Program-made: the position numbers and the translations under genes
Shown here: in pieces, positions 1 through 64,000 of the stretch
Numbering within the stretch: position 1 is the first letter of the stretch
Layout of the letters: each line of letters opens with the position of its first letter
Notes under the pieces: model-generated
Told to the model about the DNA's origin: nothing
The model's database searches: none
What the model saw: only the letters and a program-made list of their open reading frames with translations
Assembly: GCF_900188225.1 (NCBI RefSeq)
Contig: NZ_FZOC01000007.1
Coordinates: 62,001-126,000 of the forward strand
Direction of reading: 5' to 3'
Length of the DNA: 64,000 nucleotides
Source: Humidesulfovibrio mexicanus
GTDB taxonomy: Bacteria > Desulfobacterota > Desulfovibrionia > Desulfovibrionales > Desulfovibrionaceae

Positions 1-183
1 CAGCTGGGCGGCGACCACGTGTTCTGGCTTTATGTCCACATCCTGTCCGGCGAGCTCATGCTTCTGGCGATCCCCTTCACCAAGCTGTTCCACGTGGTGG
101 GCTTCTTCCTTTCGCGCGGGCAGCTGGGCATGGATTACGGCATCAAGCGCGGCGGCATGAAGGGCACGAACATGGCCTGGTAG
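1..183 (+). CDS. hmcE: HmcE-like membrane cytochrome subunit, C-terminal end (partial)
   Basis: Open from the first base to a TAG at 181-183, giving the last 60 residues of a protein that begins outside the window. The visible part has one hydrophobic span ([20 protein letters not shown]) followed by KLFHVVGFF and a basic tail, the layout of the cytochrome b / NarI-like subunits of Hmc, Tmc and Dsr complexes. It sits 44 bp before the HmcF-like gene, which is the order hmcE-hmcF of the Desulfovibrio hmc operon; in tmc operons the iron-sulfur gene comes before the membrane gene. The assignment rests on this context and the short tail, so DsrM-like or other NarI-like paralogues remain possible. 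Confidence 0.6.
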
Positions 184-227
184 CCGCACGGCCGCCACGC
201 CCCAAAGCAGTCAAGGAGAGCAACGCA

Positions 228-1622
228 ATGCCCGAAGGCACGTTCTGCAACCGGACGCCCGTGAACACCCAGGAGGCCCTTGAGGCCCTGCTGGCGGACA
301 AGGGCGGCAAGCAATACTACGCGGAGATGGAAGAGCTGGACGTGGACGTTCCCAAGCTCGCCGCCGCAATCGAGAACACCTGCAAGTCGCGCACGCGCAC
401 CTGGCTTGAGATGTGCGCCCACTGCGGCCTGTGCGCCGACTCCTGCTTTTTGTACCTGGTGAACGACCGCGACCCCAGGCAGGTGCCGGCCTACAAGATC
501 CAGTCCACCCTGGGCGAGATGGTCACGCGCAAGGGCGACGTCGATAACGCCTTCATGCGCCGCGCCATGGAAGTGGCCTGGAGCCAGTGCACCTGCTGCA
601 ACCGCTGCGGCCAGTACTGCCCCTACGGCATCGACATGGGGGTGATGTTCAGCTACCTGCGCGGGCTTCTGCATTCCCAGGGCTTTGTTCCCTGGGAGCT
701 CAAGATCGGCGCCGGAATGCACCGCGTGTACAAGGCCCAGATGAACGTCACCGACGAGGACTGGACCGAGACCTGCGAGTGGATGGCCGAGGAGGCCCAG
801 GACGAGTGGCCGGGCCTGGAGATTCCCATCGACAAGGAAAACGCGGACATCATGTACACCGTGAACGCCCGCGAGCCCAAGCACTACCCGGAGGACATCT
901 CCGAGGCGGCCATCCTCTTCCATGTGGCGGGCGAGAACTGGACCGTGCCCAGTTCCGGCTGGGAGCAGACCAGCCTGTCCATGTTCGCCGGGGACTGGGA
1001 GGCCTGCCGCCTGCAGGTGGAGCACGTGTACGCCGCCATGGAGCGCCTGAATCCCAAGCGCTGCGTGGGCACGGAGTGCGGCCACGCCCATCGCGCCACG
1101 GTCATCGAGGGCCCCTACTGGGCGGGACGGCCCGACGGCCTGACCCCCCGGCCCTACATGCACTACGTGGAGTGGCTGGCCGAAGCCCTGCGCCTGGGCA
1201 AGATCACGATAGACCCGGCCAAGCGCATCAAGCAGCCGGTGACGTTGCAGGACTCCTGCAACTACATCCGCAATCACGGCCTCAAGGAGATCACCCGCGA
1301 GATCGTCAGCTACATCGTGGAGCCCGGCTACTTCGTGGAGATGAGCCCCAACAAGGAGCACAACTTCTGCTGCGGCGGCGGCGGCGGCTTCAACGGCATC
1401 GGCCGGTTCCGCAAGCAGCGCAACCGCGCCCTCATGAAGAAGCGCGACCAGATTCTCGCCACCGGCGCCAAGCTGGTCATCGCGCCGTGCCACAACTGCT
1501 GGGACGCAATCCGCGACCTTGAGGAGGAATTCAAGATCGGCATCAAGTGGAGCTTCCTCAAACCGCTGGTCATCAGCATGTTGGAAGTGCCCGAGCACTT
1601 GAAGCCCCAGGAAGACGAATAG
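228..1622 (+). CDS. hmcF: HmcF-like cytoplasmic iron-sulfur (HdrD/DsrK-type) protein
   Basis: Protein of 464 aa, close to the length of Desulfovibrio HmcF. Two ferredoxin-type [4Fe-4S] motifs are visible: C63-x2-C66-x2-C69-x3-C73 and C121-x2-C124-x2-C127-x3-C131-P. The C-terminal half carries two CCG-type cysteine clusters (GTECGH near 280, NFCCGGGGG near 380) and PCHNC near 425, as in HdrD, DsrK and GlpC, where they bind a noncubane cluster. Such proteins are the cytoplasmic electron-transfer subunits of transmembrane redox complexes linking periplasmic cytochromes or menaquinone to the cytoplasm. ATG at 228 follows an AAGGAG element (212-217). It directly follows the HmcE-like gene. A TmcB-like assignment was considered but the gene order favours HmcF. 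Confidence 0.8.
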
Positions 1623-1709
1623 GTCCGCACAGGCGCGGCGGGGGAGGGTGCGAATGGCGTTCCCTCGCCGCGCAATCCCCCCCCACCCGCATTCCGCCCG
1701 GAGAGGTCC

Positions 1710-2126
1710 ATGCGCCTGAGCACGAAATGCCGCAACGGCACACGGATGCTTCTCGACATCGCCGAGCATTGCTGCTCGGGGCCGGTGTCCATGGCCGGGA
1801 TATCCCAGCGCACCGGCATCAGCGCAAAGAACCTTGAAAAGCTTGTCCAGCGGTTCAAAACGGCCGGTCTGCTGGTCTCCAGGCGCGGCCCCAAGGGCGG
1901 CCACATGCTGTCCAGGCCCGCAAGGCGCATCACCCTGGGCGACATTGCGCGCGCCCTGGAGGAGGGCGCAGACTCCATGGGCTGCGCGCCCTCCCCGGCC
2001 GCCTGCGCCCGCTGCCCGCACAGCGGCGACTGCCCCGCCAGGGGCACATGGAAGAAGGCCGGCGCGACACTGTTCGCGGTCCTGGACGCCCACACCCTGC
2101 ACAGCCTGCTCAGGCATCGATCCTGA
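1710..2126 (+). CDS. rrf2: Rrf2-family transcriptional regulator
   Basis: 138 aa with an N-terminal winged helix-turn-helix (residues about 10-75; wing motif RRGPKGGHML) and a cysteine group C92, C99, C102, C108 where IscR/RsrR-type Rrf2 proteins carry their cluster-binding cysteines. It probably senses redox state or Fe-S supply and represses the upstream operon. ATG at 1710 is preceded by GAGAGG. In D. vulgaris the hmc operon ends with rrf1 (a response regulator) and rrf2; here only 87 bp separate hmcF from this gene and no rrf1 is present. The C99-x2-C102-x5-C108 spacing fits Fe-S binding, but cluster binding itself is inferred. Confidence 0.82.
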   Translation: MRLSTKCRNGTRMLLDIAEHCCSGPVSMAGISQRTGISAKNLEKLVQRFKTAGLLVSRRGPKGGHMLSRPARRITLGDIARALEEGADSMGCAPSPAACARCPHSGDCPARGTWKKAGATLFAVLDAHTLHSLLRHRS

Positions 2127-2179
2127 AAATGCTTCCCTCTATTTTTGCCCCTCCACTTGTGCGAACGCGTACATTGGTC

Positions 2180-2207
2180 TAAAGCGTTGAATTGCGGAAG
2201 CCGATAG
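2180..2207 (+). promoter_or_regulatory. Candidate sigma-28 (FliA) promoter for the chemoreceptor gene
   Basis: TAAA at 2180-2183 and GCCGATAG at 2200-2207 are separated by 16 bp, close to the flagellar/chemotaxis sigma-28 consensus TAAA-N15-GCCGATAA. It lies 135 bp upstream of the chemoreceptor start. This is consistent with co-regulation of the receptor and CheW with the motility regulon. Confidence 0.55.
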
Positions 2208-2342
2208 AATGCAATCGGTCTCCACGGCGGCGCGCGACGCCATTGCGGCCTGCACCCCCGGCAAGCCCTGTTTCGGCGACGTTTTCCACAAAAACTGTCG
2301 GCGCATGGCGCGGGCAGACACACTCTCGATGTGGAGGGGCCC

Positions 2343-4412
2343 ATGCTCAAGAATCTCGGTTTGCGGACAAAGTTGCTTGGCGGTTTCCTCATCGTGGCGG
2401 CCATCACCCTGGTGGTGGGCGGATTGGCCTTCTTCCAGCTTACCTCCCTGGCGGAGAAAAGCGCGCGCATCAGCACGGTGGACCTGCCCGGAGTTCAGGA
2501 ATCCCTCGCCATCAAGGCCGAAATCTACAGCGTCGGGCAAAGCCTGCGCACCCTCATGAGCCCTGAGATCGGCAAGGAAGACCGTCTGCGGCAGTTCGAG
2601 AACATCGGCAAGGCCCGCGAACGTTCCGCCAAAGCCATGGAGTCCTACGAGAAATTGGACGTGGACGACAAGGCCAAGAGTCTTTACGAGGACTTCAAGG
2701 CCAAGTTCCTGGCCACGCGCGAATCCAACAACAAGGCCGTTGAATTGGCCCGCAAGGTGATCGAGTCCGACATCCTCAAGCCTGATCTGCTGCAGGCGGA
2801 CCTGCAGCAGTTCCGCGGCGACCACTACAAGCTCGCCGACGAACTGGCCACCATGATTCTTACCGGCAAGGCCTTCGAGGGCGGCGACGACCACACCGCC
2901 TGTGGTTTCGGCAAGTGGGCGGCGGGCTTCAAGACCGAGAACAAGGCCGTAAGCGAGGCCCTGGCCCAGGTGGCGGCCTCGCACCAGCGCTTCCACCAGT
3001 CCGTGGGCGAGGCCAAGAAGGCCATGGCGGGCGGCGCGGGCGGTCAGGCCAAGGCCAAGGCCCTGTATGTGGGAGTCACCGCGCCCGCAGCCGAAGAGAC
3101 CTTCCAACAGTTCCGCAAGATGCGCGAGGAGGCCGCCAAGAGCCAGGCGCTCTTCGCGGAGATGTCTGGCGTGCTCATCGGCGATTCGCGCACGCGCATG
3201 AACACCGCCCTGGCCGCGGCCGATGCCCTGGCCGAGCACCACAAGAACGCTGCGGAAACCGCCGCCAAGGAGCTTCTCGTCAGCTCCGCCGTGAGCCGTA
3301 CCGTGGTCCTGGTGGGCGTGGCCCTGGGTGTGCTCATCGCCGCAATTTTGGGCATAGCGCTTACGCGCAGCATCACCGGCCCGGTGCTGCTGGGCGTGGG
3401 CTTCGCCAAGCGCATGGCCGAGGGTGACTTCACCGGCCAGCTGGATATCGACCAGAAGGACGAGATCGGCGTGCTGGCCCGCGCATTGAACGACATGGTG
3501 GCCCGCCTGCGCGTGGTGGTGGCCGACGTGCGCAGCGCAACCGACAACGTGGCCTCCGGCTCCGAGGAGCTTTCCGCCTCCAGCGAGTCGCTTTCCCAGG
3601 GCGCCACCGAACAGGCCGCCGCCATAGAGGAAGTCTCCTCCAGCATCGAGGAGATGGCCGCCAACATCCGCCAGAACGCCGACAACGCCCAGCAGACCGA
3701 ACGCATCGCCCTGCAGGCCGCCAAGGACGCCCAGGAGGGCGGCGTGGCCGTGGGCAAGGCCGTGGTGGCCATGAAGAACATCGCGGAGAAGATCTCCATC
3801 ATCGAGGAGATTGCCCGGCAAACCAACCTGCTGGCCCTGAACGCCGCCATCGAGGCCGCGCGCGCGGGCGAGCACGGCAAGGGCTTCGCCGTGGTCGCCG
3901 CGGAGGTGCGCAAGCTCGCGGAACGCTCCGGCAACGCCGCCGGAGAGATCAGCGAACTCTCCAGCTCCACCGTGGACGTGAGCGAAAAGGCCGGTGAAAT
4001 GCTCATGAAGCTCGTGCCGGACATCCAGCGCACCGCCGAACTCGTGCAGGAGATAGCCGCCGCCACCGGAGAGCAGAATTCCGGCGCGGAGCAGATCAAC
4101 AAGGCCATTCAGCAGCTCGACCAGGTCATCCAGCAGAACGCTTCGGCGTCCGAGGAAATGGCCTCCACCAGCGAAGAGCTGTCCAGCCAGGCCCAGCAGC
4201 TGCAACAGACCATGAGCTTCTTCCGCGTGGACGGTGGCACACAGGTCATGCGCCGCGCCAAGCCCAAGGCCCTGCCCGCGGCCCCAAGCTCCGGCAAGGC
4301 GGCCAAGCCCACGCCGCCGCCTGCGCCAAAGCCTTCCGGCAACGCGAAGAAAAGCGGCATCGAGCTTGACTTGAGTCCCGATACGGAGGACGGCGAGTTC
4401 GAGAAGTTCTAG
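2343..4412 (+). CDS. Methyl-accepting chemotaxis protein with periplasmic CZB domain
   Basis: 689 aa. TM1 is at about 9-31 and TM2 at about 319-340. The periplasmic part contains a four-helix-type region and a chemoreceptor zinc-binding (CZB) motif H-T-A-C-G-F-G-K-W near 183-191 with partner histidines around it. HAMP follows TM2, then the cytoplasmic signalling hairpin with the conserved core [18 protein letters not shown] near 490-510. The last residues, GEFEKF, resemble the xWxxF pentapeptide that tethers CheR in E. coli receptors. I chose ATG 2343 rather than the in-frame GTG at 2331 because GGAGGGG lies 4-10 bases upstream of it. CheW follows 21 bp downstream. The ligand is unknown; CZB proteins sense zinc or hypochlorite in characterised cases. 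Confidence 0.93.
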
Positions 4413-4433
4413 GCACGAACAGGAGACATCCAC

Positions 4434-4928
4434 ATGGCAGAAGCAAGCGCCATCGAGACCAGCCAGCACCTGACCTTCACCCTCGGCAAGGAAGTCTTCG
4501 CCCTGGACATCGCCAGCGTGCGCGAGGTGCTCGAACTGACCTCCATCACCAAGATTCCGCGCACCCCGGACTTCATGCGCGGCGTCATCAACCTGCGCGG
4601 GCACGCCGTGCCCGTCATGGACCTGCGCCTGAAGTTCGGAATGCCCAGGGCCGAGGCCACCGTCGATACCTGCATCATCATCGTGGAGGTCGACTTCGAG
4701 GGCGACCGCATCATCATGGGCGGCATGGTCGATTCCGTGCGCGAGGTCTTCGAGATTCCCGCAGACCGCATCGAGGTCGCACCGCGCATGGGCACCTCCA
4801 TCAGCACCGAGTACATCAAAGGCATCGGCAAGCAGGACGACGTGTTCATCATCATCCTGGACATCGCGCGCATCTTCTCCGCCGCGGAGCTTGCGCTTGC
4901 CCGCGAGGCGCAAAAGGACGCGGCGTAG
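4434..4928 (+). CDS. cheW: Chemotaxis coupling protein CheW
   Basis: 164 aa, one full CheW domain. The conserved features FTLGKEVFALDIASVREV at the start, PRTPDFMRGVINLRG near 42-56 and PVMDLRLKFG near 59-68 are all present. CheW bridges chemoreceptors and the kinase CheA. The gene follows the chemoreceptor by 21 bp with a GGAG site, so the two are probably translated from one message as a dedicated receptor-adaptor pair. No cheA is in the window. Confidence 0.95.
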   Translation: MAEASAIETSQHLTFTLGKEVFALDIASVREVLELTSITKIPRTPDFMRGVINLRGHAVPVMDLRLKFGMPRAEATVDTCIIIVEVDFEGDRIIMGGMVDSVREVFEIPADRIEVAPRMGTSISTEYIKGIGKQDDVFIIILDIARIFSAAELALAREAQKDAA

Positions 4929-4940
4929 CTGAAAACACGA

Positions 4941-4989
4941 CCAGGGGCGCCGCCCCTGGAACCCCGCCGGGGGGCTCCGCGCCCCCCGG
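4941..4989. repeat. Paired GC-rich palindromes after cheW (REP-like / terminator)
   Basis: Two adjacent hairpins: 4941-4959 has an 8-bp perfect stem (CCAGGGGC/GCCCCTGG) with a 3-nt loop, and 4967-4989 has a 9-bp stem (CCGGGGGGC/GCCCCCCGG) with a 5-nt loop. There is no T-tract. The paired arrangement in an intergenic gap between convergent genes looks like the interspersed palindromic elements common in high-GC proteobacteria. It may also stop transcription from both sides. Confidence 0.6.
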
Positions 4990-5124
4990 AGCCCCTGCGC
5001 ACGCGTCGGCGTGATCGCGCCCTTCGCACAAGACGTGGCCTTGCTGAATGCGTCCCGCCCTGCCTGCTTCCCGACCGTGGCGGATACGATGCGCTCAAAC
5101 AGCGAGCGCCAAGGAAAACGGGCA

Positions 5125-6300
5125 TCACGTTGCTGCCGCTGCGGTCTGCTCCGCGGAAAGCGCCCTGCGTTTGATGCTTGCGGCGAGGATTCCGGCGACC
5201 AAGGGCAGCCAGGCGATCAGGTGCATGGCGACGCCGAGGCCGTAGCGTTCAATGAGCATTCCAACCAGGCCGACGCCCAACCCGCCGATGCCGTTGCCAA
5301 AACCGAGGGTAAGGCCCGAGGCCATGGCGGCGTTTTTGCGGAGGACCTCCTGGGCGAGAACCACCGTGACGGAGAAGGACGCGAGCAGCGCTGCCCCACC
5401 CAGGGCGAGCAGCAGATCGCGGGCAAGCCCCTCGGCGTGCAGGGCGAGGTGGAACAGCGGTGCGGCAAGAATGAGCGAAACAATGATGATGCCGCGGCGT
5501 TCAAGCCTGTCGGACAAATGCCCGCCCACCAAACCGCCCAGGGCACCGGCGAACAGCATCACAAACAGTATTTGCCCAGAATGGACGAGGGTGACGCCCC
5601 GCTCCTGGAGAAACAGCGGCAGGAAGGCGATGATCCCGAAATACGTCAATGAGCGGAGGGCAACCACAAACACGATTTTGAGGAGTTCGCGCCAGTGCTC
5701 GCGCAGGAGCGGACGAAACGGCACAGACTCGCCTTTCTTCCCGACCGGGCTCTTGGGGGAAAAAGTGAGCAGCATAGCCGCTGCGGCTATTCCCGGAATG
5801 ACGAGGACCGGCGTAGCCGAAAGGCCCTGGGTGACGATGAACGGCACGGCGATGAGCGGCGTGAGCGCCCAACCGATATTGCCAGCAGCGGCAAACACGG
5901 CCTGAAACAACCCGTGCCGGTTGCCGCTCACGGAACCGATCATGGCCGCGGCCTGCGGATGGAAGGCGGCGGTGCCGAGACCGGAAAAGAGCGAGAAGGC
6001 GAACAGCGCGGCGTAATTGTCCGTTACGCCAAGGAGGCTGAGCATGATGGCCATCCAGATGGTGCCGACGTAGACCATCCAGCGCTGATTTTTGCGGTCC
6101 ACAAGGTAGCCGAAAACCGGCTGCAGGACGGACGAAGAGAGGGTGAAGGCGGAGATGAGAAACCCTCCACGGCCCACGCTCATGCCTGCGGCCACAAGGA
6201 AGGGGAGAAGCGTCTGGATGAAGTTCATGTACCAGTCGTTGACGAGATGCGCCAGGGAGATGGCGACAATGGGCTTAAGTCTTGGGGGCTGTCCGGCCAT
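5125..6300 (-). CDS. fsr: MFS efflux transporter, fosmidomycin-resistance (Fsr) type
   Basis: 391 aa with about 12 hydrophobic spans and no signal peptide. The start (SLAHLVNDWYMNFIQTLLPF) and the later FHPQAAAMIG and GFGNGIGGLG segments match the Fsr branch of the major facilitator family, inner-membrane proton-driven drug exporters. It starts at the base where the upstream MarR gene stops (6300), so the two are one leftward operon controlled by that regulator. The real substrate is unknown; the name fsr reflects family membership only. Confidence 0.85.
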   Translation of the reverse strand: MAGQPPRLKPIVAISLAHLVNDWYMNFIQTLLPFLVAAGMSVGRGGFLISAFTLSSSVLQPVFGYLVDRKNQRWMVYVGTIWMAIMLSLLGVTDNYAALFAFSLFSGLGTAAFHPQAAAMIGSVSGNRHGLFQAVFAAAGNIGWALTPLIAVPFIVTQGLSATPVLVIPGIAAAAMLLTFSPKSPVGKKGESVPFRPLLREHWRELLKIVFVVALRSLTYFGIIAFLPLFLQERGVTLVHSGQILFVMLFAGALGGLVGGHLSDRLERRGIIIVSLILAAPLFHLALHAEGLARDLLLALGGAALLASFSVTVVLAQEVLRKNAAMASGLTLGFGNGIGGLGVGLVGMLIERYGLGVAMHLIAWLPLVAGILAASIKRRALSAEQTAAAAT

Positions 6301-6746
6301 CAGTCATTTTCCTTATGTGGATTCAGGTGGTTGAGCGCTGTAAGAAAACGGAGCACAGCGGAGAGCTCGGCCTCGCTGTAGCCTTCAAGGAGCGCGGCCT
6401 TGGACCGCCGGGCGGCGGCATGGCGGTGCGCATGCTCCTCGGCCAGACGACTGCCTGTCTCTGTAAGCCTGTAATAGATCTCTTTGTTATTGCCAGGCAG
6501 GCGATAGCTTTCGATGAGCCGCTTGGACAAAAGCCGTTTGGCTATCTTGCTGATCGCGCCACGGGTCATGGCCATCTGCTTGGCCAAGCGGGTGACATTG
6601 GCGTGTTCAAGCTCAACAATCCAGGCGACGCAATGGACCTCGGCCAGGGTGAGCCCGCCTTGGACCACGCTCAATCCATGCCGCAAGAGTTCCGTGCGCT
6701 CCTGCACGCGGGTGAGCGCATCAAGTATCTGCTCGGTCAGTTCCAT
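6300..6746 (-). CDS. MarR-family transcriptional regulator
   Basis: 148 aa winged-helix protein. The recognition region (NVTRLAKQMAMTRGAISKIAKRL, about 51-73) and the wing with YYRLTETG are typical of MarR. I chose ATG 6746 because GGAGG lies just upstream (complement of 6750-6754) and because the longer open frame runs through the operator repeats. It overlaps the Fsr-like exporter start, which suggests a ligand-released repressor of its own operon. Two palindromes 18 and 54 bp upstream are the likely operators. Confidence 0.85.
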   Translation of the reverse strand: MELTEQILDALTRVQERTELLRHGLSVVQGGLTLAEVHCVAWIVELEHANVTRLAKQMAMTRGAISKIAKRLLSKRLIESYRLPGNNKEIYYRLTETGSRLAEEHAHRHAAARRSKAALLEGYSEAELSAVLRFLTALNHLNPHKEND

Positions 6747-6763
6747 CCGTCCTCCATTGCTTT

Positions 6764-6783
6764 TTTGTTTCCTCGTAAACAAA
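6764..6783. promoter_or_regulatory. MarR operator palindrome, site 1
   Basis: A 20-bp inverted repeat TTTGTTT-N6-AAACAAA, with the inner bases also partly symmetric. It lies 18 bp upstream of the MarR start codon. It differs from site 2 only within the central six bases. Confidence 0.7.
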
Positions 6784-6799
6784 GCTTCTCTAGTCCCAC

Positions 6800-6819
6800 T
6801 TTGTTTCCGTGTAAACAAA
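6800..6819. promoter_or_regulatory. MarR operator palindrome, site 2
   Basis: Second copy of TTTGTTT-N6-AAACAAA, centred exactly 36 bp from site 1. The duplication and spacing indicate two dimers binding across the marR-fsr promoter. Confidence 0.7.
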
Positions 6820-7342
6820 AAAATGGGGCCTCCGCCCATGCAACCAGGGAGATGCGGATACCAAAAACGCTTACCCGGAACAGTCCTCCAATCCTTGGGA
6901 ACAAGGATGCGCGAGGGCACACCGCACGCGTTGACTGGGTTCGCGCTTCACGCGCAGAGGGTTTCGGCGGGCGTCATGCGAGCAGGAAAATACCGGATAT
7001 CAGCGGCAAGGGCCGCACGCTGGCATGTCCTCCGGTGACTGGCGCAATTGTGAGTGCAGCAATTCCAGAGCTTCAGGACGGCCGGACCTGGAAGCGGACA
7101 ACAGACGCGCCAGCTCAAAGCGGGCCTGTCCCGCGGACGCGTCCAGCCTCCAGCGCAAACAGAAGCCTGCGGCTCCATCGTTGGTCAGCTCCCCGCGGGT
7201 GGACTCGCCTACAGCGTTACGCATTCTGCCTGTCGCCAACGGAGATTTGCCTGCCACGCAGGGACTTCCTTTGCTTCCCTTGGCCGATGGACCGGGGCGG
7301 CGCCCGTCCGCGCCCCTTTGGGCTGCGCTCACCGATCGGCAA
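6820..7342. other. Gene-poor stretch between marR and the dsr terminator
   Basis: About 520 bp without a convincing gene. The only suggestive piece is a leftward frame (about 7200 to 7000) that reads QARFELARLLSASRSGRPEAL and then LLHSQLRQSPED, which resembles the end of a TPR-like protein. It has no ribosome site and no intact beginning, so it may be a decayed gene fragment. I see no RNA gene or repeat here. Confidence 0.3.
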
Positions 7343-7376
7343 CAAAAAAAGGCGCTCCGGGTGAGGGAGCGCCTTT
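7343..7376 (-). terminator. Intrinsic terminator of the dsr operon
   Basis: Stem GGCGCTCC (7351-7358) pairs with GGAGCGCC (7366-7373) around a 7-nt loop. Read leftwards it is followed by seven T residues (A-run at 7344-7350), a standard Rho-independent terminator 22 bp after the dsrP stop. Confidence 0.85.
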
Positions 7377-7398
7377 GGATGCTGGACGTGGTGCGTGT

Positions 7399-8583
7399 TT
7401 AGTCGGCCTGTGGCGCGGGCTTCTGGGAAGCGCCGATCTCCTGTTTGACCTCGGTGGCCACCTTGAAGAGGATGGTCACCACCAGAGCGCCAGTGCCGTA
7501 GATCATGAGGGAGACCAGCAGTTCCTTGGCCGTGGGCCAATAGGGGGTGATGGTCTCGAACGGCGTCGGGTTGAAGCCGCCGATCAAGAGGCCGAGGCCC
7601 TTGTCGATCCAGGTGGCGATGACCAGGATGGCCAGGGTCCAGGGCAGCAGCTTCAGGTTGTCGCGCAGGCGGGGCGGAATGAGCAGGGCCAGGCTGACGA
7701 TGGCGAGCACGGCCGCGGTCCACATGAAGGGCACCAGTTCGTGGTGGCCGTGGGTGCCCGCGAACAGGTACACGATGGAGTGCTGGTGGCCGGGAATGCC
7801 CGAGTAGAAGGCGGTGAACACCTCGAGCAGGAAGAAGAACACGTTGACGCACATGGCGTAGGTGATGATCTTGGCCAGGGTGCCGATGGCCTCGGCGCCG
7901 GCCTTGAAGGTGGTCAGCTTCTCGGTGAGCAGGATGACCAGCAGCAGAATGGCGGGGCCGGAGCAAAACGCGCTGGCCAGGAAGCGGGCGGCCAGGATGG
8001 CGGTGAGCCAGTAGTGGCGGCCGGGCAGGCCCTGGTACAGGAACGCGGTGACGGTGTGGATGCTGAAGGCCCAGATGATGGAGACGTAGGCGAGCACCTT
8101 GCTCCACTTGGGATGCGGCAGGTGCTGGCGGTCGCACTCAAGGCAGGTCCAGCCCACAAGCAGGTTCAGGATAAGGTAGCCGTTCAGGACCACCATGTCC
8201 CAGAAGAGAATGGAGTTGGGCGTGGGGAACAGGACCACGTTGAGCATACGCTGCGGCTGGCCGATGTCGACCACGATGAAGCCCAGGCACATGACCACGG
8301 CCGCAATGGCCATGAATTCGCCGAAAATGACGAGGTCCTTGAACTTCTTGTAGTGGTGGAAGTAGTAGGGCAGCACGATCATGACGCCGGAGGCGGCCAG
8401 GCCGACCAGGTAGGTGAACTGGGCGATGTAGAAGCCCCAGGACACGTCGCGGCTCATGCCGGTGATGGTGAGGCCTTCCATGAGCTGGTTGACGTAGGCG
8501 GCGGACGTGCCGCCGATCAGGACCAGCAGGAAGCCGACCCACATGTAGTATTTGGGAGTACCTTTGAGTGCTTTTTCGAGCAT
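7399..8583 (-). CDS. dsrP: DsrP, NrfD/PsrC-like menaquinone-interacting membrane subunit
   Basis: 394 aa, about ten transmembrane spans, no cofactor motif. NrfD-family proteins bind quinone at the periplasmic side and pass electrons to the partner Fe-S protein; DsrP does this in the DsrMKJOP complex, which links the menaquinone pool and periplasmic electrons to sulfite reduction through DsrC. It is the last gene of dsrMKJOP, starting 9 bp after the dsrO stop, and is followed by a strong terminator. Confidence 0.95.
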   Translation of the reverse strand: MLEKALKGTPKYYMWVGFLLVLIGGTSAAYVNQLMEGLTITGMSRDVSWGFYIAQFTYLVGLAASGVMIVLPYYFHHYKKFKDLVIFGEFMAIAAVVMCLGFIVVDIGQPQRMLNVVLFPTPNSILFWDMVVLNGYLILNLLVGWTCLECDRQHLPHPKWSKVLAYVSIIWAFSIHTVTAFLYQGLPGRHYWLTAILAARFLASAFCSGPAILLLVILLTEKLTTFKAGAEAIGTLAKIITYAMCVNVFFFLLEVFTAFYSGIPGHQHSIVYLFAGTHGHHELVPFMWTAAVLAIVSLALLIPPRLRDNLKLLPWTLAILVIATWIDKGLGLLIGGFNPTPFETITPYWPTAKELLVSLMIYGTGALVVTILFKVATEVKQEIGASQKPAPQAD

Positions 8584-8592
8584 GACCGCCCC

Positions 8593-9360
8593 CTAAATGA
8601 TGTAGTAGACGCCCGGTTCGGTGCCGAGCGACGGCTTGCGCCGGATGGTGTAGTGCTCGCGCAGCAGCTTGCGCACCTCGGAATTGGGATCGGAGAGGTC
8701 GCCGAAGACCACCGCTCCGCCCGAAGCCTCGACACAGGCGGGCTGCTTGCCCTGGGCCAGGCGCTCCACGCAGAAGTTGCACTTCTCCACCACGCCGCGC
8801 ATACGGGTGGGGAACTCCTTGTTCAGATTGGCGAGGTCCAGGTGCTTGCGCGGCTCCATGAAGTTGAAGCTGCGCGCGCCAAAGGGGCACCCGGCCATGC
8901 AGTAGCGGCAGCCGATGCAGCGGTGATAGTCCATGGCGACGATGCCGTCGGGCCGCTTGTAGGTGGCCTGGGTGGGGCACACGCGCACGCAGGGGGCGTT
9001 GGTGCAGTGGTTGCACAGCAGGGCGAACTGGCGCTGTTCAAGCGCCTCGTCCATGTAGTTGTTGGGCTGGTCGAAGCCCTGCTCGAAGCCAGCGGCCCAG
9101 ATCCACTTCACTTCCTGCTTGCCGGGGATGTTCGGCACGTTGTGCGCGGCGTGGCAGGCCTTGGCGAGAACCTCGATGGCCTCCTTGGTGCCGCACTTCT
9201 TGGTGTCGATGACCATGCCCCAGCGCTTGGCCTTCATGGCGGCGGGGCCGTCCTTGATGCCGGTGGCGGAGGCGGCCAGGGCGCCGCCCGCGGAAGCGGC
9301 GCACAGGCCCGCGGCGGCCACGCCCATGAACTTCAGGAAGTTTCTTCTGGTGTGGTTCAT
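8593..9360 (-). CDS. dsrO: DsrO, periplasmic iron-sulfur subunit
   Basis: 255 aa. The N-terminus MNHTRRNFLKFMGVAAAG is a Tat signal peptide (twin arginine at residues 5-6), so the folded protein is exported with its clusters. Four ferredoxin-like cysteine groups follow, including CNHCTNAPCVRVCP and CIGCRYCMAGCPFGAR, in the pattern of the NrfC/PsrB family. It transfers electrons between DsrJ and DsrP. ATG 9360 overlaps the dsrJ stop by ATGA, which fixes the start; the frame extends 34 codons further upstream but inside dsrJ. Confidence 0.95.
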   Translation of the reverse strand: MNHTRRNFLKFMGVAAAGLCAASAGGALAASATGIKDGPAAMKAKRWGMVIDTKKCGTKEAIEVLAKACHAAHNVPNIPGKQEVKWIWAAGFEQGFDQPNNYMDEALEQRQFALLCNHCTNAPCVRVCPTQATYKRPDGIVAMDYHRCIGCRYCMAGCPFGARSFNFMEPRKHLDLANLNKEFPTRMRGVVEKCNFCVERLAQGKQPACVEASGGAVVFGDLSDPNSEVRKLLREHYTIRRKPSLGTEPGVYYII

Positions 9361-9746
9361 TTCTTCAACCCCTCCGGCTGGATGTGGCAATCCCAACAGT
9401 AGGGGGAGACGGCCGCGTCGTTGTGGCACTTGTCGCAGAACTCCGCCTTGTTGGTATGGCACTTCATGCAGGTCTTCTGCAGGCTCATTTCAAACGCCTT
9501 GCCCTTGCTGTTCACGTACACACGCTGGCCGTCGCGCAGGGCCCAGTCGCGCCACTGGTCAAGCAGCTGCATGTGCTTGGTGCGCATGAACTCCTTGCTC
9601 TCGATGCATTCCTTTTCGTTTTCCGGCATCTTGAGCTTGGGCTGCGAGTAGGCCGCCTTGCCCGCGTTGTAGGCGAACGGGGCCAGGAAGATGGCCAGGA
9701 AGACCACCAGTCCGGTGATGATTTTACCGCCGTTGTACAGTTTCAT
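9357..9746 (-). CDS. dsrJ: DsrJ, triheme cytochrome c
   Basis: 129 aa with an uncleaved N-terminal membrane anchor (about 8-27) and exactly three haem c motifs: CMKCH (93-97), CDKCH (104-108) and CWDCH (117-121). DsrJ is the periplasmic cytochrome of DsrMKJOP, known for unusual haem ligation. The number and spacing of the haem sites match. It begins 1 bp after the dsrK stop. Confidence 0.96.
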   Translation of the reverse strand: MKLYNGGKIITGLVVFLAIFLAPFAYNAGKAAYSQPKLKMPENEKECIESKEFMRTKHMQLLDQWRDWALRDGQRVYVNSKGKAFEMSLQKTCMKCHTNKAEFCDKCHNDAAVSPYCWDCHIQPEGLKK

Positions 9747-9747
9747 C

Positions 9748-11382
9748 TTATTCCTCCTCCATGCCGGGCAGGGGCTCCTGGCGAAGGTTCATGGTGCGCT
9801 CTCCCTCGCCGTCGAGGATCAGCGCGTTGGCCACCAGCTCGTGCAGGCCGGTGATCTTGACGCCCGGCGCCCAGTAGTCGGCCAGGGGGATCAGCGTTGC
9901 GCGGTCGATGGCGCACACGCAGGCCATGGTGTTGACCCCGTGTTTCTCCTGCACGTAGCGCAGGGCGTTGCCTCTGGGCAGGCCGCCGCGCATACGGATG
10001 TCCATGATCTCGTCGGTGTTGAGGCCCGAGCCGCCCGCGCAGCAGAAGGTCTGTTCGCGGATGGTGTTGGCGGGCATTTCGTAGAAGTTGTCCACCACGT
10101 TCTGCAGCACGTAGCGCGGCTCGTCCAAGAGGCCCATGGCGCGCGCCGGGTTGCACGAGTCATGGAAGGTGGCGATGATGTCCGAGTTGCGGCTCTTGTC
10201 GAGCTTCAGCTTGCCGTGCTTGATGAGGTCGGCGGTGAACTCGGCGATGTGGACCATCTTGGTCTGCTTGGCGTTGTGGAACACCGTGCCGGTGATGGGC
10301 GAAACCGGGGTCTGCATCTGCGGCCCCTGCAGCTCGCCGTTCATGGTGTCCATGTACTGGTTGATGACGCGCCACATGTGGCCGCACTCGCCGCCCAGTA
10401 TCCACTTGGCCCCCAGACGGTTGGCCTCGGCGTACATTTTGCCGTTCAGGGCCTTCATGGTCTCGGAGCTGGTGAACAGGCCGAAGTTGCCGCCCTCGGA
10501 GGCGTAGGTGGAGAGCGTGTAGTCCAGCCCGATGGCGTCGAAGAGCATCAGGTAGCCCATGAAGGTGTAGATGCCCGGGTCAGCGAAGACATCGCCGGAG
10601 GGGGTGATGAAGATCACCTCGTGGCCCTTTTCGTTCAAGGGCACGTTCAGGCGCTTGCCGGTGATGGTCTCGATGTCGTCGACCATGAACTCGACGATGT
10701 CCTTGAAGGCGTGCGGCTGGATGCCCAGGTGGTTGCCGGTGCGGGTGCAGTTGGCCACCGGCTCCAGGATCCAGTTGATGTTGATGCCCACCAGGTGCAG
10801 CAGTTCGCGCGCCATCATCGTCACCTCGGCGGTGTCGATGCCGTAGGGGCAGAAGAGCGAGCAGCGGCGGCACTCGGTGCACTGGTAAAAGTAGAGGAAC
10901 CACTCCTTGAGGACGTCCTCCTCCATGACGCGCGCGCCGGTGAGCTTGCCCAGGATCTTGCCGGCCAGGGTGAACTCCCCGCGGTAGACGGAGCGCATGA
11001 GCTCCGCGCGCAGGACTGGCATGTTCTTGGGATCGCCGGAGCCGATGAAGTAGTGGCACTTGTCGGCGCAGGCGCCGCAGCGCACGCAGATGTCCATGAA
11101 GATCTTGAGCGAGCGGTACTTGTCCAGGCGCTCGCGGAAACCGTTCATGACGATTTCCTTCCAGTTGGGAGGCAGCTTCCAGTCCTGGTCGCCGGGGCTC
11201 CACTCGCGCGGGTTGGCGAACTGGCCCGGAATCTCATGCATCAGGTACTCGACCTTGTCCGCCTTGGCGGGATAGGCCCAGCGTCCGGGCGAGAAATCGT
11301 TGGGCAGCTCCATCCAGTTGGTGGCTGGCGGAGTGTAGTTGATACTCTTGAGCATCTCATCGGGTTTGATGATTTTTGCCAT
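9748..11382 (-). CDS. dsrK: DsrK, cytoplasmic HdrD-like catalytic Fe-S subunit
   Basis: 544 aa. Two [4Fe-4S] motifs (CVRCGACADKC near 101-111 and CTECRRCSLFCPYG near 170) precede the CCG-type region with GGECGH, HDSCNPAR, FCCAGGSG and the ending cysteines near ACVCAID. This is the set that binds the noncubane [4Fe-4S] cluster reducing the DsrC trisulfide. It is the paralogue of the HmcF-like protein at 228-1622. It follows dsrM by 56 bp with a GAGGAGA ribosome site. Confidence 0.95.
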   Translation of the reverse strand: MAKIIKPDEMLKSINYTPPATNWMELPNDFSPGRWAYPAKADKVEYLMHEIPGQFANPREWSPGDQDWKLPPNWKEIVMNGFRERLDKYRSLKIFMDICVRCGACADKCHYFIGSGDPKNMPVLRAELMRSVYRGEFTLAGKILGKLTGARVMEEDVLKEWFLYFYQCTECRRCSLFCPYGIDTAEVTMMARELLHLVGININWILEPVANCTRTGNHLGIQPHAFKDIVEFMVDDIETITGKRLNVPLNEKGHEVIFITPSGDVFADPGIYTFMGYLMLFDAIGLDYTLSTYASEGGNFGLFTSSETMKALNGKMYAEANRLGAKWILGGECGHMWRVINQYMDTMNGELQGPQMQTPVSPITGTVFHNAKQTKMVHIAEFTADLIKHGKLKLDKSRNSDIIATFHDSCNPARAMGLLDEPRYVLQNVVDNFYEMPANTIREQTFCCAGGSGLNTDEIMDIRMRGGLPRGNALRYVQEKHGVNTMACVCAIDRATLIPLADYWAPGVKITGLHELVANALILDGEGERTMNLRQEPLPGMEEE

Positions 11383-11438
11383 GTCTTCTCCTCGCGGAAA
11401 AAGTTTGTTGCGCTAAGGTCCGGGGGGCTGGTGAGCCG

Positions 11439-12461
11439 CTACGCGGCCTCCTCCGGGGTCTTCTCCAGGGGCAGGCCAGCCTCATGCATGGGCTCGCGGA
11501 ACTCGTTCTCGTAGGCCTCGTAGCTGTGCGGCTTGATGTTCGGGTCGTTCCACACATTCTCGTAATGCACCATGCGGGTATTGTTGGTCATATTACGTGT
11601 GGGGGACAGGAACACGCCGCCCATGTGCATCAGCTTGGAGAAGGGGAAGTACACCAGCAGAGTGCTCACCAGGAAGAGGTGGACGAAGAAGCTCACGTCC
11701 ACCCCGGCGGGGACCTTGTAGTTGAAGGCCACCAGGCCCATGACCACGTCCTTGATGGACATGATGTCCACCTTGGCGATGTAGCGCATGTACACGCCGG
11801 AAAGCGCGATGCCGAGGATGAGGAACAGGGGGAAGTAGTCGTTCACAAGCGAGATGAAGCGCACCTTGGCGTCGAAGAAGCGGCGCAGAAGCAGCAGGGA
11901 GACCCCGCCGATGAGCAGCAGGTCGGAGATGTAGATGGTCGGGGTCAGAATCTGCAGGATGCTGTCGAAATAATCCAGCGTGGCGATGGGCGTGGGCACG
12001 GGCTGCATGAACAGGCGCATGTGGCGGATGACGACGATGAGGAAGCCGTAATGGAACAGGATGGCGAAGAGCCAGAGCCACTTGGCCGAGACATAGGCCA
12101 CGATGGGGTTCTGGCCGTCGTCGTGCTTGAGCACGGTCTTGGTGTTGCGGAACAGGGAGCGGAAGGTCAGCACCTCAAGGGCCATGCGGACGAAGGTCTG
12201 CGGGCCGGTGGAGGGGTTGTCCCACTTGTTCTGCTTGATCCAGTCGAGCGACTGCTGCTGCCCGCCGGTGGTGGGGATGCTGAAGGGCACAGGGCGTCTG
12301 GCCCAGGAGATGATCTTGCACGCGAACCCGACCAGAAAAATGATGAACGCCGTGCCGGGAATGCAGTACGCGAAGATGGTTTGCATCTGTGCCGCGCCCG
12401 CCCCCACAGTGGCGATCACCACCAGGGCCAGGACCATAAGGAGTGAGAAGATCGCTTTCAT
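11439..12461 (-). CDS. dsrM: DsrM, NarI-like cytochrome b subunit
   Basis: 340 aa. An N-terminal pair of spans, then a NarI-like bundle of about five helices with histidines placed for two haems b (LFHYGFLIVVIRHMRLF and FFVHLFLVSTLLVYFPFSKLMHMGG). DsrM oxidises menaquinol and delivers electrons to DsrK. The tail after the last helix (LSPTRNMTNNTRM) is the usual DsrM ending. It lies 68 bp downstream of the RsbRD-N gene, with GAGG-type ribosome site in between. Confidence 0.95.
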   Translation of the reverse strand: MKAIFSLLMVLALVVIATVGAGAAQMQTIFAYCIPGTAFIIFLVGFACKIISWARRPVPFSIPTTGGQQQSLDWIKQNKWDNPSTGPQTFVRMALEVLTFRSLFRNTKTVLKHDDGQNPIVAYVSAKWLWLFAILFHYGFLIVVIRHMRLFMQPVPTPIATLDYFDSILQILTPTIYISDLLLIGGVSLLLLRRFFDAKVRFISLVNDYFPLFLILGIALSGVYMRYIAKVDIMSIKDVVMGLVAFNYKVPAGVDVSFFVHLFLVSTLLVYFPFSKLMHMGGVFLSPTRNMTNNTRMVHYENVWNDPNIKPHSYEAYENEFREPMHEAGLPLEKTPEEAA

Positions 12462-12529
12462 CTGCCGTCACCTCGCTTGTAGTTTGGCCGCCCCGCGGCG
12501 TTCCGCCGGGTGCGCCCTGCCATGAAAAA

Positions 12530-13057
12530 CTACACGGCCTTGGGGGCCGCAACGTCCGATTTCATGAGGTTGGCCCTGCGCACGATGTTTTTGTGCGCAC
12601 GCTTGACCTCCTCCACGCGCATCCGCGCGACCTGGTCGCGCGAGGCGACATAAAGGTCGAAAGCCATGACCGCGAGGTTGTCCACGCGGGTCTCAAAGGC
12701 CAGCAACTCGGCAAGCTCGCCGCGGGACGCCAGGGACTCGGCGAATTCCTGGCGCAGCAGCTTCTTGAGCAGAAAGACAAAGGAAATAGCCTGACTGGGC
12801 GAAAAATCCTGCACCGCGCGGATCTTGACGATCATGTCCAGCGCGCGCGCCACGGCCTCGGCGTCGTTCCATTCAAGCAACAAGGGGATGAGCTTCGCAG
12901 TGGAATCGAGGATGCTGTGGCCCACCGGGTTGGTGAACGCGTCGCGGTTCTTGCGCCACACCACCTGGGTCTCGGCCGGATATGTCGCAAGGATAAGGTC
13001 GGCCCATTTCCCCGCCAGTTCGTCCTTGCGTTCGGCTATCGCCTCATGCAGCCCCAT
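12530..13057 (-). CDS. RsbRD N-terminal domain protein leading the dsr operon
   Basis: 175 aa, all-alpha. The sequence contains the pattern of the RsbR/RsbRD N-terminal sensor family (KWADLILATYP near the start, NPVGHSI near 45, SPSQAI near 85). Proteins of this kind precede dsrM in Desulfovibrio genomes; their role is not established. It lacks the STAS domain of true RsbR. I chose ATG 13057, preceded by GGGGGG at 5-10 bases, instead of the longer frame to 13312. Placement directly ahead of dsrMKJOP on the same strand suggests co-transcription and a sensing or assembly role for the complex. Confidence 0.8.
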   Translation of the reverse strand: MGLHEAIAERKDELAGKWADLILATYPAETQVVWRKNRDAFTNPVGHSILDSTAKLIPLLLEWNDAEAVARALDMIVKIRAVQDFSPSQAISFVFLLKKLLRQEFAESLASRGELAELLAFETRVDNLAVMAFDLYVASRDQVARMRVEEVKRAHKNIVRRANLMKSDVAAPKAV

Positions 13058-13140
13058 GCGCCCCCCAGGTATAGACCGTAATGACAGACGCCCGCCCGCT
13101 CCCCCCCCACCGGGAAGCCGACACGACGCACTTGACGCTA

Positions 13141-13158
13141 TTGTGAATAAGGGAACAA
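13141..13158. promoter_or_regulatory. Candidate Rex-type operator upstream of the dsr operon
   Basis: The 18 bp TTGTGAATAAGGGAACAA have the inverted half-sites TTGTGAA...AACAA expected for Rex (NADH/NAD sensor) sites in sulfate reducers; the left half is perfect and the right half has about two mismatches. The outer bases extend the symmetry (TATTGT / ACAATA). It lies 84 bp upstream of the first gene of the operon. Rex control of sulfate-reduction genes is known in Desulfovibrio; this site is inferred from sequence. Confidence 0.4.
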
Positions 13159-13377
13159 TACTTCGCGTCTCTATTCCAGACTCCCCCCGAAACGTCAAGC
13201 CGTTTGTCCAGGAAAACCCGCTACTGTTGAGCAATTCGGCAAGGGCGACAAAGCCGTGCGCGCTGGGGGGGTGCTGTGCACGCTGCGCAGCGACATGTGC
13301 CGAAAATTGCACATCGCTTCCTGCACATGCGGCGCTGCGGAATCGGACAACAATCGGAAAAGATTATGTTTTCATTT

Positions 13378-13394
13378 TTGGCACGGCGTTTGCC
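13378..13394 (+). promoter_or_regulatory. Sigma-54 promoter
   Basis: TTGGCACG-GCGT-TTGCC matches the -24/-12 consensus YTGGCACG-N4-TTGCW at every position but the last. GG (13380-13381) and GC (13392-13393) are separated by exactly 10 bp as required. Transcription would start near 13405, about 98 bp before the small ORF at 13503. An activator site was not identified. Confidence 0.72.
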
Positions 13395-13431
13395 ACAGCG
13401 GGTGTGTGTGCAGAGCGTTTTGTGCACAGCC

Positions 13432-13466
13432 GGGGACGGAGGTTCCGCTCTTCCACCTCCGTCCCC
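13432..13466 (+). promoter_or_regulatory. Leader hairpin between the sigma-54 promoter and the small ORF
   Basis: A perfect 12-bp stem GGGGACGGAGGT / ACCTCCGTCCCC with an 11-nt loop (13444-13454). It has no T-tract and is followed by the ribosome site AAGGAGG near 13488, so it looks like a structured 5' leader rather than a terminator. The 5' arm carries GGAGG and could compete with or mimic the ribosome site. Confidence 0.55.
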
Positions 13467-13502
13467 GCCTTCCCCAAGCAGCGTTCAAGGAGGCACCACG
13501 CA

Positions 13503-13697
13503 ATGTCCCGCCGCCCCGTCCGACCCCGCGCCATAGCCATAGCCAGGCCCGCGCCGTATTCCGGCCCAGGGCACCTCGTCATCCTCGCCGCCTTGGCCGT
13601 TCTTGCGCTGCTGCTGTTCTCCGGCCAGGTCCGGGCGCACGCCACGGAAACGCTCCTCCCGGCGGAGTCCGCGCCCATCCCGGCCCATCAACGCTAG
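13503..13697 (+). CDS. Small exported or membrane protein (64 aa)
   Basis: ATG 13503 follows a strong AAGGAGG ribosome site by 8 bases. The product has a basic N-terminus with several arginines, one hydrophobic span (HLVILAALAVLALLLF, about 25-40) and a short tail after QVRAHATE, so it is either a secreted peptide cut near VRA-HA or a single-span membrane protein. I do not recognise a family. It is the only gene behind the sigma-54 promoter at 13378 and lies in the gap between the dsr operon and the amidase. A hairpin (13710-13735) follows its stop. Confidence 0.6.
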   Translation: MSRRPVRPRAIAIARPAPYSGPGHLVILAALAVLALLLFSGQVRAHATETLLPAESAPIPAHQR

Positions 13698-13709
13698 CCC
13701 CCATCCCCT

Positions 13710-13735
13710 CCGGACGGACCGCACATGCCGTCCGG
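13710..13735. terminator. Hairpin between convergent genes
   Basis: CCGGACGG (13710-13717) pairs with CCGTCCGG (13728-13735) around a 10-nt loop, flanked by C4 and G4 that extend the pairing imperfectly. It has no T-tract. It lies 12 bp after the small ORF and 14 bp before the end of the amidase gene. Confidence 0.4.
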
Positions 13736-13749
13736 GGGGCCGTGGCGGG

Positions 13750-15525
13750 CTATCGCGACGTGAACCCTTCGATCTGCATCTTGTAGCCGACGATGCCCTG
13801 GACAATGCCCTGTGCCAAGGTCTTGAGGTAGGCGTCGCTCTTCAACCGCGCGGCCTCGGTCTTGTTGGTGATGTAGCCGATCTCCAGCAGGACCGAGGGC
13901 ATCTTGGCGCCCATGAGCACGTAGAAGGGCGCCTCGCGGTGGCCGTGGTCCACCACGCGCCACTTGCCGCGCATGACGGAGAGCCCGTTCTTGTGCACCG
14001 CGCGGGCCAGGTCCACGCTTTCCTTGATCTTCGAGGTCAGCATGAGGTCGGTCAGGATCATCTGCAGATCGCTGATGTTCTTGCCCGTGGCCACGGCGTT
14101 CTCGCGCGCGGCCACGCGCACGGCGTCGGGCGTGCGGGCCAGGTTCAGGCTGTAGGTCTCGAACCCCTGCATGGTGGGATCGGTATGGGCGTTGCAGTGC
14201 ACGGAGACGAACAGGTCCGCCTTCTTGCCGTTGGCCAGGGCGGTGCGCTCCTCCAGGGCCAAAAAGTCGTCCGTGGTCCGGGTGTAGAGCACCTTGAACC
14301 CGCGCTGCTTGAGCATTTTTCCCAAGATGAAGGCCATGCGCAGGTTCACGTCCTTTTCGTTCAGGCCGAAGCCCTGCGCGCCGGGATCCTTGCCGCCGTG
14401 CCCGGCGTCCACCATCACCGTGCGCACGGTGAGCCCCAGCTGCTCCACCAGGTTGGCGGCCAGTTTTCTGCGGCTGCCCTTGGGAGCCTGGAACGCGGGG
14501 ACATCGTCCTCCGCGGCGGGTGGCGGCGGAGCGGCGGCCTTGGCCTCGCGGGTGCCGAAGGCGTCGATGACCAGGCGGAACGGGGCGTCCAGCACGGTGA
14601 CGCGATAGTCGTTGAGCTCGCTGAACTCCATGACCACGCGCAGGGCCTCGCCGTCCCTGGGGGCCACGCGCACCCCGCGCAGGATGCCGCCATGGGGATC
14701 GATGTCGTCGGGCAGGCCGGGTTTCGGTCCAGCGCCCAGCAAGTCCACGTACACGCGTCCGGCGACATCCTTGCCGCCGGGGCTCTCCAACAGCTGGTAG
14801 CGGTACTTCACGCGGGAGTCGAGCTCCAGCACCACGCGCGCGCTTTTGGGCGCGTTCTTGATGCGCACCTCCAGCAGCTCGGCCTTGCCAGAGGCGCGGG
14901 AATCGCCGTGCCCCGCCTGCGGCGCGGCGGCCTGTGCGGGCGCAGGGGGTTCGGCCTTGCGCGCAGCGGGGACCAGGGCCGCCTTCTGCGCCCGGACCGC
15001 CGCAGCCTTGGCTGCGCGTGAACGCGGATAGCCGCGCACGACGGCCTGGAAATCCGCCTTGGCCCCCTCGGGGTCGCCCAGGCGCTCCAGACGGATGACG
15101 CCCCGGTGCAGCAACGCGTCCGGGGCGAGGATGTATTTGGGAAAGCGTTCCGCACACTGGCCAAAGGTGTCTGCGGCCTTGGCCCAGTCGGCCTTGCGCT
15201 TGGTCAGCTTGGCGGTCTCCTGCTGCACGCGCGCCAGAAAAAAGCCCGCCTTGGCCCCGTCCGCCCCGGCGGGACGGACCTTTTGGGCCTGCTCCAGCTC
15301 GGTTTCGAGCGTGCGCAACACCTCCAGGGAAATCTTCTTGCGCGCAAGCAGGGTCTGGAAGCGGCGCACCGGCGCATCGGCCGGATGCTCGTCGGCCTTG
15401 GCCTGGGCTTTGGCGGCCGCGTGGGCCTGGGCCAGGGGCAAGAATCCCGCGCACAGCGCCAGGGCCAGCAGCAGCAGTGCCATCACCTGTGCGCGCCCCG
15501 CGCCCTGTCCCGTGCGTCCCAGCAT
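13750..15525 (-). CDS. amiC: N-acetylmuramoyl-L-alanine amidase with AMIN domain
   Basis: 591 aa. Signal peptide (about 10-35, ending AQAHA), a helical TPR-like section (about 45-160), an Ala/Pro-rich linker, an AMIN domain (about 185-290) for envelope targeting and a C-terminal Amidase_3 domain (about 370-590). Zinc ligands are visible: the histidine of DAGHGGKDPGA, the glutamate of LNEKDVN, the histidine of SVHCNAH; the catalytic glutamate is in LLEIGYITN. It cuts the peptide from murein during cell separation. ATG 15525 has GGAGG just upstream (the long frame to 16624 in another phase is a shadow). It is transcribed away from the U32 gene. Confidence 0.9.
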   Translation of the reverse strand: MLGRTGQGAGRAQVMALLLLALALCAGFLPLAQAHAAAKAQAKADEHPADAPVRRFQTLLARKKISLEVLRTLETELEQAQKVRPAGADGAKAGFFLARVQQETAKLTKRKADWAKAADTFGQCAERFPKYILAPDALLHRGVIRLERLGDPEGAKADFQAVVRGYPRSRAAKAAAVRAQKAALVPAARKAEPPAPAQAAAPQAGHGDSRASGKAELLEVRIKNAPKSARVVLELDSRVKYRYQLLESPGGKDVAGRVYVDLLGAGPKPGLPDDIDPHGGILRGVRVAPRDGEALRVVMEFSELNDYRVTVLDAPFRLVIDAFGTREAKAAAPPPPAAEDDVPAFQAPKGSRRKLAANLVEQLGLTVRTVMVDAGHGGKDPGAQGFGLNEKDVNLRMAFILGKMLKQRGFKVLYTRTTDDFLALEERTALANGKKADLFVSVHCNAHTDPTMQGFETYSLNLARTPDAVRVAARENAVATGKNISDLQMILTDLMLTSKIKESVDLARAVHKNGLSVMRGKWRVVDHGHREAPFYVLMGAKMPSVLLEIGYITNKTEAARLKSDAYLKTLAQGIVQGIVGYKMQIEGFTSR

Positions 15526-15679
15526 GTTCCTCCGGCCGTATGGGCGGCGCGGCGGGCGCACACCTCGGCTCGCGCATCTTTGCAGGGAATCTACAAAAAG
15601 TCCAGAAAGAGCTTCGGCGCCCCTCCAAAGGCCACAGGAAGCCTTGACCCGCGGCGTGCGGCAAGGGTACCACCCGGCC

Positions 15680-16981
15680 ATGCGCATCCCTGAGCTCCTG
15701 CTGCCCTGCGGCGACATGGAATCCCTGGAAACGGCCCTGCTCTACGGCGCCGACGCCGTGTACCTGGGAGCCGACGGCCCCAACCTGCGCGCCGGGGCGG
15801 CCGGGTTCTCCGGTCCGAACCTGGACAGCGCCTGCACCCTGGCCCGCGCGGCCGGGGTGCGCGTGTACGTGTGCCTGAACGCAAGCCCCCGCGAGCAGGA
15901 CATGCCGCTGGTGCGCCAGGGCCTGGAGCAGGCGGTGGAGGCGGGAGCCGACGGACTCATCGTGGCCGACCCCGGCGTGGCCCGCCTGGCCATGCGCCAC
16001 GCCCCGCGCATTCCCCTCCACATCAGCACGCAAGCCAACACGCGCAACGCCGAGGCCCTCGCCTTCTGGCGCGACATGGGCGCCGTGCGGGCCAATCTGG
16101 CGCGGGAATGCTCCGCCGCGGAGGTGGCCGCGCTGGCCCGCGCCCGCGACGCCCATCTGCCCGGCTTCGGTCTGGAAATCTTTGTCCACGGAGCGCAGTG
16201 CACGGCCCTTTCCGGGCGTTGCCAGCTTTCCGCCCACATGGTGGAGCGGGCCGTGAACCAGCCCGGCCGCACGGCGTCCATGGGGGCTTGCGCGCACCCC
16301 TGCCGCTACGAGTACCGTCTGCGCGCCGTGGTGGAGGAGCGCAAGCGCCAGGGGCACGACGCCTGGGAGGTGCTGGAACGCTGGACCGACGACGCCGATG
16401 CGCCCGGCCAGGCGCCCTGGACGCAGTACTTTGCGCCACAGGACCTGTGCCTGCTGTGGCAGACGCCCTGGCTGGCCCGCCTGGGCCTGGACGCCCTCAA
16501 GGTGGAGGGACGCACGCGCAGTTCGGCCTATCTGGCGGTCACGGCCGATGCCTGGCGCTATGCCCTGGACTCCTTGGCGGCCGGAGCCTTCCGCCCGCGC
16601 GAGGCGCTCTCCGAGCTGCGGCACGCGGCCACTCGGCCCCTAACGGCCGGACTTTTCGGCGCCGACGCCAGGCGGCCGATTCCCGGCCTGGACCGGCTTT
16701 CCCCCCGCAGGCCGCCCATGCTGCGCGTTCTGGCGCGCGCCGGGGCGGACGACGCCTGGGCCGTGGAGCTCAAGGGATCCCTGGACACCCGCCGTTCGGA
16801 GGGGCTGACCATCATCGAGCCCGGCCTCTCGCGCCCGGTGCTGCCGCCGGGGAGCTTCCACCTGGAGCATGGCCCGGATTCCGCCACGCCCGGCCTGCCC
16901 GCCCAGATGGGACATCCGGGGATGCGCGCGGTGCTCCGGGCGGCGCATCCGGCCCTGCGCCCCGGCATTTTCGCCCGCTGA
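15680..16981 (+). CDS. Peptidase U32 family protein (TrhP/YhbU-like)
   Basis: 433 aa. It starts MRIPELLLPCGDMESLETALLYGADAVYLG in shape, the TIM-barrel beginning of U32 proteins, and carries the signature region with NLARECSAAE, GAQCTALSGRCQLS and GACAHPCRYEY. Those cysteines bind an Fe-S cluster in U32 enzymes that act in tRNA wobble-uridine hydroxylation (TrhP) and ubiquinone hydroxylation (UbiU/V). No protease activity should be assumed. It stands alone, divergent from the amidase across 154 bp. Confidence 0.85.
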   Translation: MRIPELLLPCGDMESLETALLYGADAVYLGADGPNLRAGAAGFSGPNLDSACTLARAAGVRVYVCLNASPREQDMPLVRQGLEQAVEAGADGLIVADPGVARLAMRHAPRIPLHISTQANTRNAEALAFWRDMGAVRANLARECSAAEVAALARARDAHLPGFGLEIFVHGAQCTALSGRCQLSAHMVERAVNQPGRTASMGACAHPCRYEYRLRAVVEERKRQGHDAWEVLERWTDDADAPGQAPWTQYFAPQDLCLLWQTPWLARLGLDALKVEGRTRSSAYLAVTADAWRYALDSLAAGAFRPREALSELRHAATRPLTAGLFGADARRPIPGLDRLSPRRPPMLRVLARAGADDAWAVELKGSLDTRRSEGLTIIEPGLSRPVLPPGSFHLEHGPDSATPGLPAQMGHPGMRAVLRAAHPALRPGIFAR

Positions 16982-17052
16982 TCCCGAACCGGCCTTTCCC
17001 CCTTGGCAACGCTTGAACACCTGATGTATGCTTACCGCAAAAGGAGGACATC

Positions 17053-17244
17053 ATGGGCGGAACCGTGACCATCAACGAGGACGAGTGCATTGGCTGTGAA
17101 ACCTGCTGCGAGCTGGCCCCGGCCGTTTTTCAGTTCGACGCCGACTCCGGCAAGGCCAAGGTGGTGAATCCCACCGGCGCCCCGGCCGACGAGATCCAGG
17201 CGGCCATCGACGCGTGCCCGGCGGGCTGCATCGCCTGGGAGTGA
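17053..17244 (+). CDS. Ferredoxin, single [4Fe-4S]
   Basis: 63 aa. Ligand cysteines C12, C15, C18 and C55-P form one [4Fe-4S] site; C19 and C59 are extra, in keeping with the disulfide-bearing monocluster ferredoxins of Desulfovibrio. The very acidic composition is typical. ATG 17053 has AAAGGAGG upstream. It is a low-potential electron carrier for pyruvate oxidation, hydrogenase or related reactions; the partner is unknown. Confidence 0.93.
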   Translation: MGGTVTINEDECIGCETCCELAPAVFQFDADSGKAKVVNPTGAPADEIQAAIDACPAGCIAWE

Positions 17245-17272
17245 CCCCGCGCGGCTGGTCTGGGGCGGCCTT

Positions 17273-17953
17273 TCAGCGGACCGCCTCGGCCAGCGCCGCC
17301 AGCCCTTCCGGGTCCAGCAGCCGCACGCTGGGGCCAGATGTCTCGATGAGGCCCTGATCCGACAGCTTCTTGAACGCGCGGGACAGGGTCTCCGGGATGG
17401 TGCCCAGATAGGCCGCGATCTGGCCTTTGGGCAGGTCGAGGACCAGTTCGTCCGTGTGTTGCGCGGCCCGCAACAGCAGCAGGTACCCGGCCAGGCGCTC
17501 GGGCACCTCCTTGAGGCTCAGCTGGGCGATCTGCCCTACGAAGCCGCGCAGCCTGGCGGACAACAGCGCCATGACCCCAAGGGCCAGCTCCGGGTCGCGG
17601 CGCAGCACCTCCACGAAGCCCTTGCGCGGGATGGTCAGCAGCACGCTGTCGTCCAGGGTCTGGGCGCTGGCGGGGTAGGTCTTGCCCTCGAACACGGGCA
17701 CCTCGGCAAAGGCCTCGCCCGCGCCGAACACGTGCAGCACCTGCTCCTTGCCCGATGGCGCGGAACGATAGATGCGCACCTTGCCCGAAACCACGGCATA
17801 AAAGTGTGTGCCCGGCTGCCCGGCCTCGAACAGAATCTGTCCGGCCGCAACGCGCTTGAGCTGGGCGATCTCGGCCAGGGTGGCCAGCTGCGCCTTGGGC
17901 AGGCCCTCGAAAAGCCGCACCCGGGCCAGCGCGGCGAGCTTGTCCTGTTCCAT
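17273..17953 (-). CDS. Crp/Fnr-family transcriptional regulator
   Basis: 226 aa. An N-terminal cyclic-nucleotide-binding-fold domain (about 15-125; FEAGQPGTHFYAVVSGKVRIYR) and a C-terminal winged helix with KGQIAAYLGTIPETLSRAFKKL as recognition region (about 172-195). There is no N-terminal cysteine set, so it is not an oxygen-sensing FNR with a cluster. It could bind haem or a nucleotide, as HcpR- or DNR-like members do. Convergent with the ferredoxin gene, 28 bp apart. Confidence 0.88.
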   Translation of the reverse strand: MEQDKLAALARVRLFEGLPKAQLATLAEIAQLKRVAAGQILFEAGQPGTHFYAVVSGKVRIYRSAPSGKEQVLHVFGAGEAFAEVPVFEGKTYPASAQTLDDSVLLTIPRKGFVEVLRRDPELALGVMALLSARLRGFVGQIAQLSLKEVPERLAGYLLLLRAAQHTDELVLDLPKGQIAAYLGTIPETLSRAFKKLSDQGLIETSGPSVRLLDPEGLAALAEAVR

Positions 17954-18051
17954 GCAGCCTCCGGTTTGTGGAGATGCGCGAGCATAGCCGGGCCAGGGCT
18001 TCGGCGCAAGGCTTGGCGGGCACCTCGCGCGCCCGGCTTCCGGTCCGGCGC

Positions 18052-18291
18052 TCAGCCCCCGTTCCCCGGCTCCGCCTCCGGCTCAGGTCCTGGCGCATAC
18101 TCCAGCACGTCGCCGGGCTGGCAGGAGAGTTCGCGGCAAATGGCCGCCAGGGTGGAGAAGCGGATGGCCTTGGCCTTGCCGGTCTTGAGGATGGAGAGAT
18201 TCTGGGCGGTGATGCCCACGGCGGCGGCCAGATCCTTGGAAGCCACCTTGCGCCGGGCGAGCATCACGTCCAGGTTCACGATTATGGGCAT
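18052..18291 (-). CDS. Small Xre-type HTH regulator (HTH_26)
   Basis: 79 aa, nearly all helix-turn-helix: MLARRKVASKDLAAAVGI then the recognition part TAQNLSILKTGKAKAIRF, and a short tail CQPGDVLEY. This is the YozG-like group that usually accompanies a DUF2975 membrane protein, as it does here (18307-18861, 15 bp upstream on the same strand). It probably regulates its own operon. Confidence 0.85.
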   Translation of the reverse strand: MPIIVNLDVMLARRKVASKDLAAAVGITAQNLSILKTGKAKAIRFSTLAAICRELSCQPGDVLEYAPGPEPEAEPGNGG

Positions 18292-18306
18292 GGCGCGGCC
18301 TCCGGG

Positions 18307-18861
18307 CTAGATGACGAGATCCTGTTCTTCCTTGAGCTTGCGCGCCTCGTCCATGACCCAGGAGGCCAGGATCACCACCACCCCGGTAAGGGCCTCGGTG
18401 AAGGTGGCGCTGTCCAGGCCAACGGAGACCATGTGCCGCCCCGGAGGATTGTCCATGGTCAGGATGAGGGTGCTGAGGCTGCCATGCAGCACGCGCAGGC
18501 CCTGCACGGCCAGCAGGGTCCAGCCCAGCCGCCGGATGAGCCCGGTCGCCCCGGCGCTGAACACCTCGCCCCGGCTGAAACGGCCGAACAGCCCGGCCAG
18601 GCAGGCCAACCCGTACATGCTGGCCGCCCCCGGCAGCATGGAGGACGCGAACCCGAGCGCCTTCATGAGCGGCGTCACCGGACCGGCCATTTCCGGAAGC
18701 TGCCCCCAGCCCAGCCCGAACAACGCGCTGAACCCCAGGGGCGGCGTTTCCAGCACGCGTTCGAAAAAGGCCCAGCCCAGGCCGTGCAGCACCGGCACCA
18801 GGCCGACGCCAATCAGAAACAGCACCCGCAGCCGCCTGCTCATGCGTTGGATCTTGTCCAT
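18307..18861 (-). CDS. DUF2975 membrane protein
   Basis: 184 aa with four predicted spans (about 10-30, 55-75, 85-105, 130-165). The layout and the paired HTH_26 gene mark the DUF2975 family, of unknown function. ATG 18861 has GGAGGG upstream and is preferred to the start 17 codons earlier. The upstream region (18870-18950) is unusually AT-rich for this genome and probably holds the promoter. Confidence 0.78.
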   Translation of the reverse strand: MDKIQRMSRRLRVLFLIGVGLVPVLHGLGWAFFERVLETPPLGFSALFGLGWGQLPEMAGPVTPLMKALGFASSMLPGAASMYGLACLAGLFGRFSRGEVFSAGATGLIRRLGWTLLAVQGLRVLHGSLSTLILTMDNPPGRHMVSVGLDSATFTEALTGVVVILASWVMDEARKLKEEQDLVI

Positions 18862-19059
18862 GTCGCCCTCCTGCGCTGCTTTGCGCGACATCATGCTTCG
18901 ACTATTAATCATCGTTTGTCAATCATTATTTTTTGAACGACAAGAATTATGCACCAGCAATGCAAACATGACCCAAGTCAAGGCGCGCTGGCCGGAACCA
19001 GTGCAGGATGTCTCCGCGCCCGACCTGGACCACAGCACCCTCCACGGAGACGCCCGCCC

Positions 19060-20415
19060 ATGACGCACCTGTCGGCCAAACCTTCGCCCATGACGCCTGC
19101 CGCCCTCGTGGCCCTGGCCCTTTTGCTGCTGGCCGCCCATGCCCTGCGCCGGGGAGACTGGAGCCTGTGCGCGGCCCTGGCCGCCCTGCCCCTGCTGTTG
19201 TTGTCGCGCCAGGGCTGGACGCGGCTTGTGGTCTCGGCCGTGCTGCTGCTGGGCGCGGCGCAGTGGCTGGCGGCCGGGACGCAGTTCGCGCAGGTGCGCC
19301 TGGCCTTGGGCGAACCCTGGTTGCGCCTGGCCCTCATTCTCGGCTCTGTGGCGGCCGTAAGCCTGGGCTGCGGCCTGTGGCTCCTGGGCGCCCGGGCCAG
19401 GGCGCTGTTCCCCAGGGGCGCGGCCATGGAACTGCCCCAGGCGGCGGCCTTCCTGCTCACGGCCGGACTGCTGGCCCTGGCGCGGGGCAAGGCCAGCGTG
19501 CCCGTGCTTCTGGCGGACCGTCTGCTGCCCGGTTCGGGCTGGCTGGCGGTGCTGGCCCTGGCGCTCTACGCGGCCTGGCTGGCCGGGCGCTTCACCCATC
19601 CGGACCACGGCCCCGGCGAACACCGGCGGCTCCGGCCGCGCATCTGGGCGCTGTTCTCGGCCGTTTTCTTCCTGCAACTGGCCCTCGGGCTCTCCGGCCT
19701 CACGGAGCTGCTCATGACCGGACGGCTGCACCTGCCCGTGCCCGCGCTCATCGCCGCAGGGCCGCTGTTCCGGGGCGAGGGCCTGTTCATGCCCGTGCTG
19801 TTTGCGTCCACGGTGCTCCTGGTGGGTCCGGCCTGGTGCAGCCACCTGTGCTACATCGGCGCCTGGGACGACCAGTGCTCGCGGGCGCGGGGCGCTGCGC
19901 GGCCCCTGGTCCTTTCCCGCGCCTGGACCGTGGGCGGCAGGCTGGCCGCCCTGGCGTTGACCTGCGGCGCGGCCCTGGGGTTGCGCCTTTCCGGCGCGCC
20001 CGCTTCGCTGGCGGCGGGGCTGGCGGCCGCCTTCGGCCTGGCGGGGGTGGGGGTCATGCTCGCGGCCTCGCGCCGCGCCGGGGCCATGGTCCACTGCACG
20101 GCCTTCTGCCCCATCGGCCTTCTGGGCAACCTGCTGGGCAGGCTCACGCCCTGGCGCATGTCCATCCGCCTTCAAACCTGCACCCGCTGCGGGGCCTGCG
20201 CGCTGGCCTGCCGCTACAGCGCCCTGTCCCCGGAAGACATCGCATCCGGGCGGCCCGGCCTCTCCTGCACGCTCTGCGGCGACTGCGTGGCCGCCTGCCC
20301 GCACGATTCCATGGGCTACCGCTTCCCGTTCCTTTCGCCAGCCGCGGCCAGGGCCGTTTTCCTGACCCTCGTGGCGGCGCTGCACGCCGTGTTCCTGGGC
20401 GTGGCGCGCATCTAG
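19060..20415 (+). CDS. NapH/NosR-like polytopic membrane protein with two [4Fe-4S] sites
   Basis: 451 aa, roughly ten hydrophobic spans. A WCSHLCYIGAWDD segment near 264-276 and an FCPIG segment near 350 match the CxxxCP-like motifs of NapH/NosR/CcoG relatives. Two clusters follow on the cytoplasmic side: CTRCGACALAC near 374-384 and CTLCGDCVAACP near 403-414. Such proteins pass quinol electrons across the membrane or maturate metalloproteins. No partner reductase gene is adjacent, so the acceptor is unknown. The next gene encodes a ChaN-like haem-binding lipoprotein, a hint of a haem or metal role. Confidence 0.75.
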   Translation: MTHLSAKPSPMTPAALVALALLLLAAHALRRGDWSLCAALAALPLLLLSRQGWTRLVVSAVLLLGAAQWLAAGTQFAQVRLALGEPWLRLALILGSVAAVSLGCGLWLLGARARALFPRGAAMELPQAAAFLLTAGLLALARGKASVPVLLADRLLPGSGWLAVLALALYAAWLAGRFTHPDHGPGEHRRLRPRIWALFSAVFFLQLALGLSGLTELLMTGRLHLPVPALIAAGPLFRGEGLFMPVLFASTVLLVGPAWCSHLCYIGAWDDQCSRARGAARPLVLSRAWTVGGRLAALALTCGAALGLRLSGAPASLAAGLAAAFGLAGVGVMLAASRRAGAMVHCTAFCPIGLLGNLLGRLTPWRMSIRLQTCTRCGACALACRYSALSPEDIASGRPGLSCTLCGDCVAACPHDSMGYRFPFLSPAAARAVFLTLVAALHAVFLGVARI

Positions 20416-20521
20416 CCGCCGTGGCGCCGCGGCCCGGCCGCCCTCGACGCGGGACGCGCCTTCTGGCATCATCCCCCCTGCGACGCGCGCCCGCGCCGCG
20501 CCAGACCGCCGGAGACCGCCC

Positions 20522-21850
20522 ATGTCCGTTTTCCACCGCCAGCGCCCCCACGGCCTATCCCCACGCTCCCCCCTTGCGGCCGCCCTGCTGCTGGCCGTCT
20601 GCGCCCTGGCCGCGCTGCCGGGCTGCGCCCGGCCCGCCCCCACGGACACGCCCATGGGAGTAAGTTTCTTGCCCGAACCGGGCGAACTCATGACCGCCGC
20701 GGGCGACCGCCTTTCCCCAGAAACCTTCATGGAGCGGAGCCGCACCGCGGCCTACGTGCTGGTGGGCGAGTCCCACGGCGAGATGTGCGACCACCAGGCC
20801 GAGCGGCGCATCCTCTCCCTGCTGGCGCACCTGGGCCAGGGCCCGGCCGTGGGCTTCGAGATGGTTCCGGCCAAGAACAGCGCCGTGCTGCGCGACTTCG
20901 CCGCCGGGGCGTTCCCGTCCTCGGAACTGGAGCGCCGCCTGGACTGGGGCAAAACCTGGGGGCACCCGTTCCCGGGCTATCTGCCGGTGTTCGAGGAGGC
21001 GCGGCGCTGGAAGCTGCCCATGGCAGGCCTCAACGTGCCGCCGGAGGTCATCCGCAGGCTCTCGGCCGCGGCCATGGACAACGCCACGGCCAGCGACACC
21101 TTCGACGGCCCGGTGGCGGCCCTGGCCCCGGAGGACCGCGCCCAACTGCCCAAACGCATCATCGAGCCCGCGCCCGAACAGCTGGCCTTCCTGAAGGAGG
21201 TCATGGCCGGGCACCCCAAGGGCCGCGACCCTGCCGACGGACGGCAGCTGGCGCGCTTCCTGCTCATCCAGAGCGTGTGGGATTCGGCCATGGCCGAGAC
21301 CGCCGTGGCCCTGCGCCGGGAGAGCGGGCGGCAGGTGCTGGCCTTCGCGGGCGCGGCGCATGTGGAGGGCGGCCTGGGCATCGCCCGGCGCATACGGGTG
21401 CTGGACCCCGGCGCGGAGATTCTGCTGGTCTCGCCCTGGCGGGGCGACGAACTGGACCCGGAGGACGCGGCGGTGCGCGTGTACTGCCCGCTGCGCTTCG
21501 AAAGCCGCATGGGCATGGTGCTGGAGCACCGGATTTTCGGCGAGAGTTCGCAGGTGCTGGTGCGCGAGGTGCGGCGCGGCTCACGGGCCGAGGCCGCGGG
21601 CCTGCGCCCCGGCGATGTGGTGACGCGCGCGGGCGGCTACCGCATGAACGCCCTGAACGCCCTGCATCTGGCGGGCAGCGACGCTTACCGCCACAAGAGC
21701 AATCTGGTGCTTGAGGTGCGGCGCGGCCGGTCCTGCCTGACGGTGGACCTCGGTCCCCTCGGCCAGACGGGCCAGACGGGCCAGGCGGCCGCGGCCGCAC
21801 CCGCCGGAACCGTGGGCGCGGAAGCCGCGCCCACGCGGGAGACGCCCTAG
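20522..21850 (+). CDS. ChaN-family haem-binding lipoprotein with C-terminal PDZ domain
   Basis: 442 aa. A lipoprotein signal ends at LPGC (Cys35). The ChaN/Haem_bd_uptake domain (about 60-300) shows VGESHGEMCDHQ, GFEMVPAKN and AFAGAAHVEGGLG. A PDZ domain follows (about 335-415; VRRGSRAEAAGLRPGDVV). ChaN of Campylobacter binds haem at the outer membrane; the added PDZ suggests protein binding in the envelope. The stop is 2 bp before mutM, so the two are probably co-transcribed. Confidence 0.8.
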   Translation: MSVFHRQRPHGLSPRSPLAAALLLAVCALAALPGCARPAPTDTPMGVSFLPEPGELMTAAGDRLSPETFMERSRTAAYVLVGESHGEMCDHQAERRILSLLAHLGQGPAVGFEMVPAKNSAVLRDFAAGAFPSSELERRLDWGKTWGHPFPGYLPVFEEARRWKLPMAGLNVPPEVIRRLSAAAMDNATASDTFDGPVAALAPEDRAQLPKRIIEPAPEQLAFLKEVMAGHPKGRDPADGRQLARFLLIQSVWDSAMAETAVALRRESGRQVLAFAGAAHVEGGLGIARRIRVLDPGAEILLVSPWRGDELDPEDAAVRVYCPLRFESRMGMVLEHRIFGESSQVLVREVRRGSRAEAAGLRPGDVVTRAGGYRMNALNALHLAGSDAYRHKSNLVLEVRRGRSCLTVDLGPLGQTGQTGQAAAAAPAGTVGAEAAPTRETP

Positions 21851-21852
21851 CC

Positions 21853-22686
21853 ATGCCCGAACTGCCCGAGGTGGAAACCATAGCCCGCACGCTGGCGCCG
21901 GAGGTGCTGGGCCGCACGATCCTCTCCGTGTGCGCGCCCGACCCCTCGGCCCTGCTGCCGGGCCCGGAGGCGTTCGCGGCCCTGGCCACTGGCGCAGTCA
22001 TCCGCTCCGTGGGCAGGCGGGGCAAGCTGCTGCTCCTGGCCCTGGACCGGAACGGGCGCGACGGCGGCGACATCGCCGCGCACCTGCGCATGACCGGGCG
22101 CATTGTGGCCTATGCGCCGGGGCAGGAGCCGGAGCGCCCCCGCGCCGTGCTGGACCTCTCCGGCGGGGTGCGCCTGTGTTTCGCGGACGTGCGGCGTTTC
22201 GGGGCCATGCACGCCTTTGGCCCCGGAGCCATGGCCGCCTGGCCGTTTTACGCCAGCCTGGGGCCGGAGCCCTTTGCCCTGACCGAAAGCGCATTCCAGC
22301 ACCGGCTCGGCGCGGGGCGCGCGCGCATAAAAGCCCTGCTGCTGGACCAGACCGTGCTTGCGGGCATCGGCAACATCTACGCCGACGAGTCGCTCTTCCG
22401 CGCGGGCATCCGGCCGGACACCCCTGCCTGTGCGCTCACGCCCCGCAGACGCACTGCGCTTTTCGCGGCCATCCAGGCCGTGCTGGCCCAGGCCATCGCG
22501 GAGAACGGCAGCTCCATACGCGACTACCGCGACGCCCACGGCGACGCCGGAGCCTTCCAGAACCATTTCCGGGCCTATGGCCGGGCCGGGCAACCGTGCC
22601 TGGACTGCGGGGAGCCCATGCGCTCCATGCGGGTGGCCGGGCGCACAAGCACCTACTGCCCGCACTGCCAGCCCGACCGCCGTTGA
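21853..22686 (+). CDS. mutM: Formamidopyrimidine-DNA glycosylase
   Basis: 277 aa, normal Fpg length. It begins with PELPEVE (catalytic Pro2 and Glu3), has the AHLRMTGRI segment, the helix-two-turn-helix with GIGNIYADESLF, and the C-terminal zinc finger CLDCG...YCPHC. It removes 8-oxoguanine and nicks the strand. Methionine is followed at once by proline, which fixes the start. Confidence 0.96.
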   Translation: MPELPEVETIARTLAPEVLGRTILSVCAPDPSALLPGPEAFAALATGAVIRSVGRRGKLLLLALDRNGRDGGDIAAHLRMTGRIVAYAPGQEPERPRAVLDLSGGVRLCFADVRRFGAMHAFGPGAMAAWPFYASLGPEPFALTESAFQHRLGAGRARIKALLLDQTVLAGIGNIYADESLFRAGIRPDTPACALTPRRRTALFAAIQAVLAQAIAENGSSIRDYRDAHGDAGAFQNHFRAYGRAGQPCLDCGEPMRSMRVAGRTSTYCPHCQPDRR

Positions 22687-22761
22687 CTCTCCCCCCTTTT
22701 CTTTCGCAGCGGCCCGGCGTAGGATGCCGCATCACTGCCCCCAGACCCACGGAGGAACGCC

Positions 22762-23280
22762 ATGCACGAACGCCCAGAAGCCATCACCATGCGCGGCAAC
22801 CCGCTCACCCTGCTTGGGCCGGAGATCCGCATCGGGCAGAAAGCCCCGGACTTCAGCCTCGTCACCAACGACATGGGCGCCGTCACCCTGGCCGACTACG
22901 CCGGGCTGGCCCTGGCGCTGGTCAGCGTGCCGTCCCTGGACACGCCCGTATGCGCGGTGGAGACCCGGCGCTTCAACGCCGAGGCCGCCAAGCTCGGCGC
23001 TGGCGTGCGCATCCTCACCATCAGCATGGATTTGCCCTTCGCCCAGAAGCGCTGGTGCGGAGCCATGGGCATCGACAAGGTGGAGACCCTCTCCGACCAC
23101 CGCGAGGCCAGCTTCGGCCTGAACTACGGGGTGCTCATCAAGGAGCTGCGCCTGCTGGCGCGCGCCGTGTTCGTGGTGGACAAGGCCGGCACGGTCACCT
23201 ACACCGAGCTGGTCAAGGAAGTGGGCGACGAGCCGTTTTATGCCGGGACGCTCACCGCCCTGGCCCAGGCCGCGTCCTGA
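22762..23280 (+). CDS. tpx: Thiol peroxidase (Tpx, atypical 2-Cys peroxiredoxin)
   Basis: 172 aa. The peroxidatic site PSLDTPVCAVETRRF contains Cys64; the resolving cysteine is Cys99 (KRWCGA), the Tpx spacing. It reduces hydrogen and lipid peroxides with thioredoxin. GGAGG precedes the ATG. A strong terminator follows 26 bp after the stop, so this ends the mutM-side transcription unit. Confidence 0.95.
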   Translation: MHERPEAITMRGNPLTLLGPEIRIGQKAPDFSLVTNDMGAVTLADYAGLALALVSVPSLDTPVCAVETRRFNAEAAKLGAGVRILTISMDLPFAQKRWCGAMGIDKVETLSDHREASFGLNYGVLIKELRLLARAVFVVDKAGTVTYTELVKEVGDEPFYAGTLTALAQAAS

Positions 23281-23306
23281 TCCGCCGCGCTTCCCCGCCA
23301 GAGAAT

Positions 23307-23333
23307 AGCCGGGAGCACTCCCGGCTTTTTTTT
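23307..23333 (+). terminator. Intrinsic terminator after tpx
   Basis: AGCCGGGAG (23307-23315) pairs with CTCCCGGCT (23318-23326), followed by eight T residues (23326-23333). Confidence 0.9.
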
Positions 23334-23398
23334 GCGCCAAGCCCCACGCCAATCGCCTGGGGCTTGCAACGCGGCGCAAAAACAGCGTATGCACGCTC

Positions 23399-24154
23399 AT
23401 GGACCGAAGCCCCGCCCTGCCCGTCCTGCTCGCCCTGCTGTGCTGCTGCACCGCGTGTTTGGCTGCGCGGCAGGCCCTGGCCCAGGCCCCGGAACGACCG
23501 CTGGTGCTCAATACCGATGGCGCGCCTCCCCACTCCCGCGACGACGGCTCCGGCTTCGAGGACCGCATCGTCACCGAACTGTTCCGGCGCATGGGGCTCG
23601 CCGTGCGGCTGGTGCGCCTGCCCTCCGAGCGCGCCCTGGCCAACGCCAACCAGGGCGTTGACGACGGCAACTACGTGCGCGTGGCCGGGCTCTCGGCCCT
23701 GTATCCCAACCTTGTCATGGTGCCCGAGCCCATGAGCGAGTTCGCCTTCACCGCCTTCACCCGCGATGCGGGGCTCAAAAGCGCCGCCTGGGAGGATTTG
23801 CGAATGCGCCGCACCGGCATCGTCACCGGCTGGAAACTGGCGGAGCGACACCTGGTCGGCGCGACGCAGCTCACCAGCGTACGCGACGAGGAAACCCTCT
23901 TCGCCATGCTGGCCAAGGGACGCCTGGATGTGGTGATCTCCAGCCGACACACCGGGCGCGAAGTGCTGCGCACGGGCGGCTACAAAGGCGTGCACGCCCT
24001 TGATCCCCCGCTCTCCACGCAGCCCATGTTCCTGTATATGCACAAGCGGCACGCGGGACTTGTGCCGCGTCTGACCGAAACCCTGCGCGCCATGCGCCGG
24101 GACGGGACCCTTGCGCGGCTCACGCGGGAGGGGCTGGCCGGGGCAGAGCAATGA
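23399..24154 (+). CDS. Periplasmic solute-binding protein, family 3 (sensor type)
   Basis: 251 aa with a signal peptide (about 1-30, cut near ALAQA). The body is a bilobal SBP_bac_3 fold: [23 protein letters not shown] at the ligand entrance and [16 protein letters not shown] in the second lobe. No transport permease is adjacent. The ATGA overlap with a histidine kinase gene and a receiver gene after it suggest that it feeds a signal, not a transporter. The ligand is unknown. Confidence 0.8.
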
Positions 24155-25815
24155 ACGCCCCGGCCTTCGCCGTCACCGCGCCGCTGAGCTCCCGGCTGCT
24201 CTGGCGCATCCTGCTGCTCTCGCTGGCGCTGACCATGCTGCTGGCCGGGCTGCGCGCCTGGTGGGAATACGCCGCCAAGCTCAAAGAGGCGGAGGGGCTG
24301 CTTGACGGCATCGTCTCCACCCAGGGCGATTCGCTGTCCAACAGTCTGTGGGCCATGGACACCGGGCAACTGGTTTTGCAGCTTGAGGGCATCGCCCGGC
24401 TGCAGGGAATGCGCCGGGCCGCTGTCATCGAAAACAGCCGTCTGCTGGCGGAAAGCGGCGCGCCGTCGAGTGCGCGGCGGCTGCACCGCGAGGCCCCCCT
24501 TGTGCGCGACCACGGCGGCAAACGCATTGTGCTGGGAACCCTGGTTCTTGAGGCCGATCTCGACCTGGCGCGGGCCCAGGCCCTGCGCGCGGCGGCCATC
24601 TCCATCGGTTTCAGCGTGTTCCTGGCCGGACTGGTGTCCCTGGCCATTTTTCTGCTCACGCGGTCCATGGTCTCGCGGCACCTGGTGGAGGCGGCCCGGC
24701 ACTTCCAGGACCTGGACCTGGCCCCGGCCGGAACCCCGCCGCCCGCCCTGCGGCTGGACAAACGCTGGGCCGGGGACGAGCTGGACATTCTGGCCCTGGC
24801 GGTGAACCACATGCAGGAGCGCGTGGGCTCCTCCCGCTCCCAGGCCGAACAGGCCGACCGACAGGCCCGCAGCCTGGCCCGCTTCCCCGAAGAAAACCCC
24901 AGCCCCGTGCTGCGCGTGGACGCCCAGGGCACGCTCTGCTTCGCCAACCAGGCCAGCGCCTGCTTTCTGGACGCCATGGGCCGCACCATCGGGCAGCGGC
25001 TGGACGAACCCTTCCTCACGGAGACGCGTCTGGCGTTCGAGGCCGACTCCGTGCGGCAGTTCAGCGCGGCCTGCGGGAAGCGCAGCTTCGCCTTCGCCGC
25101 CCGGCCCGTGGTTCGCGACGGCTATGTGAACCTTTACGGCATGGACGTGACCGAGCGCGAAGAGGCCATGGCCGCCATGGCCCGCTCCCTGGCGGAGAAG
25201 GAGATCCTGCTCAAGGAGATTCACCACCGCGTCAAGAACAACCTGCAAATCGTCTCCAGCCTGCTCTTTTTGCAGATGGAATACGTCAGCACCCCGCGCG
25301 ACCGCGAACTCTTCGCCGAAAGCCAGAAGCGCATCCAGGCCATGGCCCTGGTGCACGAGGAACTTTACGGCGCCCAGGACCTCTCCTCCGTGAACATGGC
25401 CGACTACGCGCCGCGCCTGGTGGAGCGCGTGCTGGGCGGGGCGGACGCGCCCGTGCGCCTGGAATGCGACGTGGCGGACATCCGCCTGCCGGTGACGCGC
25501 TCCATCCCCTGCGGGCTGATTCTGAACGAACTGACCATGAACGCGGTAAAACACGCGTTCCGCATCGACAAGGCCAACCACACGGCCGAGGGCGTGCTGC
25601 GGGTGTCCCTGCGGCGAAAGGACGGACGGCTGGCGCTGGAGGTGGCGGACAACGGCCCCGGACTGCCCACGGATTTCGACATCAGCGCCTCGCCCAGCCT
25701 GGGCATGACGCTTGTCTCAAGCCTCACCGAACAGTTGGACGGGACCATCGCCGCCGGGAACGCCCCCGGAGGCGGAGCGGTCTTCCGCCTGGAGTTTCCC
25801 GATGACCACGCCTGA
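24151..25815 (+). CDS. Membrane sensor histidine kinase, HisKA_2 type
   Basis: 554 aa. TM1 at about 16-38 and TM2 at about 149-172 enclose a small periplasmic domain; then HAMP (about 172-235), a PAS-like domain (about 245-335), a HisKA_2 dimerisation domain with [16 protein letters not shown] (phospho-acceptor near His358) and a HATPase domain (about 450-553; DNGPGLP). The gene overlaps the binding-protein gene by ATGA and the receiver gene by 14 bp. The periplasmic domain probably reads the binding protein at 23399. Confidence 0.9.
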
Positions 25816-26191
25816 TGCAGGACTCAAGGTGCTCGTGGTGGAGGACGAGCGCATCATCTCCCTGGCCCTGTGCGCCCTTTTGCGCGGCCTGGGGCACCAG
25901 GTGCTGGGCTGCGTGCCAAGCGGCGAGCAGGCGCTTGAGCTGGTGGAGCGCCAACGCCCGGATTTGGTGTTCATGGACATTCACCTGGAGGGCGGGCTGG
26001 ACGGCATCGCCACGGCGCGGATGCTGCGCGAACGCCAGGGGCCGCCCGTGGCCTTCACCAGCGCCTACACCGACGCCGCCACCCGCACCCGCGCCCAGGA
26101 GGTCGCCCCCCTGGCGTTCCTCTCCAAACCAGTGGCCAGGCAGGACATCATGCGGCTGATGACCACCCTTGCCCAACAGCCTGGAGCATAG
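25802..26191 (+). CDS. Single-domain response regulator
   Basis: 129 aa receiver only. Acidic pair E14-D15, phospho-acceptor Asp59 in [11 protein letters not shown], threonine/serine in AFTSAY and lysine in LSKPVAR are all in place. No output domain, so it acts by protein contact or as a relay. The LEGG-DG-I signature after the aspartate is common in receivers paired with HisKA_2 kinases. Confidence 0.92.
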
Positions 26192-26272
26192 CGCCCAGCG
26201 CGTTCCGGCCGACGCCGCCGACAGGGCCGGGGCAGCGCAAACCGGTCGTCGGCGAAACAGCAAGGAGCCCGC

Positions 26273-27397
26273 ATGTCCAACGCCCCCCATCCCGTCCCCC
26301 CACCGGCCCGCCTGCGCGGCGTGAACCTGGGCGGCTGGCTGCTGCTGGAAAAGTGGATGACGCCAAGCCTGTTCCACGGTCTTGCGGCCACGGACGAGAC
26401 CACCTGGTGCGCCGAACTGGGCGGCCGGGCCGAGGAGCGCCTGCGCGCCCATTGGAACGCCTTCATCACCCGCGAGGACTTCGCCTGGATCGCCGAACGC
26501 GGGCTGAACGCCGTGCGCATCCCGGTTGGGCACTGGGTCTTCGGCCCGCCCTATCCCTATCACCCCAAGTACGGCGAGAACCGCACGCCCTTCGTCACAG
26601 GCGGGATCGAGGTGCTGGACCGCGCCTTCGACTGGGCGCGGGAATTCGGCCTGGGCGTGCTGCTGGACTTCCACGCCGCGCCCGGCTGCCAGAACGGCTT
26701 CGACAACGGCGGCATCAAGGACGTTGTGGAGTGGCACACCAAGGGCGAATATCTGGACCACTCCGTGGACATGCTGGGGCGGCTGGCCGAGCGCTACCGC
26801 GCCGAACGCGCCCTGCTCGGCATCGAGGTATTGAACGAGCCCAGATGGGACATCCCCACGGAGCTCTTGAAGGACTTCACCCTGCGCGCCTACGCGGCCA
26901 TCCGCGCCCACTGCCCGCCAGAGCGCGCCGCCGTGGTCTTCCACGATGGTTTCCGGCCGCACACGGAGTATCTGGGCTTCCTGCAGCCGCCGCAGTTCCG
27001 GAACGTGCTTTTCGACATCCACCGCTACCAGTGCTTCAACCGCGAGGACCTGGACCTGGACATCCACGGCCACATGAAGAAGGCCGGTGACCTGTGGCGG
27101 CAGGAGGCGGAAGCCATCCGCCGGGAGCTCGCCCTGCCGTGCATCGTGGGCGAGTGGAGCCTGGGACTGAACCTGGAGGTGGTGTCCCTGTGGGCGGAAG
27201 GCCCCTACGACCACGCCCTCACGGGGCTGGACCCCTTCCGCACGGAGGTCTGCTACCGGGCTTACGCCGCGGCGCAACTCCTCGCCTTCGAGCATCACCA
27301 CGGCTGGTTCTTCTGGAGCTACCGCACGGAAAACACGCCGGAGTGGTGTCTGCGCGAGTGCGTGGAACGAGGCTGGCTGCCGCGCCGCTTCCGGTAG
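26273..27397 (+). CDS. Glycoside hydrolase family 5 (exo-glucanase-like), no signal peptide
   Basis: 374 aa TIM barrel. LRGVNLGGWLLLEKWM at the start is the hallmark of the exo-1,3-beta-glucanase branch of GH5. The acid/base glutamate is in EVLNEPRWD (near 189) and the nucleophile glutamate in VGEWSLG (near 294). There is no signal peptide, so it is predicted to be cytoplasmic. That is odd for a polysaccharide hydrolase. It has a GGAG ribosome site and stands alone, convergent with fcl. The substrate is not known. Confidence 0.8.
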   Translation: MSNAPHPVPPPARLRGVNLGGWLLLEKWMTPSLFHGLAATDETTWCAELGGRAEERLRAHWNAFITREDFAWIAERGLNAVRIPVGHWVFGPPYPYHPKYGENRTPFVTGGIEVLDRAFDWAREFGLGVLLDFHAAPGCQNGFDNGGIKDVVEWHTKGEYLDHSVDMLGRLAERYRAERALLGIEVLNEPRWDIPTELLKDFTLRAYAAIRAHCPPERAAVVFHDGFRPHTEYLGFLQPPQFRNVLFDIHRYQCFNREDLDLDIHGHMKKAGDLWRQEAEAIRRELALPCIVGEWSLGLNLEVVSLWAEGPYDHALTGLDPFRTEVCYRAYAAAQLLAFEHHHGWFFWSYRTENTPEWCLRECVERGWLPRRFR

Positions 27398-27475
27398 CGG
27401 CGGGCAAAAGGGGCCGCACCCGCGGCGGGGAAGGGGGCGGCGTCCCCAAGGGCCATGCGCGCGCTGTCGGCCGCG

Positions 27476-28459
27476 CTACAGCGACAGCCGCGTCTTGGCG
27501 TCCGCATACGCCAAGCGCAGCCCTTCGGGCAGTCCGGTACGCGCCCGCCAGCCTGTGGCGCGCAGGCGCGAGATGTCCAGCAGCTTCTGCGGCGAGCCGT
27601 CGGGCTTGCCCGCATCGAACGCGATGTCGCCCGTGTAGCCCACGGCGTCGCGCACCAGTTCGGCCAGTTCGCGGATGGTGATGTCCGAGCCGATGCCGAT
27701 GTTGACCAGCGGCGGCTCGAAGCGTCCGGTCTTGGTGTCGTCGCTGCCCAGCAGCGGCTCGTAGCGCTGCTCGTCAAGGCTCAGGAGATGCACACAGGCC
27801 TCGGCCATGTCGTCGCTGTACAAAAACTCGCGGCGCGGGCCTCCCGTGCCCCAGACCGTCACGCTGGGCGCGTCCGAGACCTTGGCCTCGTGAAACTTGC
27901 GGATGAGCGCCGGAATAACGTGGCTGTCCTGCGGGTGGTAATTGTCGCCCGGCCCGTAGAGATTCGTCGGCATCACGGCGAGATACCGCGTGCCATATTG
28001 CCTGTTGTAGCTCCAGCACATCTCGATGCCCGAAATCTTGGCCAGAGCGTAGGGCCTGTTGGTGGGCTCCAGCGCCCCGGTAAGCAGGTGCTCCTCGCGC
28101 ATGGGCTGGGGCGCAAGCCGCGGGTAGATGCAGGACGAGCCGAGGAACAGCAGGCGTTTTACGCCATTCTGATAGGCGTTGTGGATGACGTTGAGCTGAA
28201 TGGCCAGATTGATGCGGATGAAGTCGGCCGGGTAGGTGCTGTTGGCGATGATGCCGCCGACCTTGGCGGCCGCCAGGACGACGTATTCCGGCTTGTGCTC
28301 CTGAAAAAACGCCTGCACGGCCGGGCCGTCGGTGAGGTCGAGCTCCGCGTGAGTGCGCAGCAGCAGGTTGCCGTACCCGCGCGCCTGCAATTGCCGGACA
28401 ATGGCCGAGCCCACAAGGCCCCTATGCCCGGCCACAAAAATGCGCGCGCTGCGGTCCAT
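27476..28459 (-). CDS. fcl: GDP-L-fucose synthase
   Basis: 327 aa extended short-chain dehydrogenase. NADP-binding GHRGLVGS near 11-18, the family-specific FLGSSCIYP (near 104-112) with [16 protein letters not shown] (catalytic Tyr-Lys near 136-140). It epimerises and reduces GDP-4-keto-6-deoxymannose to GDP-fucose for surface polysaccharide. It starts 7 bp after gmd and is co-transcribed with it. Confidence 0.95.
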
Positions 28460-28466
28460 GGCGGCC

Positions 28467-29555
28467 CTATTCCTGGTGGTCGTAGGCGCTGAACCCGGAG
28501 CGCTTCACCAGGTCGTCGCGCTGGGCGGAATCCAGGTCGCAGCGCACCATCTCGGCCACCATGTCCGCAAAGGATGTCCGCGGCGTCCAGCCGAGCCGCT
28601 CCCGCGCGCGCCCGGCGTCCCCCAGCAGGGTCTCGACCTCGGTGGGCCGGAAATATCTGGGGTCGACGCGCACGATGGTCCGGCCCTGCCCGTCCACGCC
28701 CACCTCGTCCAGTCCCTGGCCCCGCCAGCTGATGTCCAGGCCCAGGGCCTTGGCCGCAGCGTTCACGAAATCGCGCACGCTGTACTGCACGCCCGTGGCG
28801 ATGACATAATCCTCAGGCTGTTCCTGCTGCAGCATGAGCCACTGCATCTCCACGTAGTCGCGCGCGTGGCCCCAGTCGCGCAGGGCGGACAGGTTGCCGA
28901 GGTACAGGCAGTCCTGCAGGCCGAGCATGATGCGCGACAGGGCGCGGGTGATCTTGCGGGTGACGAAGGTCTCGCCGCGCACCGGGGACTCGTGGTTGAA
29001 CAGGATGCCGTTGCAGGCATACATGCCGTAGGCTTCGCGGTAGTTGACCGTGATCCAGTAGGCGAAGAGCTTGGATACGGCGTAGGGGCTGCGCGGATAA
29101 AACGGCGTGGTTTCGCGCTGCGGAATTTCGCGCACCTGGCCGAAGAGTTCGCTGGTGGACGCCTGGTAGAACCGCGTCTTCTTTTCCAGGCCCAGGCTGC
29201 GGATGCCTTCAAGGATGCGCAGAGCGCCCAGGGCGTTCACGTCCGCCGTGTACTCCGGCATTTCGAAGCTCACCGCCACGTGGCTCATGGCCGCGAGGTT
29301 ATACACCTCGTCGGGCTGGCACTGCTGGAGAATGCGCACGAGATTGGCGCCGTCGGTAAGGTCGCCGTAGTGCAGGACAAAGCTGCGGTCGGCAAGGTGC
29401 GGGTCCTGGTACAGATGGTCCACGCGGTTGGTGTTGAACAGGGAGGACCGGCGCTTGACGCCATGCACCTCGTAGCCCTTCTTGAGCAGCATCTCCGCCA
29501 GCAGAGCGCCGTCCTGGCCCGTGACGCCAGTGATCAGCGCGACTTTTTTCCCCAT
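28467..29555 (-). CDS. gmd: GDP-mannose 4,6-dehydratase
   Basis: 362 aa. [17 protein letters not shown] binds [13 protein letters not shown] and [10 protein letters not shown] carry the catalytic Thr/Ser-Glu and Tyr-x3-Lys set; FNHESP follows. It makes GDP-4-keto-6-deoxymannose, the substrate of the adjacent fcl product. ATG 29555 with GAGGGAG upstream is preferred to the start 25 codons earlier. Confidence 0.96.
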
Positions 29556-29737
29556 GTTCGCTCCCTCGCAGATCGCGCGCCTGCGCCAGGTCCCGGCGCG
29601 GCCGACTCGTTCCTGCCCGCATCTGGACACGAACGCTTGGATCCCCGTCCTTGCGGGCCCGTCCTATACCGTGTCCCGGCGCCGAAGGCCAGCTCCCGCG
29701 TAAGGCGTCAAGGGCCGGGCCCGCCCGGTCGGAGCGC

Positions 29738-31522
29738 CTAGGCCGCGCCGTTGCCGTTTTCCGCGCGCCGCTCTCCAAAAAGCACCTTGGTCTCGGCAAG
29801 ACGGTGCAGGGTAAGAGTGCGGTGGTGCAGCCTGGCCAGGTCTGGGTGGAAACTGATGTTCAGCACCGTGGCCCCTGGCAGTTCGCGGAAGAGCATCTCA
29901 AAAATCCCCTGCTCGCCCTCGGGGTCGAAGGCGTCCGTTGCTTCCTCCAGGAACAGCCAATCCGGGCGCAACAACAGTGCGCGGGCCAGCCCCAGCTGCT
30001 GCTGGGCGCGTTGCGGCAGGGCCTGTTCCCAGGCGTCGGTCTCGTCCAGGCGCTGGGCCAGGCGCGAAAGCCCCACCTTTTCCAGCGCGTCCAGCACGGC
30101 GGTTTCGGGGAACTCCGCCGCAGTCCTTGGGTAGCAGAGCGCCTCGCGCAGGGTGCCCTCCGGGAAAAAGGGCCGCTGCGGCACGAAAAGCATACTTCCC
30201 TCATCCGGCAGGCGAAGCTCCCCCCCGCCCCAGGGCCACAGCCCGCCCAAGGCCTTGAACAACGCCCCGGTGACCGCCGGATCGCCTGTGACGAGCACCC
30301 GCTCCCCCCGCGCGATGCGGGCGTCTACGCCTTCCGCCAGCACCCGGCCCGAGGGCTCTGCCAGGCACAGCTCCGTCATGGCCAGGACAGCGCCGCCACG
30401 GGAGAGGCCGAGGCGCGCCTCGCCCGGAGCCTGCGCGGCCCCGTCCAGGCTCTGCATGTCCTCGTGCAGCGACAGCACGCGCTCGGCCGAGGCGCGGCAG
30501 CGGGCGATTTCGCCGATGTTGTCCACCGGCCAGGACAGGGACGAGGTGAGCTGCTGGAAGGCCTGGGCCGCCTGCATGAGCAGCCCCAGGGTCATGGTTC
30601 CGGCGATGTACTGCGGCGCGGCCACCAGGATAGGCAACACGGGCAGGAGCGAACCGTAGCCGGTGCCGAAGGTGATGAGGCCCAGGTAGGCCATGGATTG
30701 CTTGTGCCAACCGCGCACCACCTGCAAAAAGCGCCGCGCCGCGCCCTGCCGCTCCAGCCCCTCGCCGCGCATGAGGGCGATGGCCTCGGCGTGCTCGCGC
30801 ACGCGGGAGAGGCCGAAGCGATAGGTGGCCTCGGCGTTCTGCAGCCGGTTGGTGGCGCGCACCAGCGGCTTGCCGCACATCCAGCCGAACACGCTGCCCA
30901 GCCCGGCGTACAGAAAGGCCAGGGGCACCATGTAGCCGGGAATGTGCATGGTGGTGCCGGGCAGGTCGATGGAGCCGGACACGGACCAGAGGATGTCGGC
31001 GAAAAGGCCCAGGGTCAGCAGGCTGAAGGTCAGCGAATGCGCCAGGGCGATGGCCGATTCCGTGGCGATGCGGATGTCCTCGGCGATGCGCTGGTCCGGG
31101 TTGTCGTGCTCGCCGCCGGTGAAGCGCAGGCGATAGTGCCGGGCCTCGTCCAGCCAACTGGTCGTCAGCTGTTCGGTGAGCCAGGCCCGCCAGTCCACCT
31201 GCAGCCAGCGCTTGACCATGAGGTGCGCGCCGGTCACGACGATGGAGAGGGAGACGATGAGCGCGAACACCGCCACCTGCACAAGCACCCCGCGCACGGA
31301 GCGCTGCTCCAGGGCATCGTACAGGGCGCGGTGCCAGTAGTTGCCCCATACCGAAAGGCCCACCTGGCCGATGGTGAGCAACAGCAAAAGCAGGGTGGCC
31401 CAGCGCACCTTGGCGCAATGCGCGCAACGCCAGTACGGGCCAGCCAGGCGCAGCACCTGGCGGAGAAAACGCAGCCGCGTGCGCGGCGGTGAGAGCTGGC
31501 CCTCGGCGGGAGCGGCGGTCAT
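29738..31522 (-). CDS. ABCD/SbmA-like ABC protein with degenerate ATPase domain
   Basis: 594 aa. The N-terminal part (about 20-340) is an ABC_membrane_2/SbmA-like six-helix domain with the family motifs NPDQRIAEDI and a later EAIALMRGE. The C-terminal part aligns with ABC NBDs of the YddA/ABCD type but all ATP motifs are damaged: Walker A reads GDPAVTGALF (near 413; no GK[ST]), the signature reads LPQRAQQQ instead of LSxGEQQ, and Walker B reads FLEEATDAFD with E for the first D. The frame is intact, so this is a preserved but probably non-hydrolysing protein. It may work like proton-driven SbmA/BacA peptide and B12 importers. Start uncertain: 31522 or 31543; neither has a clear ribosome site. 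Confidence 0.78.
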   Translation of the reverse strand: MTAAPAEGQLSPPRTRLRFLRQVLRLAGPYWRCAHCAKVRWATLLLLLLTIGQVGLSVWGNYWHRALYDALEQRSVRGVLVQVAVFALIVSLSIVVTGAHLMVKRWLQVDWRAWLTEQLTTSWLDEARHYRLRFTGGEHDNPDQRIAEDIRIATESAIALAHSLTFSLLTLGLFADILWSVSGSIDLPGTTMHIPGYMVPLAFLYAGLGSVFGWMCGKPLVRATNRLQNAEATYRFGLSRVREHAEAIALMRGEGLERQGAARRFLQVVRGWHKQSMAYLGLITFGTGYGSLLPVLPILVAAPQYIAGTMTLGLLMQAAQAFQQLTSSLSWPVDNIGEIARCRASAERVLSLHEDMQSLDGAAQAPGEARLGLSRGGAVLAMTELCLAEPSGRVLAEGVDARIARGERVLVTGDPAVTGALFKALGGLWPWGGGELRLPDEGSMLFVPQRPFFPEGTLREALCYPRTAAEFPETAVLDALEKVGLSRLAQRLDETDAWEQALPQRAQQQLGLARALLLRPDWLFLEEATDAFDPEGEQGIFEMLFRELPGATVLNISFHPDLARLHHRTLTLHRLAETKVLFGERRAENGNGAA

Positions 31523-31674
31523 GGGCGCGCCGCCGTGGAGCATGGTGCGCGGCTGGGCATGGCGAGTGTTCTCCAGGTGCTTGGCGCTGTCATCGGGCTT
31601 TCTGCCGTCTACCACGCCCGGCCCCGCGCCCACAAGGGGGGGGGCGGCGCTCCCCGGCCGCGGCCCGCAGCGCC

Positions 31675-33084
31675 TTACCCCCGGCGGAAGGCCTCGCCGA
31701 CGATGCCCAGACGCCTCAGGATCTTCTGCAGGGAAAAGCGCTCCACTCCGCTCAAGCGGGCGGCTTCGGAGATGTTGCCGCCGGTGTGCTCCAGCAGGCG
31801 GGCCACGTAGTCACGGGTGAATTCGTCCAGCACCAGGCGCTTGGCCTCCTTGTAGGGCGACACGCGCTCCGCCGCACGCGCCAGCCGCCCCCCGGACTCC
31901 GCCTGGCGCACATGGGCCGCCTCGATGCGCTCCGCTGGGCAGAACACCGCCATGCGCCGGACCAGGTTCACCAGCTCGCGCACGTTCCCCGGCCAGGACC
32001 GGCTGGCGAGAAAGCTCAGCGCCTCGTCGGACAGGATCTTCTGGACCACGCCCAGCTCGCGGCAGACCGTGCGCAGAAAATGGCTGGCGATGCGCGGAAT
32101 GTCCTCGGTGCGTTCGCGCAGGGGCGGCACGTGGATGGAGAGCACGTTCAGGCGGTAGTAGAGGTCCTCGCGGAAGCCCTGGGCCGCGATCCGGGCCTCC
32201 AGGTCCTGGTTGGTGGAGGCCAGGATGCGCACATCGACCATGGCGGAATCATTGGCGCCCACGGGGCGCACCTCGCCTTCCTGCAGCACGCGCAACAGCT
32301 TGGTCTGCACGCTGGGGGGAATGTCGCCTATCTCGTCCAGCAGGATGGTGCCCCGGTTGGCGGCCATGAACAGGCCCGTGCGAGCCTTATCCGCACCGGT
32401 AAAGGCCCCCTTCACGTGGCCGAAAAGCTCGCTTTCCAGCAAAGTGTCCGGGATCGCGGGGCAGTTCACCGTGACAAAGGGGCCGTTGGCCCGTGCGCCA
32501 AGCGACTGGATGGAGCGGGCCACCAGCTCCTTGCCCGTGCCGGACTCGCCCCGGATGAGCACCGTGTAGTCCGAGGCGGCCACGGCGGCGATGGACTTGC
32601 GCAGGCGGCGCATGGCCGGGCTGTCGCCGATGAGCATGGGACCGCACTCCACATCCACGGCCTTTTCGCGCAGGCGCAGGTTTTCGGCCATGAGCTGGTG
32701 GCGCTCCATGGCCTTGCCCGCCACGCGGAACAGCGCCTCCTGGTCAATGGGCTTGGTGAGGAAATCGTAGGCCCCTTCCTTGAGGGCGGCCACGGCGGTC
32801 TCCACGGTGCCGTACCCCGTAAGCATGACCACCGTCAGCAAGGGATCCCGGGCCAGGGCCGCAGTCAGCAGATTCTGGCCTGAAATGCCCGGCATCCGCA
32901 GGTCGGTGATGAGCAGGGCATGGTCCTCGCGGTCCAGGGCCGCAAGCGCCTCCGCGCCGGAATGCCGCACCGCCACGCGCCAGTCCGGAAACTGGCTGGC
33001 AAGCAGCCGCGCCAGCCCCGCGGCGAAATCCTTCTGGTCGTCCACCACCAGCACCGGGCCGGGGGCAGGGGTGTGGCCGATCAT
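31675..33084 (-). CDS. NtrC-type sigma-54-dependent response regulator
   Basis: 469 aa. A receiver (about 8-125; phospho-acceptor Asp in LLITDLRMPG near 57, lysine in FLTKPID), a sigma-54 AAA+ domain (about 150-385) with Walker A GESGTGKE and an intact GAFTGA loop, so it can contact sigma-54, and a Fis-type HTH (about 420-465; GGNISEAARLSGVERFSLQKIL). It is divergent from the 33460 operon, which has a sigma-54 promoter and encodes the only histidine kinase nearby (35653). That kinase is its probable partner. A truly divergent target is therefore well supported. Confidence 0.92.
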   Translation of the reverse strand: MIGHTPAPGPVLVVDDQKDFAAGLARLLASQFPDWRVAVRHSGAEALAALDREDHALLITDLRMPGISGQNLLTAALARDPLLTVVMLTGYGTVETAVAALKEGAYDFLTKPIDQEALFRVAGKAMERHQLMAENLRLREKAVDVECGPMLIGDSPAMRRLRKSIAAVAASDYTVLIRGESGTGKELVARSIQSLGARANGPFVTVNCPAIPDTLLESELFGHVKGAFTGADKARTGLFMAANRGTILLDEIGDIPPSVQTKLLRVLQEGEVRPVGANDSAMVDVRILASTNQDLEARIAAQGFREDLYYRLNVLSIHVPPLRERTEDIPRIASHFLRTVCRELGVVQKILSDEALSFLASRSWPGNVRELVNLVRRMAVFCPAERIEAAHVRQAESGGRLARAAERVSPYKEAKRLVLDEFTRDYVARLLEHTGGNISEAARLSGVERFSLQKILRRLGIVGEAFRRG

Positions 33085-33345
33085 CGCTGGCCCTCGCGCA
33101 TGGGAACCTCCGTGCAGACGGGTCGGCCAAATGGCCTTCCCACGGGGTAGCAAGGCCCTGCCCGCCGCGTCAATCTCGCGGGGATGGACGGAACGTCTGC
33201 GAAACCCGGCCGGGCCACGCGGCCACGGGCCACCGCCTCGCCAAGGTGCCTCCTTCTGGTGGCGGCGGCGCAACTCCAGTTGGCGGCCGCGGTGCGATCC
33301 ATCTAATTAAATGCTTATATCTCGGTATATTGGACATACATAAAC

Positions 33346-33361
33346 TTGGCCCGAAATGTGC
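33346..33361 (+). promoter_or_regulatory. Sigma-54 promoter of the YeiH-like operon
   Basis: TTGGCCCG-AAAT-GTGC fits the sigma-54 consensus with GG (33348-33349) and GC (33360-33361) at the exact 10-bp separation; two other positions deviate. It lies 100 bp upstream of the 33460 gene, beside the divergent sigma-54 activator. The AT-rich stretch 33300-33345 in front could hold activator or IHF sites. Confidence 0.6.
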
Positions 33362-33459
33362 TTTTCCGCAGCAAGACGGGATGCCCAAGGCGGCATCGGC
33401 TTGTGTTGCGGAAAAGCGGATCAGACACCATCCACATCCTCGGGAGGAGGCTTTCGCGT

Positions 33460-35208
33460 ATGGCTGAAGAAAAAACGGACAACAACATTGTCATCGATCA
33501 CGGGCAGAGCCAGTGGTCCGACCTTTGGAAAAAAGAGGACTTTCTGGCCATTTGGGTGGGCCTTCTGGTCATAGCGGTATGCTGTTTCGCATACTTCACC
33601 TTCGCCCCCAAGGAGGAATTCTCCCAGAAGATCGAGGCCGCCAACGGGATCCAGCAGGCCGAGGCGGCCCGCGCGCCCTTCAAGACCATCGCCTGGCACA
33701 AGGCCGCGGACGACAAAAAGAAGCTCAAGGCGTCCAGCTCCCCCTTCGGCAAGTTCGCCACACACTGGACCAAGCACCCAGGCGGCTGGACCACAAACCC
33801 CGTGGACGCCCTGATCCGCACCGAGGACCAGGCCAAGGCTTTGAACGAAAAGAACATGCCCAAGTTCGAGACGGCCAAGGCCGCCAATGACGCCGCCTTG
33901 GCGCTGGCCGTGACAGCGGAGAAGGCCGCGGAGGCCGCCTCCTTCCAGAACACGGCCCTGAACGACGAGGCCGCGGCCAAGATCAAGGCCTGGCGCGCCG
34001 AGCACAAGAAAATGGGCGACGCCAAGAAGAAGGTGGAGAACAAGCCCTACAACTACCTGCCAACCCTGGTTGGCCTCTGCGTGTTCCTCATCGTGCTCTT
34101 CGGCGTGGGCATCCGCATGATGGGCGGCAGCTTCGGCGGCTTCGCCAAGGGCTTCGGCGTGGTCTTCCTCACCGCCTGCCTGGCCTACATGCTGGGCAAC
34201 CAGGCCATCTCCAAGCAGTATGGTTTCGGCGCGGAGGCCTGGGGCGTGCTGCTCGGCATGGTCATCGCCAACACCGTGGGCACGCCCAAATGGGTGCTGC
34301 CCGCCTGCCAGGTGGAGTTCTTCATCAAAAGCGGCCTGGTGCTGCTGGGCGCGGAAGTGCTCTTCAACAAGATCATGGCCATCGGCATCCCCGGCATCTT
34401 CGTGGCCTGGGTGGTCACGCCCGTCGTGCTGGTGACCACCTACATCTTTGGCCAAAAGGTCTTGAAGATGCCCTCCAAGACGCTGAACATCACCATCAGC
34501 GCCGACATGAGCGTGTGCGGCACCTCGGCGGCCATCGCTACTGCGGCGGCCTGCCGCGCCAAGAAGGAGGAGCTCACCCTCTCCGTGGGCATCTCCCTGG
34601 TCTTCACCGCCATCATGATGATCGTCATGCCCGCCATCATCAAGGCCGTGGGCATCCCGGAGATCCTGGGCGGCGCGTGGATGGGCGGCACCATCGACTC
34701 CACCGGCGCCGTGGCCGCGGCCGGCGCCTTCCTGGGCGAAAAGGCCATGTATGTGGCCGCCACCATCAAAATGATTCAGAACCTGCTCATCGGCGTCACG
34801 GCATTCTTCGTGGCCATGTACTGGTGCCTCAAGGTGGAGTGCCAGGACGGCCGCAAGGTGGGCGTGGGCGAAATATGGCACCGCTTCCCCAAGTTCGTTT
34901 TGGGCTTTGTGGCCGCCTCCATCCTGTTCTCCTGGATGGACTCCACCCTTGGCCCGGACATGGGCAACGCCATGCTTGAGCAGGGCGTGGTGCGCGGCGG
35001 CACCCGGCTGCTGCGCGACTGGTTCTTCGCCCTGTCCTTCGCGGCCATCGGCCTGGCCACCAACTTCAGAGAGCTGTCCAAGTACTTCAAGGGCGGCAAG
35101 CCGGTGATTTTGTATGTGTGCGGGCAGTCCTTCAACCTTGCCCTGACCCTGGCCATGGCGTACGTCATGTTCTACCTGGTGTTCCCCGAAATCACCGCAA
35201 AGATCTAG
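33460..35208 (+). CDS. YeiH-family (putative sulfate exporter) transporter with large N-terminal insertion
   Basis: 582 aa, longer than the usual 330-400 aa of PF03601 members. TM1 (about 28-50) is followed by a soluble, Lys/Ala-rich, probably helical segment (about 51-203), then about ten more spans. The core shows [36 protein letters not shown] and [20 protein letters not shown], the conserved family regions. The family is named after sulfate but substrates are mostly unproven; sulfonate or sulfite export has been suggested for relatives. GGGAGGAGG precedes ATG 33460. First gene of a five-gene sigma-54 operon. Confidence 0.82.
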
Positions 35209-35282
35209 AACGACAAACAGATTGCGCAACTACGGGGGGGCGTCGATGGCGCTCCCCCCCACCAACCGGAGGAGGCGCGATA

Positions 35283-35516
35283 ATGCCGGAGAAGAGCTTG
35301 CCGCTGCGGCTCAAAAACTTTACTGTGGTCCTGGGGCTGATGCTGCTGTTCGTGTACGGCGCGCTGCCCCTCTTGACTCGGTCCTGCGCCCCGCTGCAGC
35401 GCATGGCCGAGAGCCTGGAAAACAACGGCATCGACCCTACCCGCTGGTATTTCACGGATGTCGAGCAGGTGAAGGAGTCGGAACAGCACCTGAACATGGT
35501 GCTGCGCGACCAGTAG
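35283..35516 (+). CDS. Small single-span membrane protein (77 aa)
   Basis: One hydrophobic span (VVLGLMLLFVYGALPLLT, about 15-32), then an extracytoplasmic tail (CAPLQRMAESLENNGIDPTRWYFTD). ATG 35283 has CGGAGGAGG upstream, so translation is well supported. I do not recognise a family. Its place between a transporter and its probable sensor kinase suggests an accessory subunit. Confidence 0.75.
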   Translation: MPEKSLPLRLKNFTVVLGLMLLFVYGALPLLTRSCAPLQRMAESLENNGIDPTRWYFTDVEQVKESEQHLNMVLRDQ

Positions 35517-35652
35517 CGCAGCCCGCCTGACGGGGAGGGGCCGGAGGGCGAGGCGTAGGCTTTGGGGGGGCGGACCCTGTTTCAACGCGGCCGGAATGGA
35601 AGGCCGCGCAAGGTGGCGGCTTCGCAAGAAACGCCCACCCAAGGATCGACCG

Positions 35653-38091
35653 ATGCCTTCTCCCCTGTTCTGCAAGATCCAGCGCAAATTCTTCCTCGGT
35701 CTGGCCGGGCTCTTCTTGATGTTGGGCGGGGTGCTGCTGTTTGCCCTGAACCAGCACCTGCGGGAAATGCTGCACATCGAGGCCGAAAGCCGCGCGGAAC
35801 TGGTGTTCGCGCATCAAGCCTCCTTGCAGCAGTATGTTCGCGAAACCCTGCGCCCCGCCGTGCGCGATGTCCTGCCAGACGACCAGTTTTTGCTGGAGGC
35901 CATGAGCACCTCCTTCGTCACCCGGCAGGTGTTCTCGGAACGCAACAGCCACCGCGACCAGTACCTCTACCGCCGCGTGGCCCTGGCGCCGCGCAACCCT
36001 GACGCACAGGCCAACGCGCTGGAACGCGGGCTCATCGACCACTTCAGGAACACTCCCACGCTCAAGACCTTTCGCGGCTACCGCGACATAGACGGCGCGG
36101 AACACTACGTGCTGGCGCGGCCCGTGCTGTTCGAGTCGGAATGCATGTACTGCCACGGCGACCCCAAGGACGCCCCGGCCGTGCTCCTGAAACGCTACGG
36201 CCCGGTGCGCGGCTTCGGGCGCAAGGCTGGCGAACTGGCCGGCCTGGACCTGGTGGCCATGCCCGTGGACAGCGCGGTCAAGCACATCGAGCAGTCCATC
36301 ACCATGTTCGGCACCTCGTTCTTCGCCGCGGCGATGGGCATGTTCCTCATCATCCTGGCCTTCTTCAACCGCCTGGTGGTGACCAACCTGCGCCGCCTCA
36401 CGACCATTTTCCGCGAGACCTTCGACAGCCCCGGCGACCAGCACATTGTCGCCAGGCTGGAGGGCGGCGACGAAATCGAGTCACTGCTCAAGGCCTTTGG
36501 CGAATTCGCCACGCACCTGCGCCAGGCGCGCAGCCAGCTGGAAGACTACGCCGCAAACCTGGAGGGCATGGTGCAGTCGCGCACGGCGGCCTTGAGCCAG
36601 GAGGCCGCCGAGCACCAGACCGACGTGCGCCTGTTCGTGGAGCTTTTGGGCGACCTGAACCACTGCCAAACCCACAACGAACTGCTGGAAAGGGCCCTGC
36701 CCAGGCTTGCCGAGCGCTTCAAGGCCGCGCGGGCGGCTTACCTGTGCGCGTCCTTCGGGCGCAGCCGCAACGAGTGGCCGCCGGGCAGCGGCGGGCTGGA
36801 CCAGCTCCCACCGGACTGGCAGGAGCTTTCGCGCTCCGGCCGGGTGCGCATGGAGGCCGACCGCGTCTTCGTGCCCGTGGCCTCGGCCGAACTCTCGCGC
36901 GGGCTTTTGGGCCTGTTCTGGAACGGCCCAAGGCCGACGGACCTCTCCGAGGACGTGCTGCTGGCCCTGGGGCAGCAGGTGGCCATCGCCCTGGAGAACC
37001 TGGAGGCCATCAGCGCCTTGTTGAGCCAGAACCAGCTTCTGGAACACATTTTCGAGGGCATCGCCGATCCCTTGTTCCTGGTGGACGGCGGCGGCGGCGT
37101 GGCGCTGGCCAACTCCTCTGCCAGGGCCATGCACGGCGGTCTGCGGCCCGGAATGCCGCTCCAGGACTGGTTCGCGGCCTTCCAGACCCCGGAGGAGCAG
37201 GTGCGGGCCGTTGGCGCGGCGCTCGCGGCGGCCGCTCCCTCCGGGCTGGAGATAGAGCTCCCCGGACCGCGCTACCTGGCCGTGGACGTGTACCCCACGC
37301 TCGGCCAGGCCGGGCTGGACCGGGCGGTGGTGCTGGTACGCGAAACCACCGCCGAAAAGCGCATGATGGCGCAGATGCAGCAAAGCGAGAAGCTGGCCGC
37401 GGTGGGGCAGCTGGCCGCGGGCCTGGCCCACGAGATCAACAACCCCCTGGGCGTCATCAGCTGCTATGCCCAGCTGTTGCAGAAAAGCCAGCAGGACGAG
37501 CAGGCCAAGGCCGACCTTGAGGTCATCGTGCGGCACACGCGCAAGGCCAAGGAGGTGCTGCAGGGGCTTTTGGGCCTGGCCAGGGTGGACAAGGACCACT
37601 GCGGCCCGAGCGACCTTGGCGCCGTTGCGCGCGACCTGGTCCAGGTGTTCCGGATGCAGCTCGGGACCTCTGGCGTGGCCCTGGAATGCGACCTGCCTGC
37701 GGACCTGCCCCCGGTGAAGGCCGGGGTCTCCGCCCTGGAGCATGTGTTGACCAACCTGCTGGTGAACGCCTTCGACGCCGTGCCCCAGGACACGGGGCGC
37801 ATCCGTGTGAGCGCCGCCGCCTCCCCGGACCGGGAGAGCGTCGTCCTGCGCGTGGAGGACAACGGCCCGGGGGTGCCGCCGGAACTTGTAGGCAAAATTT
37901 TCGATCCCTTCTTTACCACCAAGGATGTCGACAAAGGCACGGGCCTTGGCCTCACCGTGGTCCACGAGACCATGCGCGAGCTGCGCGGCTCGGTGGAAGT
38001 GCAGGGCGGCCCAGGCGCGGCCTTTGTCCTGACCTTCCCCGCCGCAGCCCAACCTTTCCAACAGCCCCAACACGGAGTTGAACATGCGTGA
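35653..38091 (+). CDS. Haem-c-type (DUF3365/Tll0287-like) sensor histidine kinase
   Basis: 812 aa. TM1 (about 13-33), a periplasmic Tll0287-like domain with a haem c site C164-M-Y-C167-H168, TM2 (about 218-242), HAMP, a coiled coil, a GAF-like domain (about 330-455), PAS (about 460-570), HisKA with GLAHEINNPLGV (His near 594) and HATPase (about 690-800; DNGPGVP, GTGLGL). The bound haem would make it a redox or gas sensor facing the periplasm. It lies inside the transport operon controlled by the divergent sigma-54 regulator, its likely partner. Confidence 0.9.
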   Translation: MPSPLFCKIQRKFFLGLAGLFLMLGGVLLFALNQHLREMLHIEAESRAELVFAHQASLQQYVRETLRPAVRDVLPDDQFLLEAMSTSFVTRQVFSERNSHRDQYLYRRVALAPRNPDAQANALERGLIDHFRNTPTLKTFRGYRDIDGAEHYVLARPVLFESECMYCHGDPKDAPAVLLKRYGPVRGFGRKAGELAGLDLVAMPVDSAVKHIEQSITMFGTSFFAAAMGMFLIILAFFNRLVVTNLRRLTTIFRETFDSPGDQHIVARLEGGDEIESLLKAFGEFATHLRQARSQLEDYAANLEGMVQSRTAALSQEAAEHQTDVRLFVELLGDLNHCQTHNELLERALPRLAERFKAARAAYLCASFGRSRNEWPPGSGGLDQLPPDWQELSRSGRVRMEADRVFVPVASAELSRGLLGLFWNGPRPTDLSEDVLLALGQQVAIALENLEAISALLSQNQLLEHIFEGIADPLFLVDGGGGVALANSSARAMHGGLRPGMPLQDWFAAFQTPEEQVRAVGAALAAAAPSGLEIELPGPRYLAVDVYPTLGQAGLDRAVVLVRETTAEKRMMAQMQQSEKLAAVGQLAAGLAHEINNPLGVISCYAQLLQKSQQDEQAKADLEVIVRHTRKAKEVLQGLLGLARVDKDHCGPSDLGAVARDLVQVFRMQLGTSGVALECDLPADLPPVKAGVSALEHVLTNLLVNAFDAVPQDTGRIRVSAAASPDRESVVLRVEDNGPGVPPELVGKIFDPFFTTKDVDKGTGLGLTVVHETMRELRGSVEVQGGPGAAFVLTFPAAAQPFQQPQHGVEHA

Positions 38092-39529
38092 CCATTTGCA
38101 ATTGACCGTCGGAGCAACCCTCATGACCCTGGCGCTCCTGCTGCTCGCCTTCGCGCCCCAGGCCCTGGCCTCGGGCGGCGACCTGCACCATCAGGCCGAG
38201 GAAATCGGCCGGTTGCTGGACTGGACCTGGGCCATCCCCTTCGCCGGAATGCTCCTGTCCATCGCGGTGTTTCCCCTGCTCGCGCCGGGCTTCTGGTCGC
38301 AGCACTTCGGCAAGGTGGCGGCGGCCTGGGCGCTGGCCTACCTCATTCCCTTCGTGGCCGTCCACGGGTGGGAGCTGGGCCTCTACCAAGTGGTCCACAC
38401 AGCCCTGACCGAGTATGTGCCCTTCATCATCCTGCTCTTGACCCTGTTCACCATCACCGGCGGGGTGCACCTCTCCGGCACCCTGGTGGGCGCGCCCCTG
38501 GTGAACACGGGCATCCTGCTCATCGGGACGCTCCTGGCAAGTTGGATGGGCACCACCGGCGCGGCCATGCTGCTCATCCGGCCGCTCATCCGGGCCAACG
38601 CCCACCGCAAATACCGCGCGCACACGGTTGTGTTCTTCATCTTCCTGGTGGCGAACATCGGCGGCTGCCTGACCCCCTTCGGCGACCCGCCGCTGTTCCT
38701 GGGCTTCCTCAAGGGGGTGCGCTTCTTCTGGACCACCCAGCACCTGCTGCTGCCCCTGCTGTTCATGGCCGCCATCCTGCTCAGCCTGTACTTCCTGTTG
38801 GACAGCGCCCTGTTCCGCCGCGAGGGCAGCCCCAAGCCGCCCAAGGCCAAGAAGGCCAAGCTCAAGCTCGAAGGCACGGCCAACCTGTTGCTGCTGGCCG
38901 CCGTGGTGGTCTGTGTGCTGGCCAGCGGCGTGTGGCATCCGGACATGGGCTTCGAGGTCTTCCATGTGCACATCGAACTGCAGAACCTGTTGCGCGACCT
39001 GGCCCTGCTGGGGCTTACCGGGGCAAGCCTCATGATCACCAGCGCAGAGCTGCGGCACAAGAACTCCTTTGAATGGGAACCCATGGAGGAGGTGGCCAAG
39101 ATCTTCGCGGGCATTTTCGTGTCCATGATCCCGGCCATCGCCATCCTGCGCGCGGGCACGGAGGGCGCCCTGGCCGGCCTGGTGGGGCTGGCGGCCCCCG
39201 GAGGCGTGCACGATCCGGCCATGTTCTTCTGGCTTACGGGCATCCTCTCCAGCCTGCTGGACAACGCCCCCACCTACCTGGTGTTCTTCAACGTGGCCGG
39301 AGGCGACGCCCAGGCCCTCATGGCCGAGGTGCAGACCCTCTTGGCCATTTCCGCGGGCGCGGTGTTCATGGGGGCCAACAGCTACATCGGCAACGCCCCG
39401 AACTTCATGGTCCGTTCCATAGCGGAGTCCAGCGGCGTCAAGATGCCGAGCTTTTTCGGCTACATGATTTGGTCGGTGGGGATTCTCGTGCCCTGCTTCG
39501 GCCTGCTGACGCTGCTCTTCTTCCGCTAG
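38084..39529 (+). CDS. NhaD/CitM-type (ArsB/NhaD superfamily) sodium:proton antiporter-like protein
   Basis: 481 aa with a signal-like first span (about 8-30) and about 11 further spans. NIGGCLTPFGDPPLFLGFL near 200-215 and SSLLDNAPTYLVFFN near 390-405 are the twin hairpin motifs of the ion transporter superfamily, with the MGANSYIGNAPNFMV ending typical of NhaD-like antiporters. It overlaps the kinase gene by 8 bp; ATG 38084 (GGAG 7 bases before) is chosen over the TTG two codons earlier. Two transporters in one operon suggest anion export coupled with sodium or proton movement. Confidence 0.85.
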   Translation: MRDHLQLTVGATLMTLALLLLAFAPQALASGGDLHHQAEEIGRLLDWTWAIPFAGMLLSIAVFPLLAPGFWSQHFGKVAAAWALAYLIPFVAVHGWELGLYQVVHTALTEYVPFIILLLTLFTITGGVHLSGTLVGAPLVNTGILLIGTLLASWMGTTGAAMLLIRPLIRANAHRKYRAHTVVFFIFLVANIGGCLTPFGDPPLFLGFLKGVRFFWTTQHLLLPLLFMAAILLSLYFLLDSALFRREGSPKPPKAKKAKLKLEGTANLLLLAAVVVCVLASGVWHPDMGFEVFHVHIELQNLLRDLALLGLTGASLMITSAELRHKNSFEWEPMEEVAKIFAGIFVSMIPAIAILRAGTEGALAGLVGLAAPGGVHDPAMFFWLTGILSSLLDNAPTYLVFFNVAGGDAQALMAEVQTLLAISAGAVFMGANSYIGNAPNFMVRSIAESSGVKMPSFFGYMIWSVGILVPCFGLLTLLFFR

Positions 39530-39571
39530 GTGGAAGCCGAAGGCGCCGGGCCACAACGGAAGGAGAGAGCC

Positions 39572-39823
39572 ATGCCGGAAAACAACGCACAGCACATGCC
39601 CGGATGGATGCGCATGGCGGAGCGCTTCGGTTTGGTGCGGGGGGGCCTGACGGTGTGGCTGGCCGGACTGGCCGGGCTTTCCCTGAACCTGGGCTTCCAC
39701 GCGCTGGCCGCAATCGCCCTGGCGGCGACCGGCTTCCTGCTGGCCGACACCCTGTGGTGGAAGCCCAGGCGGGATTCGGCCCGGGCCGCCAAAGCACAGA
39801 AGCGGCCGCAGGGACCGGCCTGA
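39572..39823 (+). CDS. Small two-span membrane protein (83 aa)
   Basis: ATG 39572 follows AAGGAGAG. One or two hydrophobic spans (GGLTVWLAGLAGLSLNLGF, ALAAIALAATGFLLADTLWW), then a basic tail KPRRDSARAAKAQKRP. No recognised family. It is 42 bp after the antiporter gene and ends the operon. Confidence 0.65.
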   Translation: MPENNAQHMPGWMRMAERFGLVRGGLTVWLAGLAGLSLNLGFHALAAIALAATGFLLADTLWWKPRRDSARAAKAQKRPQGPA

Positions 39824-39865
39824 CCCCATTGGGCGGCAGTCCTATGCGTCGAGGCGGCGAAGGCC

Positions 39866-39894
39866 GGGAGCGAGGGGCGCGCCGCCCCCCTCCC
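39866..39894. terminator. GC-rich imperfect hairpin between convergent genes
   Basis: GGGAG-cga-GGGGCG pairs with CGCCCC-c-CTCCC around a 3-nt loop. No T-tract. It separates the rightward operon from leftward serB. Confidence 0.4.
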
Positions 39895-39902
39895 GCGCCG
39901 CG

Positions 39903-41117
39903 CTAGCCCAGGGTTTCGCGCTCGCGAAAGCCGATGAGATAGAGGATGGCGTCCAGCCCGAGGGTGGAAATGCTCTGCCTGGCCCCGGCCTTGACCTTGG
40001 GCTTGGCGTGGAAGGCGATGCCCAGCCCGGCCAGCCCCAGCATGGGCAGATCGTTGGCGCCGTCGCCCACGGCGGCCACCTGCTGGAGGCTGATGCCTTC
40101 CTTCTCGGCCAGGCGGCGCAACAGTTCGGCCTTGCGCGCGCCGTCCACCACGGGCCCCACCACGCGGCCGGTGAGTCGGCCGTCCTGCACCTCCAGCTTG
40201 TTGGCGAAGACGTAGTCGATGCCGAGCAGTTCCTTGAGGCGCTCGCCGAAGTAGGTGAACCCGCCGGAGATGATGGCCACCTTGAAGCCCAGGCGCTTGA
40301 GGTTCACGATGAGGCGTTCGGCCCCTTCGGTAAGGGGCAGGCTCGCGGCCACATCCTCCAGCACGCGGGCGTCCAGGCCCTTCAAGAGGGCCAGCCGGCG
40401 GCGCAGGCTCTCCTTGAAATCGTATTCGCCGCGCATGGCCCCGGCGGTGATGGCCGACACCTCGTCACCCACCCCAAAGCGCTTGGCCAGTTCATCGATG
40501 ACTTCCACCTGGATGAGCGTGGAGTCCATGTCGAAGGCCACCAGCCTGCGGTTGCGGCGGAAGACGTTGTCCTCCTGCAGGGCCACGTCCACGCCCATTT
40601 CACTGCTCATGTCCATGAACTCGCGGCGGATGGCGGTCCAGTCGGCCGCGGCCCCGCGCACGGAGAACTCCACGCAGGCGGGCCTGGGCTCGGCGCCGTC
40701 CGTCAGGGACACGCGGCCCGACAGGCGGTTGATGATGTCGATGTTGAGCCCGTGGCGGGCAAGGGCGCCGGTAAGGCGCGAAATGTGCGCGGCCTCGAGC
40801 CGCCTGGCCAGCAAGGTGACGATATGCCTGGGACGGCCCTGCACGGTCACCCAGTTCTCGTAGCGTTCTAGTCCGATGGGCGTGAGCTTGAGCGCGACGC
40901 CCAGCTCATGGGCCTTGAACAGCAGGTCCTTGAGCACCGGCGCGGCCTGGCCTTCGTCCGGCAGGGCCACCAGCATCCCCAGGGTGAGATGGTCGTGGAT
41001 GACCACTTGGCCGATGTCCAGGATGTCCACCCCGCAGGACGCCAGAACGCCGGTCAAGGAGGAGGTGATGCCCGGACGGTCTTCGCCCGTGGCGTGGATG
41101 AGGATGATCTCTCGCAT
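39903..41117 (-). CDS. serB: Phosphoserine phosphatase with two N-terminal ACT domains
   Basis: 404 aa. Two ACT-like regulatory domains (about 3-80 and 93-175; ATGEDRPGITSSLTGVL) precede a HAD phosphatase: FDMDSTLIQVEVIDELA (nucleophile Asp near 192), ISGGFTYFGERL, and AVGDGANDLPMLG. It makes serine from phosphoserine; the ACT pair points to serine-type feedback. ATG 41117 is chosen because MREIILIH begins the ACT domain directly. It stands alone on the minus strand. Confidence 0.94.
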   Translation of the reverse strand: MREIILIHATGEDRPGITSSLTGVLASCGVDILDIGQVVIHDHLTLGMLVALPDEGQAAPVLKDLLFKAHELGVALKLTPIGLERYENWVTVQGRPRHIVTLLARRLEAAHISRLTGALARHGLNIDIINRLSGRVSLTDGAEPRPACVEFSVRGAAADWTAIRREFMDMSSEMGVDVALQEDNVFRRNRRLVAFDMDSTLIQVEVIDELAKRFGVGDEVSAITAGAMRGEYDFKESLRRRLALLKGLDARVLEDVAASLPLTEGAERLIVNLKRLGFKVAIISGGFTYFGERLKELLGIDYVFANKLEVQDGRLTGRVVGPVVDGARKAELLRRLAEKEGISLQQVAAVGDGANDLPMLGLAGLGIAFHAKPKVKAGARQSISTLGLDAILYLIGFRERETLG

Positions 41118-41260
41118 TATGGCGGCCCCCTGGCGCAGGAATGGGGCTGTCTTCGCACAAAAGCGGGCCTTTCTCAAGGCCGCGCGCAAGTTGCCGATTG
41201 ACAAGATTTTGCCAAAACGCTATCATTTTGGCCTTGCGTCACCCCAACCACGGAGGCCCC

Positions 41261-41512
41261 ATGCTGCCCTTTGCCGACATGCGCTGCTGCGATTGTGAAC
41301 ACTGGTCCGATGACGGCTGCGAAGAGGCCGCCGAAGCCCTCGTCCTGGAAGGCTGGCCCAGGGCGGACGTGCGGCCGGAGGAAGACGCGGACGCCTCGCG
41401 CTGTCCGGGGTTTGTCCCGGCGCGCGGCCTGCCCGAGGTGCTGGAGGAGGAACGGTCCGGCCGCGAAGCCTCGGCACGGGTCGCGGCCATTCGCGGCTTC
41501 ATGGGCTGGTGA
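41261..41512 (+). CDS. Small Cys-rich protein (83 aa), probable metal site
   Basis: ATG 41261 follows CGGAGG. Cysteines at 9, 10, 12, 20 and 48 (RCCDCEHW...GC...RCPGF) suggest a zinc or Fe-S site; the rest is acidic and helical. No family is recognised. It is 144 bp from serB, divergent, and runs towards the large kinase gene. Confidence 0.6.
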   Translation: MLPFADMRCCDCEHWSDDGCEEAAEALVLEGWPRADVRPEEDADASRCPGFVPARGLPEVLEEERSGREASARVAAIRGFMGW

Positions 41513-41530
41513 GGCAGTGCCTTCTTTTTG

Positions 41531-44500
41531 TCAACGGGCAACACTTGGGCAAAACCGTATGCGCACCACAACGCCCTCCGGGCCGCTCTCAAGGTCCAGC
41601 TGGCCGCCCAGTTGGTGGCGCACCAGCCCGAACATGAGCTTCAGCCCCAGACCGGAGGCGTGCTCCGGTTCCAGGCCCGCTGGCAGGCCGGGGCCGTGGT
41701 CCTTGAGTTCGATGCGCACGCGGCCGTCCGCTTCGCGGCAGGCGTCGAGCACGACGCGGCCCCGCGCCTCGCCCTGGCGGCCGTGCTTGAAGGCGTTGGC
41801 CAGGGCCTCGTTGAGCGCCAGGCCAAGGGGCACGGCCTGGTCCAGCCCCAGGCTCAGCCCCTCCAACTCCACCCTGGCCTCGAAGGACATGTCCCCGGAG
41901 TAGACCTCGCGCAGCTGGCGGACCAGGGCGCGCACGTAGCGCTCCAGGTCGATGCCCCGCCCCGCCCCGGCGCCCTCCGCCGCTCCGCTGTGCAACTGGG
42001 CGTGCACCAGGCTCATGGCCTGCACCTTGGCCCGCACCTCGCTCAGGCTCAGGCGGGCCTGGGGATCCTCCATCCGCCGCACGGCCATGTCCAGCAGCGA
42101 GGTGACCACCTGCAGGTTGTTCTTGACCCGATGCTGCACCTCGCGAAGCAGGGCGTCCTTTTCGCGCAGCGAGGCGCGGATGCGCTCGTCGTCGCGCCTG
42201 CCGCGCACGATGCGCCACATCCCGTCCATCAGCAGGGAGACCTGCAGCGTGTCGTCGGGCGTATAGGGCGCGGCCTTGCCCATGAGGGCCAGCACAGCCG
42301 CGGGCCTCTCGCCATCAAGGGCGGGCACCCCCAGAAAACGGTCCAGCCCCATGTATCCCTCTGGGCTGCCGTTGGCGGACATGGTGAAGTCGTTCAACAC
42401 CAGCGGCACCCCAGTGGCGTGCACCACGGCCCAGGGGGTGTGCGTCCCCGCGGGGAGCGGTCCCAAGGGGTCCGGAACGCCATGCCATGCCAGGGGCGTC
42501 AGCTGTTGGCCGTCCGCAGAGACAAAAAACAGCGCCCCGCCCCCGCTGGCCGTCAGCCGCAGGGCCTCCCGCAGGGCAAAGGCCGCCATTTCCGCCTCGC
42601 CCACGCCGTCAAGGCTTGTCAGCTCGTACAGCGCCTCGAAGCGCGCCTGGTTGCGGCGCAGCTCCGCCTCCATGCGCTTGCGCTCCGAGAGGTCCAGGGC
42701 GGTGCAGACCAGCCCCTCGTACCCGCCGCTCTCGTTCAAAATGGGGGAAGAGCTCACCTGCACGGGCAGCACGCCGCCATCCCGGCGCCTGAGGTCGTAG
42801 TCGCCGGTGCCGGAAAGCCCCAGGCGCCGCTCGCGCAGTCTGCTCAGCGCCCGCGGCAGCTCCGCGCTGTCGAGCACCTCCCAGGGCCGCATCGCGGCGA
42901 GTTCCTCCGCCCCGTAGCCAAGCATCTTCGTCAGGTATTCGTTCACAAAGATGGTCCGGTTCTCGCGATCCACGGCCCACACGCCCTCGTGCATGGATTC
43001 CAGCAGCTTGCGCGACGTGCGCTCGCTCTTGCGCAGGGCCTCCTCGGCCAGTATGCGCGCCACGGCAAGGGAAAGCAGCGCCGCGACCCGCTCCAGCAGC
43101 AAAGCCGCGCGGGGCCGCTGCTCCGCCTCCAAGTCCAGGGCCACCAGCCGCCCAAGCTCCTCGCCCGCGTGCAGCACGGGCACGCTCACCGCGTTGTCCT
43201 GGGCCAGTTCGCGGCAGGGGCTTCCGGACGGGCTTAAGTAGCGGCCGGTCTCCGGGTCGCGGCGTTGCGCCAGCACCTGCCCCGCGCCGGTGATGTCCTC
43301 GGCGCAGGCCGAGGCGAGCACCTGGACCTGGGCGAGGTCCGCGCATTCCAACAGCAAGAGCGACAATCGCCCCAAGGCCGCCTCCACGCGCTCCATGCGC
43401 CTGCGCGGCCGTATGTCGCGCGCGGTGCCGCAATAGCCGGTGATGCGCCCCGACGCATCGCGCAGGCACCGGGCCAGCGCCTCGACCGGGACGGCCCGGC
43501 CGCCAACGTGGATCACCTCCAGGGTGAGCAGCTGGGGCTCGTCCTCCGGGGAGCCGGGCGCGGCCCTGCCCCATTGCTCGATGGTGCGGCCGATGGTCCC
43601 GATGGACTCCTTGCTGAGCACGCTGTCCAAGGGGCGCTGGAGCAGCGCGTCCACGCTCTCCCCGGCCAGAGCCTCGGCGGAGGGGCTCAGATAGGTCCAG
43701 CGCAGATGGGCGTCCAAGGCCCAGATGACATCGACCATGTTCTCCGCCAGCAGGGCGTACCTGCGGTTGGATTCGCGCAGGGCGTCCTCCAGGCGGCGGC
43801 GTTCGGTGTTGTCGCACAGCACGGCCTGCAGCGCGGCGGGGCGGCCCTTGGCGTCGCGCAGGATGGAGCCGCGCTGCAGCACCCAGCGGCGGTTGCCCCA
43901 GGCGTCCAGCACCTCGAACTCGTACTCCGGGCGGATGACGCCCCGGGACATCTCCTCCAGCCAACGCGCCCGCTGCGGCCGCCATTCCGGCAGCACCGCG
44001 TCCAGCGCGCGCGAGGTCTCGGCGTAGAATTCCTCCGGCCGGTAGCCGAAAATGCGCGTCATGCCCGGACTGACGTATTCGTGCCGGTGGGTGCGCAAAT
44101 TGATGCGGACGATGACCTGATCGGTCCAGTTCTCGGCCAGGTCGCGAAAACGGGTCTCGCTTTCCCGCAGGGCGGCCTCGGCGCGCTTGCGGCTGGTCAC
44201 ATCGCGCAGAATGAACTGGGCCACCATGTCCTGGCCGGGGGCGCGCGGCCGGAGCACGCCGCTGAGATGGATCCAGCGCTGCCCGCCGTGCTTGTGGGCC
44301 AGCTCCAGTTCATAAAAGGGCTGAAGGGTTCCGGAACGGATCTCCGCAAACCAGCGTCGGGCCTTGTCGCGCCAATGCGGCGGCACGACGCGCCGCGCGA
44401 GGTCGGGATCGTCGTAGAACTCTTGCGGGGTGTAGCCGAGCATCCGCTCCATGCTGGGGCTCACGTATTCGTGCCGCCCGGCGTCGAGGTTCACGGACAG

Positions 44501-45037
44501 GGCCACCTGGTCCGGCCACAGTTCGATGAGCTGGCGGAAATGCTCCTTGCTTTCGCGCAGCTCCGTCTGGGCCTGGCGCAGCTCCGTTATGTCCGTCGCC
44601 ACGCCCTGCAAAAGCCAGGCGGCGCCGTCCGGCGTGGCGCCGCGAATCTGCCGCTGGCGCACCCAACGCAGGCTGCCGTCAGGCCCGATGACCTGGAACT
44701 CGTACGCCTCGGCCACTTGTCCCCGGTCGATCTCGGCAAGCCAGACGGCCATCTGCTCGCGCCAGGCCGGGGCCACGCAACGCAGAAAGGTGCCCGCATC
44801 GCGGTAGAACGCCTCCGGAGAAAACCCGCACAGGGCCTCCACCGAGGGGCTGATGTACTCGTAGCGGGCCCCGGGCAGGCGAACCGAGAAGTACACGTCG
44901 CTGGAATTTTCGGCCAGCATCCTAAGCCTGGCGTCGCGCCGGGTGAACGTACGGGCGCGGGGCTTGCACAGTCTGCGGCGCTGATGTATAGACCCCTTCG
45001 ACATGGCTGCAGGCTGCTGTTTGGCGGTGAGGCGCAT
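41531..45037 (-). CDS. Large soluble multi-PAS/GAF histidine kinase, HisKA_2 type
   Basis: 1168 aa without transmembrane spans. Four PAS/PAC units (about 40-155, 165-290, 300-420, 425-545), a GAF (about 550-700), a fifth PAS (about 705-825), a second GAF (about 835-960), then HisKA_2 with [13 protein letters not shown] (His near 977) and HATPase ending at the C-terminus. The repeated YEYVSPS/YISPS motifs mark the PAS copies as related by duplication. It is a cytoplasmic integrator of several signals; no receiver gene is adjacent. Start is uncertain: 45037 or 45004; neither has a clear ribosome site. Confidence 0.88.
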   Translation of the reverse strand: MRLTAKQQPAAMSKGSIHQRRRLCKPRARTFTRRDARLRMLAENSSDVYFSVRLPGARYEYISPSVEALCGFSPEAFYRDAGTFLRCVAPAWREQMAVWLAEIDRGQVAEAYEFQVIGPDGSLRWVRQRQIRGATPDGAAWLLQGVATDITELRQAQTELRESKEHFRQLIELWPDQVALSVNLDAGRHEYVSPSMERMLGYTPQEFYDDPDLARRVVPPHWRDKARRWFAEIRSGTLQPFYELELAHKHGGQRWIHLSGVLRPRAPGQDMVAQFILRDVTSRKRAEAALRESETRFRDLAENWTDQVIVRINLRTHRHEYVSPGMTRIFGYRPEEFYAETSRALDAVLPEWRPQRARWLEEMSRGVIRPEYEFEVLDAWGNRRWVLQRGSILRDAKGRPAALQAVLCDNTERRRLEDALRESNRRYALLAENMVDVIWALDAHLRWTYLSPSAEALAGESVDALLQRPLDSVLSKESIGTIGRTIEQWGRAAPGSPEDEPQLLTLEVIHVGGRAVPVEALARCLRDASGRITGYCGTARDIRPRRRMERVEAALGRLSLLLLECADLAQVQVLASACAEDITGAGQVLAQRRDPETGRYLSPSGSPCRELAQDNAVSVPVLHAGEELGRLVALDLEAEQRPRAALLLERVAALLSLAVARILAEEALRKSERTSRKLLESMHEGVWAVDRENRTIFVNEYLTKMLGYGAEELAAMRPWEVLDSAELPRALSRLRERRLGLSGTGDYDLRRRDGGVLPVQVSSSPILNESGGYEGLVCTALDLSERKRMEAELRRNQARFEALYELTSLDGVGEAEMAAFALREALRLTASGGGALFFVSADGQQLTPLAWHGVPDPLGPLPAGTHTPWAVVHATGVPLVLNDFTMSANGSPEGYMGLDRFLGVPALDGERPAAVLALMGKAAPYTPDDTLQVSLLMDGMWRIVRGRRDDERIRASLREKDALLREVQHRVKNNLQVVTSLLDMAVRRMEDPQARLSLSEVRAKVQAMSLVHAQLHSGAAEGAGAGRGIDLERYVRALVRQLREVYSGDMSFEARVELEGLSLGLDQAVPLGLALNEALANAFKHGRQGEARGRVVLDACREADGRVRIELKDHGPGLPAGLEPEHASGLGLKLMFGLVRHQLGGQLDLESGPEGVVVRIRFCPSVAR

Positions 45038-45151
45038 GTCCACTGGGTAGCGCACTTCGGTCCATTTTGCACCTCCGCAAAAAAAGCGGTGAGCGAGGGC
45101 CGAAAGGTGTTGACACGGCAAAAGGCCGCGGATAAAAGGGCCTTCCCTCGG

Positions 45152-45227
45152 GGGCCGTTAACTCAGTTGGTAGAGTATATCACTTTTAATGATAGAGTCG
45201 AAGGTTCGAGTCCTTCACGGCCCACCA
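45152..45227 (+). tRNA. tRNA-Lys (UUU)
   Basis: 76 nt with CCA encoded. Acceptor GGGCCGT/ACGGCCC, D arm ACTC-AGTTGGTA-GAGT, anticodon stem TATCA/TGATA with loop CTTTTAA (anticodon TTT), T arm with GGTTCGAGTCC. Confidence 0.97.
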
Positions 45228-45242
45228 AAGGCTCTTTTCCAC

Positions 45243-45318
45243 GTCCCCATCGTCTAGTGGCCTAGGACACTGGCCTCTCACGCCGGCAACAGGGGTTCGA
45301 ACCCCCTTGGGGACGCCA
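45243..45318 (+). tRNA. tRNA-Glu (CUC)
   Basis: 76 nt with CCA encoded. Acceptor GTCCCCA/TGGGGAC, anticodon loop CCTCTCACG with CTC, T arm GGGGTTCGAACCCCC. It lies 15 bp after tRNA-Lys. The prophage integrase gene ends 14 bp downstream, so its 3' half is the probable attachment site. Confidence 0.97.
45285..45318. other. Probable prophage attachment site (tRNA-Glu 3' end)
   Basis: Tyrosine recombinases commonly integrate into the T-arm/3' end of a tRNA gene and lie next to the junction. The integrase here is convergent with tRNA-Glu and 14 bp away. The matching repeat at the other prophage end is outside the window, so the core cannot be delimited. Confidence 0.4.
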
Positions 45319-45332
45319 GCAAATCCACATGG

Positions 45333-46508
45333 TTACAGCCCCGTAGCCATTGTTTCAGCCAGCGGATACACTGGCGGATATCCAGAGCCCTCGGAAGTAA
45401 CGATTCCGAGGGCTCTGCCGTTCTGGGCGAAGGGGATAACCTTCGCCTGTCCTCTGCCTCTCGTGGCCGCTTCCTGAAGCCGGTCCAGGTCGCAGCCGAG
45501 ACTCTTCAAGTAGCGCTCCGTGGTGGACGCGCTTTCATGGCGCAGCCACTTCTGGATCTCGTGCACAAGGGCGCCGCCCTTGTAGAGCATGACCGCCCGT
45601 AAGTGCCGGATGGAGTGGAAGCCAAACGGCCGCACCTCGGCCCGCTTGCACAGCTTGCGCATGACGTGCTGGCGGTACAGGAAGCGGCCGCCGGGGTTGT
45701 GGTTCGGACTCGGGCTGTCGTCCAGGCAGGTGAAGACGTACTCGGCGCTTTTGTACGGCCGCGCGTCCCACCACCAGACAAGGGCCTGACGCAGCTCCGG
45801 CAGGATGGGAAGTGGGTCAACCCTCCAGGATGAGCCGCGGGTCTTCCGCGTCCGCAGGAGCAAGACATTCGCCTTGAAGTCGACATCCGCCCAGGTGAGG
45901 CGGAAGAGCTCGTCCCGTCGGGCCGCAGTGTACAGGTAGGCCATCAGCATCACGCGGTCCTGCCCTTCGGTTTTCTCCAAGACCTTCCAGAACTCCTCTT
46001 CGGTGGGCACATGACGCGGGTTGCGCTCCTCCGGGAACCTGTCCACGTCCAGGAACGGATTGCCCGTTTTCGGGAAGCCGTCCATGAACTTTCGGCCCCA
46101 GGTCCAGCCCGCAGCCAGGTTCTTGCGGTCGCGGTTGGCCGAATAGCCCGAGCGGGCTTTGCACTGGCCACTCAGGAAGCCCAGGGCCACCCCTGGCGTG
46201 ATCTTGGTCACGTCCAGGTCCCCCAGGGCCTTGATGAGCCGGGTCATGGCCGTCCGCTTTTCGTCGAAGGTGCTATCGGAGAAGCGCACTTGCACATCCT
46301 CCAAATAGGCCAGGGTCCAGTCCGAGAGCTTCAGCACGGGCGTGCTTACCTGTTGCACAGCCTCGCGCTTCCACGTCTCTTCCCACAGCACGGCCTTGCG
46401 GTGCTCTTTTGCCCCGCTCCCGAACCACTTGCTGGCCACGATCTTCCCGCTGACCTTCACAACGGCGCGCCACCTCTTGGTTCCACGGCGTGTGGTCTCT
46501 GTTGGCAT
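45333..46508 (-). CDS. int: Phage tyrosine-recombinase integrase
   Basis: 391 aa. An N-terminal arm-binding part, a SAM-like core-binding domain (about 60-150) and a catalytic domain with arginine in YTAARRDELFRLTW (near 205), HSIRHLR (near 320) and the nucleophile tyrosine in SASTTERYLKSL. It inserts and excises the prophage at tRNA-Glu. GAGGAG precedes ATG 46508. It is the last gene of the early operon, and its start overlaps the preceding HTH gene. Confidence 0.93.
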   Translation of the reverse strand: MPTETTRRGTKRWRAVVKVSGKIVASKWFGSGAKEHRKAVLWEETWKREAVQQVSTPVLKLSDWTLAYLEDVQVRFSDSTFDEKRTAMTRLIKALGDLDVTKITPGVALGFLSGQCKARSGYSANRDRKNLAAGWTWGRKFMDGFPKTGNPFLDVDRFPEERNPRHVPTEEEFWKVLEKTEGQDRVMLMAYLYTAARRDELFRLTWADVDFKANVLLLRTRKTRGSSWRVDPLPILPELRQALVWWWDARPYKSAEYVFTCLDDSPSPNHNPGGRFLYRQHVMRKLCKRAEVRPFGFHSIRHLRAVMLYKGGALVHEIQKWLRHESASTTERYLKSLGCDLDRLQEAATRGRGQAKVIPFAQNGRALGIVTSEGSGYPPVYPLAETMATGL

Positions 46509-46704
46509 CGATGAATCTCCTCATTCGGTTTTCAAAGAACCGCCAGCGTCCCGGAGCAACCTCCACGCCGCCAAGTGAGCCACCATATTTCTTCACAGTG
46601 CGCACGTCCACACCCAGGAACGCGGCCACGGCCTGTGGGGTCATGGGCTCGCCATACTCGAGCTGGAGCCGCCGCACGGCGTCGATGCTTGCCTTTTCGT
46701 TCAT
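46273..46704 (-). CDS. Helix-turn-helix protein, possible excisionase
   Basis: 143 aa if the frame is used to its stop. Residues 1-65 form a MerR/excisionase-like HTH (EPMTPQAVAAFLGVDVRTVKKYGG, then a wing and RRFIDANR). ATG overlaps the ThiF stop as ATGA. The last 78 codons overlap the integrase start by 236 bp and look like low-complexity basic sequence, so only the N-terminal half may be meaningful. Its place just before int suits a directionality factor. Confidence 0.55.
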   Translation of the reverse strand: MNEKASIDAVRRLQLEYGEPMTPQAVAAFLGVDVRTVKKYGGSLGGVEVAPGRWRFFENRMRRFIDANRDHTPWNQEVARRCEGQREDRGQQVVRERGKRAPQGRAVGRDVEARGCATGKHARAEALGLDPGLFGGCASALLR

Positions 46705-47549
46705 GCCCTTCCCTCCCAACCCATGCGCCGCCAGGTCTCGGGGTCGATGCGCAGGGGCGTTGCCAAACACTGCTCCAGGTTGAGGAACAGACCGTGGTGC
46801 TCGATGTGGCCCTGGTGGACCAGCCGCCAAAGCAGCGATAGGCCGAAGTCGGCCAGGGTCACGTTCATGTACAGATCCTGCTTGGCCAGGGCCTCGGCCA
46901 TGCCGCAGGAAGGTTCGGAGTCGTCGTCCTGGGTCGCTATGTCCGGGTACAGGTCCAACACCGTGGGCAGTTCCTGCGCCGCTGTCTCGCGCCCCTCGCA
47001 CTCGTCCACGAACTCGGTCAGCGTCACGGACCTGGCCAGCGTCTCCACCTTGCCGTTGGTGCCGAGAACCACCTGGCCGGTGGACCGGGAGTTGCCGAAG
47101 TCGAGCCAATAGCTCGCGTCCTTGAGCCACCCCTTGAAGGCGTGGCCGATTTTATGGCGCGCCCGGCCGGAGTCCACGCACCCCACCACCATGTCGAGCA
47201 GGCCATGCCGCTGCCAGGCCAAGCCATCGGGCTTGCCGGAGCCGATGGCCACGGGCAGGGCCTCCCAGTCTAGGGCGAAAAAACGGTTGATGCGCGTCAC
47301 CAGCACGCTGACCTTGTGCTGGCCAACGTCTCCGGGCGAAAAGGACTGCCGCCCCACGTTTGAGGGGCTCACGCGGTCATGGTCGGCCACCACCACAAAC
47401 AGGCCCGGCCGACCCAGGGCGCGCAGGGCGTGGTCCATTCTGGCCAGCCCGTTGAGCACCTGGCTGCCCGTGCCACCCGCGCCGACAAGCAAGACGCCCA
47501 CGCGGTGCGGGGCGTTGGCCGAAAGAGCCTTCGAGGCGTAGTGCCGCAT
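46701..47549 (-). CDS. PRTRC-system ThiF (E1-like adenylating) protein
   Basis: 282 aa. Rossmann loop VGAGGTGSQ (residues 22-30), ADHDRVSPSNVGRQSF (55-70) with the aspartate and Asn-x2-Arg-Gln typical of ThiF/E1 ATP sites, GCVDSGRARHKI (123-134) and SEPSCGMAEALAKQDLYMN (211-229), in which Cys215 occupies a position that is a conserved cysteine in PRTRC ThiF proteins. E1-like enzymes activate the C-terminal glycine of a ubiquitin-like partner. The start 2 bp after PRTRC-B and the co-linear C protein make those the expected partners. Confidence 0.85.
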   Translation of the reverse strand: MRHYASKALSANAPHRVGVLLVGAGGTGSQVLNGLARMDHALRALGRPGLFVVVADHDRVSPSNVGRQSFSPGDVGQHKVSVLVTRINRFFALDWEALPVAIGSGKPDGLAWQRHGLLDMVVGCVDSGRARHKIGHAFKGWLKDASYWLDFGNSRSTGQVVLGTNGKVETLARSVTLTEFVDECEGRETAAQELPTVLDLYPDIATQDDDSEPSCGMAEALAKQDLYMNVTLADFGLSLLWRLVHQGHIEHHGLFLNLEQCLATPLRIDPETWRRMGWEGRA

Positions 47550-47551
47550 CG

Positions 47552-48292
47552 CTAAAACCCCTCCTGTTGCAGGTAGCCGCCAAGAGTCACGCCCACGGGC
47601 ACCAGCCGGGCTAAGGGGAACTTGCCCTTGCCCCCGACCAGCGTCTCCCATAGAGGCTTGAGCGAACCGCCCTTGACCCGAGCCTCTCCGCCCAAGTGCG
47701 CGCAGAACTCCGAGTTCCAGAACGCTCTCTCGGCCTCCTCGATGCGCCGCGCGGCCGTTCCCTCGCGCTCAAAGCGCGCCGAGCCCATGCACATGCGGCC
47801 GTCCTGGAAGCAGTTCCAGAGGGGGAGCTGAAAAAGCGGCGCCTTGGCCAGCGGCCGCTTCGCGCCGGTCTTGAGGGCGAAGACAAGAAGGCTGGCACCC
47901 TTGAGCGCGAAGAACAGCGCCGGAACGTGGGCCGTGCCCGAAGGCAAGCCGATGTCCGCCGCAAGGCGCAGGTGGTGCCGCCCGGCCGGAACCCACCACG
48001 CCAGATCCCCGGAAGGCGCGGCGGCCAGGATGCGCTCGGGCAGCATGCCGTGCCCCACCGCACGGGTTTCCTCGTCCAGCGCCTTGGCCAGCCTCCGGGC
48101 GGCGCGCAGCGACAAGGGTTTGCCCGCCAGCAGCACGGGCTTTCCGCGCGAGACGGCCACCGCGTGAGTTTCCACATAGATCCCGCCGGAACGTCGTCCG
48201 CCGAGGGTGTGGACGCCAAGGTGCTCCGGCTCCCCCTGGACGTAGACGGCCAGCATCTGCCGCAGTGCGTAGTCACTATCGGGGATCGTCAT
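47552..48292 (-). CDS. PRTRC-system protein B (E2-like)
   Basis: 246 aa. It shows GGIYVETHAVAVSRG, then ALFFALKGASLLVFAL and PLWNCFQDGRMCMGSARF. Cys168 in GRMCMG is placed like the active-site cysteine of E2-type folds (xVCxG); Cys161 is a second candidate. PRTRC-B belongs to the family Pfam names prokaryotic E2 family D, as I recall it. It overlaps the end of PRTRC-F by 17 bp. E2 activity is inferred; no enzyme of this family is known to me to be fully characterised. Confidence 0.82.
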   Translation of the reverse strand: MTIPDSDYALRQMLAVYVQGEPEHLGVHTLGGRRSGGIYVETHAVAVSRGKPVLLAGKPLSLRAARRLAKALDEETRAVGHGMLPERILAAAPSGDLAWWVPAGRHHLRLAADIGLPSGTAHVPALFFALKGASLLVFALKTGAKRPLAKAPLFQLPLWNCFQDGRMCMGSARFEREGTAARRIEEAERAFWNSEFCAHLGGEARVKGGSLKPLWETLVGGKGKFPLARLVPVGVTLGGYLQQEGF

Positions 48293-49355
48293 CTATCACT
48301 CCGCAAGCCTGCTCGGCCAAGGTGTTGAAGCCTTCCAGGGCCAGGGCCAGGGCGCGCAGGCCGACCGAGCGGGTAAGAGCCTTCGCGCGGAGTTCCTCCA
48401 GACCGTTCGGCCGGGTCCTGCGGAGCTTGCCGCCGATGGAGGGCAGCATGAAGCCGACGTTGTTCAGCTGGTCGTTGAACGCTTCGGTGCTGAGATCGAG
48501 AAAGCGCGGGGAACACCAGTGGAGCGAGAACAAGGAAATAAAAAGCTCGCCGTCGAAGTCGCCGCTCTCGATCGACTCCTGGTCCACCAGCTTCCAGAGC
48601 GGACCGAGATCGCGCATCGCTGTCAGGATCAGCCGCCCCCAGGCCACCCACTCCGGCCCCACGGCGGCGCGGCGCACCCGACCCTCGAAGCGGCGGGCAA
48701 GGTCCTTGCGCGCCGCCCGCCCGCGCACGCCGCCCAGCACCTGTAGGGCCACATCGCGCAGCTCTTCCGCCTCGCTGTCGCGCACCCCCACCTGCACAGG
48801 CCCTTCGTCCTCGTCCGCGCCGCCATCGCCATAGCCCGCGCAACATTCCTCGAACCAGTCCGTCCACCGATCGAAGGAATCCACTCCAAGGCTGGTCAGC
48901 AGGCCCAAGCCATCGGAAGCATAGTCCCACAGCCCGCGCGAAAAGCCGCGCAGCCGAGGCAGGTGGCGCAGGTCCGCCCAATACAGCTTGAGGTCCTCGG
49001 GGATGGCGTCCTGCAGGCAGACTTCAGCAAAGACAAAGAAGCCGCGCTCATCCTGGCCAATGGTCACGGCTGGGCAGTCGGGGGCGCAGGAAAGAACCTG
49101 TCTGTAGTAACGCCAGCAGAATGTGAGTACCTCAATGGACGACTCCTGGCCGGTCCAGTCCCGTTTGGCCTCAGGAATCCGCCAGTCTCCCAATTCCACC
49201 TGCTTCTTGAACAAAGGCCAGAGGTCCAGAAGCGCCCGGTCAGGGTCTCCCGGGAACGAACTGAGGCCTTGCCGGCACTCCACCTCATGCCACGGACGCA
49301 TCAGAGGCAGGGAAGAAATGTTCGGCAGGGTCAGACCAGAGGCGAGAGCAGGCAT
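48276..49355 (-). CDS. PRTRC-system protein F
   Basis: 359 aa, largely helical, no known catalytic motif. Segments such as YRQVLSCAPDCPAVTIG, FNDQLNNVGFMLPSIGGKLRR and SVGLRALALALEGFNTLAE match the PRTRC-F pattern. Function unknown; always found with C, B and ThiF. It overlaps the preceding small gene by 25 bp and PRTRC-B by 17 bp. Confidence 0.72.
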   Translation of the reverse strand: MPALASGLTLPNISSLPLMRPWHEVECRQGLSSFPGDPDRALLDLWPLFKKQVELGDWRIPEAKRDWTGQESSIEVLTFCWRYYRQVLSCAPDCPAVTIGQDERGFFVFAEVCLQDAIPEDLKLYWADLRHLPRLRGFSRGLWDYASDGLGLLTSLGVDSFDRWTDWFEECCAGYGDGGADEDEGPVQVGVRDSEAEELRDVALQVLGGVRGRAARKDLARRFEGRVRRAAVGPEWVAWGRLILTAMRDLGPLWKLVDQESIESGDFDGELFISLFSLHWCSPRFLDLSTEAFNDQLNNVGFMLPSIGGKLRRTRPNGLEELRAKALTRSVGLRALALALEGFNTLAEQACGVIDDDPR

Positions 49356-49567
49356 CGCGGCGTCTCCATGGCTTTGGGCAGCTCCACGCCGCGCATGTGC
49401 GCGGCTGCGCCCTTGGATTCTTCGAGCAGCGCCGCGAAGGCCCTGTGCGCGCGCATGGGGCGCGTCTCCGCGCCCGGAGCCGAAGGGTGGCTCTCAGGCT
49501 GCGCGCCGCGCGCGCCCCGCTTGGGCGCTGCGCGGCGCAACCTCTTAATGTACTCCGCCGTGGTCAT
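49331..49567 (-). CDS. Small basic protein (78 aa) within the PRTRC operon
   Basis: ATG overlaps the PRTRC-C stop as ATGA and the 3' end overlaps PRTRC-F, so it is translationally coupled to both. It is Arg/Ala-rich with the start MTTAEYIKRLRRAAPKRG. I know no relatives. It may be a phage-specific insert in the cassette. Confidence 0.5.
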   Translation of the reverse strand: MTTAEYIKRLRRAAPKRGARGAQPESHPSAPGAETRPMRAHRAFAALLEESKGAAAHMRGVELPKAMETPRCLLSPLV

Positions 49568-49788
49568 CCCTTGACTCCGACGCTGCCGGTGAAAACGTAG
49601 ACCTGTTTGCCGTCCTTAACCTCCGGTCCTTCGACGCCGGCGCTGGCCAGCTCGGGGTAGACCTGGGCGTAATGGGCGCGGACCTCCTCCGGGCTCATGC
49701 CCGTGCCGGGGTCAGTCAAGACGCGCTCATTGCCCTTGCCCTGGCGGGCCACAAACTCACGCGGGAGAGCTTTGACTTCAAGCGCCAT
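49564..49788 (-). CDS. PRTRC-system protein C (ubiquitin-like)
   Basis: 74 aa, the length of ubiquitin. It begins MALEVKALPREF, has SPEEVRAHYAQVYPELASA and VEGPEVKDGKQVYVF, and ends ...GSVGVKG, with glycine as the final residue. This is the PRTRC-C pattern, placed by Pfam with prokaryotic ubiquitin-like beta-grasp proteins as I recall. The terminal glycine fits activation by ThiF. GGAGGAAGAGG precedes ATG 49788, which lies inside the end of PRTRC-E (11-bp overlap). Confidence 0.85.
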   Translation of the reverse strand: MALEVKALPREFVARQGKGNERVLTDPGTGMSPEEVRAHYAQVYPELASAGVEGPEVKDGKQVYVFTGSVGVKG

Positions 49789-50302
49789 GATCCTCTTCCT
49801 CCTGCTGCGCAGTTTCGACCGCGGCGGTCGCCGTGCCACCCGTTTCCGCGCAGGCGCTGCACAAGTCCGGTTCGACCCACGAGCAGCCGCCCGAGCAGGC
49901 CTGGTCATCGGTGCAGCCGCACTTGCGGCACGTGCGCGCAGACTCGGCCGGGTCGCTGTCCATGGTCAGGAACGAGGCCTGCGGCGCCACGGGCTTGGGG
50001 TCGGGCTTGGGCTCCTTGGCCTTGCCGCCCTTCTTCCCCCCTTCCATGGAGGCCTTGGCCTGGGACAAGTTGCTTGCCAACGCGGCCACATCGGGAGCGT
50101 ATGCCAGCACGGCGTCCAGAAACCCGGCTTCCAGTTCGGCCACCGGGCCACTCACGGACAAGGGGGTGAGCTTGGGCTCCTCACCCTTGCCCACGGGGAA
50201 CTCCGGCACCAGGACCACGGCCATGGTGTCCGCGCCGGTGCGGGTGAGGGCGAAGCGAACGCTGCCCTTGTCGGGAATCAGATCAAACAACTCCTTGAAC
50301 AT
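49778..50302 (-). CDS. PRTRC-system protein E with C-terminal zinc ribbon
   Basis: 174 aa. The start MFKELFDLIPDKG and the LEAGFLDAVLAYAPDVAALA region are those of PRTRC-E. A Lys/Pro-rich linker (about 95-115) leads to a C-terminal zinc ribbon CRKCGCTDDQACSGGCSW...LCSAC, a common phage module not usual in PRTRC-E as I know it. CTAGGAGG precedes ATG 50302, 8 bp after the clamp gene. Function unknown. Confidence 0.75.
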   Translation of the reverse strand: MFKELFDLIPDKGSVRFALTRTGADTMAVVLVPEFPVGKGEEPKLTPLSVSGPVAELEAGFLDAVLAYAPDVAALASNLSQAKASMEGGKKGGKAKEPKPDPKPVAPQASFLTMDSDPAESARTCRKCGCTDDQACSGGCSWVEPDLCSACAETGGTATAAVETAQQEEEDHGA

Positions 50303-50310
50303 GGTTCCTC

Positions 50311-51432
50311 CTAGTCTTTCATGATGAGCGGCATGAGGATCAACGCGTAGTCCCAATCCCCGTCATCCTGCCCGGTGATGAGGCACGGGCCTTTCTCGCC
50401 GCAAATATCCAGGCGCACGCGTTCGCTGGTGAGGTTGCGCAGCATGTCCGCGAGGGGCTTTACCGGCAGGGCCACACGCACGGGGTCGCCCTGGAAGTCC
50501 GACACGAGGGCTTCTTCGGCCTTGCCCTGGTCGGCCTGGGCCGAAAGCGCCACGCCATCGGCATCAGCGTTTGCGGTCAGCACCGCGCCGCTCATAACCT
50601 CGGTGGTGAACAGGGCAAGGCGGTCCAGGGCGGCGAGCAGGGCCTCGCGGCCAGCCTCCAGGCGCGAGGGCGCGGCCTCGGCCCTGGAAAGCAGCGCTCT
50701 GAACGAGGGGTAGCTCCAATCGCTGATGGGCAACGAGAACATTTCCTCCGCCGTGCGCAGATGCAGCCGCTTCGCGCCCACTGCGACCTGGACGCCGCCC
50801 GGAGGCAGCCAGCGCCGCAGCTCATCCACATAAGCCCAATGCAGCAGCAGGCCCGCGTCGGGCAGCAGAGAGCGCAACGTGGTGTCACGCACCAGGGTCC
50901 GCGCCAGCTGGTGGCCGTCGAGACCCACCATGGCCACTTCCTCGGACTTGGGGTCCGGGTCGATCTTGAGACAGGAAATGCCTTCCATGCCAGCATCGCG
51001 CCCGACGCAGAACAGCACGCGGTCAATGGCCTCGGCCAGCATCGCGCCATCCACGGCCAAGCCGCCCGCAGGCGGCTCCAGGGCAAGGCTCTCAGAGTCC
51101 CAGGCTGCTTCTGCGGCCAGGGTGTACTTGAGCTTTTCGCTCTTGAGCACGATGCTGCCGGCTTCGTCGGTCTGGAGGGTCAGGGGCCACGCCGGCAGGC
51201 GCTTGACCAGATTGTGCAGGAATTTGCCGCACACGGCGGTTTCGCCCGGCTCCTGCACCTCGGCCGGGACCTTGCCGCAGAACTCAATGCTGCCGTCGGT
51301 GGCCATGACCTTCAGCTCACCCTCGGCCGCGCTCAGGATCAGCGACCGGAACCCGGCCTGCCCTTTGCCGGATATGCGGGCCGCAGTGGCCAGCTGCGCC
51401 GCCAATGCGGCCTTCTCAATCTTGATCAACAT
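50311..51432 (-). CDS. DNA polymerase III beta-clamp (DnaN) homologue, phage-encoded
   Basis: 373 aa, the length of DnaN. Three repeated clamp domains are suggested (about 1-120, 121-245, 246-373): the start MLIKIEKAALAAQLATAARI, central VGLDGHQLARTLV, ending PCLITGQDDGDWDYALILMPL that matches the conserved DnaN C-terminus. A sliding clamp holds polymerases and repair factors on DNA. A phage copy beside a ubiquitin-like cassette is unusual. GAGGAGGGAG precedes ATG 51432. It may support phage replication with the host or a phage polymerase. Confidence 0.8.
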   Translation of the reverse strand: MLIKIEKAALAAQLATAARISGKGQAGFRSLILSAAEGELKVMATDGSIEFCGKVPAEVQEPGETAVCGKFLHNLVKRLPAWPLTLQTDEAGSIVLKSEKLKYTLAAEAAWDSESLALEPPAGGLAVDGAMLAEAIDRVLFCVGRDAGMEGISCLKIDPDPKSEEVAMVGLDGHQLARTLVRDTTLRSLLPDAGLLLHWAYVDELRRWLPPGGVQVAVGAKRLHLRTAEEMFSLPISDWSYPSFRALLSRAEAAPSRLEAGREALLAALDRLALFTTEVMSGAVLTANADADGVALSAQADQGKAEEALVSDFQGDPVRVALPVKPLADMLRNLTSERVRLDICGEKGPCLITGQDDGDWDYALILMPLIMKD

Positions 51433-51443
51433 GTTCTCCCTCC

Positions 51444-52103
51444 TCACATGCTGAATTCATGCGCGGCCAGCTCCGCGCTCACGTCGCGCAGCTGCGCGCG
51501 CAGGGCCTGGACCTCCCGCCTGGCCTCGGCCAGCTCGGTCAGGTCGGCAGACTTGGCCTGCACCAGGTCGTCAAGAGTCATGCGCGACACGCGCTGCGCC
51601 TCCGCCACTGCGGCCTCCAGGGCCTCCAGCCTGCGCAGAATCATGTTGACCGTGCCCTCGACGCGGGCGCGGCTGGCGTCGCGCAGAGGGTCGCCCTCGC
51701 CCGACAGAAGCCAGGGCAGAGAGACCCCGGCCGCGTGCAGGGCCAGCAACAGACGCACGGGAAGCGTGGTGCGCTTGAGCATGGCCGGGCGCACCGGAAC
51801 CGCGCCGTCCACCAGGCTGCCCGCCTCGATGTAGCGGCCGAGGATCTCCTTCATGTGCGACCGGGGGCCTTTGACGGTCAGGCGGCTGGCTGCGGGATCC
51901 TGTGCGGCCGGGCCATCCGGCAAGAGGAAGTGGCCCAGGAGCTGGCCCTTGACGCGGTGCATGGCCGCGCAGACCTCCGGCGCGGGCGAGCCGTCCCTGT
52001 CCTCGATGACGTGGCCGAGGTACCGGGCCATGTCTGCGGGCTGCACTCCGGCGGGCACACAGGCCGCGCGGAACACCAGGGCGATGAGCATGTCGTTACT
52101 CAT
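51444..52103 (-). CDS. Early-operon protein of unknown function (219 aa)
   Basis: Soluble, with a C-terminal coiled coil (about 150-215: LEALEAAVAEAQRVSRM..., AEARREVQALRAQL). GGAGGTG precedes ATG 52103. It overlaps the upstream gene by 4 bp (ATGA) and precedes the clamp gene by 11 bp. No family recognised; the position suggests replication or its regulation. Confidence 0.65.
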   Translation of the reverse strand: MSNDMLIALVFRAACVPAGVQPADMARYLGHVIEDRDGSPAPEVCAAMHRVKGQLLGHFLLPDGPAAQDPAASRLTVKGPRSHMKEILGRYIEAGSLVDGAVPVRPAMLKRTTLPVRLLLALHAAGVSLPWLLSGEGDPLRDASRARVEGTVNMILRRLEALEAAVAEAQRVSRMTLDDLVQAKSADLTELAEARREVQALRAQLRDVSAELAAHEFSM

Positions 52104-52420
52104 GAGGCACCTCCAGGAAGACGAAGCCTGCCCGGCCCCTGGGCCCAAGGGTTGTAGCTGCCGCCCGCAGCGCGCAGGGCCTGCAGCGCTGCGTCCAGGG
52201 CGCCGCTTCGGTGCGCCCACTCCAGGAAGTCCGCGTCGCGCAGCGCCGCGAGGATGGACGATTCGGCCAGATAAAGGCCGAGCGGGTGGCCGCAGGGCAA
52301 AGGCTCAGTGAACATCTGGCCCGGGGCCAAAAGGAAGATGGCCTCGCAGGCGTAGCAAACGCCGATGCGGGATTGGAGGCGCGTGGCCGACACGAGCGTG
52401 GTCGCGGGAAGGGCGGTCAT
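52100..52420 (-). CDS. Early-operon protein of unknown function (106 aa)
   Basis: A CYAC...PCGHPLG arrangement near residues 22-45 suggests a zinc site. The start overlaps the upstream gene by 4 bp. No family recognised. Confidence 0.6.
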   Translation of the reverse strand: MTALPATTLVSATRLQSRIGVCYACEAIFLLAPGQMFTEPLPCGHPLGLYLAESSILAALRDADFLEWAHRSGALDAALQALRAAGGSYNPWAQGPGRLRLPGGAS

Positions 52421-52944
52421 GCGGGCACCTCCGTGGCGGCCAGGGCGGCTTCCCCAGCGGAAATCCAACACTCGATGACCGCCCGCGCAAGGATGCAGCC
52501 CGGCTCTGGGCTGGCCTCTGGGCAGCATCCTGCCGCACCAGGGCAACACGCTGCTGGGTGTTGAATCTTTAGCTGCAGCGCTTTACGCAAGGCGTCCCGC
52601 TCGGCCTCGACTGCTTCGGCACGTGTGTGTGGTCGGCAGTGTTCCCCGTGGTGCCACAGCATGGCGCAAAAGGCCGCGACATCCACAGGATCGCCTTTGG
52701 CCACATGCTCCGCGAGCTTGCCGCGCAGTTCCTCCACACAGCCGGGGTCCTTCCAGCCGTTGCCGTAGCCGTACTTGATTTCGGAGGCGAGGAGTTTCTT
52801 GGCCAAGGCCTCGGCGAAGCGCCGCACCAGAGCCCTTGTGTCGGGGTGCAGATCGCCCGGAACACGGACTTCGACTATTTGCGCAAGCGGGGTACTGCAA
52901 ACCATGTGGGTGACGTATATCCGTGAAGGCATTTTATTGCTCAT
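52417..52944 (-). CDS. Phage early protein (175 aa)
   Basis: The central IKYGYGNGWKDPGCVEEL and GDPVDVAAFCAMLWHHGE resemble a short conserved block seen in many phage proteins of unknown role. The C-terminal part is Cys-rich (AACCPGAAGCCPEASPEPGC). AAAGGAGG precedes ATG 52944. Confidence 0.65.
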   Translation of the reverse strand: MSNKMPSRIYVTHMVCSTPLAQIVEVRVPGDLHPDTRALVRRFAEALAKKLLASEIKYGYGNGWKDPGCVEELRGKLAEHVAKGDPVDVAAFCAMLWHHGEHCRPHTRAEAVEAERDALRKALQLKIQHPAACCPGAAGCCPEASPEPGCILARAVIECWISAGEAALAATEVPA

Positions 52945-53218
52945 GTGCTCCCTCCTTTGAGTCTTCCCAATCCAGCAGGTGTCCGCGCTTCAAGCCAGGT
53001 ACCGGGGTGAAGGACTGGAAGTGCGCGCCTGCGGGCAGGGCCGCGGCGTCAATGGGCAGCCGCTTGGGCATATGCCGACGGCAAACTTCGGCCAGCCGCG
53101 TGCCGCCCTGCACGATGATGGCCCTGTCCGACTGCGAGGCCTCGGGGTGGCGCAGCGCCTGCACCACCAGGGCGTCGATCTTCTTCAAGAGGTCGTAGAG
53201 GGGCTGAGTCGTCGACAT
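52934..53218 (-). CDS. Phage early protein of unknown function (94 aa)
   Basis: Helical N-terminus (LYDLLKKIDALVVQALRH). GGAGG precedes ATG 53218. Its end overlaps the next gene by 11 bp. No family recognised. Confidence 0.6.
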   Translation of the reverse strand: MSTTQPLYDLLKKIDALVVQALRHPEASQSDRAIIVQGGTRLAEVCRRHMPKRLPIDAAALPAGAHFQSFTPVPGLKRGHLLDWEDSKEGAHEQ

Positions 53219-53246
53219 GCGTACCTCCTCCGGTTCCCTGCTGCGG

Positions 53247-53717
53247 TCACTTCGTCGGAATGCCCGCAATGCTCCGCAGTCCGTTGATGGTTCCCAGGGT
53301 TTCGTTGGCCACGTCCATCAACTCGCGGATGAGCTGGCGGGCCTCGCCCTTGTCTATCTTGTTGTTGCGGATGGCCTGTTCGCCGACCCGCGCCACGTCG
53401 CCCAGCTCTTTGAAGAGCACTCCCATGCGGAGCACGAGCGCAGCGCAGTCAAGGTCTTTGGGCACGCGCCGGAGCCCGCCCGCATCAGCGTGGGCCCTGG
53501 CCCAATCAAGAAGGATGGTGTTGCCAAGCACTGCGAGCAAGCGGGGGAAGTCCTCGAAGCACCACCAGTAACGCTCGCTGGTGAAAATTCGGTTGGCGTT
53601 GCTCCAACCCCAGCCCATGTCCTCCGCGATTTTTACGCGCGACTTGCCGGAGCGCGTCACGGCAAGGTCCAGGGCATCGAGAAGTGAGAGGTCCTGCAGG
53701 TCAATGTCGTCGCTCAT
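53247..53717 (-). CDS. CII-like phage regulatory protein
   Basis: 156 aa. An N-terminal HTH (SLLDALDLAVTRSGKSRVKIAEDMGWGWSNANRIF, about 11-45) and a helical tail match the CP76/CII regulators of P2- and Mu-like phages, which help set the lysis/lysogeny choice. GAGGAGAACC precedes the ATG. Confidence 0.7.
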   Translation of the reverse strand: MSDDIDLQDLSLLDALDLAVTRSGKSRVKIAEDMGWGWSNANRIFTSERYWWCFEDFPRLLAVLGNTILLDWARAHADAGGLRRVPKDLDCAALVLRMGVLFKELGDVARVGEQAIRNNKIDKGEARQLIRELMDVANETLGTINGLRSIAGIPTK

Positions 53718-53792
53718 CGTGAGGTTCTCCTCGGGATCTCATCTTGCTAGGGCGCGGGCGTGCGCTTAGGGCCAAAACAAGGGGGCAGCCGA

Positions 53793-54071
53793 TCAGGCTT
53801 CGGCTTGCTCCAGGGCGGCGCCGATGTGTGGTCCGGGCTTCTCGCGCGAGGGCGCTGGAAGAAGATCCATGGGCATACCGAGCTGGCGCAGCATGTCGAT
53901 GTAGCGCTGGGGGCACTCGCCGCTGGAGAGGATGGCGGACACCCGCGGAGGCTTGACCCCGAAGAGCTGCGCCAAGGCCCGGCCAGAATGGCCGTTCTGG
54001 CGCAGCCACTCCTTGCGGAGCGTCGAGGTGGGGACGTGCAGTTGACCCTTGCTGGTAGTTGCCGTAACCAT
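53793..54071 (-). CDS. Small HTH early regulator (Cro-like)
   Basis: 92 aa. RKEWLRQNGHSGRALAQLFGV and KPPRVSAILSSGECPQRYI form an HTH (about 19-58). ATG is 1 bp inside the end of the previous gene. It is the second gene leftward of the repressor, suiting a Cro-type role. Confidence 0.65.
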   Translation of the reverse strand: MVTATTSKGQLHVPTSTLRKEWLRQNGHSGRALAQLFGVKPPRVSAILSSGECPQRYIDMLRQLGMPMDLLPAPSREKPGPHIGAALEQAEA

Positions 54072-54293
54072 TCACTGAACTCCTTTTGATGCCCTGCGTT
54101 GCCTGGGCATCTTTTCGCGGAGGTATTCGAGACCGGGGAGGAAGTGCTGTCCGTCCACATCCACCTTTTGCGCGGCTTTTTGTGCAGCTCCCCGCGCCAA
54201 GGCCGCGAGCCTTGGCCGGGCGTGCATGAGCGCCTGCCAGTTCACCCTGACCGAGCCCATGCGGAAGCGAACGCGTTGACTGGACTTGCTCAT
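54072..54293 (-). CDS. First early-operon protein (73 aa, basic)
   Basis: Arg/Lys-rich, with SVRVNWQALMHARPRLAALA. ATG 54293 is the first start leftward of the operator region, so it is the head of the early operon. No family recognised. Confidence 0.5.
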   Translation of the reverse strand: MSKSSQRVRFRMGSVRVNWQALMHARPRLAALARGAAQKAAQKVDVDGQHFLPGLEYLREKMPRQRRASKGVQ

Positions 54294-54337
54294 GCTGGCC
54301 TCAAACAGTTTCCTGAAGTGTTCGCAAAACGGGTACA

Positions 54338-54391
54338 GTGAAATCTCACACACTGTCAATGAAATTTCATAAAAAAGAAGGTTAATTTCAT
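54338..54391. promoter_or_regulatory. Repressor operator cluster between early operon and repressor gene
   Basis: GTGAAATCTCAC (54338-54349) and the perfect palindrome ATGAAATTTCAT (54359-54370) share the core TGAAAT/ATTTCA. A half-site AATTTCAT follows at 54384-54391, touching the repressor start codon. The copies are spaced about 21 bp apart (two helical turns), as in phage immunity regions. Confidence 0.7.
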
Positions 54392-55171
54392 ATGGAGTGG
54401 CCTCGGCAGTTCGAAATAATTGAGAGAATTATTGCGGAACGCTTGGCCGGGAGCGGGCTGAAGTACACCCTGGCCAACGCGTGCGAGCTGCTGGGCGCGA
54501 AGGTGAAGGTGCCCAAACTCCAGGCGTGGAAGAAAGGCCAGCGACCCAGCGCCGACGATCTGGAGACCCTGGCCGTCACGCTCGGCTTGTCGCCGACGTG
54601 GCTCCTGCTGGGCGTGGGACAGCCCCAGGACGAGGCGGGAGAAGGCGAACTCGTGCCGGAGTACGTGCCCATCGGCGACACCCTGCGCGACCTGCTGAAC
54701 CAGCTCCCGGATCAGCTGCCCCAGGTGGCCCAGGTGGCAGGCATGACCCCTGCCGAGTTGCGCGCCTGCGCGGATTCCCAGGCGATGCTCTCGGGGTTGA
54801 CCGTCGCCCGGCTGGTGCACGCCTACCGGGTGAACGCAAACTTCCTGCTGGCCCAGGTGGGCCAGCCCTTTTTGACCGAAGAGCAGTACGAGGAGCGCGG
54901 CCCGCTGACCTGGCTGCGCGAGAAGCGCGGCGACTTTGCGCAGCCGGACGAGGCCCCGGCCACGATCTCGCTCACGGCCGCGCGCCTGGCCACCGTGGAA
55001 CGGACCATGAAAGAGGCAGGGTCCCCTCAGCTGGCCATCCTGCATTCGCTGCGCGCCATGCTCGAAGGCGAGATCGCCAAGCTGAGCGGGGCGCAAAAGG
55101 ACTGCGCAGATCCGGCAGAGCACGCGCCACAGGCCAACCCCAAGAAGGCTGCCGGGGACGATACCGTCTGA
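54392..55171 (+). CDS. CI-like phage repressor
   Basis: 259 aa. An N-terminal HTH region (LAGSGLKYTLANACELLGAKVKVPKLQAW, ADDLETLAVTLGLSPTWLLLGVG; about 18-75) is followed by a second helical region with another HTH-like stretch (TPAELRACADSQAMLSGLTVARLVHAY). I do not see the LexA-type Ser-Lys peptidase. It is divergent from the early operon across the operator cluster. A weak ribosome site (GAAGG) fits tight control. Confidence 0.75.
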   Translation: MEWPRQFEIIERIIAERLAGSGLKYTLANACELLGAKVKVPKLQAWKKGQRPSADDLETLAVTLGLSPTWLLLGVGQPQDEAGEGELVPEYVPIGDTLRDLLNQLPDQLPQVAQVAGMTPAELRACADSQAMLSGLTVARLVHAYRVNANFLLAQVGQPFLTEEQYEERGPLTWLREKRGDFAQPDEAPATISLTAARLATVERTMKEAGSPQLAILHSLRAMLEGEIAKLSGAQKDCADPAEHAPQANPKKAAGDDTV

Positions 55172-55387
55172 TCCGGGGGCAGGGGCGTGGAGACGGACGG
55201 CCACAGGCCGCGCTGCGAGAGATATTGTTCTACGTCGAGTGCTGGTTGATCTGCCGCGCAATGGACGCACTGGAGATGCTCAAAAACAGCTATTGGCCAC
55301 TGTAAGCGGCTATCCCCCATGGCCAGCGAGGCAGTGGCTGCATGTCCCGACTTGTAGTAGCAAAGCAGCATGGGAGGAGGAAACGCT

Positions 55388-55837
55388 GTGACGGTTGATC
55401 GGACACGAACAAATAAAGTTGTGCTCAAGGTCTTCGCCGTTGCCGCGTTGGCCCTTGGGGCGCTGGCGGTTTGGGGTATGAGTCAGAAGAAGGCGCCACC
55501 GCCTGCCGCCCCGGCCGCAACACCGCAAGCGGCCATGACAGAGGCCCAAGCCAAGGCCGAAGTGGGGCGGCTGCTCGCGGAGCTGGACTCATTCAAAGTT
55601 CTTGAGGGGTTTCACGCCGGGGCCTTCTCCGGCAAGGGGCTGCCCCAGGCGGTCCGCTGGTACCAGGACGCCACGGCGCTACGCGACCGCATCAGCGCGG
55701 ACATGTCGCTGCCTGCGGCGCTGCGTGCTGCGCCGGGCAACCTCCTTGGGCTCGGGCTGGCCTACCAGCAGAGCAAGGGGCAGGAGACGCCCGGGACGAA
55801 GGGGGACAGGGAAATGGTGGTGGAGGCGCTGAAATAA
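55388..55837 (+). CDS. Prophage membrane-anchored protein (149 aa)
   Basis: An N-terminal single span (VVLKVFAVAALALGALAVWGM, about 10-30), a Pro/Ala linker and a helical domain. GTG 55388 is preferred because GGGAGGAGG lies 8-16 bases upstream; the in-frame ATG 55370 overlaps that site. It lies downstream of the repressor on the same strand, after 216 bp without other genes, so it may be a lysogenic conversion gene. No family recognised. Confidence 0.55.
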   Translation: MTVDRTRTNKVVLKVFAVAALALGALAVWGMSQKKAPPPAAPAATPQAAMTEAQAKAEVGRLLAELDSFKVLEGFHAGAFSGKGLPQAVRWYQDATALRDRISADMSLPAALRAAPGNLLGLGLAYQQSKGQETPGTKGDREMVVEALK

Positions 55838-55875
55838 ACAGACCACAAGAAAAACGGCGCTTTGTGCTTCGGGCA

Positions 55876-55912
55876 AAACAGAGGCCCTGGCTCATCACCG
55901 GGGCCTCTGTTT
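55876..55912. terminator. Bidirectional terminator between convergent prophage genes
   Basis: A 12-bp stem (AAACAGAGGCCC / GGGCCTCTGTTT) with a 13-nt loop, with A-rich and T-rich sides. It ends both the rightward 55388 gene and the leftward tail operon. Confidence 0.75.
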
Positions 55913-55972
55913 ATGCATCTGGTCACTTCGTTTAACGTAAGCAGCGGCTTTCGTAGGCGAGAGCCATTTTGT

Positions 55973-56191
55973 TTAGAGACCTTCGGCCTCCTCCTGACAC
56001 TCCGCGCAGCGCACGCACCCCGGCACAGCCGCAAGCCTGGCCAGGGGGATGGGCTCCTCGCACTCCAGGCAGCACACCGCGCCCTCGATGACGAGCTGCG
56101 CCTCCCCGGTGCCAAGGCCCGGCACACGGGCAAGGGCCTGCAGGCGGTCGAGGACCTCGGTGGCCTGGGCATCGTCGATGATGTCGGCCAT
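55973..56191 (-). CDS. TraR/DksA-type C4 zinc-finger protein
   Basis: 72 aa. The zinc finger CLECEEPIPLARLAAVPGC...CAEC is the TraR/DksA signature, and the N-terminal helical part matches phage TraR homologues, which bind the RNA polymerase secondary channel. It is the last gene of the tail operon. Confidence 0.85.
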   Translation of the reverse strand: MADIIDDAQATEVLDRLQALARVPGLGTGEAQLVIEGAVCCLECEEPIPLARLAAVPGCVRCAECQEEAEGL

Positions 56192-56194
56192 GGC

Positions 56195-56512
56195 TTACGC
56201 CCGTTGCGACCGCAGGGCCTCGATGCGCGCCTCGGCGTCCGCCAGCCACGTCTTGCCCTCGTCTGTAAGGAGCGCCTCGCGCAGTCTGCGCTGGGTCACT
56301 GTGGCCTCAATGGCCAGTATTTCGGCATCAATGGCGGCGTTGGGGTCCGGCGCGGGCGGCTCCGGCGGCGCGGTGCAGCCCTCCGGCGTCCACAGCCAGC
56401 CGGGCGCAACATCGTCCCCAACCTCCACCACAAGGGCGCACTCGCCAGCGCCCAATTCCGGCGTTTGGGCAAACACTTCGGCCACGCGGTTCTCGATGAT
56501 TCGGGCAAGCAT
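56195..56512 (-). CDS. Tail fibre assembly chaperone-like protein
   Basis: 105 aa. GDDVAPGWLWTPEG and a C-terminal helix (REALLTDEGKTWLADAEARIEAL) follow the usual form of small assembly proteins after tail-fibre genes. ATAGGAGG precedes ATG 56512, 10 bp after the fibre gene. Confidence 0.6.
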   Translation of the reverse strand: MLARIIENRVAEVFAQTPELGAGECALVVEVGDDVAPGWLWTPEGCTAPPEPPAPDPNAAIDAEILAIEATVTQRRLREALLTDEGKTWLADAEARIEALRSQRA

Positions 56513-56522
56513 TGTGCGCCTC

Positions 56523-58214
56523 CTATTCGAACCACGCCAGGACGGCGCGGATGTGCTGACGTTTGTGGTTCGCCGTTTCGATCCGCGCGTACCCGCTCTG
56601 CCCGGACGACAGGGCGGACAGCGAGGCCGAGGCGCGCAGCAGCTTGTAGCTGGCGCTGTAGGCCCCAAGGTCGACCAGGTCCGTGGCGTAGGCCCAGCCG
56701 CTCCCGCGCGAGGCCCCGACCGTGATGTCCGTGTTCAGGGCCACGGCGTCCACGGCCCTATGCAGCACATATGCGGTGGCCTTGGCGGGGATGAACCCCA
56801 GCGAGACCGGCGGGCTGAAGATGGTCATGTTCGCCGGGGTGGCGTCGGCCGCATAGCCCATGACCAAGCCCGACACAGTGTCCTCCGACATTGTGACGCT
56901 GCCGCTGATCTCTCCAGTTTTGATCGCTCGCCCATCTGTGTGATACGAGCAGGCCCCAAAATTGGCGGAATAGGCCGCAGGCATATATGTACCGCTCGCG
57001 GGCACTGTGTACGCGGCAGGCAAGGCAAACGTCTCCCAGCCGCTGCCCGTGTGGCTGTAGGTGCCGGTTGCCACGACAGTGTAGGCCCCGGCGGCGGTGC
57101 GCTGCACGATGTAGATTTTCCCCGTGCTTGGCACGACGGAATAAATGCGGATGCCCGTGACGATGCTCCCATTCGCCATCACAACGGAAGTGTCCACCGT
57201 CGAATAGCCGCTGACGCTGGGCGTGCCCGTGTGTATGGTGCCTGCATGGTCCACCGATCCGGACGGGACATTGTGGTAGCAGTCCTCGGCGGCGGAATAA
57301 TACGCCTGGGCTTTATTCCATTCGTCGGACAAGAAGGTCCACAGGTAGCCGCCGGGCACGGGGCCGCTGGCGCGCCCAGCGGCCAGCCAGGACACAAACG
57401 CGTTCATAGCCGCGTTGTCGCGAGCCAGCCCGTCCGGCTTTCGGGTGGCCGCGATGGCCGCTGCCACATCCGCAGGGCTCATAGCCGTGGCGTTGTCCGT
57501 GCCTGCGAGGGCCTGCGCGGCCGTGGACAAGCGCACCATCCCCGCCACTGTCTCGCTGGCCTGGGGGATGGTGATGCCAGCGATGGCGGCCCGGATGTCC
57601 GCGTGGGCGTCCACGGCGGTGTTGTGCGTGGCCACAGCTCCCGCCGTCTCCGCCCCGGCCTGCGCGGCCGTCACCTGGTGCGGGTTGGCCAGGTTCCCCA
57701 CGTGGTCCCCAACATCCTCGGCCAGGGCGTCCAGGTCGGCCCGCACCTTGCCGACCTCGATGGCCACGAACTCCTTGGTGGCCAGCACCACGCTGGGGTC
57801 GATCAAAAGCGTCACCGCACTGGCGTTGCCGATCTCGATACGCATGCGGATGTAGAAGGTCTTGGCCGAGCCCTCGGCCAGCTGCGGCTTGTAGCTGTCC
57901 GGCAGGCTGCCCACGGCCACGAGCTTGCCTGTCTCGTCGAACAGGCCCACCTCGCGGATAGTAAATCCTCCGATCGTCTCGAGCACAACCGCTTCGGCCA
58001 TGATCCAGCCGGGGTTCTGCGGATCCTCGGACAGGGTGTTCAGCGCGCCGCGCCACACCTCGCGCCGCAGGGCGCTCATGTCCTCGCGCGGCGTGATTTG
58101 CGCGCCTTCGCCATCGCCCACGGCAAGATGGGTCAGCTTGACAGGGGTGCCCGTGGCGTGGGCCGTGGCGATGAGCGCCTGCCCGACCTTGGTCAACACG
58201 GTGAAATAGGGCAT
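56523..58214 (-). CDS. H: Phage tail fibre protein (gpH-like)
   Basis: 563 aa. The N-terminal ~150 residues (MPYFTVLTKVGQALIATA, THLAVGDGEG, GFTIREVGLFDETG) are the tail-attachment domain of P2 gpH-type fibres. The middle holds the repeat-like ANPHQVTAAQAGA. The C-terminal half is Ser/Thr/Gly-rich, as in receptor-binding tips. It fixes the host range of the phage. Confidence 0.9.
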   Translation of the reverse strand: MPYFTVLTKVGQALIATAHATGTPVKLTHLAVGDGEGAQITPREDMSALRREVWRGALNTLSEDPQNPGWIMAEAVVLETIGGFTIREVGLFDETGKLVAVGSLPDSYKPQLAEGSAKTFYIRMRIEIGNASAVTLLIDPSVVLATKEFVAIEVGKVRADLDALAEDVGDHVGNLANPHQVTAAQAGAETAGAVATHNTAVDAHADIRAAIAGITIPQASETVAGMVRLSTAAQALAGTDNATAMSPADVAAAIAATRKPDGLARDNAAMNAFVSWLAAGRASGPVPGGYLWTFLSDEWNKAQAYYSAAEDCYHNVPSGSVDHAGTIHTGTPSVSGYSTVDTSVVMANGSIVTGIRIYSVVPSTGKIYIVQRTAAGAYTVVATGTYSHTGSGWETFALPAAYTVPASGTYMPAAYSANFGACSYHTDGRAIKTGEISGSVTMSEDTVSGLVMGYAADATPANMTIFSPPVSLGFIPAKATAYVLHRAVDAVALNTDITVGASRGSGWAYATDLVDLGAYSASYKLLRASASLSALSSGQSGYARIETANHKRQHIRAVLAWFE

Positions 58215-58224
58215 GTTTCCTCCT

Positions 58225-58881
58225 CTACTTTGGAACAACGAGGTTATGCGTCTCGACCACATGCACGGCAGCGGCGGAGCGCACCGGCAATGCGGCGTCC
58301 ACGCCGGCAAGGCTCCAGGGCAAAACATCCACCGCCTCGTCCGCCATGGCTACACACGCGGCATTTGCGCCACCGCGCCCTGCGATGATGATGCGCAGCT
58401 CGTCCAGGTGTGAGCGCGCGTTCTTTGTGGCCTTGACCACGTCCAGGGCCGCGTCCGCGATCTGAGGCGGAAGGGGGGCCTCGGTGATCTCCACCTCCAA
58501 CCGGAACGTGCCGGGCACCCCGCCGTACTCAAACCAGGGCACCACAAGGGCGGGCTCGCCAAACACAGCGGCCACGGCCTGTTCCACGCACGCGGGCGTG
58601 CCGTGGATGCGACGCCAGGGAATCGCCTGCCGGATGAGGGTGCGCTTCACGGCGTCCGAAAGCTGGGCGTCCCAAAAGACCACGTTGAACTGCCAGGCCA
58701 GCATCGAAAGCGTCGGCTCGGTCAGTTCATCCAGGCGATCGTAGAGCCGCACCCTGTCGATGAGGCCTGCGACGGTGCGCAGCTCCTGCCCAAAGCCTTC
58801 GGCCATGGCCATGACCGTGGCGTCGCCCGCGATGGAGCCCGGCAGAAGCGCGCGGAGATCAAGGTCGGCCTGGCGCATCAT
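58225..58881 (-). CDS. I: Baseplate/tail protein I
   Basis: 218 aa. DLRALLPGSIAGDATVMAMAEGF and ELTEPTLSMLAWQFNVVFWD are typical of P2 gpI. It joins fibre to baseplate. It starts with ATGA overlap to the J stop. Confidence 0.88.
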   Translation of the reverse strand: MMRQADLDLRALLPGSIAGDATVMAMAEGFGQELRTVAGLIDRVRLYDRLDELTEPTLSMLAWQFNVVFWDAQLSDAVKRTLIRQAIPWRRIHGTPACVEQAVAAVFGEPALVVPWFEYGGVPGTFRLEVEITEAPLPPQIADAALDVVKATKNARSHLDELRIIIAGRGGANAACVAMADEAVDVLPWSLAGVDAALPVRSAAAVHVVETHNLVVPK

Positions 58882-60011
58882 TCCAGCCCCCCGAAGGTCA
58901 CGATGATTCCGGACGCGTGGGCGACCTCCCAGGGATGCAGGGGGGTGTCCGCTGGGGAGGTGGCCACGACGCGCTTGACGCCGGCGGACTGCACCTGCCG
59001 GATGAGCTCCGAAGGGGTGATGTCGCGCCCCAGCTTGGCGCGCTGCCAGGCCGCGAAAGCGGCCACCGCCGCGTTTACCGCCGTGGCGATAGGGGCCAAA
59101 GAGGCGCTCTGCCGTGCTTCCAGCCACCAGGTTATTTCGATGGGGTATTCGACCACCACCGGGGCTTTGACCGACACCCGGTCGGTGAGGGGAACGCGAG
59201 ACTTCTGGAGCACCGTGGCGCTCACGAGGTCCAGCATGGATTGTTCCGGCACGGCCCCGTCCGCGAGCAGCGGGTACAGCTCCACCTCCACAGGCGCGGG
59301 GGAGACCACGGCCACGTCCTTGATGAGCTGATGCGCCGAGCGCACCCAATACACGTAGGCGTCATCCGGCCCGGCCACCGAATACTGCGCCGGGGCAAGC
59401 TGGATGCGCTCGCGGAAGTTGTCGTCCGCCTCCACGTCGGCCCCGCCCGAGGTGCCGCCCACGTTGGCCACGCTGGCCACAAAGGGCAACGGGTCCACCA
59501 GGCGGGCAATCTGGCCGGCAAGGTAGCCGTTGCCGACCGCGCCTTCGGCAAGGCAGGTGATGCCAACCTCGCCCACGGTCTGCCCGGCCGGTATGACCAG
59601 GGCCGAGTCCGTGGCGAAGAGCAGGGTGCCATTCGGGGTGACGCGCGTGCCCTGCGGCGCGGTCCAGGCCGCGCCCTGCACGCTGGCCAGCTCCACCCGG
59701 AGCACGTCTTTGGCCGGGGAGGCGGCGAGGCGCTGGGTGCTCACCCAGGCGCCCAGGTGGTCTAGGTGCTCCCCGGCGGCGTAGGCGAGCAGCTGGCTGC
59801 GCGCGCTTTCGTCGATGACCACCCGCTGCATGGCCACAATGGAGGCCACTGTCTCGATGAACAGCCGCTCCGGATTGCCCGGGGCCAGGGTCAGGCCCGT
59901 TATCTTCTCGTACAGCGCGAAGAAGCCCTTTTCGACGGCTGCCGGATCGGTCTCGCAAAAGTGCAGTTCCGGGAGGTACTCCAGGAACGGGAGCAAGGAT
60001 TGGCTGCTCAC
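58878..60011 (-). CDS. J: Baseplate protein J
   Basis: 377 aa. The PF04865 core with LAYAAGEHLDHLGAW, FATDSALVIPAGQ and ANVGGTSGGADVEADDNFRERI is clear. J forms the baseplate wedge of contractile tails. ATGA-type overlap with W. Confidence 0.93.
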   Translation of the reverse strand: MSSQSLLPFLEYLPELHFCETDPAAVEKGFFALYEKITGLTLAPGNPERLFIETVASIVAMQRVVIDESARSQLLAYAAGEHLDHLGAWVSTQRLAASPAKDVLRVELASVQGAAWTAPQGTRVTPNGTLLFATDSALVIPAGQTVGEVGITCLAEGAVGNGYLAGQIARLVDPLPFVASVANVGGTSGGADVEADDNFRERIQLAPAQYSVAGPDDAYVYWVRSAHQLIKDVAVVSPAPVEVELYPLLADGAVPEQSMLDLVSATVLQKSRVPLTDRVSVKAPVVVEYPIEITWWLEARQSASLAPIATAVNAAVAAFAAWQRAKLGRDITPSELIRQVQSAGVKRVVATSPADTPLHPWEVAHASGIIVTFGGLE

Positions 60012-60340
60012 AAGGACACCCCCTTTCTGAGCGCGAAGCGGATTCGCGGGTACACGATGCCGTCCAGGGCCGAGGACGGATCGGCCTCGAAAGTCACGGC
60101 CGTGACGCGGACCCGGGGCTCATGCTGTTCCACGGTTTCGATGATGCTGGCCACGCGCGCGGCCGTGGTCAGAGGCAAAGGACTGTCCAGGTAGCCGGCC
60201 CCTCCGGCAAACTTCCGGTCAAGGGGACAGGACCAGGCCAAAGTGGACAGGATGATACGGATGTTCTGCGCGATCTCGGCCAGGCCGCGAGCGCCGAAGG
60301 CGATTGCGCCGCTAGGTGCGGCCAGCACGTCGTATTCCAT
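60008..60340 (-). CDS. W: Baseplate protein W (gp25-like)
   Basis: 110 aa. NIRIILSTLAWSCPLDRKF and the ending match GpW/gp25 wedge proteins. It starts at the last base of the preceding stop (TGATG). Confidence 0.9.
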   Translation of the reverse strand: MEYDVLAAPSGAIAFGARGLAEIAQNIRIILSTLAWSCPLDRKFAGGAGYLDSPLPLTTAARVASIIETVEQHEPRVRVTAVTFEADPSSALDGIVYPRIRFALRKGVSL

Positions 60341-61254
60341 CAGGCATACTCCTTGAGCGTCAGCTCGGCCTCGGCCACCAGGAGAAAGCCGCCAGGCCCC
60401 AGACGCCGCCAGGTCTCCTTGACGCTTTCGAGGACATGCGGCCCAAGGTTGCGACCGCCGAGCACCAGCCGCTCCACCCGGCCGGTGCGGCACAGGTCCG
60501 CCAGGGTGTCCAGGTCCGCCGCAGGGGATGCGCCGAGCCCCGCGTCCAGGCGCACTGCGAACGTGGTGGGCGTGATCTCCGGGGCCAGGAACTCCAGGCG
60601 CGGCATGGCCCCCAGGACCTCGTGGGCGGCGTAGCGGCCCTTGTGCTCCCGCGACAGATCAGACCATGTTTTCACCCTCTCCGTGCTGACCTCGAAGGAC
60701 ACGGGGCCAAAGCTGCCCGTGCCCGCACGCATAGGCAGCGCGCTGGTCTCTTCGATTTCCTCCGGGATGGGCAGGGGCCAGCCGATTCCGGGCGTCTGCA
60801 CGGCCGTCGCATCCTTGAAGGTTTGCAATAGATCCTTGGCGTCACTCAGGATGGAGGCTGCGGGCAGCTTGGCCAGAGCGCCGCCCACCACGGCATCGGC
60901 GATCTTGGCCGAAGCGTCCTGGTCCAGCCACAGTTTCCAGGAATCCGGGCCAACCCCTTGGCCACGCATGGTCATGACCCCGGACACGGCGAGCAACGCG
61001 AGATCCCGCGACTCGGCATCAAGGCCGACCCGCCCCATCGTGCGGTCCACCTTGCCGGTCAAAGCCCCCAGCTCCAGCTCCAGCATGCGCGCCCACGGGG
61101 CCAAGCCCGACTCACTCAAGGTCGAGCCGTGAGCAACGGCCGCCATCTCCACCAGCGGGCTGATGGTGGCGGGGTTCGGAGGGGCGCCCTTGAACATGCT
61201 GGCCAGCAGGCTGGCCTGCAGGGCTGAACGGGTGGCTGCGTCCACGGTGGCCAT
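60340..61254 (-). CDS. GpU-like tail protein with extended N-terminal domain
   Basis: 304 aa. The C-terminal ~100 residues (YAAHEVLGAMPRLEFLAPE, LDTLADLCRTGRVERLVLGG, GPGGFLLVAEAELTLKEY) match P2 GpU, normally a ~160-aa tail-tube terminator-type protein. The N-terminal ~190 residues are extra and unrecognised. ATG 61254 (AGGGGGT upstream) is chosen over the GTG at 61260. Its place after V and before W is also unlike P2. Confidence 0.68.
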   Translation of the reverse strand: MATVDAATRSALQASLLASMFKGAPPNPATISPLVEMAAVAHGSTLSESGLAPWARMLELELGALTGKVDRTMGRVGLDAESRDLALLAVSGVMTMRGQGVGPDSWKLWLDQDASAKIADAVVGGALAKLPAASILSDAKDLLQTFKDATAVQTPGIGWPLPIPEEIEETSALPMRAGTGSFGPVSFEVSTERVKTWSDLSREHKGRYAAHEVLGAMPRLEFLAPEITPTTFAVRLDAGLGASPAADLDTLADLCRTGRVERLVLGGRNLGPHVLESVKETWRRLGPGGFLLVAEAELTLKEYA

Positions 61255-61263
61255 GCCCACCCC

Positions 61264-61914
61264 CTAGTGGCTGTGGTGATTGGAGTTGCCGCCGCCATCC
61301 ATGATGGTTCCGCCAGCGGTGATATTGCCGGACACGTTCATGCCCCCCTCCTGTGTCAGGTCGCCGCGCAGGCTGAGGTTGGCCTCGAGCACGGCGGAGC
61401 ATCCCCCGCCGAGGCCTTGCATGGTCAGGGCCGGTGTGCGCATGACGATGCCCTGCCCGCCCTCCAGGGTGAGCAACTGCGGGGTGCTGGCCGTGATGTT
61501 CCCTTGGGCCTTGGCCTCGATCTCGCCTTTCACGTCGGCCCGCAGCTTGTGCGCCTGGCGGTCGTACTCAAGTTCGGTGCCGTCCTCGAAACGCACAAAA
61601 CGGATGTGGCCGGGCTTGCCCGGGGCGGGGTCGGCGGAAGAATAAAGCGCCCGGACCACGAAGCCCTGCTCAAGTCCGCCGGCCAGAAACAGGCACAGCA
61701 CCTGCTCGCCCAGGTCCGGCATCCACTGGCTTTTGTCGCGCAGGCTCTTGTCCGTCAGCACCCGGCACGGGTGGCTCACCAGGTTCTGCGCATCGGCAAA
61801 GCGCACGCGCGCGGTGCCCGCGGCTTCATCAACGCCCACCACCTCGCCCACGCGGATGAGGTTGCGCAGCACGGCCTCCAACGCCCGGACCCGGCCTTCC
61901 AACTCGACGCTCAT
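61264..61914 (-). CDS. V: Baseplate assembly protein V (tail spike)
   Basis: 216 aa. An OB-fold part (RVGEVVGVDEAAGTARVRF) and a repetitive beta-helix tail end with the histidine-rich tip GNSNHHSH. In P2 gpV such histidines bind iron at the membrane-piercing apex, so the tip is probably metal-capped. Confidence 0.9.
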   Translation of the reverse strand: MSVELEGRVRALEAVLRNLIRVGEVVGVDEAAGTARVRFADAQNLVSHPCRVLTDKSLRDKSQWMPDLGEQVLCLFLAGGLEQGFVVRALYSSADPAPGKPGHIRFVRFEDGTELEYDRQAHKLRADVKGEIEAKAQGNITASTPQLLTLEGGQGIVMRTPALTMQGLGGGCSAVLEANLSLRGDLTQEGGMNVSGNITAGGTIMDGGGNSNHHSH

Positions 61915-61923
61915 TGCATGCTC

Positions 61924-62967
61924 CTAATAGGACAGGGCCGCGCGGCCCTTGATTGATGTGACGTAGCCGCCCGAGCCGTCCACCCGGTGCACGGCCTCCT
62001 CGACGAAATAGCGTCCGTCGAACCGGCCGAAGCCTGAGGCGGCGACCACGATGCCCGCCACCAGGCCAGGGTGCCCGATGCAGTCAAGCTTGGCCTCGTA
62101 CTCGCCCTTGTTACATTTGCGCAGCTCGGCCTGGGCCAGACGCTCGGCCTCGGCCATGCTCTCCACCCGGCGGTTGATGCGCAGGAGCTGTTCCGAGGGG
62201 GCCTGCCCCTGCGGGGCGTACGTATGGGTGCGCAACTCGCGCGTCTCCGGGTCCAGCCAGGACACCTCGCAGGCCTTGTACATCACGCCGCTCTTGCTTT
62301 TGAAATTCCACTTGAGCGCGGGCAGGCCGCCGCCGCGTTTGGTCACGGTGAGGGCGGCGGCCTTGGCGTCGTGGGACTGCGCGCCGAAGAGCGCAAGGCG
62401 GCCGTCGTGGGCCTTGAGGTTGACCCCACGCTCCTCGCACAGCCGCTTGAGGAAGCCCAGATCGGATTCCTCGCGCTGGTCCACGCGGGCAAAGGGCACA
62501 TCCGCGCCGTCGTAGTAGAGCTTGAGACCGTGGCGTTTGGCGATCTCGCCCGCCACCACGCGCAGGCTGGCGGACTCCCAGGCCTGGGTGCGCGATTCCT
62601 GGCGCAGGGCCGTGGCCGTGCTGGCCGACACGGCCTTGATCTGCACCAGGTCGGGCGGGCCCTCGAATTCCACTTCGTCGATGGCGAAGGCGCCGAAATT
62701 CAAGCCCAGGCGCTGCCCCGGCCCGGTCCAGTCAAGGCAGAGGATGGACGCGGAAATGCGCAGGCCCTTGGCCGGCCGCCAGGGGCCGCTCCACTTGCCG
62801 TCCGTGTCGCGCAGGGTCAGCCGCAGATCATCGGCCTTGCCGTGGGCATGGTCCGTCAGCTCAAAGGCCAAAAGGTCCGGGGACACGGAGCCTGTCACGT
62901 CCTTGCCGCCGATGACGACGGAAAGTCGTACCCTGCGGGCGTTGCTGCCCGAAATCAGATCGCTCAT
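61924..62967 (-). CDS. D: Tail protein D (late-control type)
   Basis: 347 aa. The gpD form with DHAHGKADDLRLTLRD, ISASI, EFEGPPDLVQIKAVSAS and FDGRYFVEEAVHRVDGSGGYVTSI. It forms the hub below the spike. ATGA overlap with tail X fixes the start (62967). Confidence 0.9.
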   Translation of the reverse strand: MSDLISGSNARRVRLSVVIGGKDVTGSVSPDLLAFELTDHAHGKADDLRLTLRDTDGKWSGPWRPAKGLRISASILCLDWTGPGQRLGLNFGAFAIDEVEFEGPPDLVQIKAVSASTATALRQESRTQAWESASLRVVAGEIAKRHGLKLYYDGADVPFARVDQREESDLGFLKRLCEERGVNLKAHDGRLALFGAQSHDAKAAALTVTKRGGGLPALKWNFKSKSGVMYKACEVSWLDPETRELRTHTYAPQGQAPSEQLLRINRRVESMAEAERLAQAELRKCNKGEYEAKLDCIGHPGLVAGIVVAASGFGRFDGRYFVEEAVHRVDGSGGYVTSIKGRAALSY

Positions 62968-63173
62968 GCGGTCATCCACGGCGGCAGCTCCAGGGTTTGG
63001 GTGGGGGTCTCCACATCGGGCACCACAAGCACGACGCCCGCCGGGAACACCACCACGTCAAGGTGCGCGGGGTTGGCGCGCATGAGCTGGTCGAACAACC
63101 GCTCCTCGCCCCACAGCCGGTAGGCCAGGCCGTCCCAGCTATCCCCCTGGGAGGTGGTGATGGTGCTAGGCAT
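62964..63173 (-). CDS. X: Tail protein X (LysM-like)
   Basis: 69 aa. SWDGLAYRLWGEERLFDQLMRANP is the LysM-like fold of P2 tail X proteins. It overlaps the tape-measure stop by 8 bp and tail D by 4 bp. Confidence 0.9.
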   Translation of the reverse strand: MPSTITTSQGDSWDGLAYRLWGEERLFDQLMRANPAHLDVVVFPAGVVLVVPDVETPTQTLELPPWMTA

Positions 63174-64000
63174 AGGCGAGCCTCCGTCCATTGCTCTGGA
63201 GGTTCTCAAGCATCTCGCGCAGGCGCGCCTCGGAAAGTTGCAGCTGCGCCCCGATCACGGCGGGGAGCTCCGGGCCGCCGCCCTGCACGTTGATGGTGGG
63301 CGCGAAGTGGATCACCAGCCCAGCCCCGCCGGGAGCGCCGCCGCCTTGTCCGCGCGGGCGAAGGCCCAGGCTGTTGTCCAGGGCCTGGCCGAGGCCGCCG
63401 TCGCCGCTCGCGTTCATGCCCTGGGCCATGGTGGCCGGGATGGCCGCGCCCGAGGCCGTCAGAGTGGACAGCGGCCCGCGCTCGGCGTCGGAGCCGGGCA
63501 GGTACTCGCGCACCTTGGTGACCACGGCCGCCACGGCCTCGACCGGAGCCATGGCCACGGCCTTGATGCCCTCGGTAAAGGTGGTGAGCAGCTTCACGCC
63601 CACATCGTAGAGCGAGAGGGAACCCAGCCAGTCCACAACCGCCCGGGCGCCGCCTGTCACCGCGCCCCAGGCCGCCGTGGCCTTGGCGGACACGCCGTCC
63701 CAAAGCCCGTCCAGCACGCGGCGTACGGGCTCGCAATAGGTGTAGAGCGCCCAGACGGCCGCACCCAGGGCGACCACGCCCGCAATCACCAGGCCGATGG
63801 GATTGGCCGTCATGGCCGCATTGAGCGCCCACTGGGCCACAGTCATGGTCTTGGTGGCCACGGCCGAGGCAATGGCCACGCCGCGATTCCAAACCAGGGC
63901 TGCATTGGTGGCGATGACCGTGGGCCGCAGGGCGGCGATGACGCCCTTTGCGATGAGCCAGCCATCGGACAGGATGGTGGCCGCATACCCGCAGGCGATG
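63166..64000 (-). CDS. Phage tape-measure protein, C-terminal part (partial)
   Basis: The frame is open from the stop at 63166 to the right edge, so the gene starts beyond the window. The visible ~277 residues have hydrophobic spans (NPIGLVIAGVVALGAAVWALY), a Gly/Ala-rich stretch and FAPTINVQGG, as in tape-measure C-termini. The GTG at 63879 is an internal codon. Confidence 0.85.
   Translation of the reverse strand, partial: IACGYAATILSDGWLIAKGVIAALRPTVIATNAALVWNRGVAIASAVATKTMTVAQWALNAAMTANPIGLVIAGVVALGAAVWALYTYCEPVRRVLDGLWDGVSAKATAAWGAVTGGARAVVDWLGSLSLYDVGVKLLTTFTEGIKAVAMAPVEAVAAVVTKVREYLPGSDAERGPLSTLTASGAAIPATMAQGMNASGDGGLGQALDNSLGLRPRGQGGGAPGGAGLVIHFAPTINVQGGGPELPAVIGAQLQLSEARLREMLENLQSNGRRLAYA

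Follow-up and report, generated by a model that had tools for sequence, protein, structure and literature searches.

The question raised by a locus of Humidesulfovibrio mexicanus is why a temperate phage should carry a sliding clamp in one operon with a ubiquitin-like cassette. The locus lies in a window of 64,000 nucleotides, whose numbering is used throughout. An earlier note, made from the letters of this window alone, had described the combination and the description is confirmed: between 46.3 and 51.4 kb, a leftward operon carries the genes for a beta clamp, PRTRC E and C, an ORF of 78 aa, a putative divergent F, B and ThiF, followed by an HTH protein and an integrase. Adjoining genes overlap or are separated by at most 8 nt with the start codons chosen here, and the spacing suggests that the operon is co-transcribed.

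The prophage

The host element is a prophage of approximately 38.4 kb, which looks complete from its tail sheath, head, protease, portal and primase/helicase genes and from a 52-nt repeat. The attL copy (45271-45322, + strand) is the 3′ end of a tRNA-Glu gene (45243-45318) and is 98% identical to the copy at approximately 83666-83716 (L221:666-716). A tyrosine integrase (45333-46508, - strand; PF00589, PHROG_1) neighbours a putative excisionase-like HTH protein (46273-46704, - strand), for which the matches are weak (PHROG_66, 7.5e-4; HTH_17, 1.7e-3, under the cut-off). Upstream in the leftward gene set is a CII-like regulator (53247-53717, - strand; PHROG_101, 5.8e-6), and a phage repressor (54392-55171, + strand; PHROG_4/8, about 7e-7) is transcribed divergently. 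The prophage may be P2-like, judged from its contractile-tail and baseplate families.

A phage setting is not rare for PRTRC cassettes. A scan with a ThiF alignment identified relatives of ThiF encoded on 121 viral contigs, unlike scans of viral contigs with a single ThiF or a single clamp sequence, which found no relatives. The clamps themselves proved too variable for their alignment to serve in such a scan.

Predicted components of the conjugation cassette

ThiF (46701-47549, - strand) is an E1-like adenylyltransferase of the PRTRC family (TIGR03736, 7e-76, 254.8 bits against a cut-off of 144.75; PF00899) with a conserved Cys215 in the motif PSC, and a profile search of the PDB matched it to Uba1, UBA5, Cap2 and ThiF. 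The E2-like protein B (47552-48292, - strand) scores slightly under the cut-off of its own PRTRC family (TIGR03737, 9.4e-37, 126.6 bits against 131.45) and is assigned by PF14460 (Prok-E2_D, 2.9e-26, over the cut-off). Its predicted active-site residues are Cys168 and Asn160; the cysteine is conserved in 74/75 B sequences, as is an asparagine at position -8 from it, the spacing of the HPN asparagine of E2 enzymes. The ubiquitin-like modifier C (49564-49788, - strand), of 74 aa ending in GVKG, is over the cut-offs of both TIGR03738 (1.3e-17) and PF14454 (Prok_Ub, 2.7e-18), and its Gly74 is conserved at a level of at least 90%.

Structural models, which the earlier note had proposed as a check, favour its reading of both proteins. 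The AF2 model of C has the order beta-beta-alpha-beta-beta (pLDDT 79.5, with low confidence at residues 71-74) and its structural neighbours are beta-grasp folds at moderate Z, so that C appears to be a beta-grasp modifier with an exposed C-terminal glycine. The structural matches of the AF2 model of B are mostly E2 enzymes, again with moderate scores (top Z 5.6). When B, C and E were compared as profiles with solved structures, no significant match emerged.

F (48276-49355, - strand, 359 aa) was matched by none of the families of NCBIfam, Pfam and PHROGs, but profile-profile alignment to the PRTRC F family with hhalign (probability 95.9%, E 5e-9) favours the label that it had been given, making it a putative divergent member. 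Between C and F, the ORF of 78 aa (49331-49567, - strand), which is 76 aa long in the relative L007, likewise had no match in NCBIfam, Pfam or PHROGs. This ORF had been overlooked previously, and the absence of A and ParB had gone unremarked.

Comparison with known systems

The order E, C, F, B, ThiF, with the putative F included, is common to the window and the plasmid PRTRC cassettes (ParB-E-C-F-B-A-ThiF, as in pMOL28 and a Burkholderia contaminans plasmid). The window differs in the extra 78-aa ORF, in a C that already ends at the glycine, and in having no profile match to the JAB protein A or to the ParB-family first gene, whose position is occupied by the beta clamp. ParB has itself been described as a CTP-dependent DNA clamp, and the notion of ParB and the beta clamp as interchangeable "ring" targets is a lead. 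When two PRTRC ParB proteins were compared, the corresponding motif was GERRYR in one and GGRRYK in the other.

Operon type 6d of Iyer et al. 2006 comprises a small ubiquitin-like protein with a C-terminal glycine, a helical protein, an E2-like protein, an E1 and a JAB protein (PMC1779556). The ubiquitin-like, helical, E2-like and E1 components are common to the window and the JAB protein is found only in type 6d. By our own matching type 6d probably corresponds to PRTRC, a name that the available account of type 6d does not use; E and the clamp are not described there, and "clamp" occurs once in the available text, as an author name. CBASS Cap2/Cap3, Bil and Bub share with the window the logic of a bacterial E1, E2 and ubiquitin-like protein, but B and C of the window match no PADLOC model, and the JAB peptidase included in the BilABCD operon (PMC11354881) has no counterpart in the window operon.

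Similar in organization are clamp cassettes of Bacteroidota (L119, L126 and L166), in which the order is clamp, E, C, F, B, ThiF, A is lacking and C ends in G.KG, as in the window. Their clamps, in contrast, are 16-20% identical to that of the window and group elsewhere in trees.

Peptidase A and the end of C

A is absent from 88/152 cassettes with C and is therefore optional, the window cassette being an A-less variant. C stops at the glycine motif in all 88 A-less cassettes (87 with Gly, one with Ala), and the ending is G.KG in 82 of them (the others being L022, L029, L059, L062, L063 and L131). Where A is present, C continues past the glycine motif in 48 of 64 cassettes; the 16 without such a tail run contrary to a strict rule. 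On the ThiF tree A changes just four times, and an independent-pairs test on the starred branches found one or two pairs that agree and none that oppose, numbers with which significance is unreachable. Once relatedness is considered, the link between A and the tail of C is therefore suggestive. Another peptidase could stand in for A, because JAB proteins of RadC type occur near some cassettes: by motif, in the fetched stretches of 2/88 A-less and 7/64 A-containing loci, and by Pfam before E in L087.

Recurrent association with sliding clamps

The gene directly before E (50311-51432, - strand, 373 aa) encodes a DnaN-type beta sliding clamp, with PF00712 and PF02768 over their cut-offs, the middle domain and TIGR00663 (3.8e-33) under theirs, a match to the processivity factor family PHROG_947 (1.9e-42) and a match to beta clamps of the PDB (3.5e-17). 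P242 and P368, which presumably line the peptide pocket, are invariant in 14 aligned clamps. In clamp trees the protein groups with DnaN of the host's own family.

A survey of neighbourhoods, as the earlier note had advised, found the clamp beside the PRTRC cassettes of part of the relatives. Among loci fetched by way of ThiF, the clamp lies inside the cassette in 11/80 from viruses and 5/80 from genomes, to which are added the window, L217 and L219 (L170, L005 and L006 are left out of the counts). Among the 52 ThiF representatives for which E was found and more than 1.5 kb upstream was available, the cassette contains a clamp in 16 and none in 36. In the window's order, 4 of the 297 genomes searched have a PRTRC ThiF over the cut-off, 3 of them with a clamp in the cassette. 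Of the 19 clamp loci, 12 have no more than 20 nt between the clamp and E, the gaps of L007 and L106 being taken from coordinates.

A single-clade origin of the cassette clamps was rejected (AU test, p=9.25e-5), indicating from the trees that clamps have been recruited into the cassette more than once. L020 (a short clamp, with E and C not found) and duplicate copies of the same genes were omitted from the trees, and the long branches L008 and L014 also from the second tree. Plasmid records matching B (best 60 of 61) and those matching the window clamp (24 of 24) have no accession in common, and stretches of 4.5-12 kb fetched from five deposited phage records with a similar clamp contain no cassette gene. 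The clamp of L126 matched 347 plasmid records; two of the first three are annotated, with dnaN among housekeeping genes, and the third, unannotated, had no PRTRC profile match.

A clamp-binding-like motif in the tail of E

E (49778-50302, - strand, 174 aa) belongs to PRTRC E by TIGR03741 (1.1e-11, 44.6 bits against a cut-off of 37.95), with the Pfam PRTRC_E model under its cut-off, and consists of an N-domain and a charged tail. E tails are variable; that of the window bears the motif QASFL, and QASMF (L007, L219) and QLGLL (L218) are found in relatives. The consensus of beta-clamp-binding peptides, which are often C-terminal, is QLxLF (PMC4549789). With a pattern that was set after inspection of the tails, L[FW] occurs in 49/62 E tail clusters against a mean of 7.2 in 1000 shuffles (maximum 20), and [STDNPG]L[FW] in the last eight residues of 17/62 E clusters against 23/1886 other called ORFs, some of which may be spurious. 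Glutamine at -3 and leucine at -2, positions not used in selection, are each enriched approximately threefold.

The exact five-position motif is found in full in 1/65 E tails, which is within the shuffles (maximum 2). A score of at least four was reached by 25/65 E tails. Over the final 60 residues it was reached by 21/65 E, compared with 7/65 for the N-domain of E and, over the final 60 residues of the other proteins, 4/62 B, 4/62 ThiF, 2/62 C, 1/16 A and 4/13 clamps, so that the clamp ends, few as they are, match E in rate. A hydrophobic pair is lacking from the tail in two of the 65 E representatives (L001 and L155), and among the 63 listed tail sites some are unlike clamp motifs. The E tail thus appears usually to bear a clamp-binding-like motif, strongly enriched in relaxed form and not as the exact consensus. 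The looser form [LMF][FWL] is present in all 16 clamp-linked tails, but L[FW] does not track the clamp gene, occurring in 11/13 clusters with a clamp-linked member and 38/49 without. This motif, and the ending of C at the glycine motif in A-less cassettes, are new here.

Proposed function and alternatives

The explanation that we favour, with slightly less than even confidence, is that the locus is a clamp-linked, JAB-less PRTRC cassette for ubiquitin-like conjugation, which a temperate phage carries in its early operon and which is tethered to the sliding clamp. We infer that ThiF would adenylate the C-terminal glycine of C and that C would be handed on to Cys168 of B; B would then attach C to a lysine on a clamp-located protein. 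E would be the tether, its tail motif docking in the peptide pocket of the phage's own clamp here and of the host clamp where the cassette has no clamp gene; E might just as well recruit the machinery to proteins bound to the clamp, or serve as the substrate. The target would most likely be the clamp or one of the proteins that it carries, and the element may benefit from an exchange of partners at the replisome. In eukaryotes, the clamp PCNA is modified by ubiquitin and SUMO; if the proposed reading is right, the window would be alike in directing a ubiquitin-like protein to a sliding clamp, although its clamp is a bacterial beta clamp and no E3 was identified.

The clamp might instead be an ordinary phage replication gene, hitchhiking beside a cassette that acts elsewhere, which we consider rather unlikely. 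After excision the primase/helicase genes of the prophage would come to lie just downstream of the integrase and join the clamp operon, so the clamp could be a mere replication gene, and the 36 representatives with no clamp are in keeping with this idea. Against it stand the repeated recruitment of clamps into the same place, their abutment on E, the motif on E, and the lack of cassette genes in the five clamp-bearing phage stretches. If E were the substrate, C would be joined to its lysines and the conjugate would plug the clamp pocket and oust host polymerases. Lysine-rich stretches near the motif in several E tails (e.g., L010 and L014) and the presence of C in all 131 E-bearing loci would suit such a role; it is unlikely, as E was not found in 21/152 cassettes with C, where C would need another substrate.

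Defence or counter-defence through tagging in the manner of CBASS Cap2 or Bil is improbable: the ThiF profile resembles Cap2 and, weakly, the E1-E2 models of PADLOC, but the other eight proteins tested match no PADLOC model and the cassette sits with a clamp in a phage early operon. The earlier interpretation is partly supported: clamp adjacency in part of the relatives and the modelled folds of C and B, at moderate scores, speak for it, the suggested block of host defence has no support, PADLOC giving ThiF weak partial E1-E2 matches alone, and the putative link through the E motif had been overlooked. Very improbable is sulphur carrier chemistry of the ThiS/MoaD kind in place of protein conjugation. 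Membership of the ThiF family and the C-terminal glycine of C are consistent with it, but the cassette includes an E2-like protein with conserved cysteine and asparagine, and the ten proteins scanned include no rhodanese or cofactor gene product save for the ThiF/MoeB families matched by the E1-like protein itself. E2-like proteins are not known to act in sulphur transfer.

Implications for the PRTRC class

Extension of the favoured explanation to the whole class is conceivable but doubtful. PRTRC cassettes would then be clamp-directed ubiquitin-like systems in which E docks on the element's own or the host clamp and C, conjugated there, controls the users of the clamp, a counterpart on plasmids and phages of ubiquitin and SUMO on PCNA. 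In cassettes with A, this protein would produce mature C by cleavage after G.KG and might also remove the tag; in those lacking A, C would be made in its mature form and tagging could prove irreversible. PRTRC cassettes occur widely, yet the name is absent from the titles of all 26 listed publications that use it. The recurrent, repeatedly assembled link to clamps and the motif of E turn a cassette of "function unknown" into a prediction that can be tested at the bench. If it is true, ubiquitin-like tagging of the replication clamp would not be a eukaryotic speciality, but would also occur on the mobile elements of bacteria.

A sliding clamp gene heads a PRTRC operon in a prophage

The region from 46.3 to 51.4 kb contains a leftward set of genes that, given the starts chosen here, overlap their neighbours or lie no more than 8 nt from them. 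Read leftward, the set comprises a DnaN-type beta sliding clamp (50311-51432), PRTRC proteins E (49778-50302) and C (49564-49788), a 78-aa orf (49331-49567), an F-like protein (48276-49355), B (47552-48292) and ThiF (46701-47549), followed by an HTH/excisionase-like gene and an integrase. Family scans confirmed the identities that the earlier note had given to ThiF, B, C, E and the clamp; the F-like protein had no match in three HMM libraries and is likened to the PRTRC F family by a profile-to-profile match. The 78-aa orf has no family match, and a 76-aa counterpart is conserved in another PRTRC locus (L007:6950-7180). In the two Betaproteobacteria plasmids examined, the order is ParB-E-C-F-B-A-ThiF, whereas the window cassette has neither ParB nor the JAB protein A, and the clamp precedes E.

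The integrase adjoins tRNA-Glu, and 52 nt at the tRNA end are repeated with 98% identity at positions 145666-145716 of the contig that holds the window (G000:C7; about 83.7 kb in window coordinates), bounding a prophage of about 38.4 kb. Its genes encode tail, baseplate, sheath, head, protease, portal and primase/helicase proteins. No clear DNA polymerase was found among the 20 prophage proteins scanned, a set short of a full annotation; one primase/helicase protein also matches a "DNA polymerase/primase" family, third in its match list. Primase and helicase genes lie at the attR end (L220:16014-18945), and excision would place them directly downstream of the integrase. The presence of a repressor (54392-55171, forward strand) and a CII-like protein (53247-53717, reverse strand) suggests that the leftward genes are an early operon. 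Just beyond the prophage, a 1196-aa orf (41531-45121) looks from its sequence like a multi-PAS sensor kinase.

ThiF, B and C as a probable conjugation core

ThiF, B and C very probably form the core of a ubiquitin-like conjugation system. The ThiF profile matches the solved structures of Uba1, UBA5, Cap2, ThiF and MoeB; among the ATP-site residues tested, one glycine, two aspartates and an arginine are invariant (79/79), and the cysteine of the PSC motif is kept in 77/79. In B, Cys168 and Asn160 are each present in 74 of 75 sequences, with the same eight-residue spacing that separates the HPN asparagine from the catalytic cysteine of E2 enzymes. For the E2 fold expected of B, Foldseek returned no match to the model below an E value of 0.01 (UbcH7 at 0.43); in a second structural comparison residues 82-230 of the model (pLDDT 88.7) were matched mainly by E2 enzymes, with a moderate best Z score of 5.6 (UBE2S). 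The beta-grasp fold expected of C agrees with a beta-beta-alpha-beta-beta model (pLDDT 79.5, with an end of low confidence), whose neighbours include many ubiquitin-like proteins with weak scores in one comparison and mostly protein G and protein L, with a few ubiquitins, in the other. Protein G, protein L and ubiquitins are all beta-grasp folds.

In cassettes without A, C ends at its glycine motif in 88 of 88 cases (87 with glycine, L022 with alanine). L217, L218 and L219, further A-less cassettes from the order of the window's host, end in GVKG, GVKG and GRKG, respectively. In cassettes with A, C extends past the motif in 48 of 64 and does not in 16. This pattern of sequences fits A being a processing peptidase for C, in which case A-less systems would encode C ready-made. 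Since A changes only four times on the ThiF tree and an independent-pairs test is not significant, the link between A and the C tail is support, not proof.

A clamp-binding-like motif in the tail of E

In E, an N-terminal domain that is conserved precedes a charged tail that varies, and the protein is predicted with fair probability to bind a clamp. The consensus of the beta-clamp-binding motif is QLxLF, often C-terminal, according to a passage in PMC4549789. The pair L[FW] occurs in the tail in 49 of 62 E clusters (131 proteins; shuffled mean 7.2, maximum 20 in 1000) and within the last eight residues in 22 (shuffled mean 0.6, maximum 4); [STDNPG]L[FW], a pattern defined like the others after inspection of the tails, is in the last eight residues in 17/62 clusters, versus 23/1886 among the remaining orfs called in these loci. 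Glutamine at -3 (10/63 sites) and leucine at -2 (12/63) are enriched about three-fold, neither having been selected for, while position -1 was subject to partial selection. A QLxLF-like score over five positions is at least 4 in 25/65 E tails (shuffles average 2.5 and peak at 10) and, when the final 60 residues are scored, in 21/65 E, compared with 7/65 E N-domains and the final 60 residues of 4/62 B, 4/62 ThiF, 2/62 C, 1/16 A and 4/13 clamps; the full score is reached in 1/65 tails, no more than from shuffles. Within the window's lineage, the sequence of the motif is QASFL (window), QASMF (L007, L219), TLSLL (L217) and QLGLL (L218, a locus lacking a clamp gene). The window E tail also contains a cysteine-rich, zinc-ribbon-like stretch (CxxCGC...C...C) that is not in the E of L007.

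The looser pair [LMF][FWL] is in all 16 clamp-linked E tails, and L[FW] is found in 11/13 clusters with a clamp-linked member versus 38/49 without. The motif does not follow the clamp gene, as would be expected if E docks on the host's clamp or if the role of the motif has nothing to do with the clamp gene.

Recurrence and origins of the clamp

A ThiF alignment search confirmed 121 viral contigs and at least 442 genome loci, of which 80 each were kept, and our own profiles, iterated from 2-6 seeds, were run across all fetched sequences. Not counting copies of the window, these profiles detected ThiF in 165 loci, B in 163, C in 152, E in 131 and A in 67. The clamp association seen in the window recurs in a minority: a clamp lies inside the cassette in 11/80 viral and 5/80 genome loci, besides the window, fractions that are not a genome-wide rate because selection kept the loci whose ThiF is closest to that of the window. 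Of the 52 ThiF representatives in which E was found and upstream sequence exceeds 1.5 kb, 16 carry a clamp. Among the 19 clamp loci, 12 have the clamp within 20 nt of E; the distance is greater in L008, L014, L106, L217 and L219, the clamp separates C from F instead of preceding E in L140 (5326-6426), and L020 is a clamp locus where no E was found.

Among 297 genomes from the order of the window's host, four have a PRTRC ThiF above the cut-off, one of them being the window's genome. The other three gave L217 and L219, with a clamp in the cassette, and L218, with no clamp in the cassette and a single DnaN in its genome. The clamp and PRTRC genes of L217 (3485-9313) are on a plasmid-like contig that also has Rep3 and ParA-like genes, which shows that phages are not the sole carriers of the pairing. 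With the clamp as the starting point instead, none of five deposited phage records with a similarity-found clamp had a PRTRC gene in the 4.5-12 kb stretches searched.

Among other loci, the viral contig L008 has profile matches to clamp, ParB, A, E, C, B and ThiF together; two related viral contigs have a D123-family gene, also a weak ATP-grasp match, directly before E (L064:4727-5953); and the PRTRC cassette of Burkholderia phage BgVeeders33 (L001), most of which is labelled hypothetical in the annotation, includes A and a C that has a long tail past GTKG.

Sequence identity of the window clamp is 63% with the clamp of L007, 34% with the DnaN of its host and 16-20% with the aligned Bacteroidota-type PRTRC clamps. 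In trees, window-type clamps (window, L007, G080, G245) group with DnaN of the window's host family (support 100/100), and four PRTRC clamps (three from Bacteroidales genomes, one from the viral contig L009) group with Bacteroidales DnaN (94/97 and 87/97 in two trees). A single clade for 16 PRTRC clamps was rejected (p-AU 9.25e-5, with long branches present and L008, L014 and L020 left out). Therefore, this operon acquired a clamp on more than one occasion.

Proposed function

One operon type in Iyer et al. 2006 (PMC1779556), which we take to be the PRTRC cassette, encodes Ub-like, helical, E2-like, JAB and E1-like proteins; neither the clamp nor E is among the components in the portion of that account consulted. 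Full-text searches found no published PRTRC-clamp link among the open-licence papers listed.

The proposed system is a ubiquitin-like conjugation cascade that E would tether to a sliding clamp, one that comes with the kit in this phage and would be the host's own elsewhere. The earlier note suggested that C may be conjugated to the phage or host clamp; a conjugation target at the clamp, either the clamp itself or a protein on it, is a tentative proposal. The likely gain would be that the access of polymerases and repair proteins to the clamp is controlled during phage replication.
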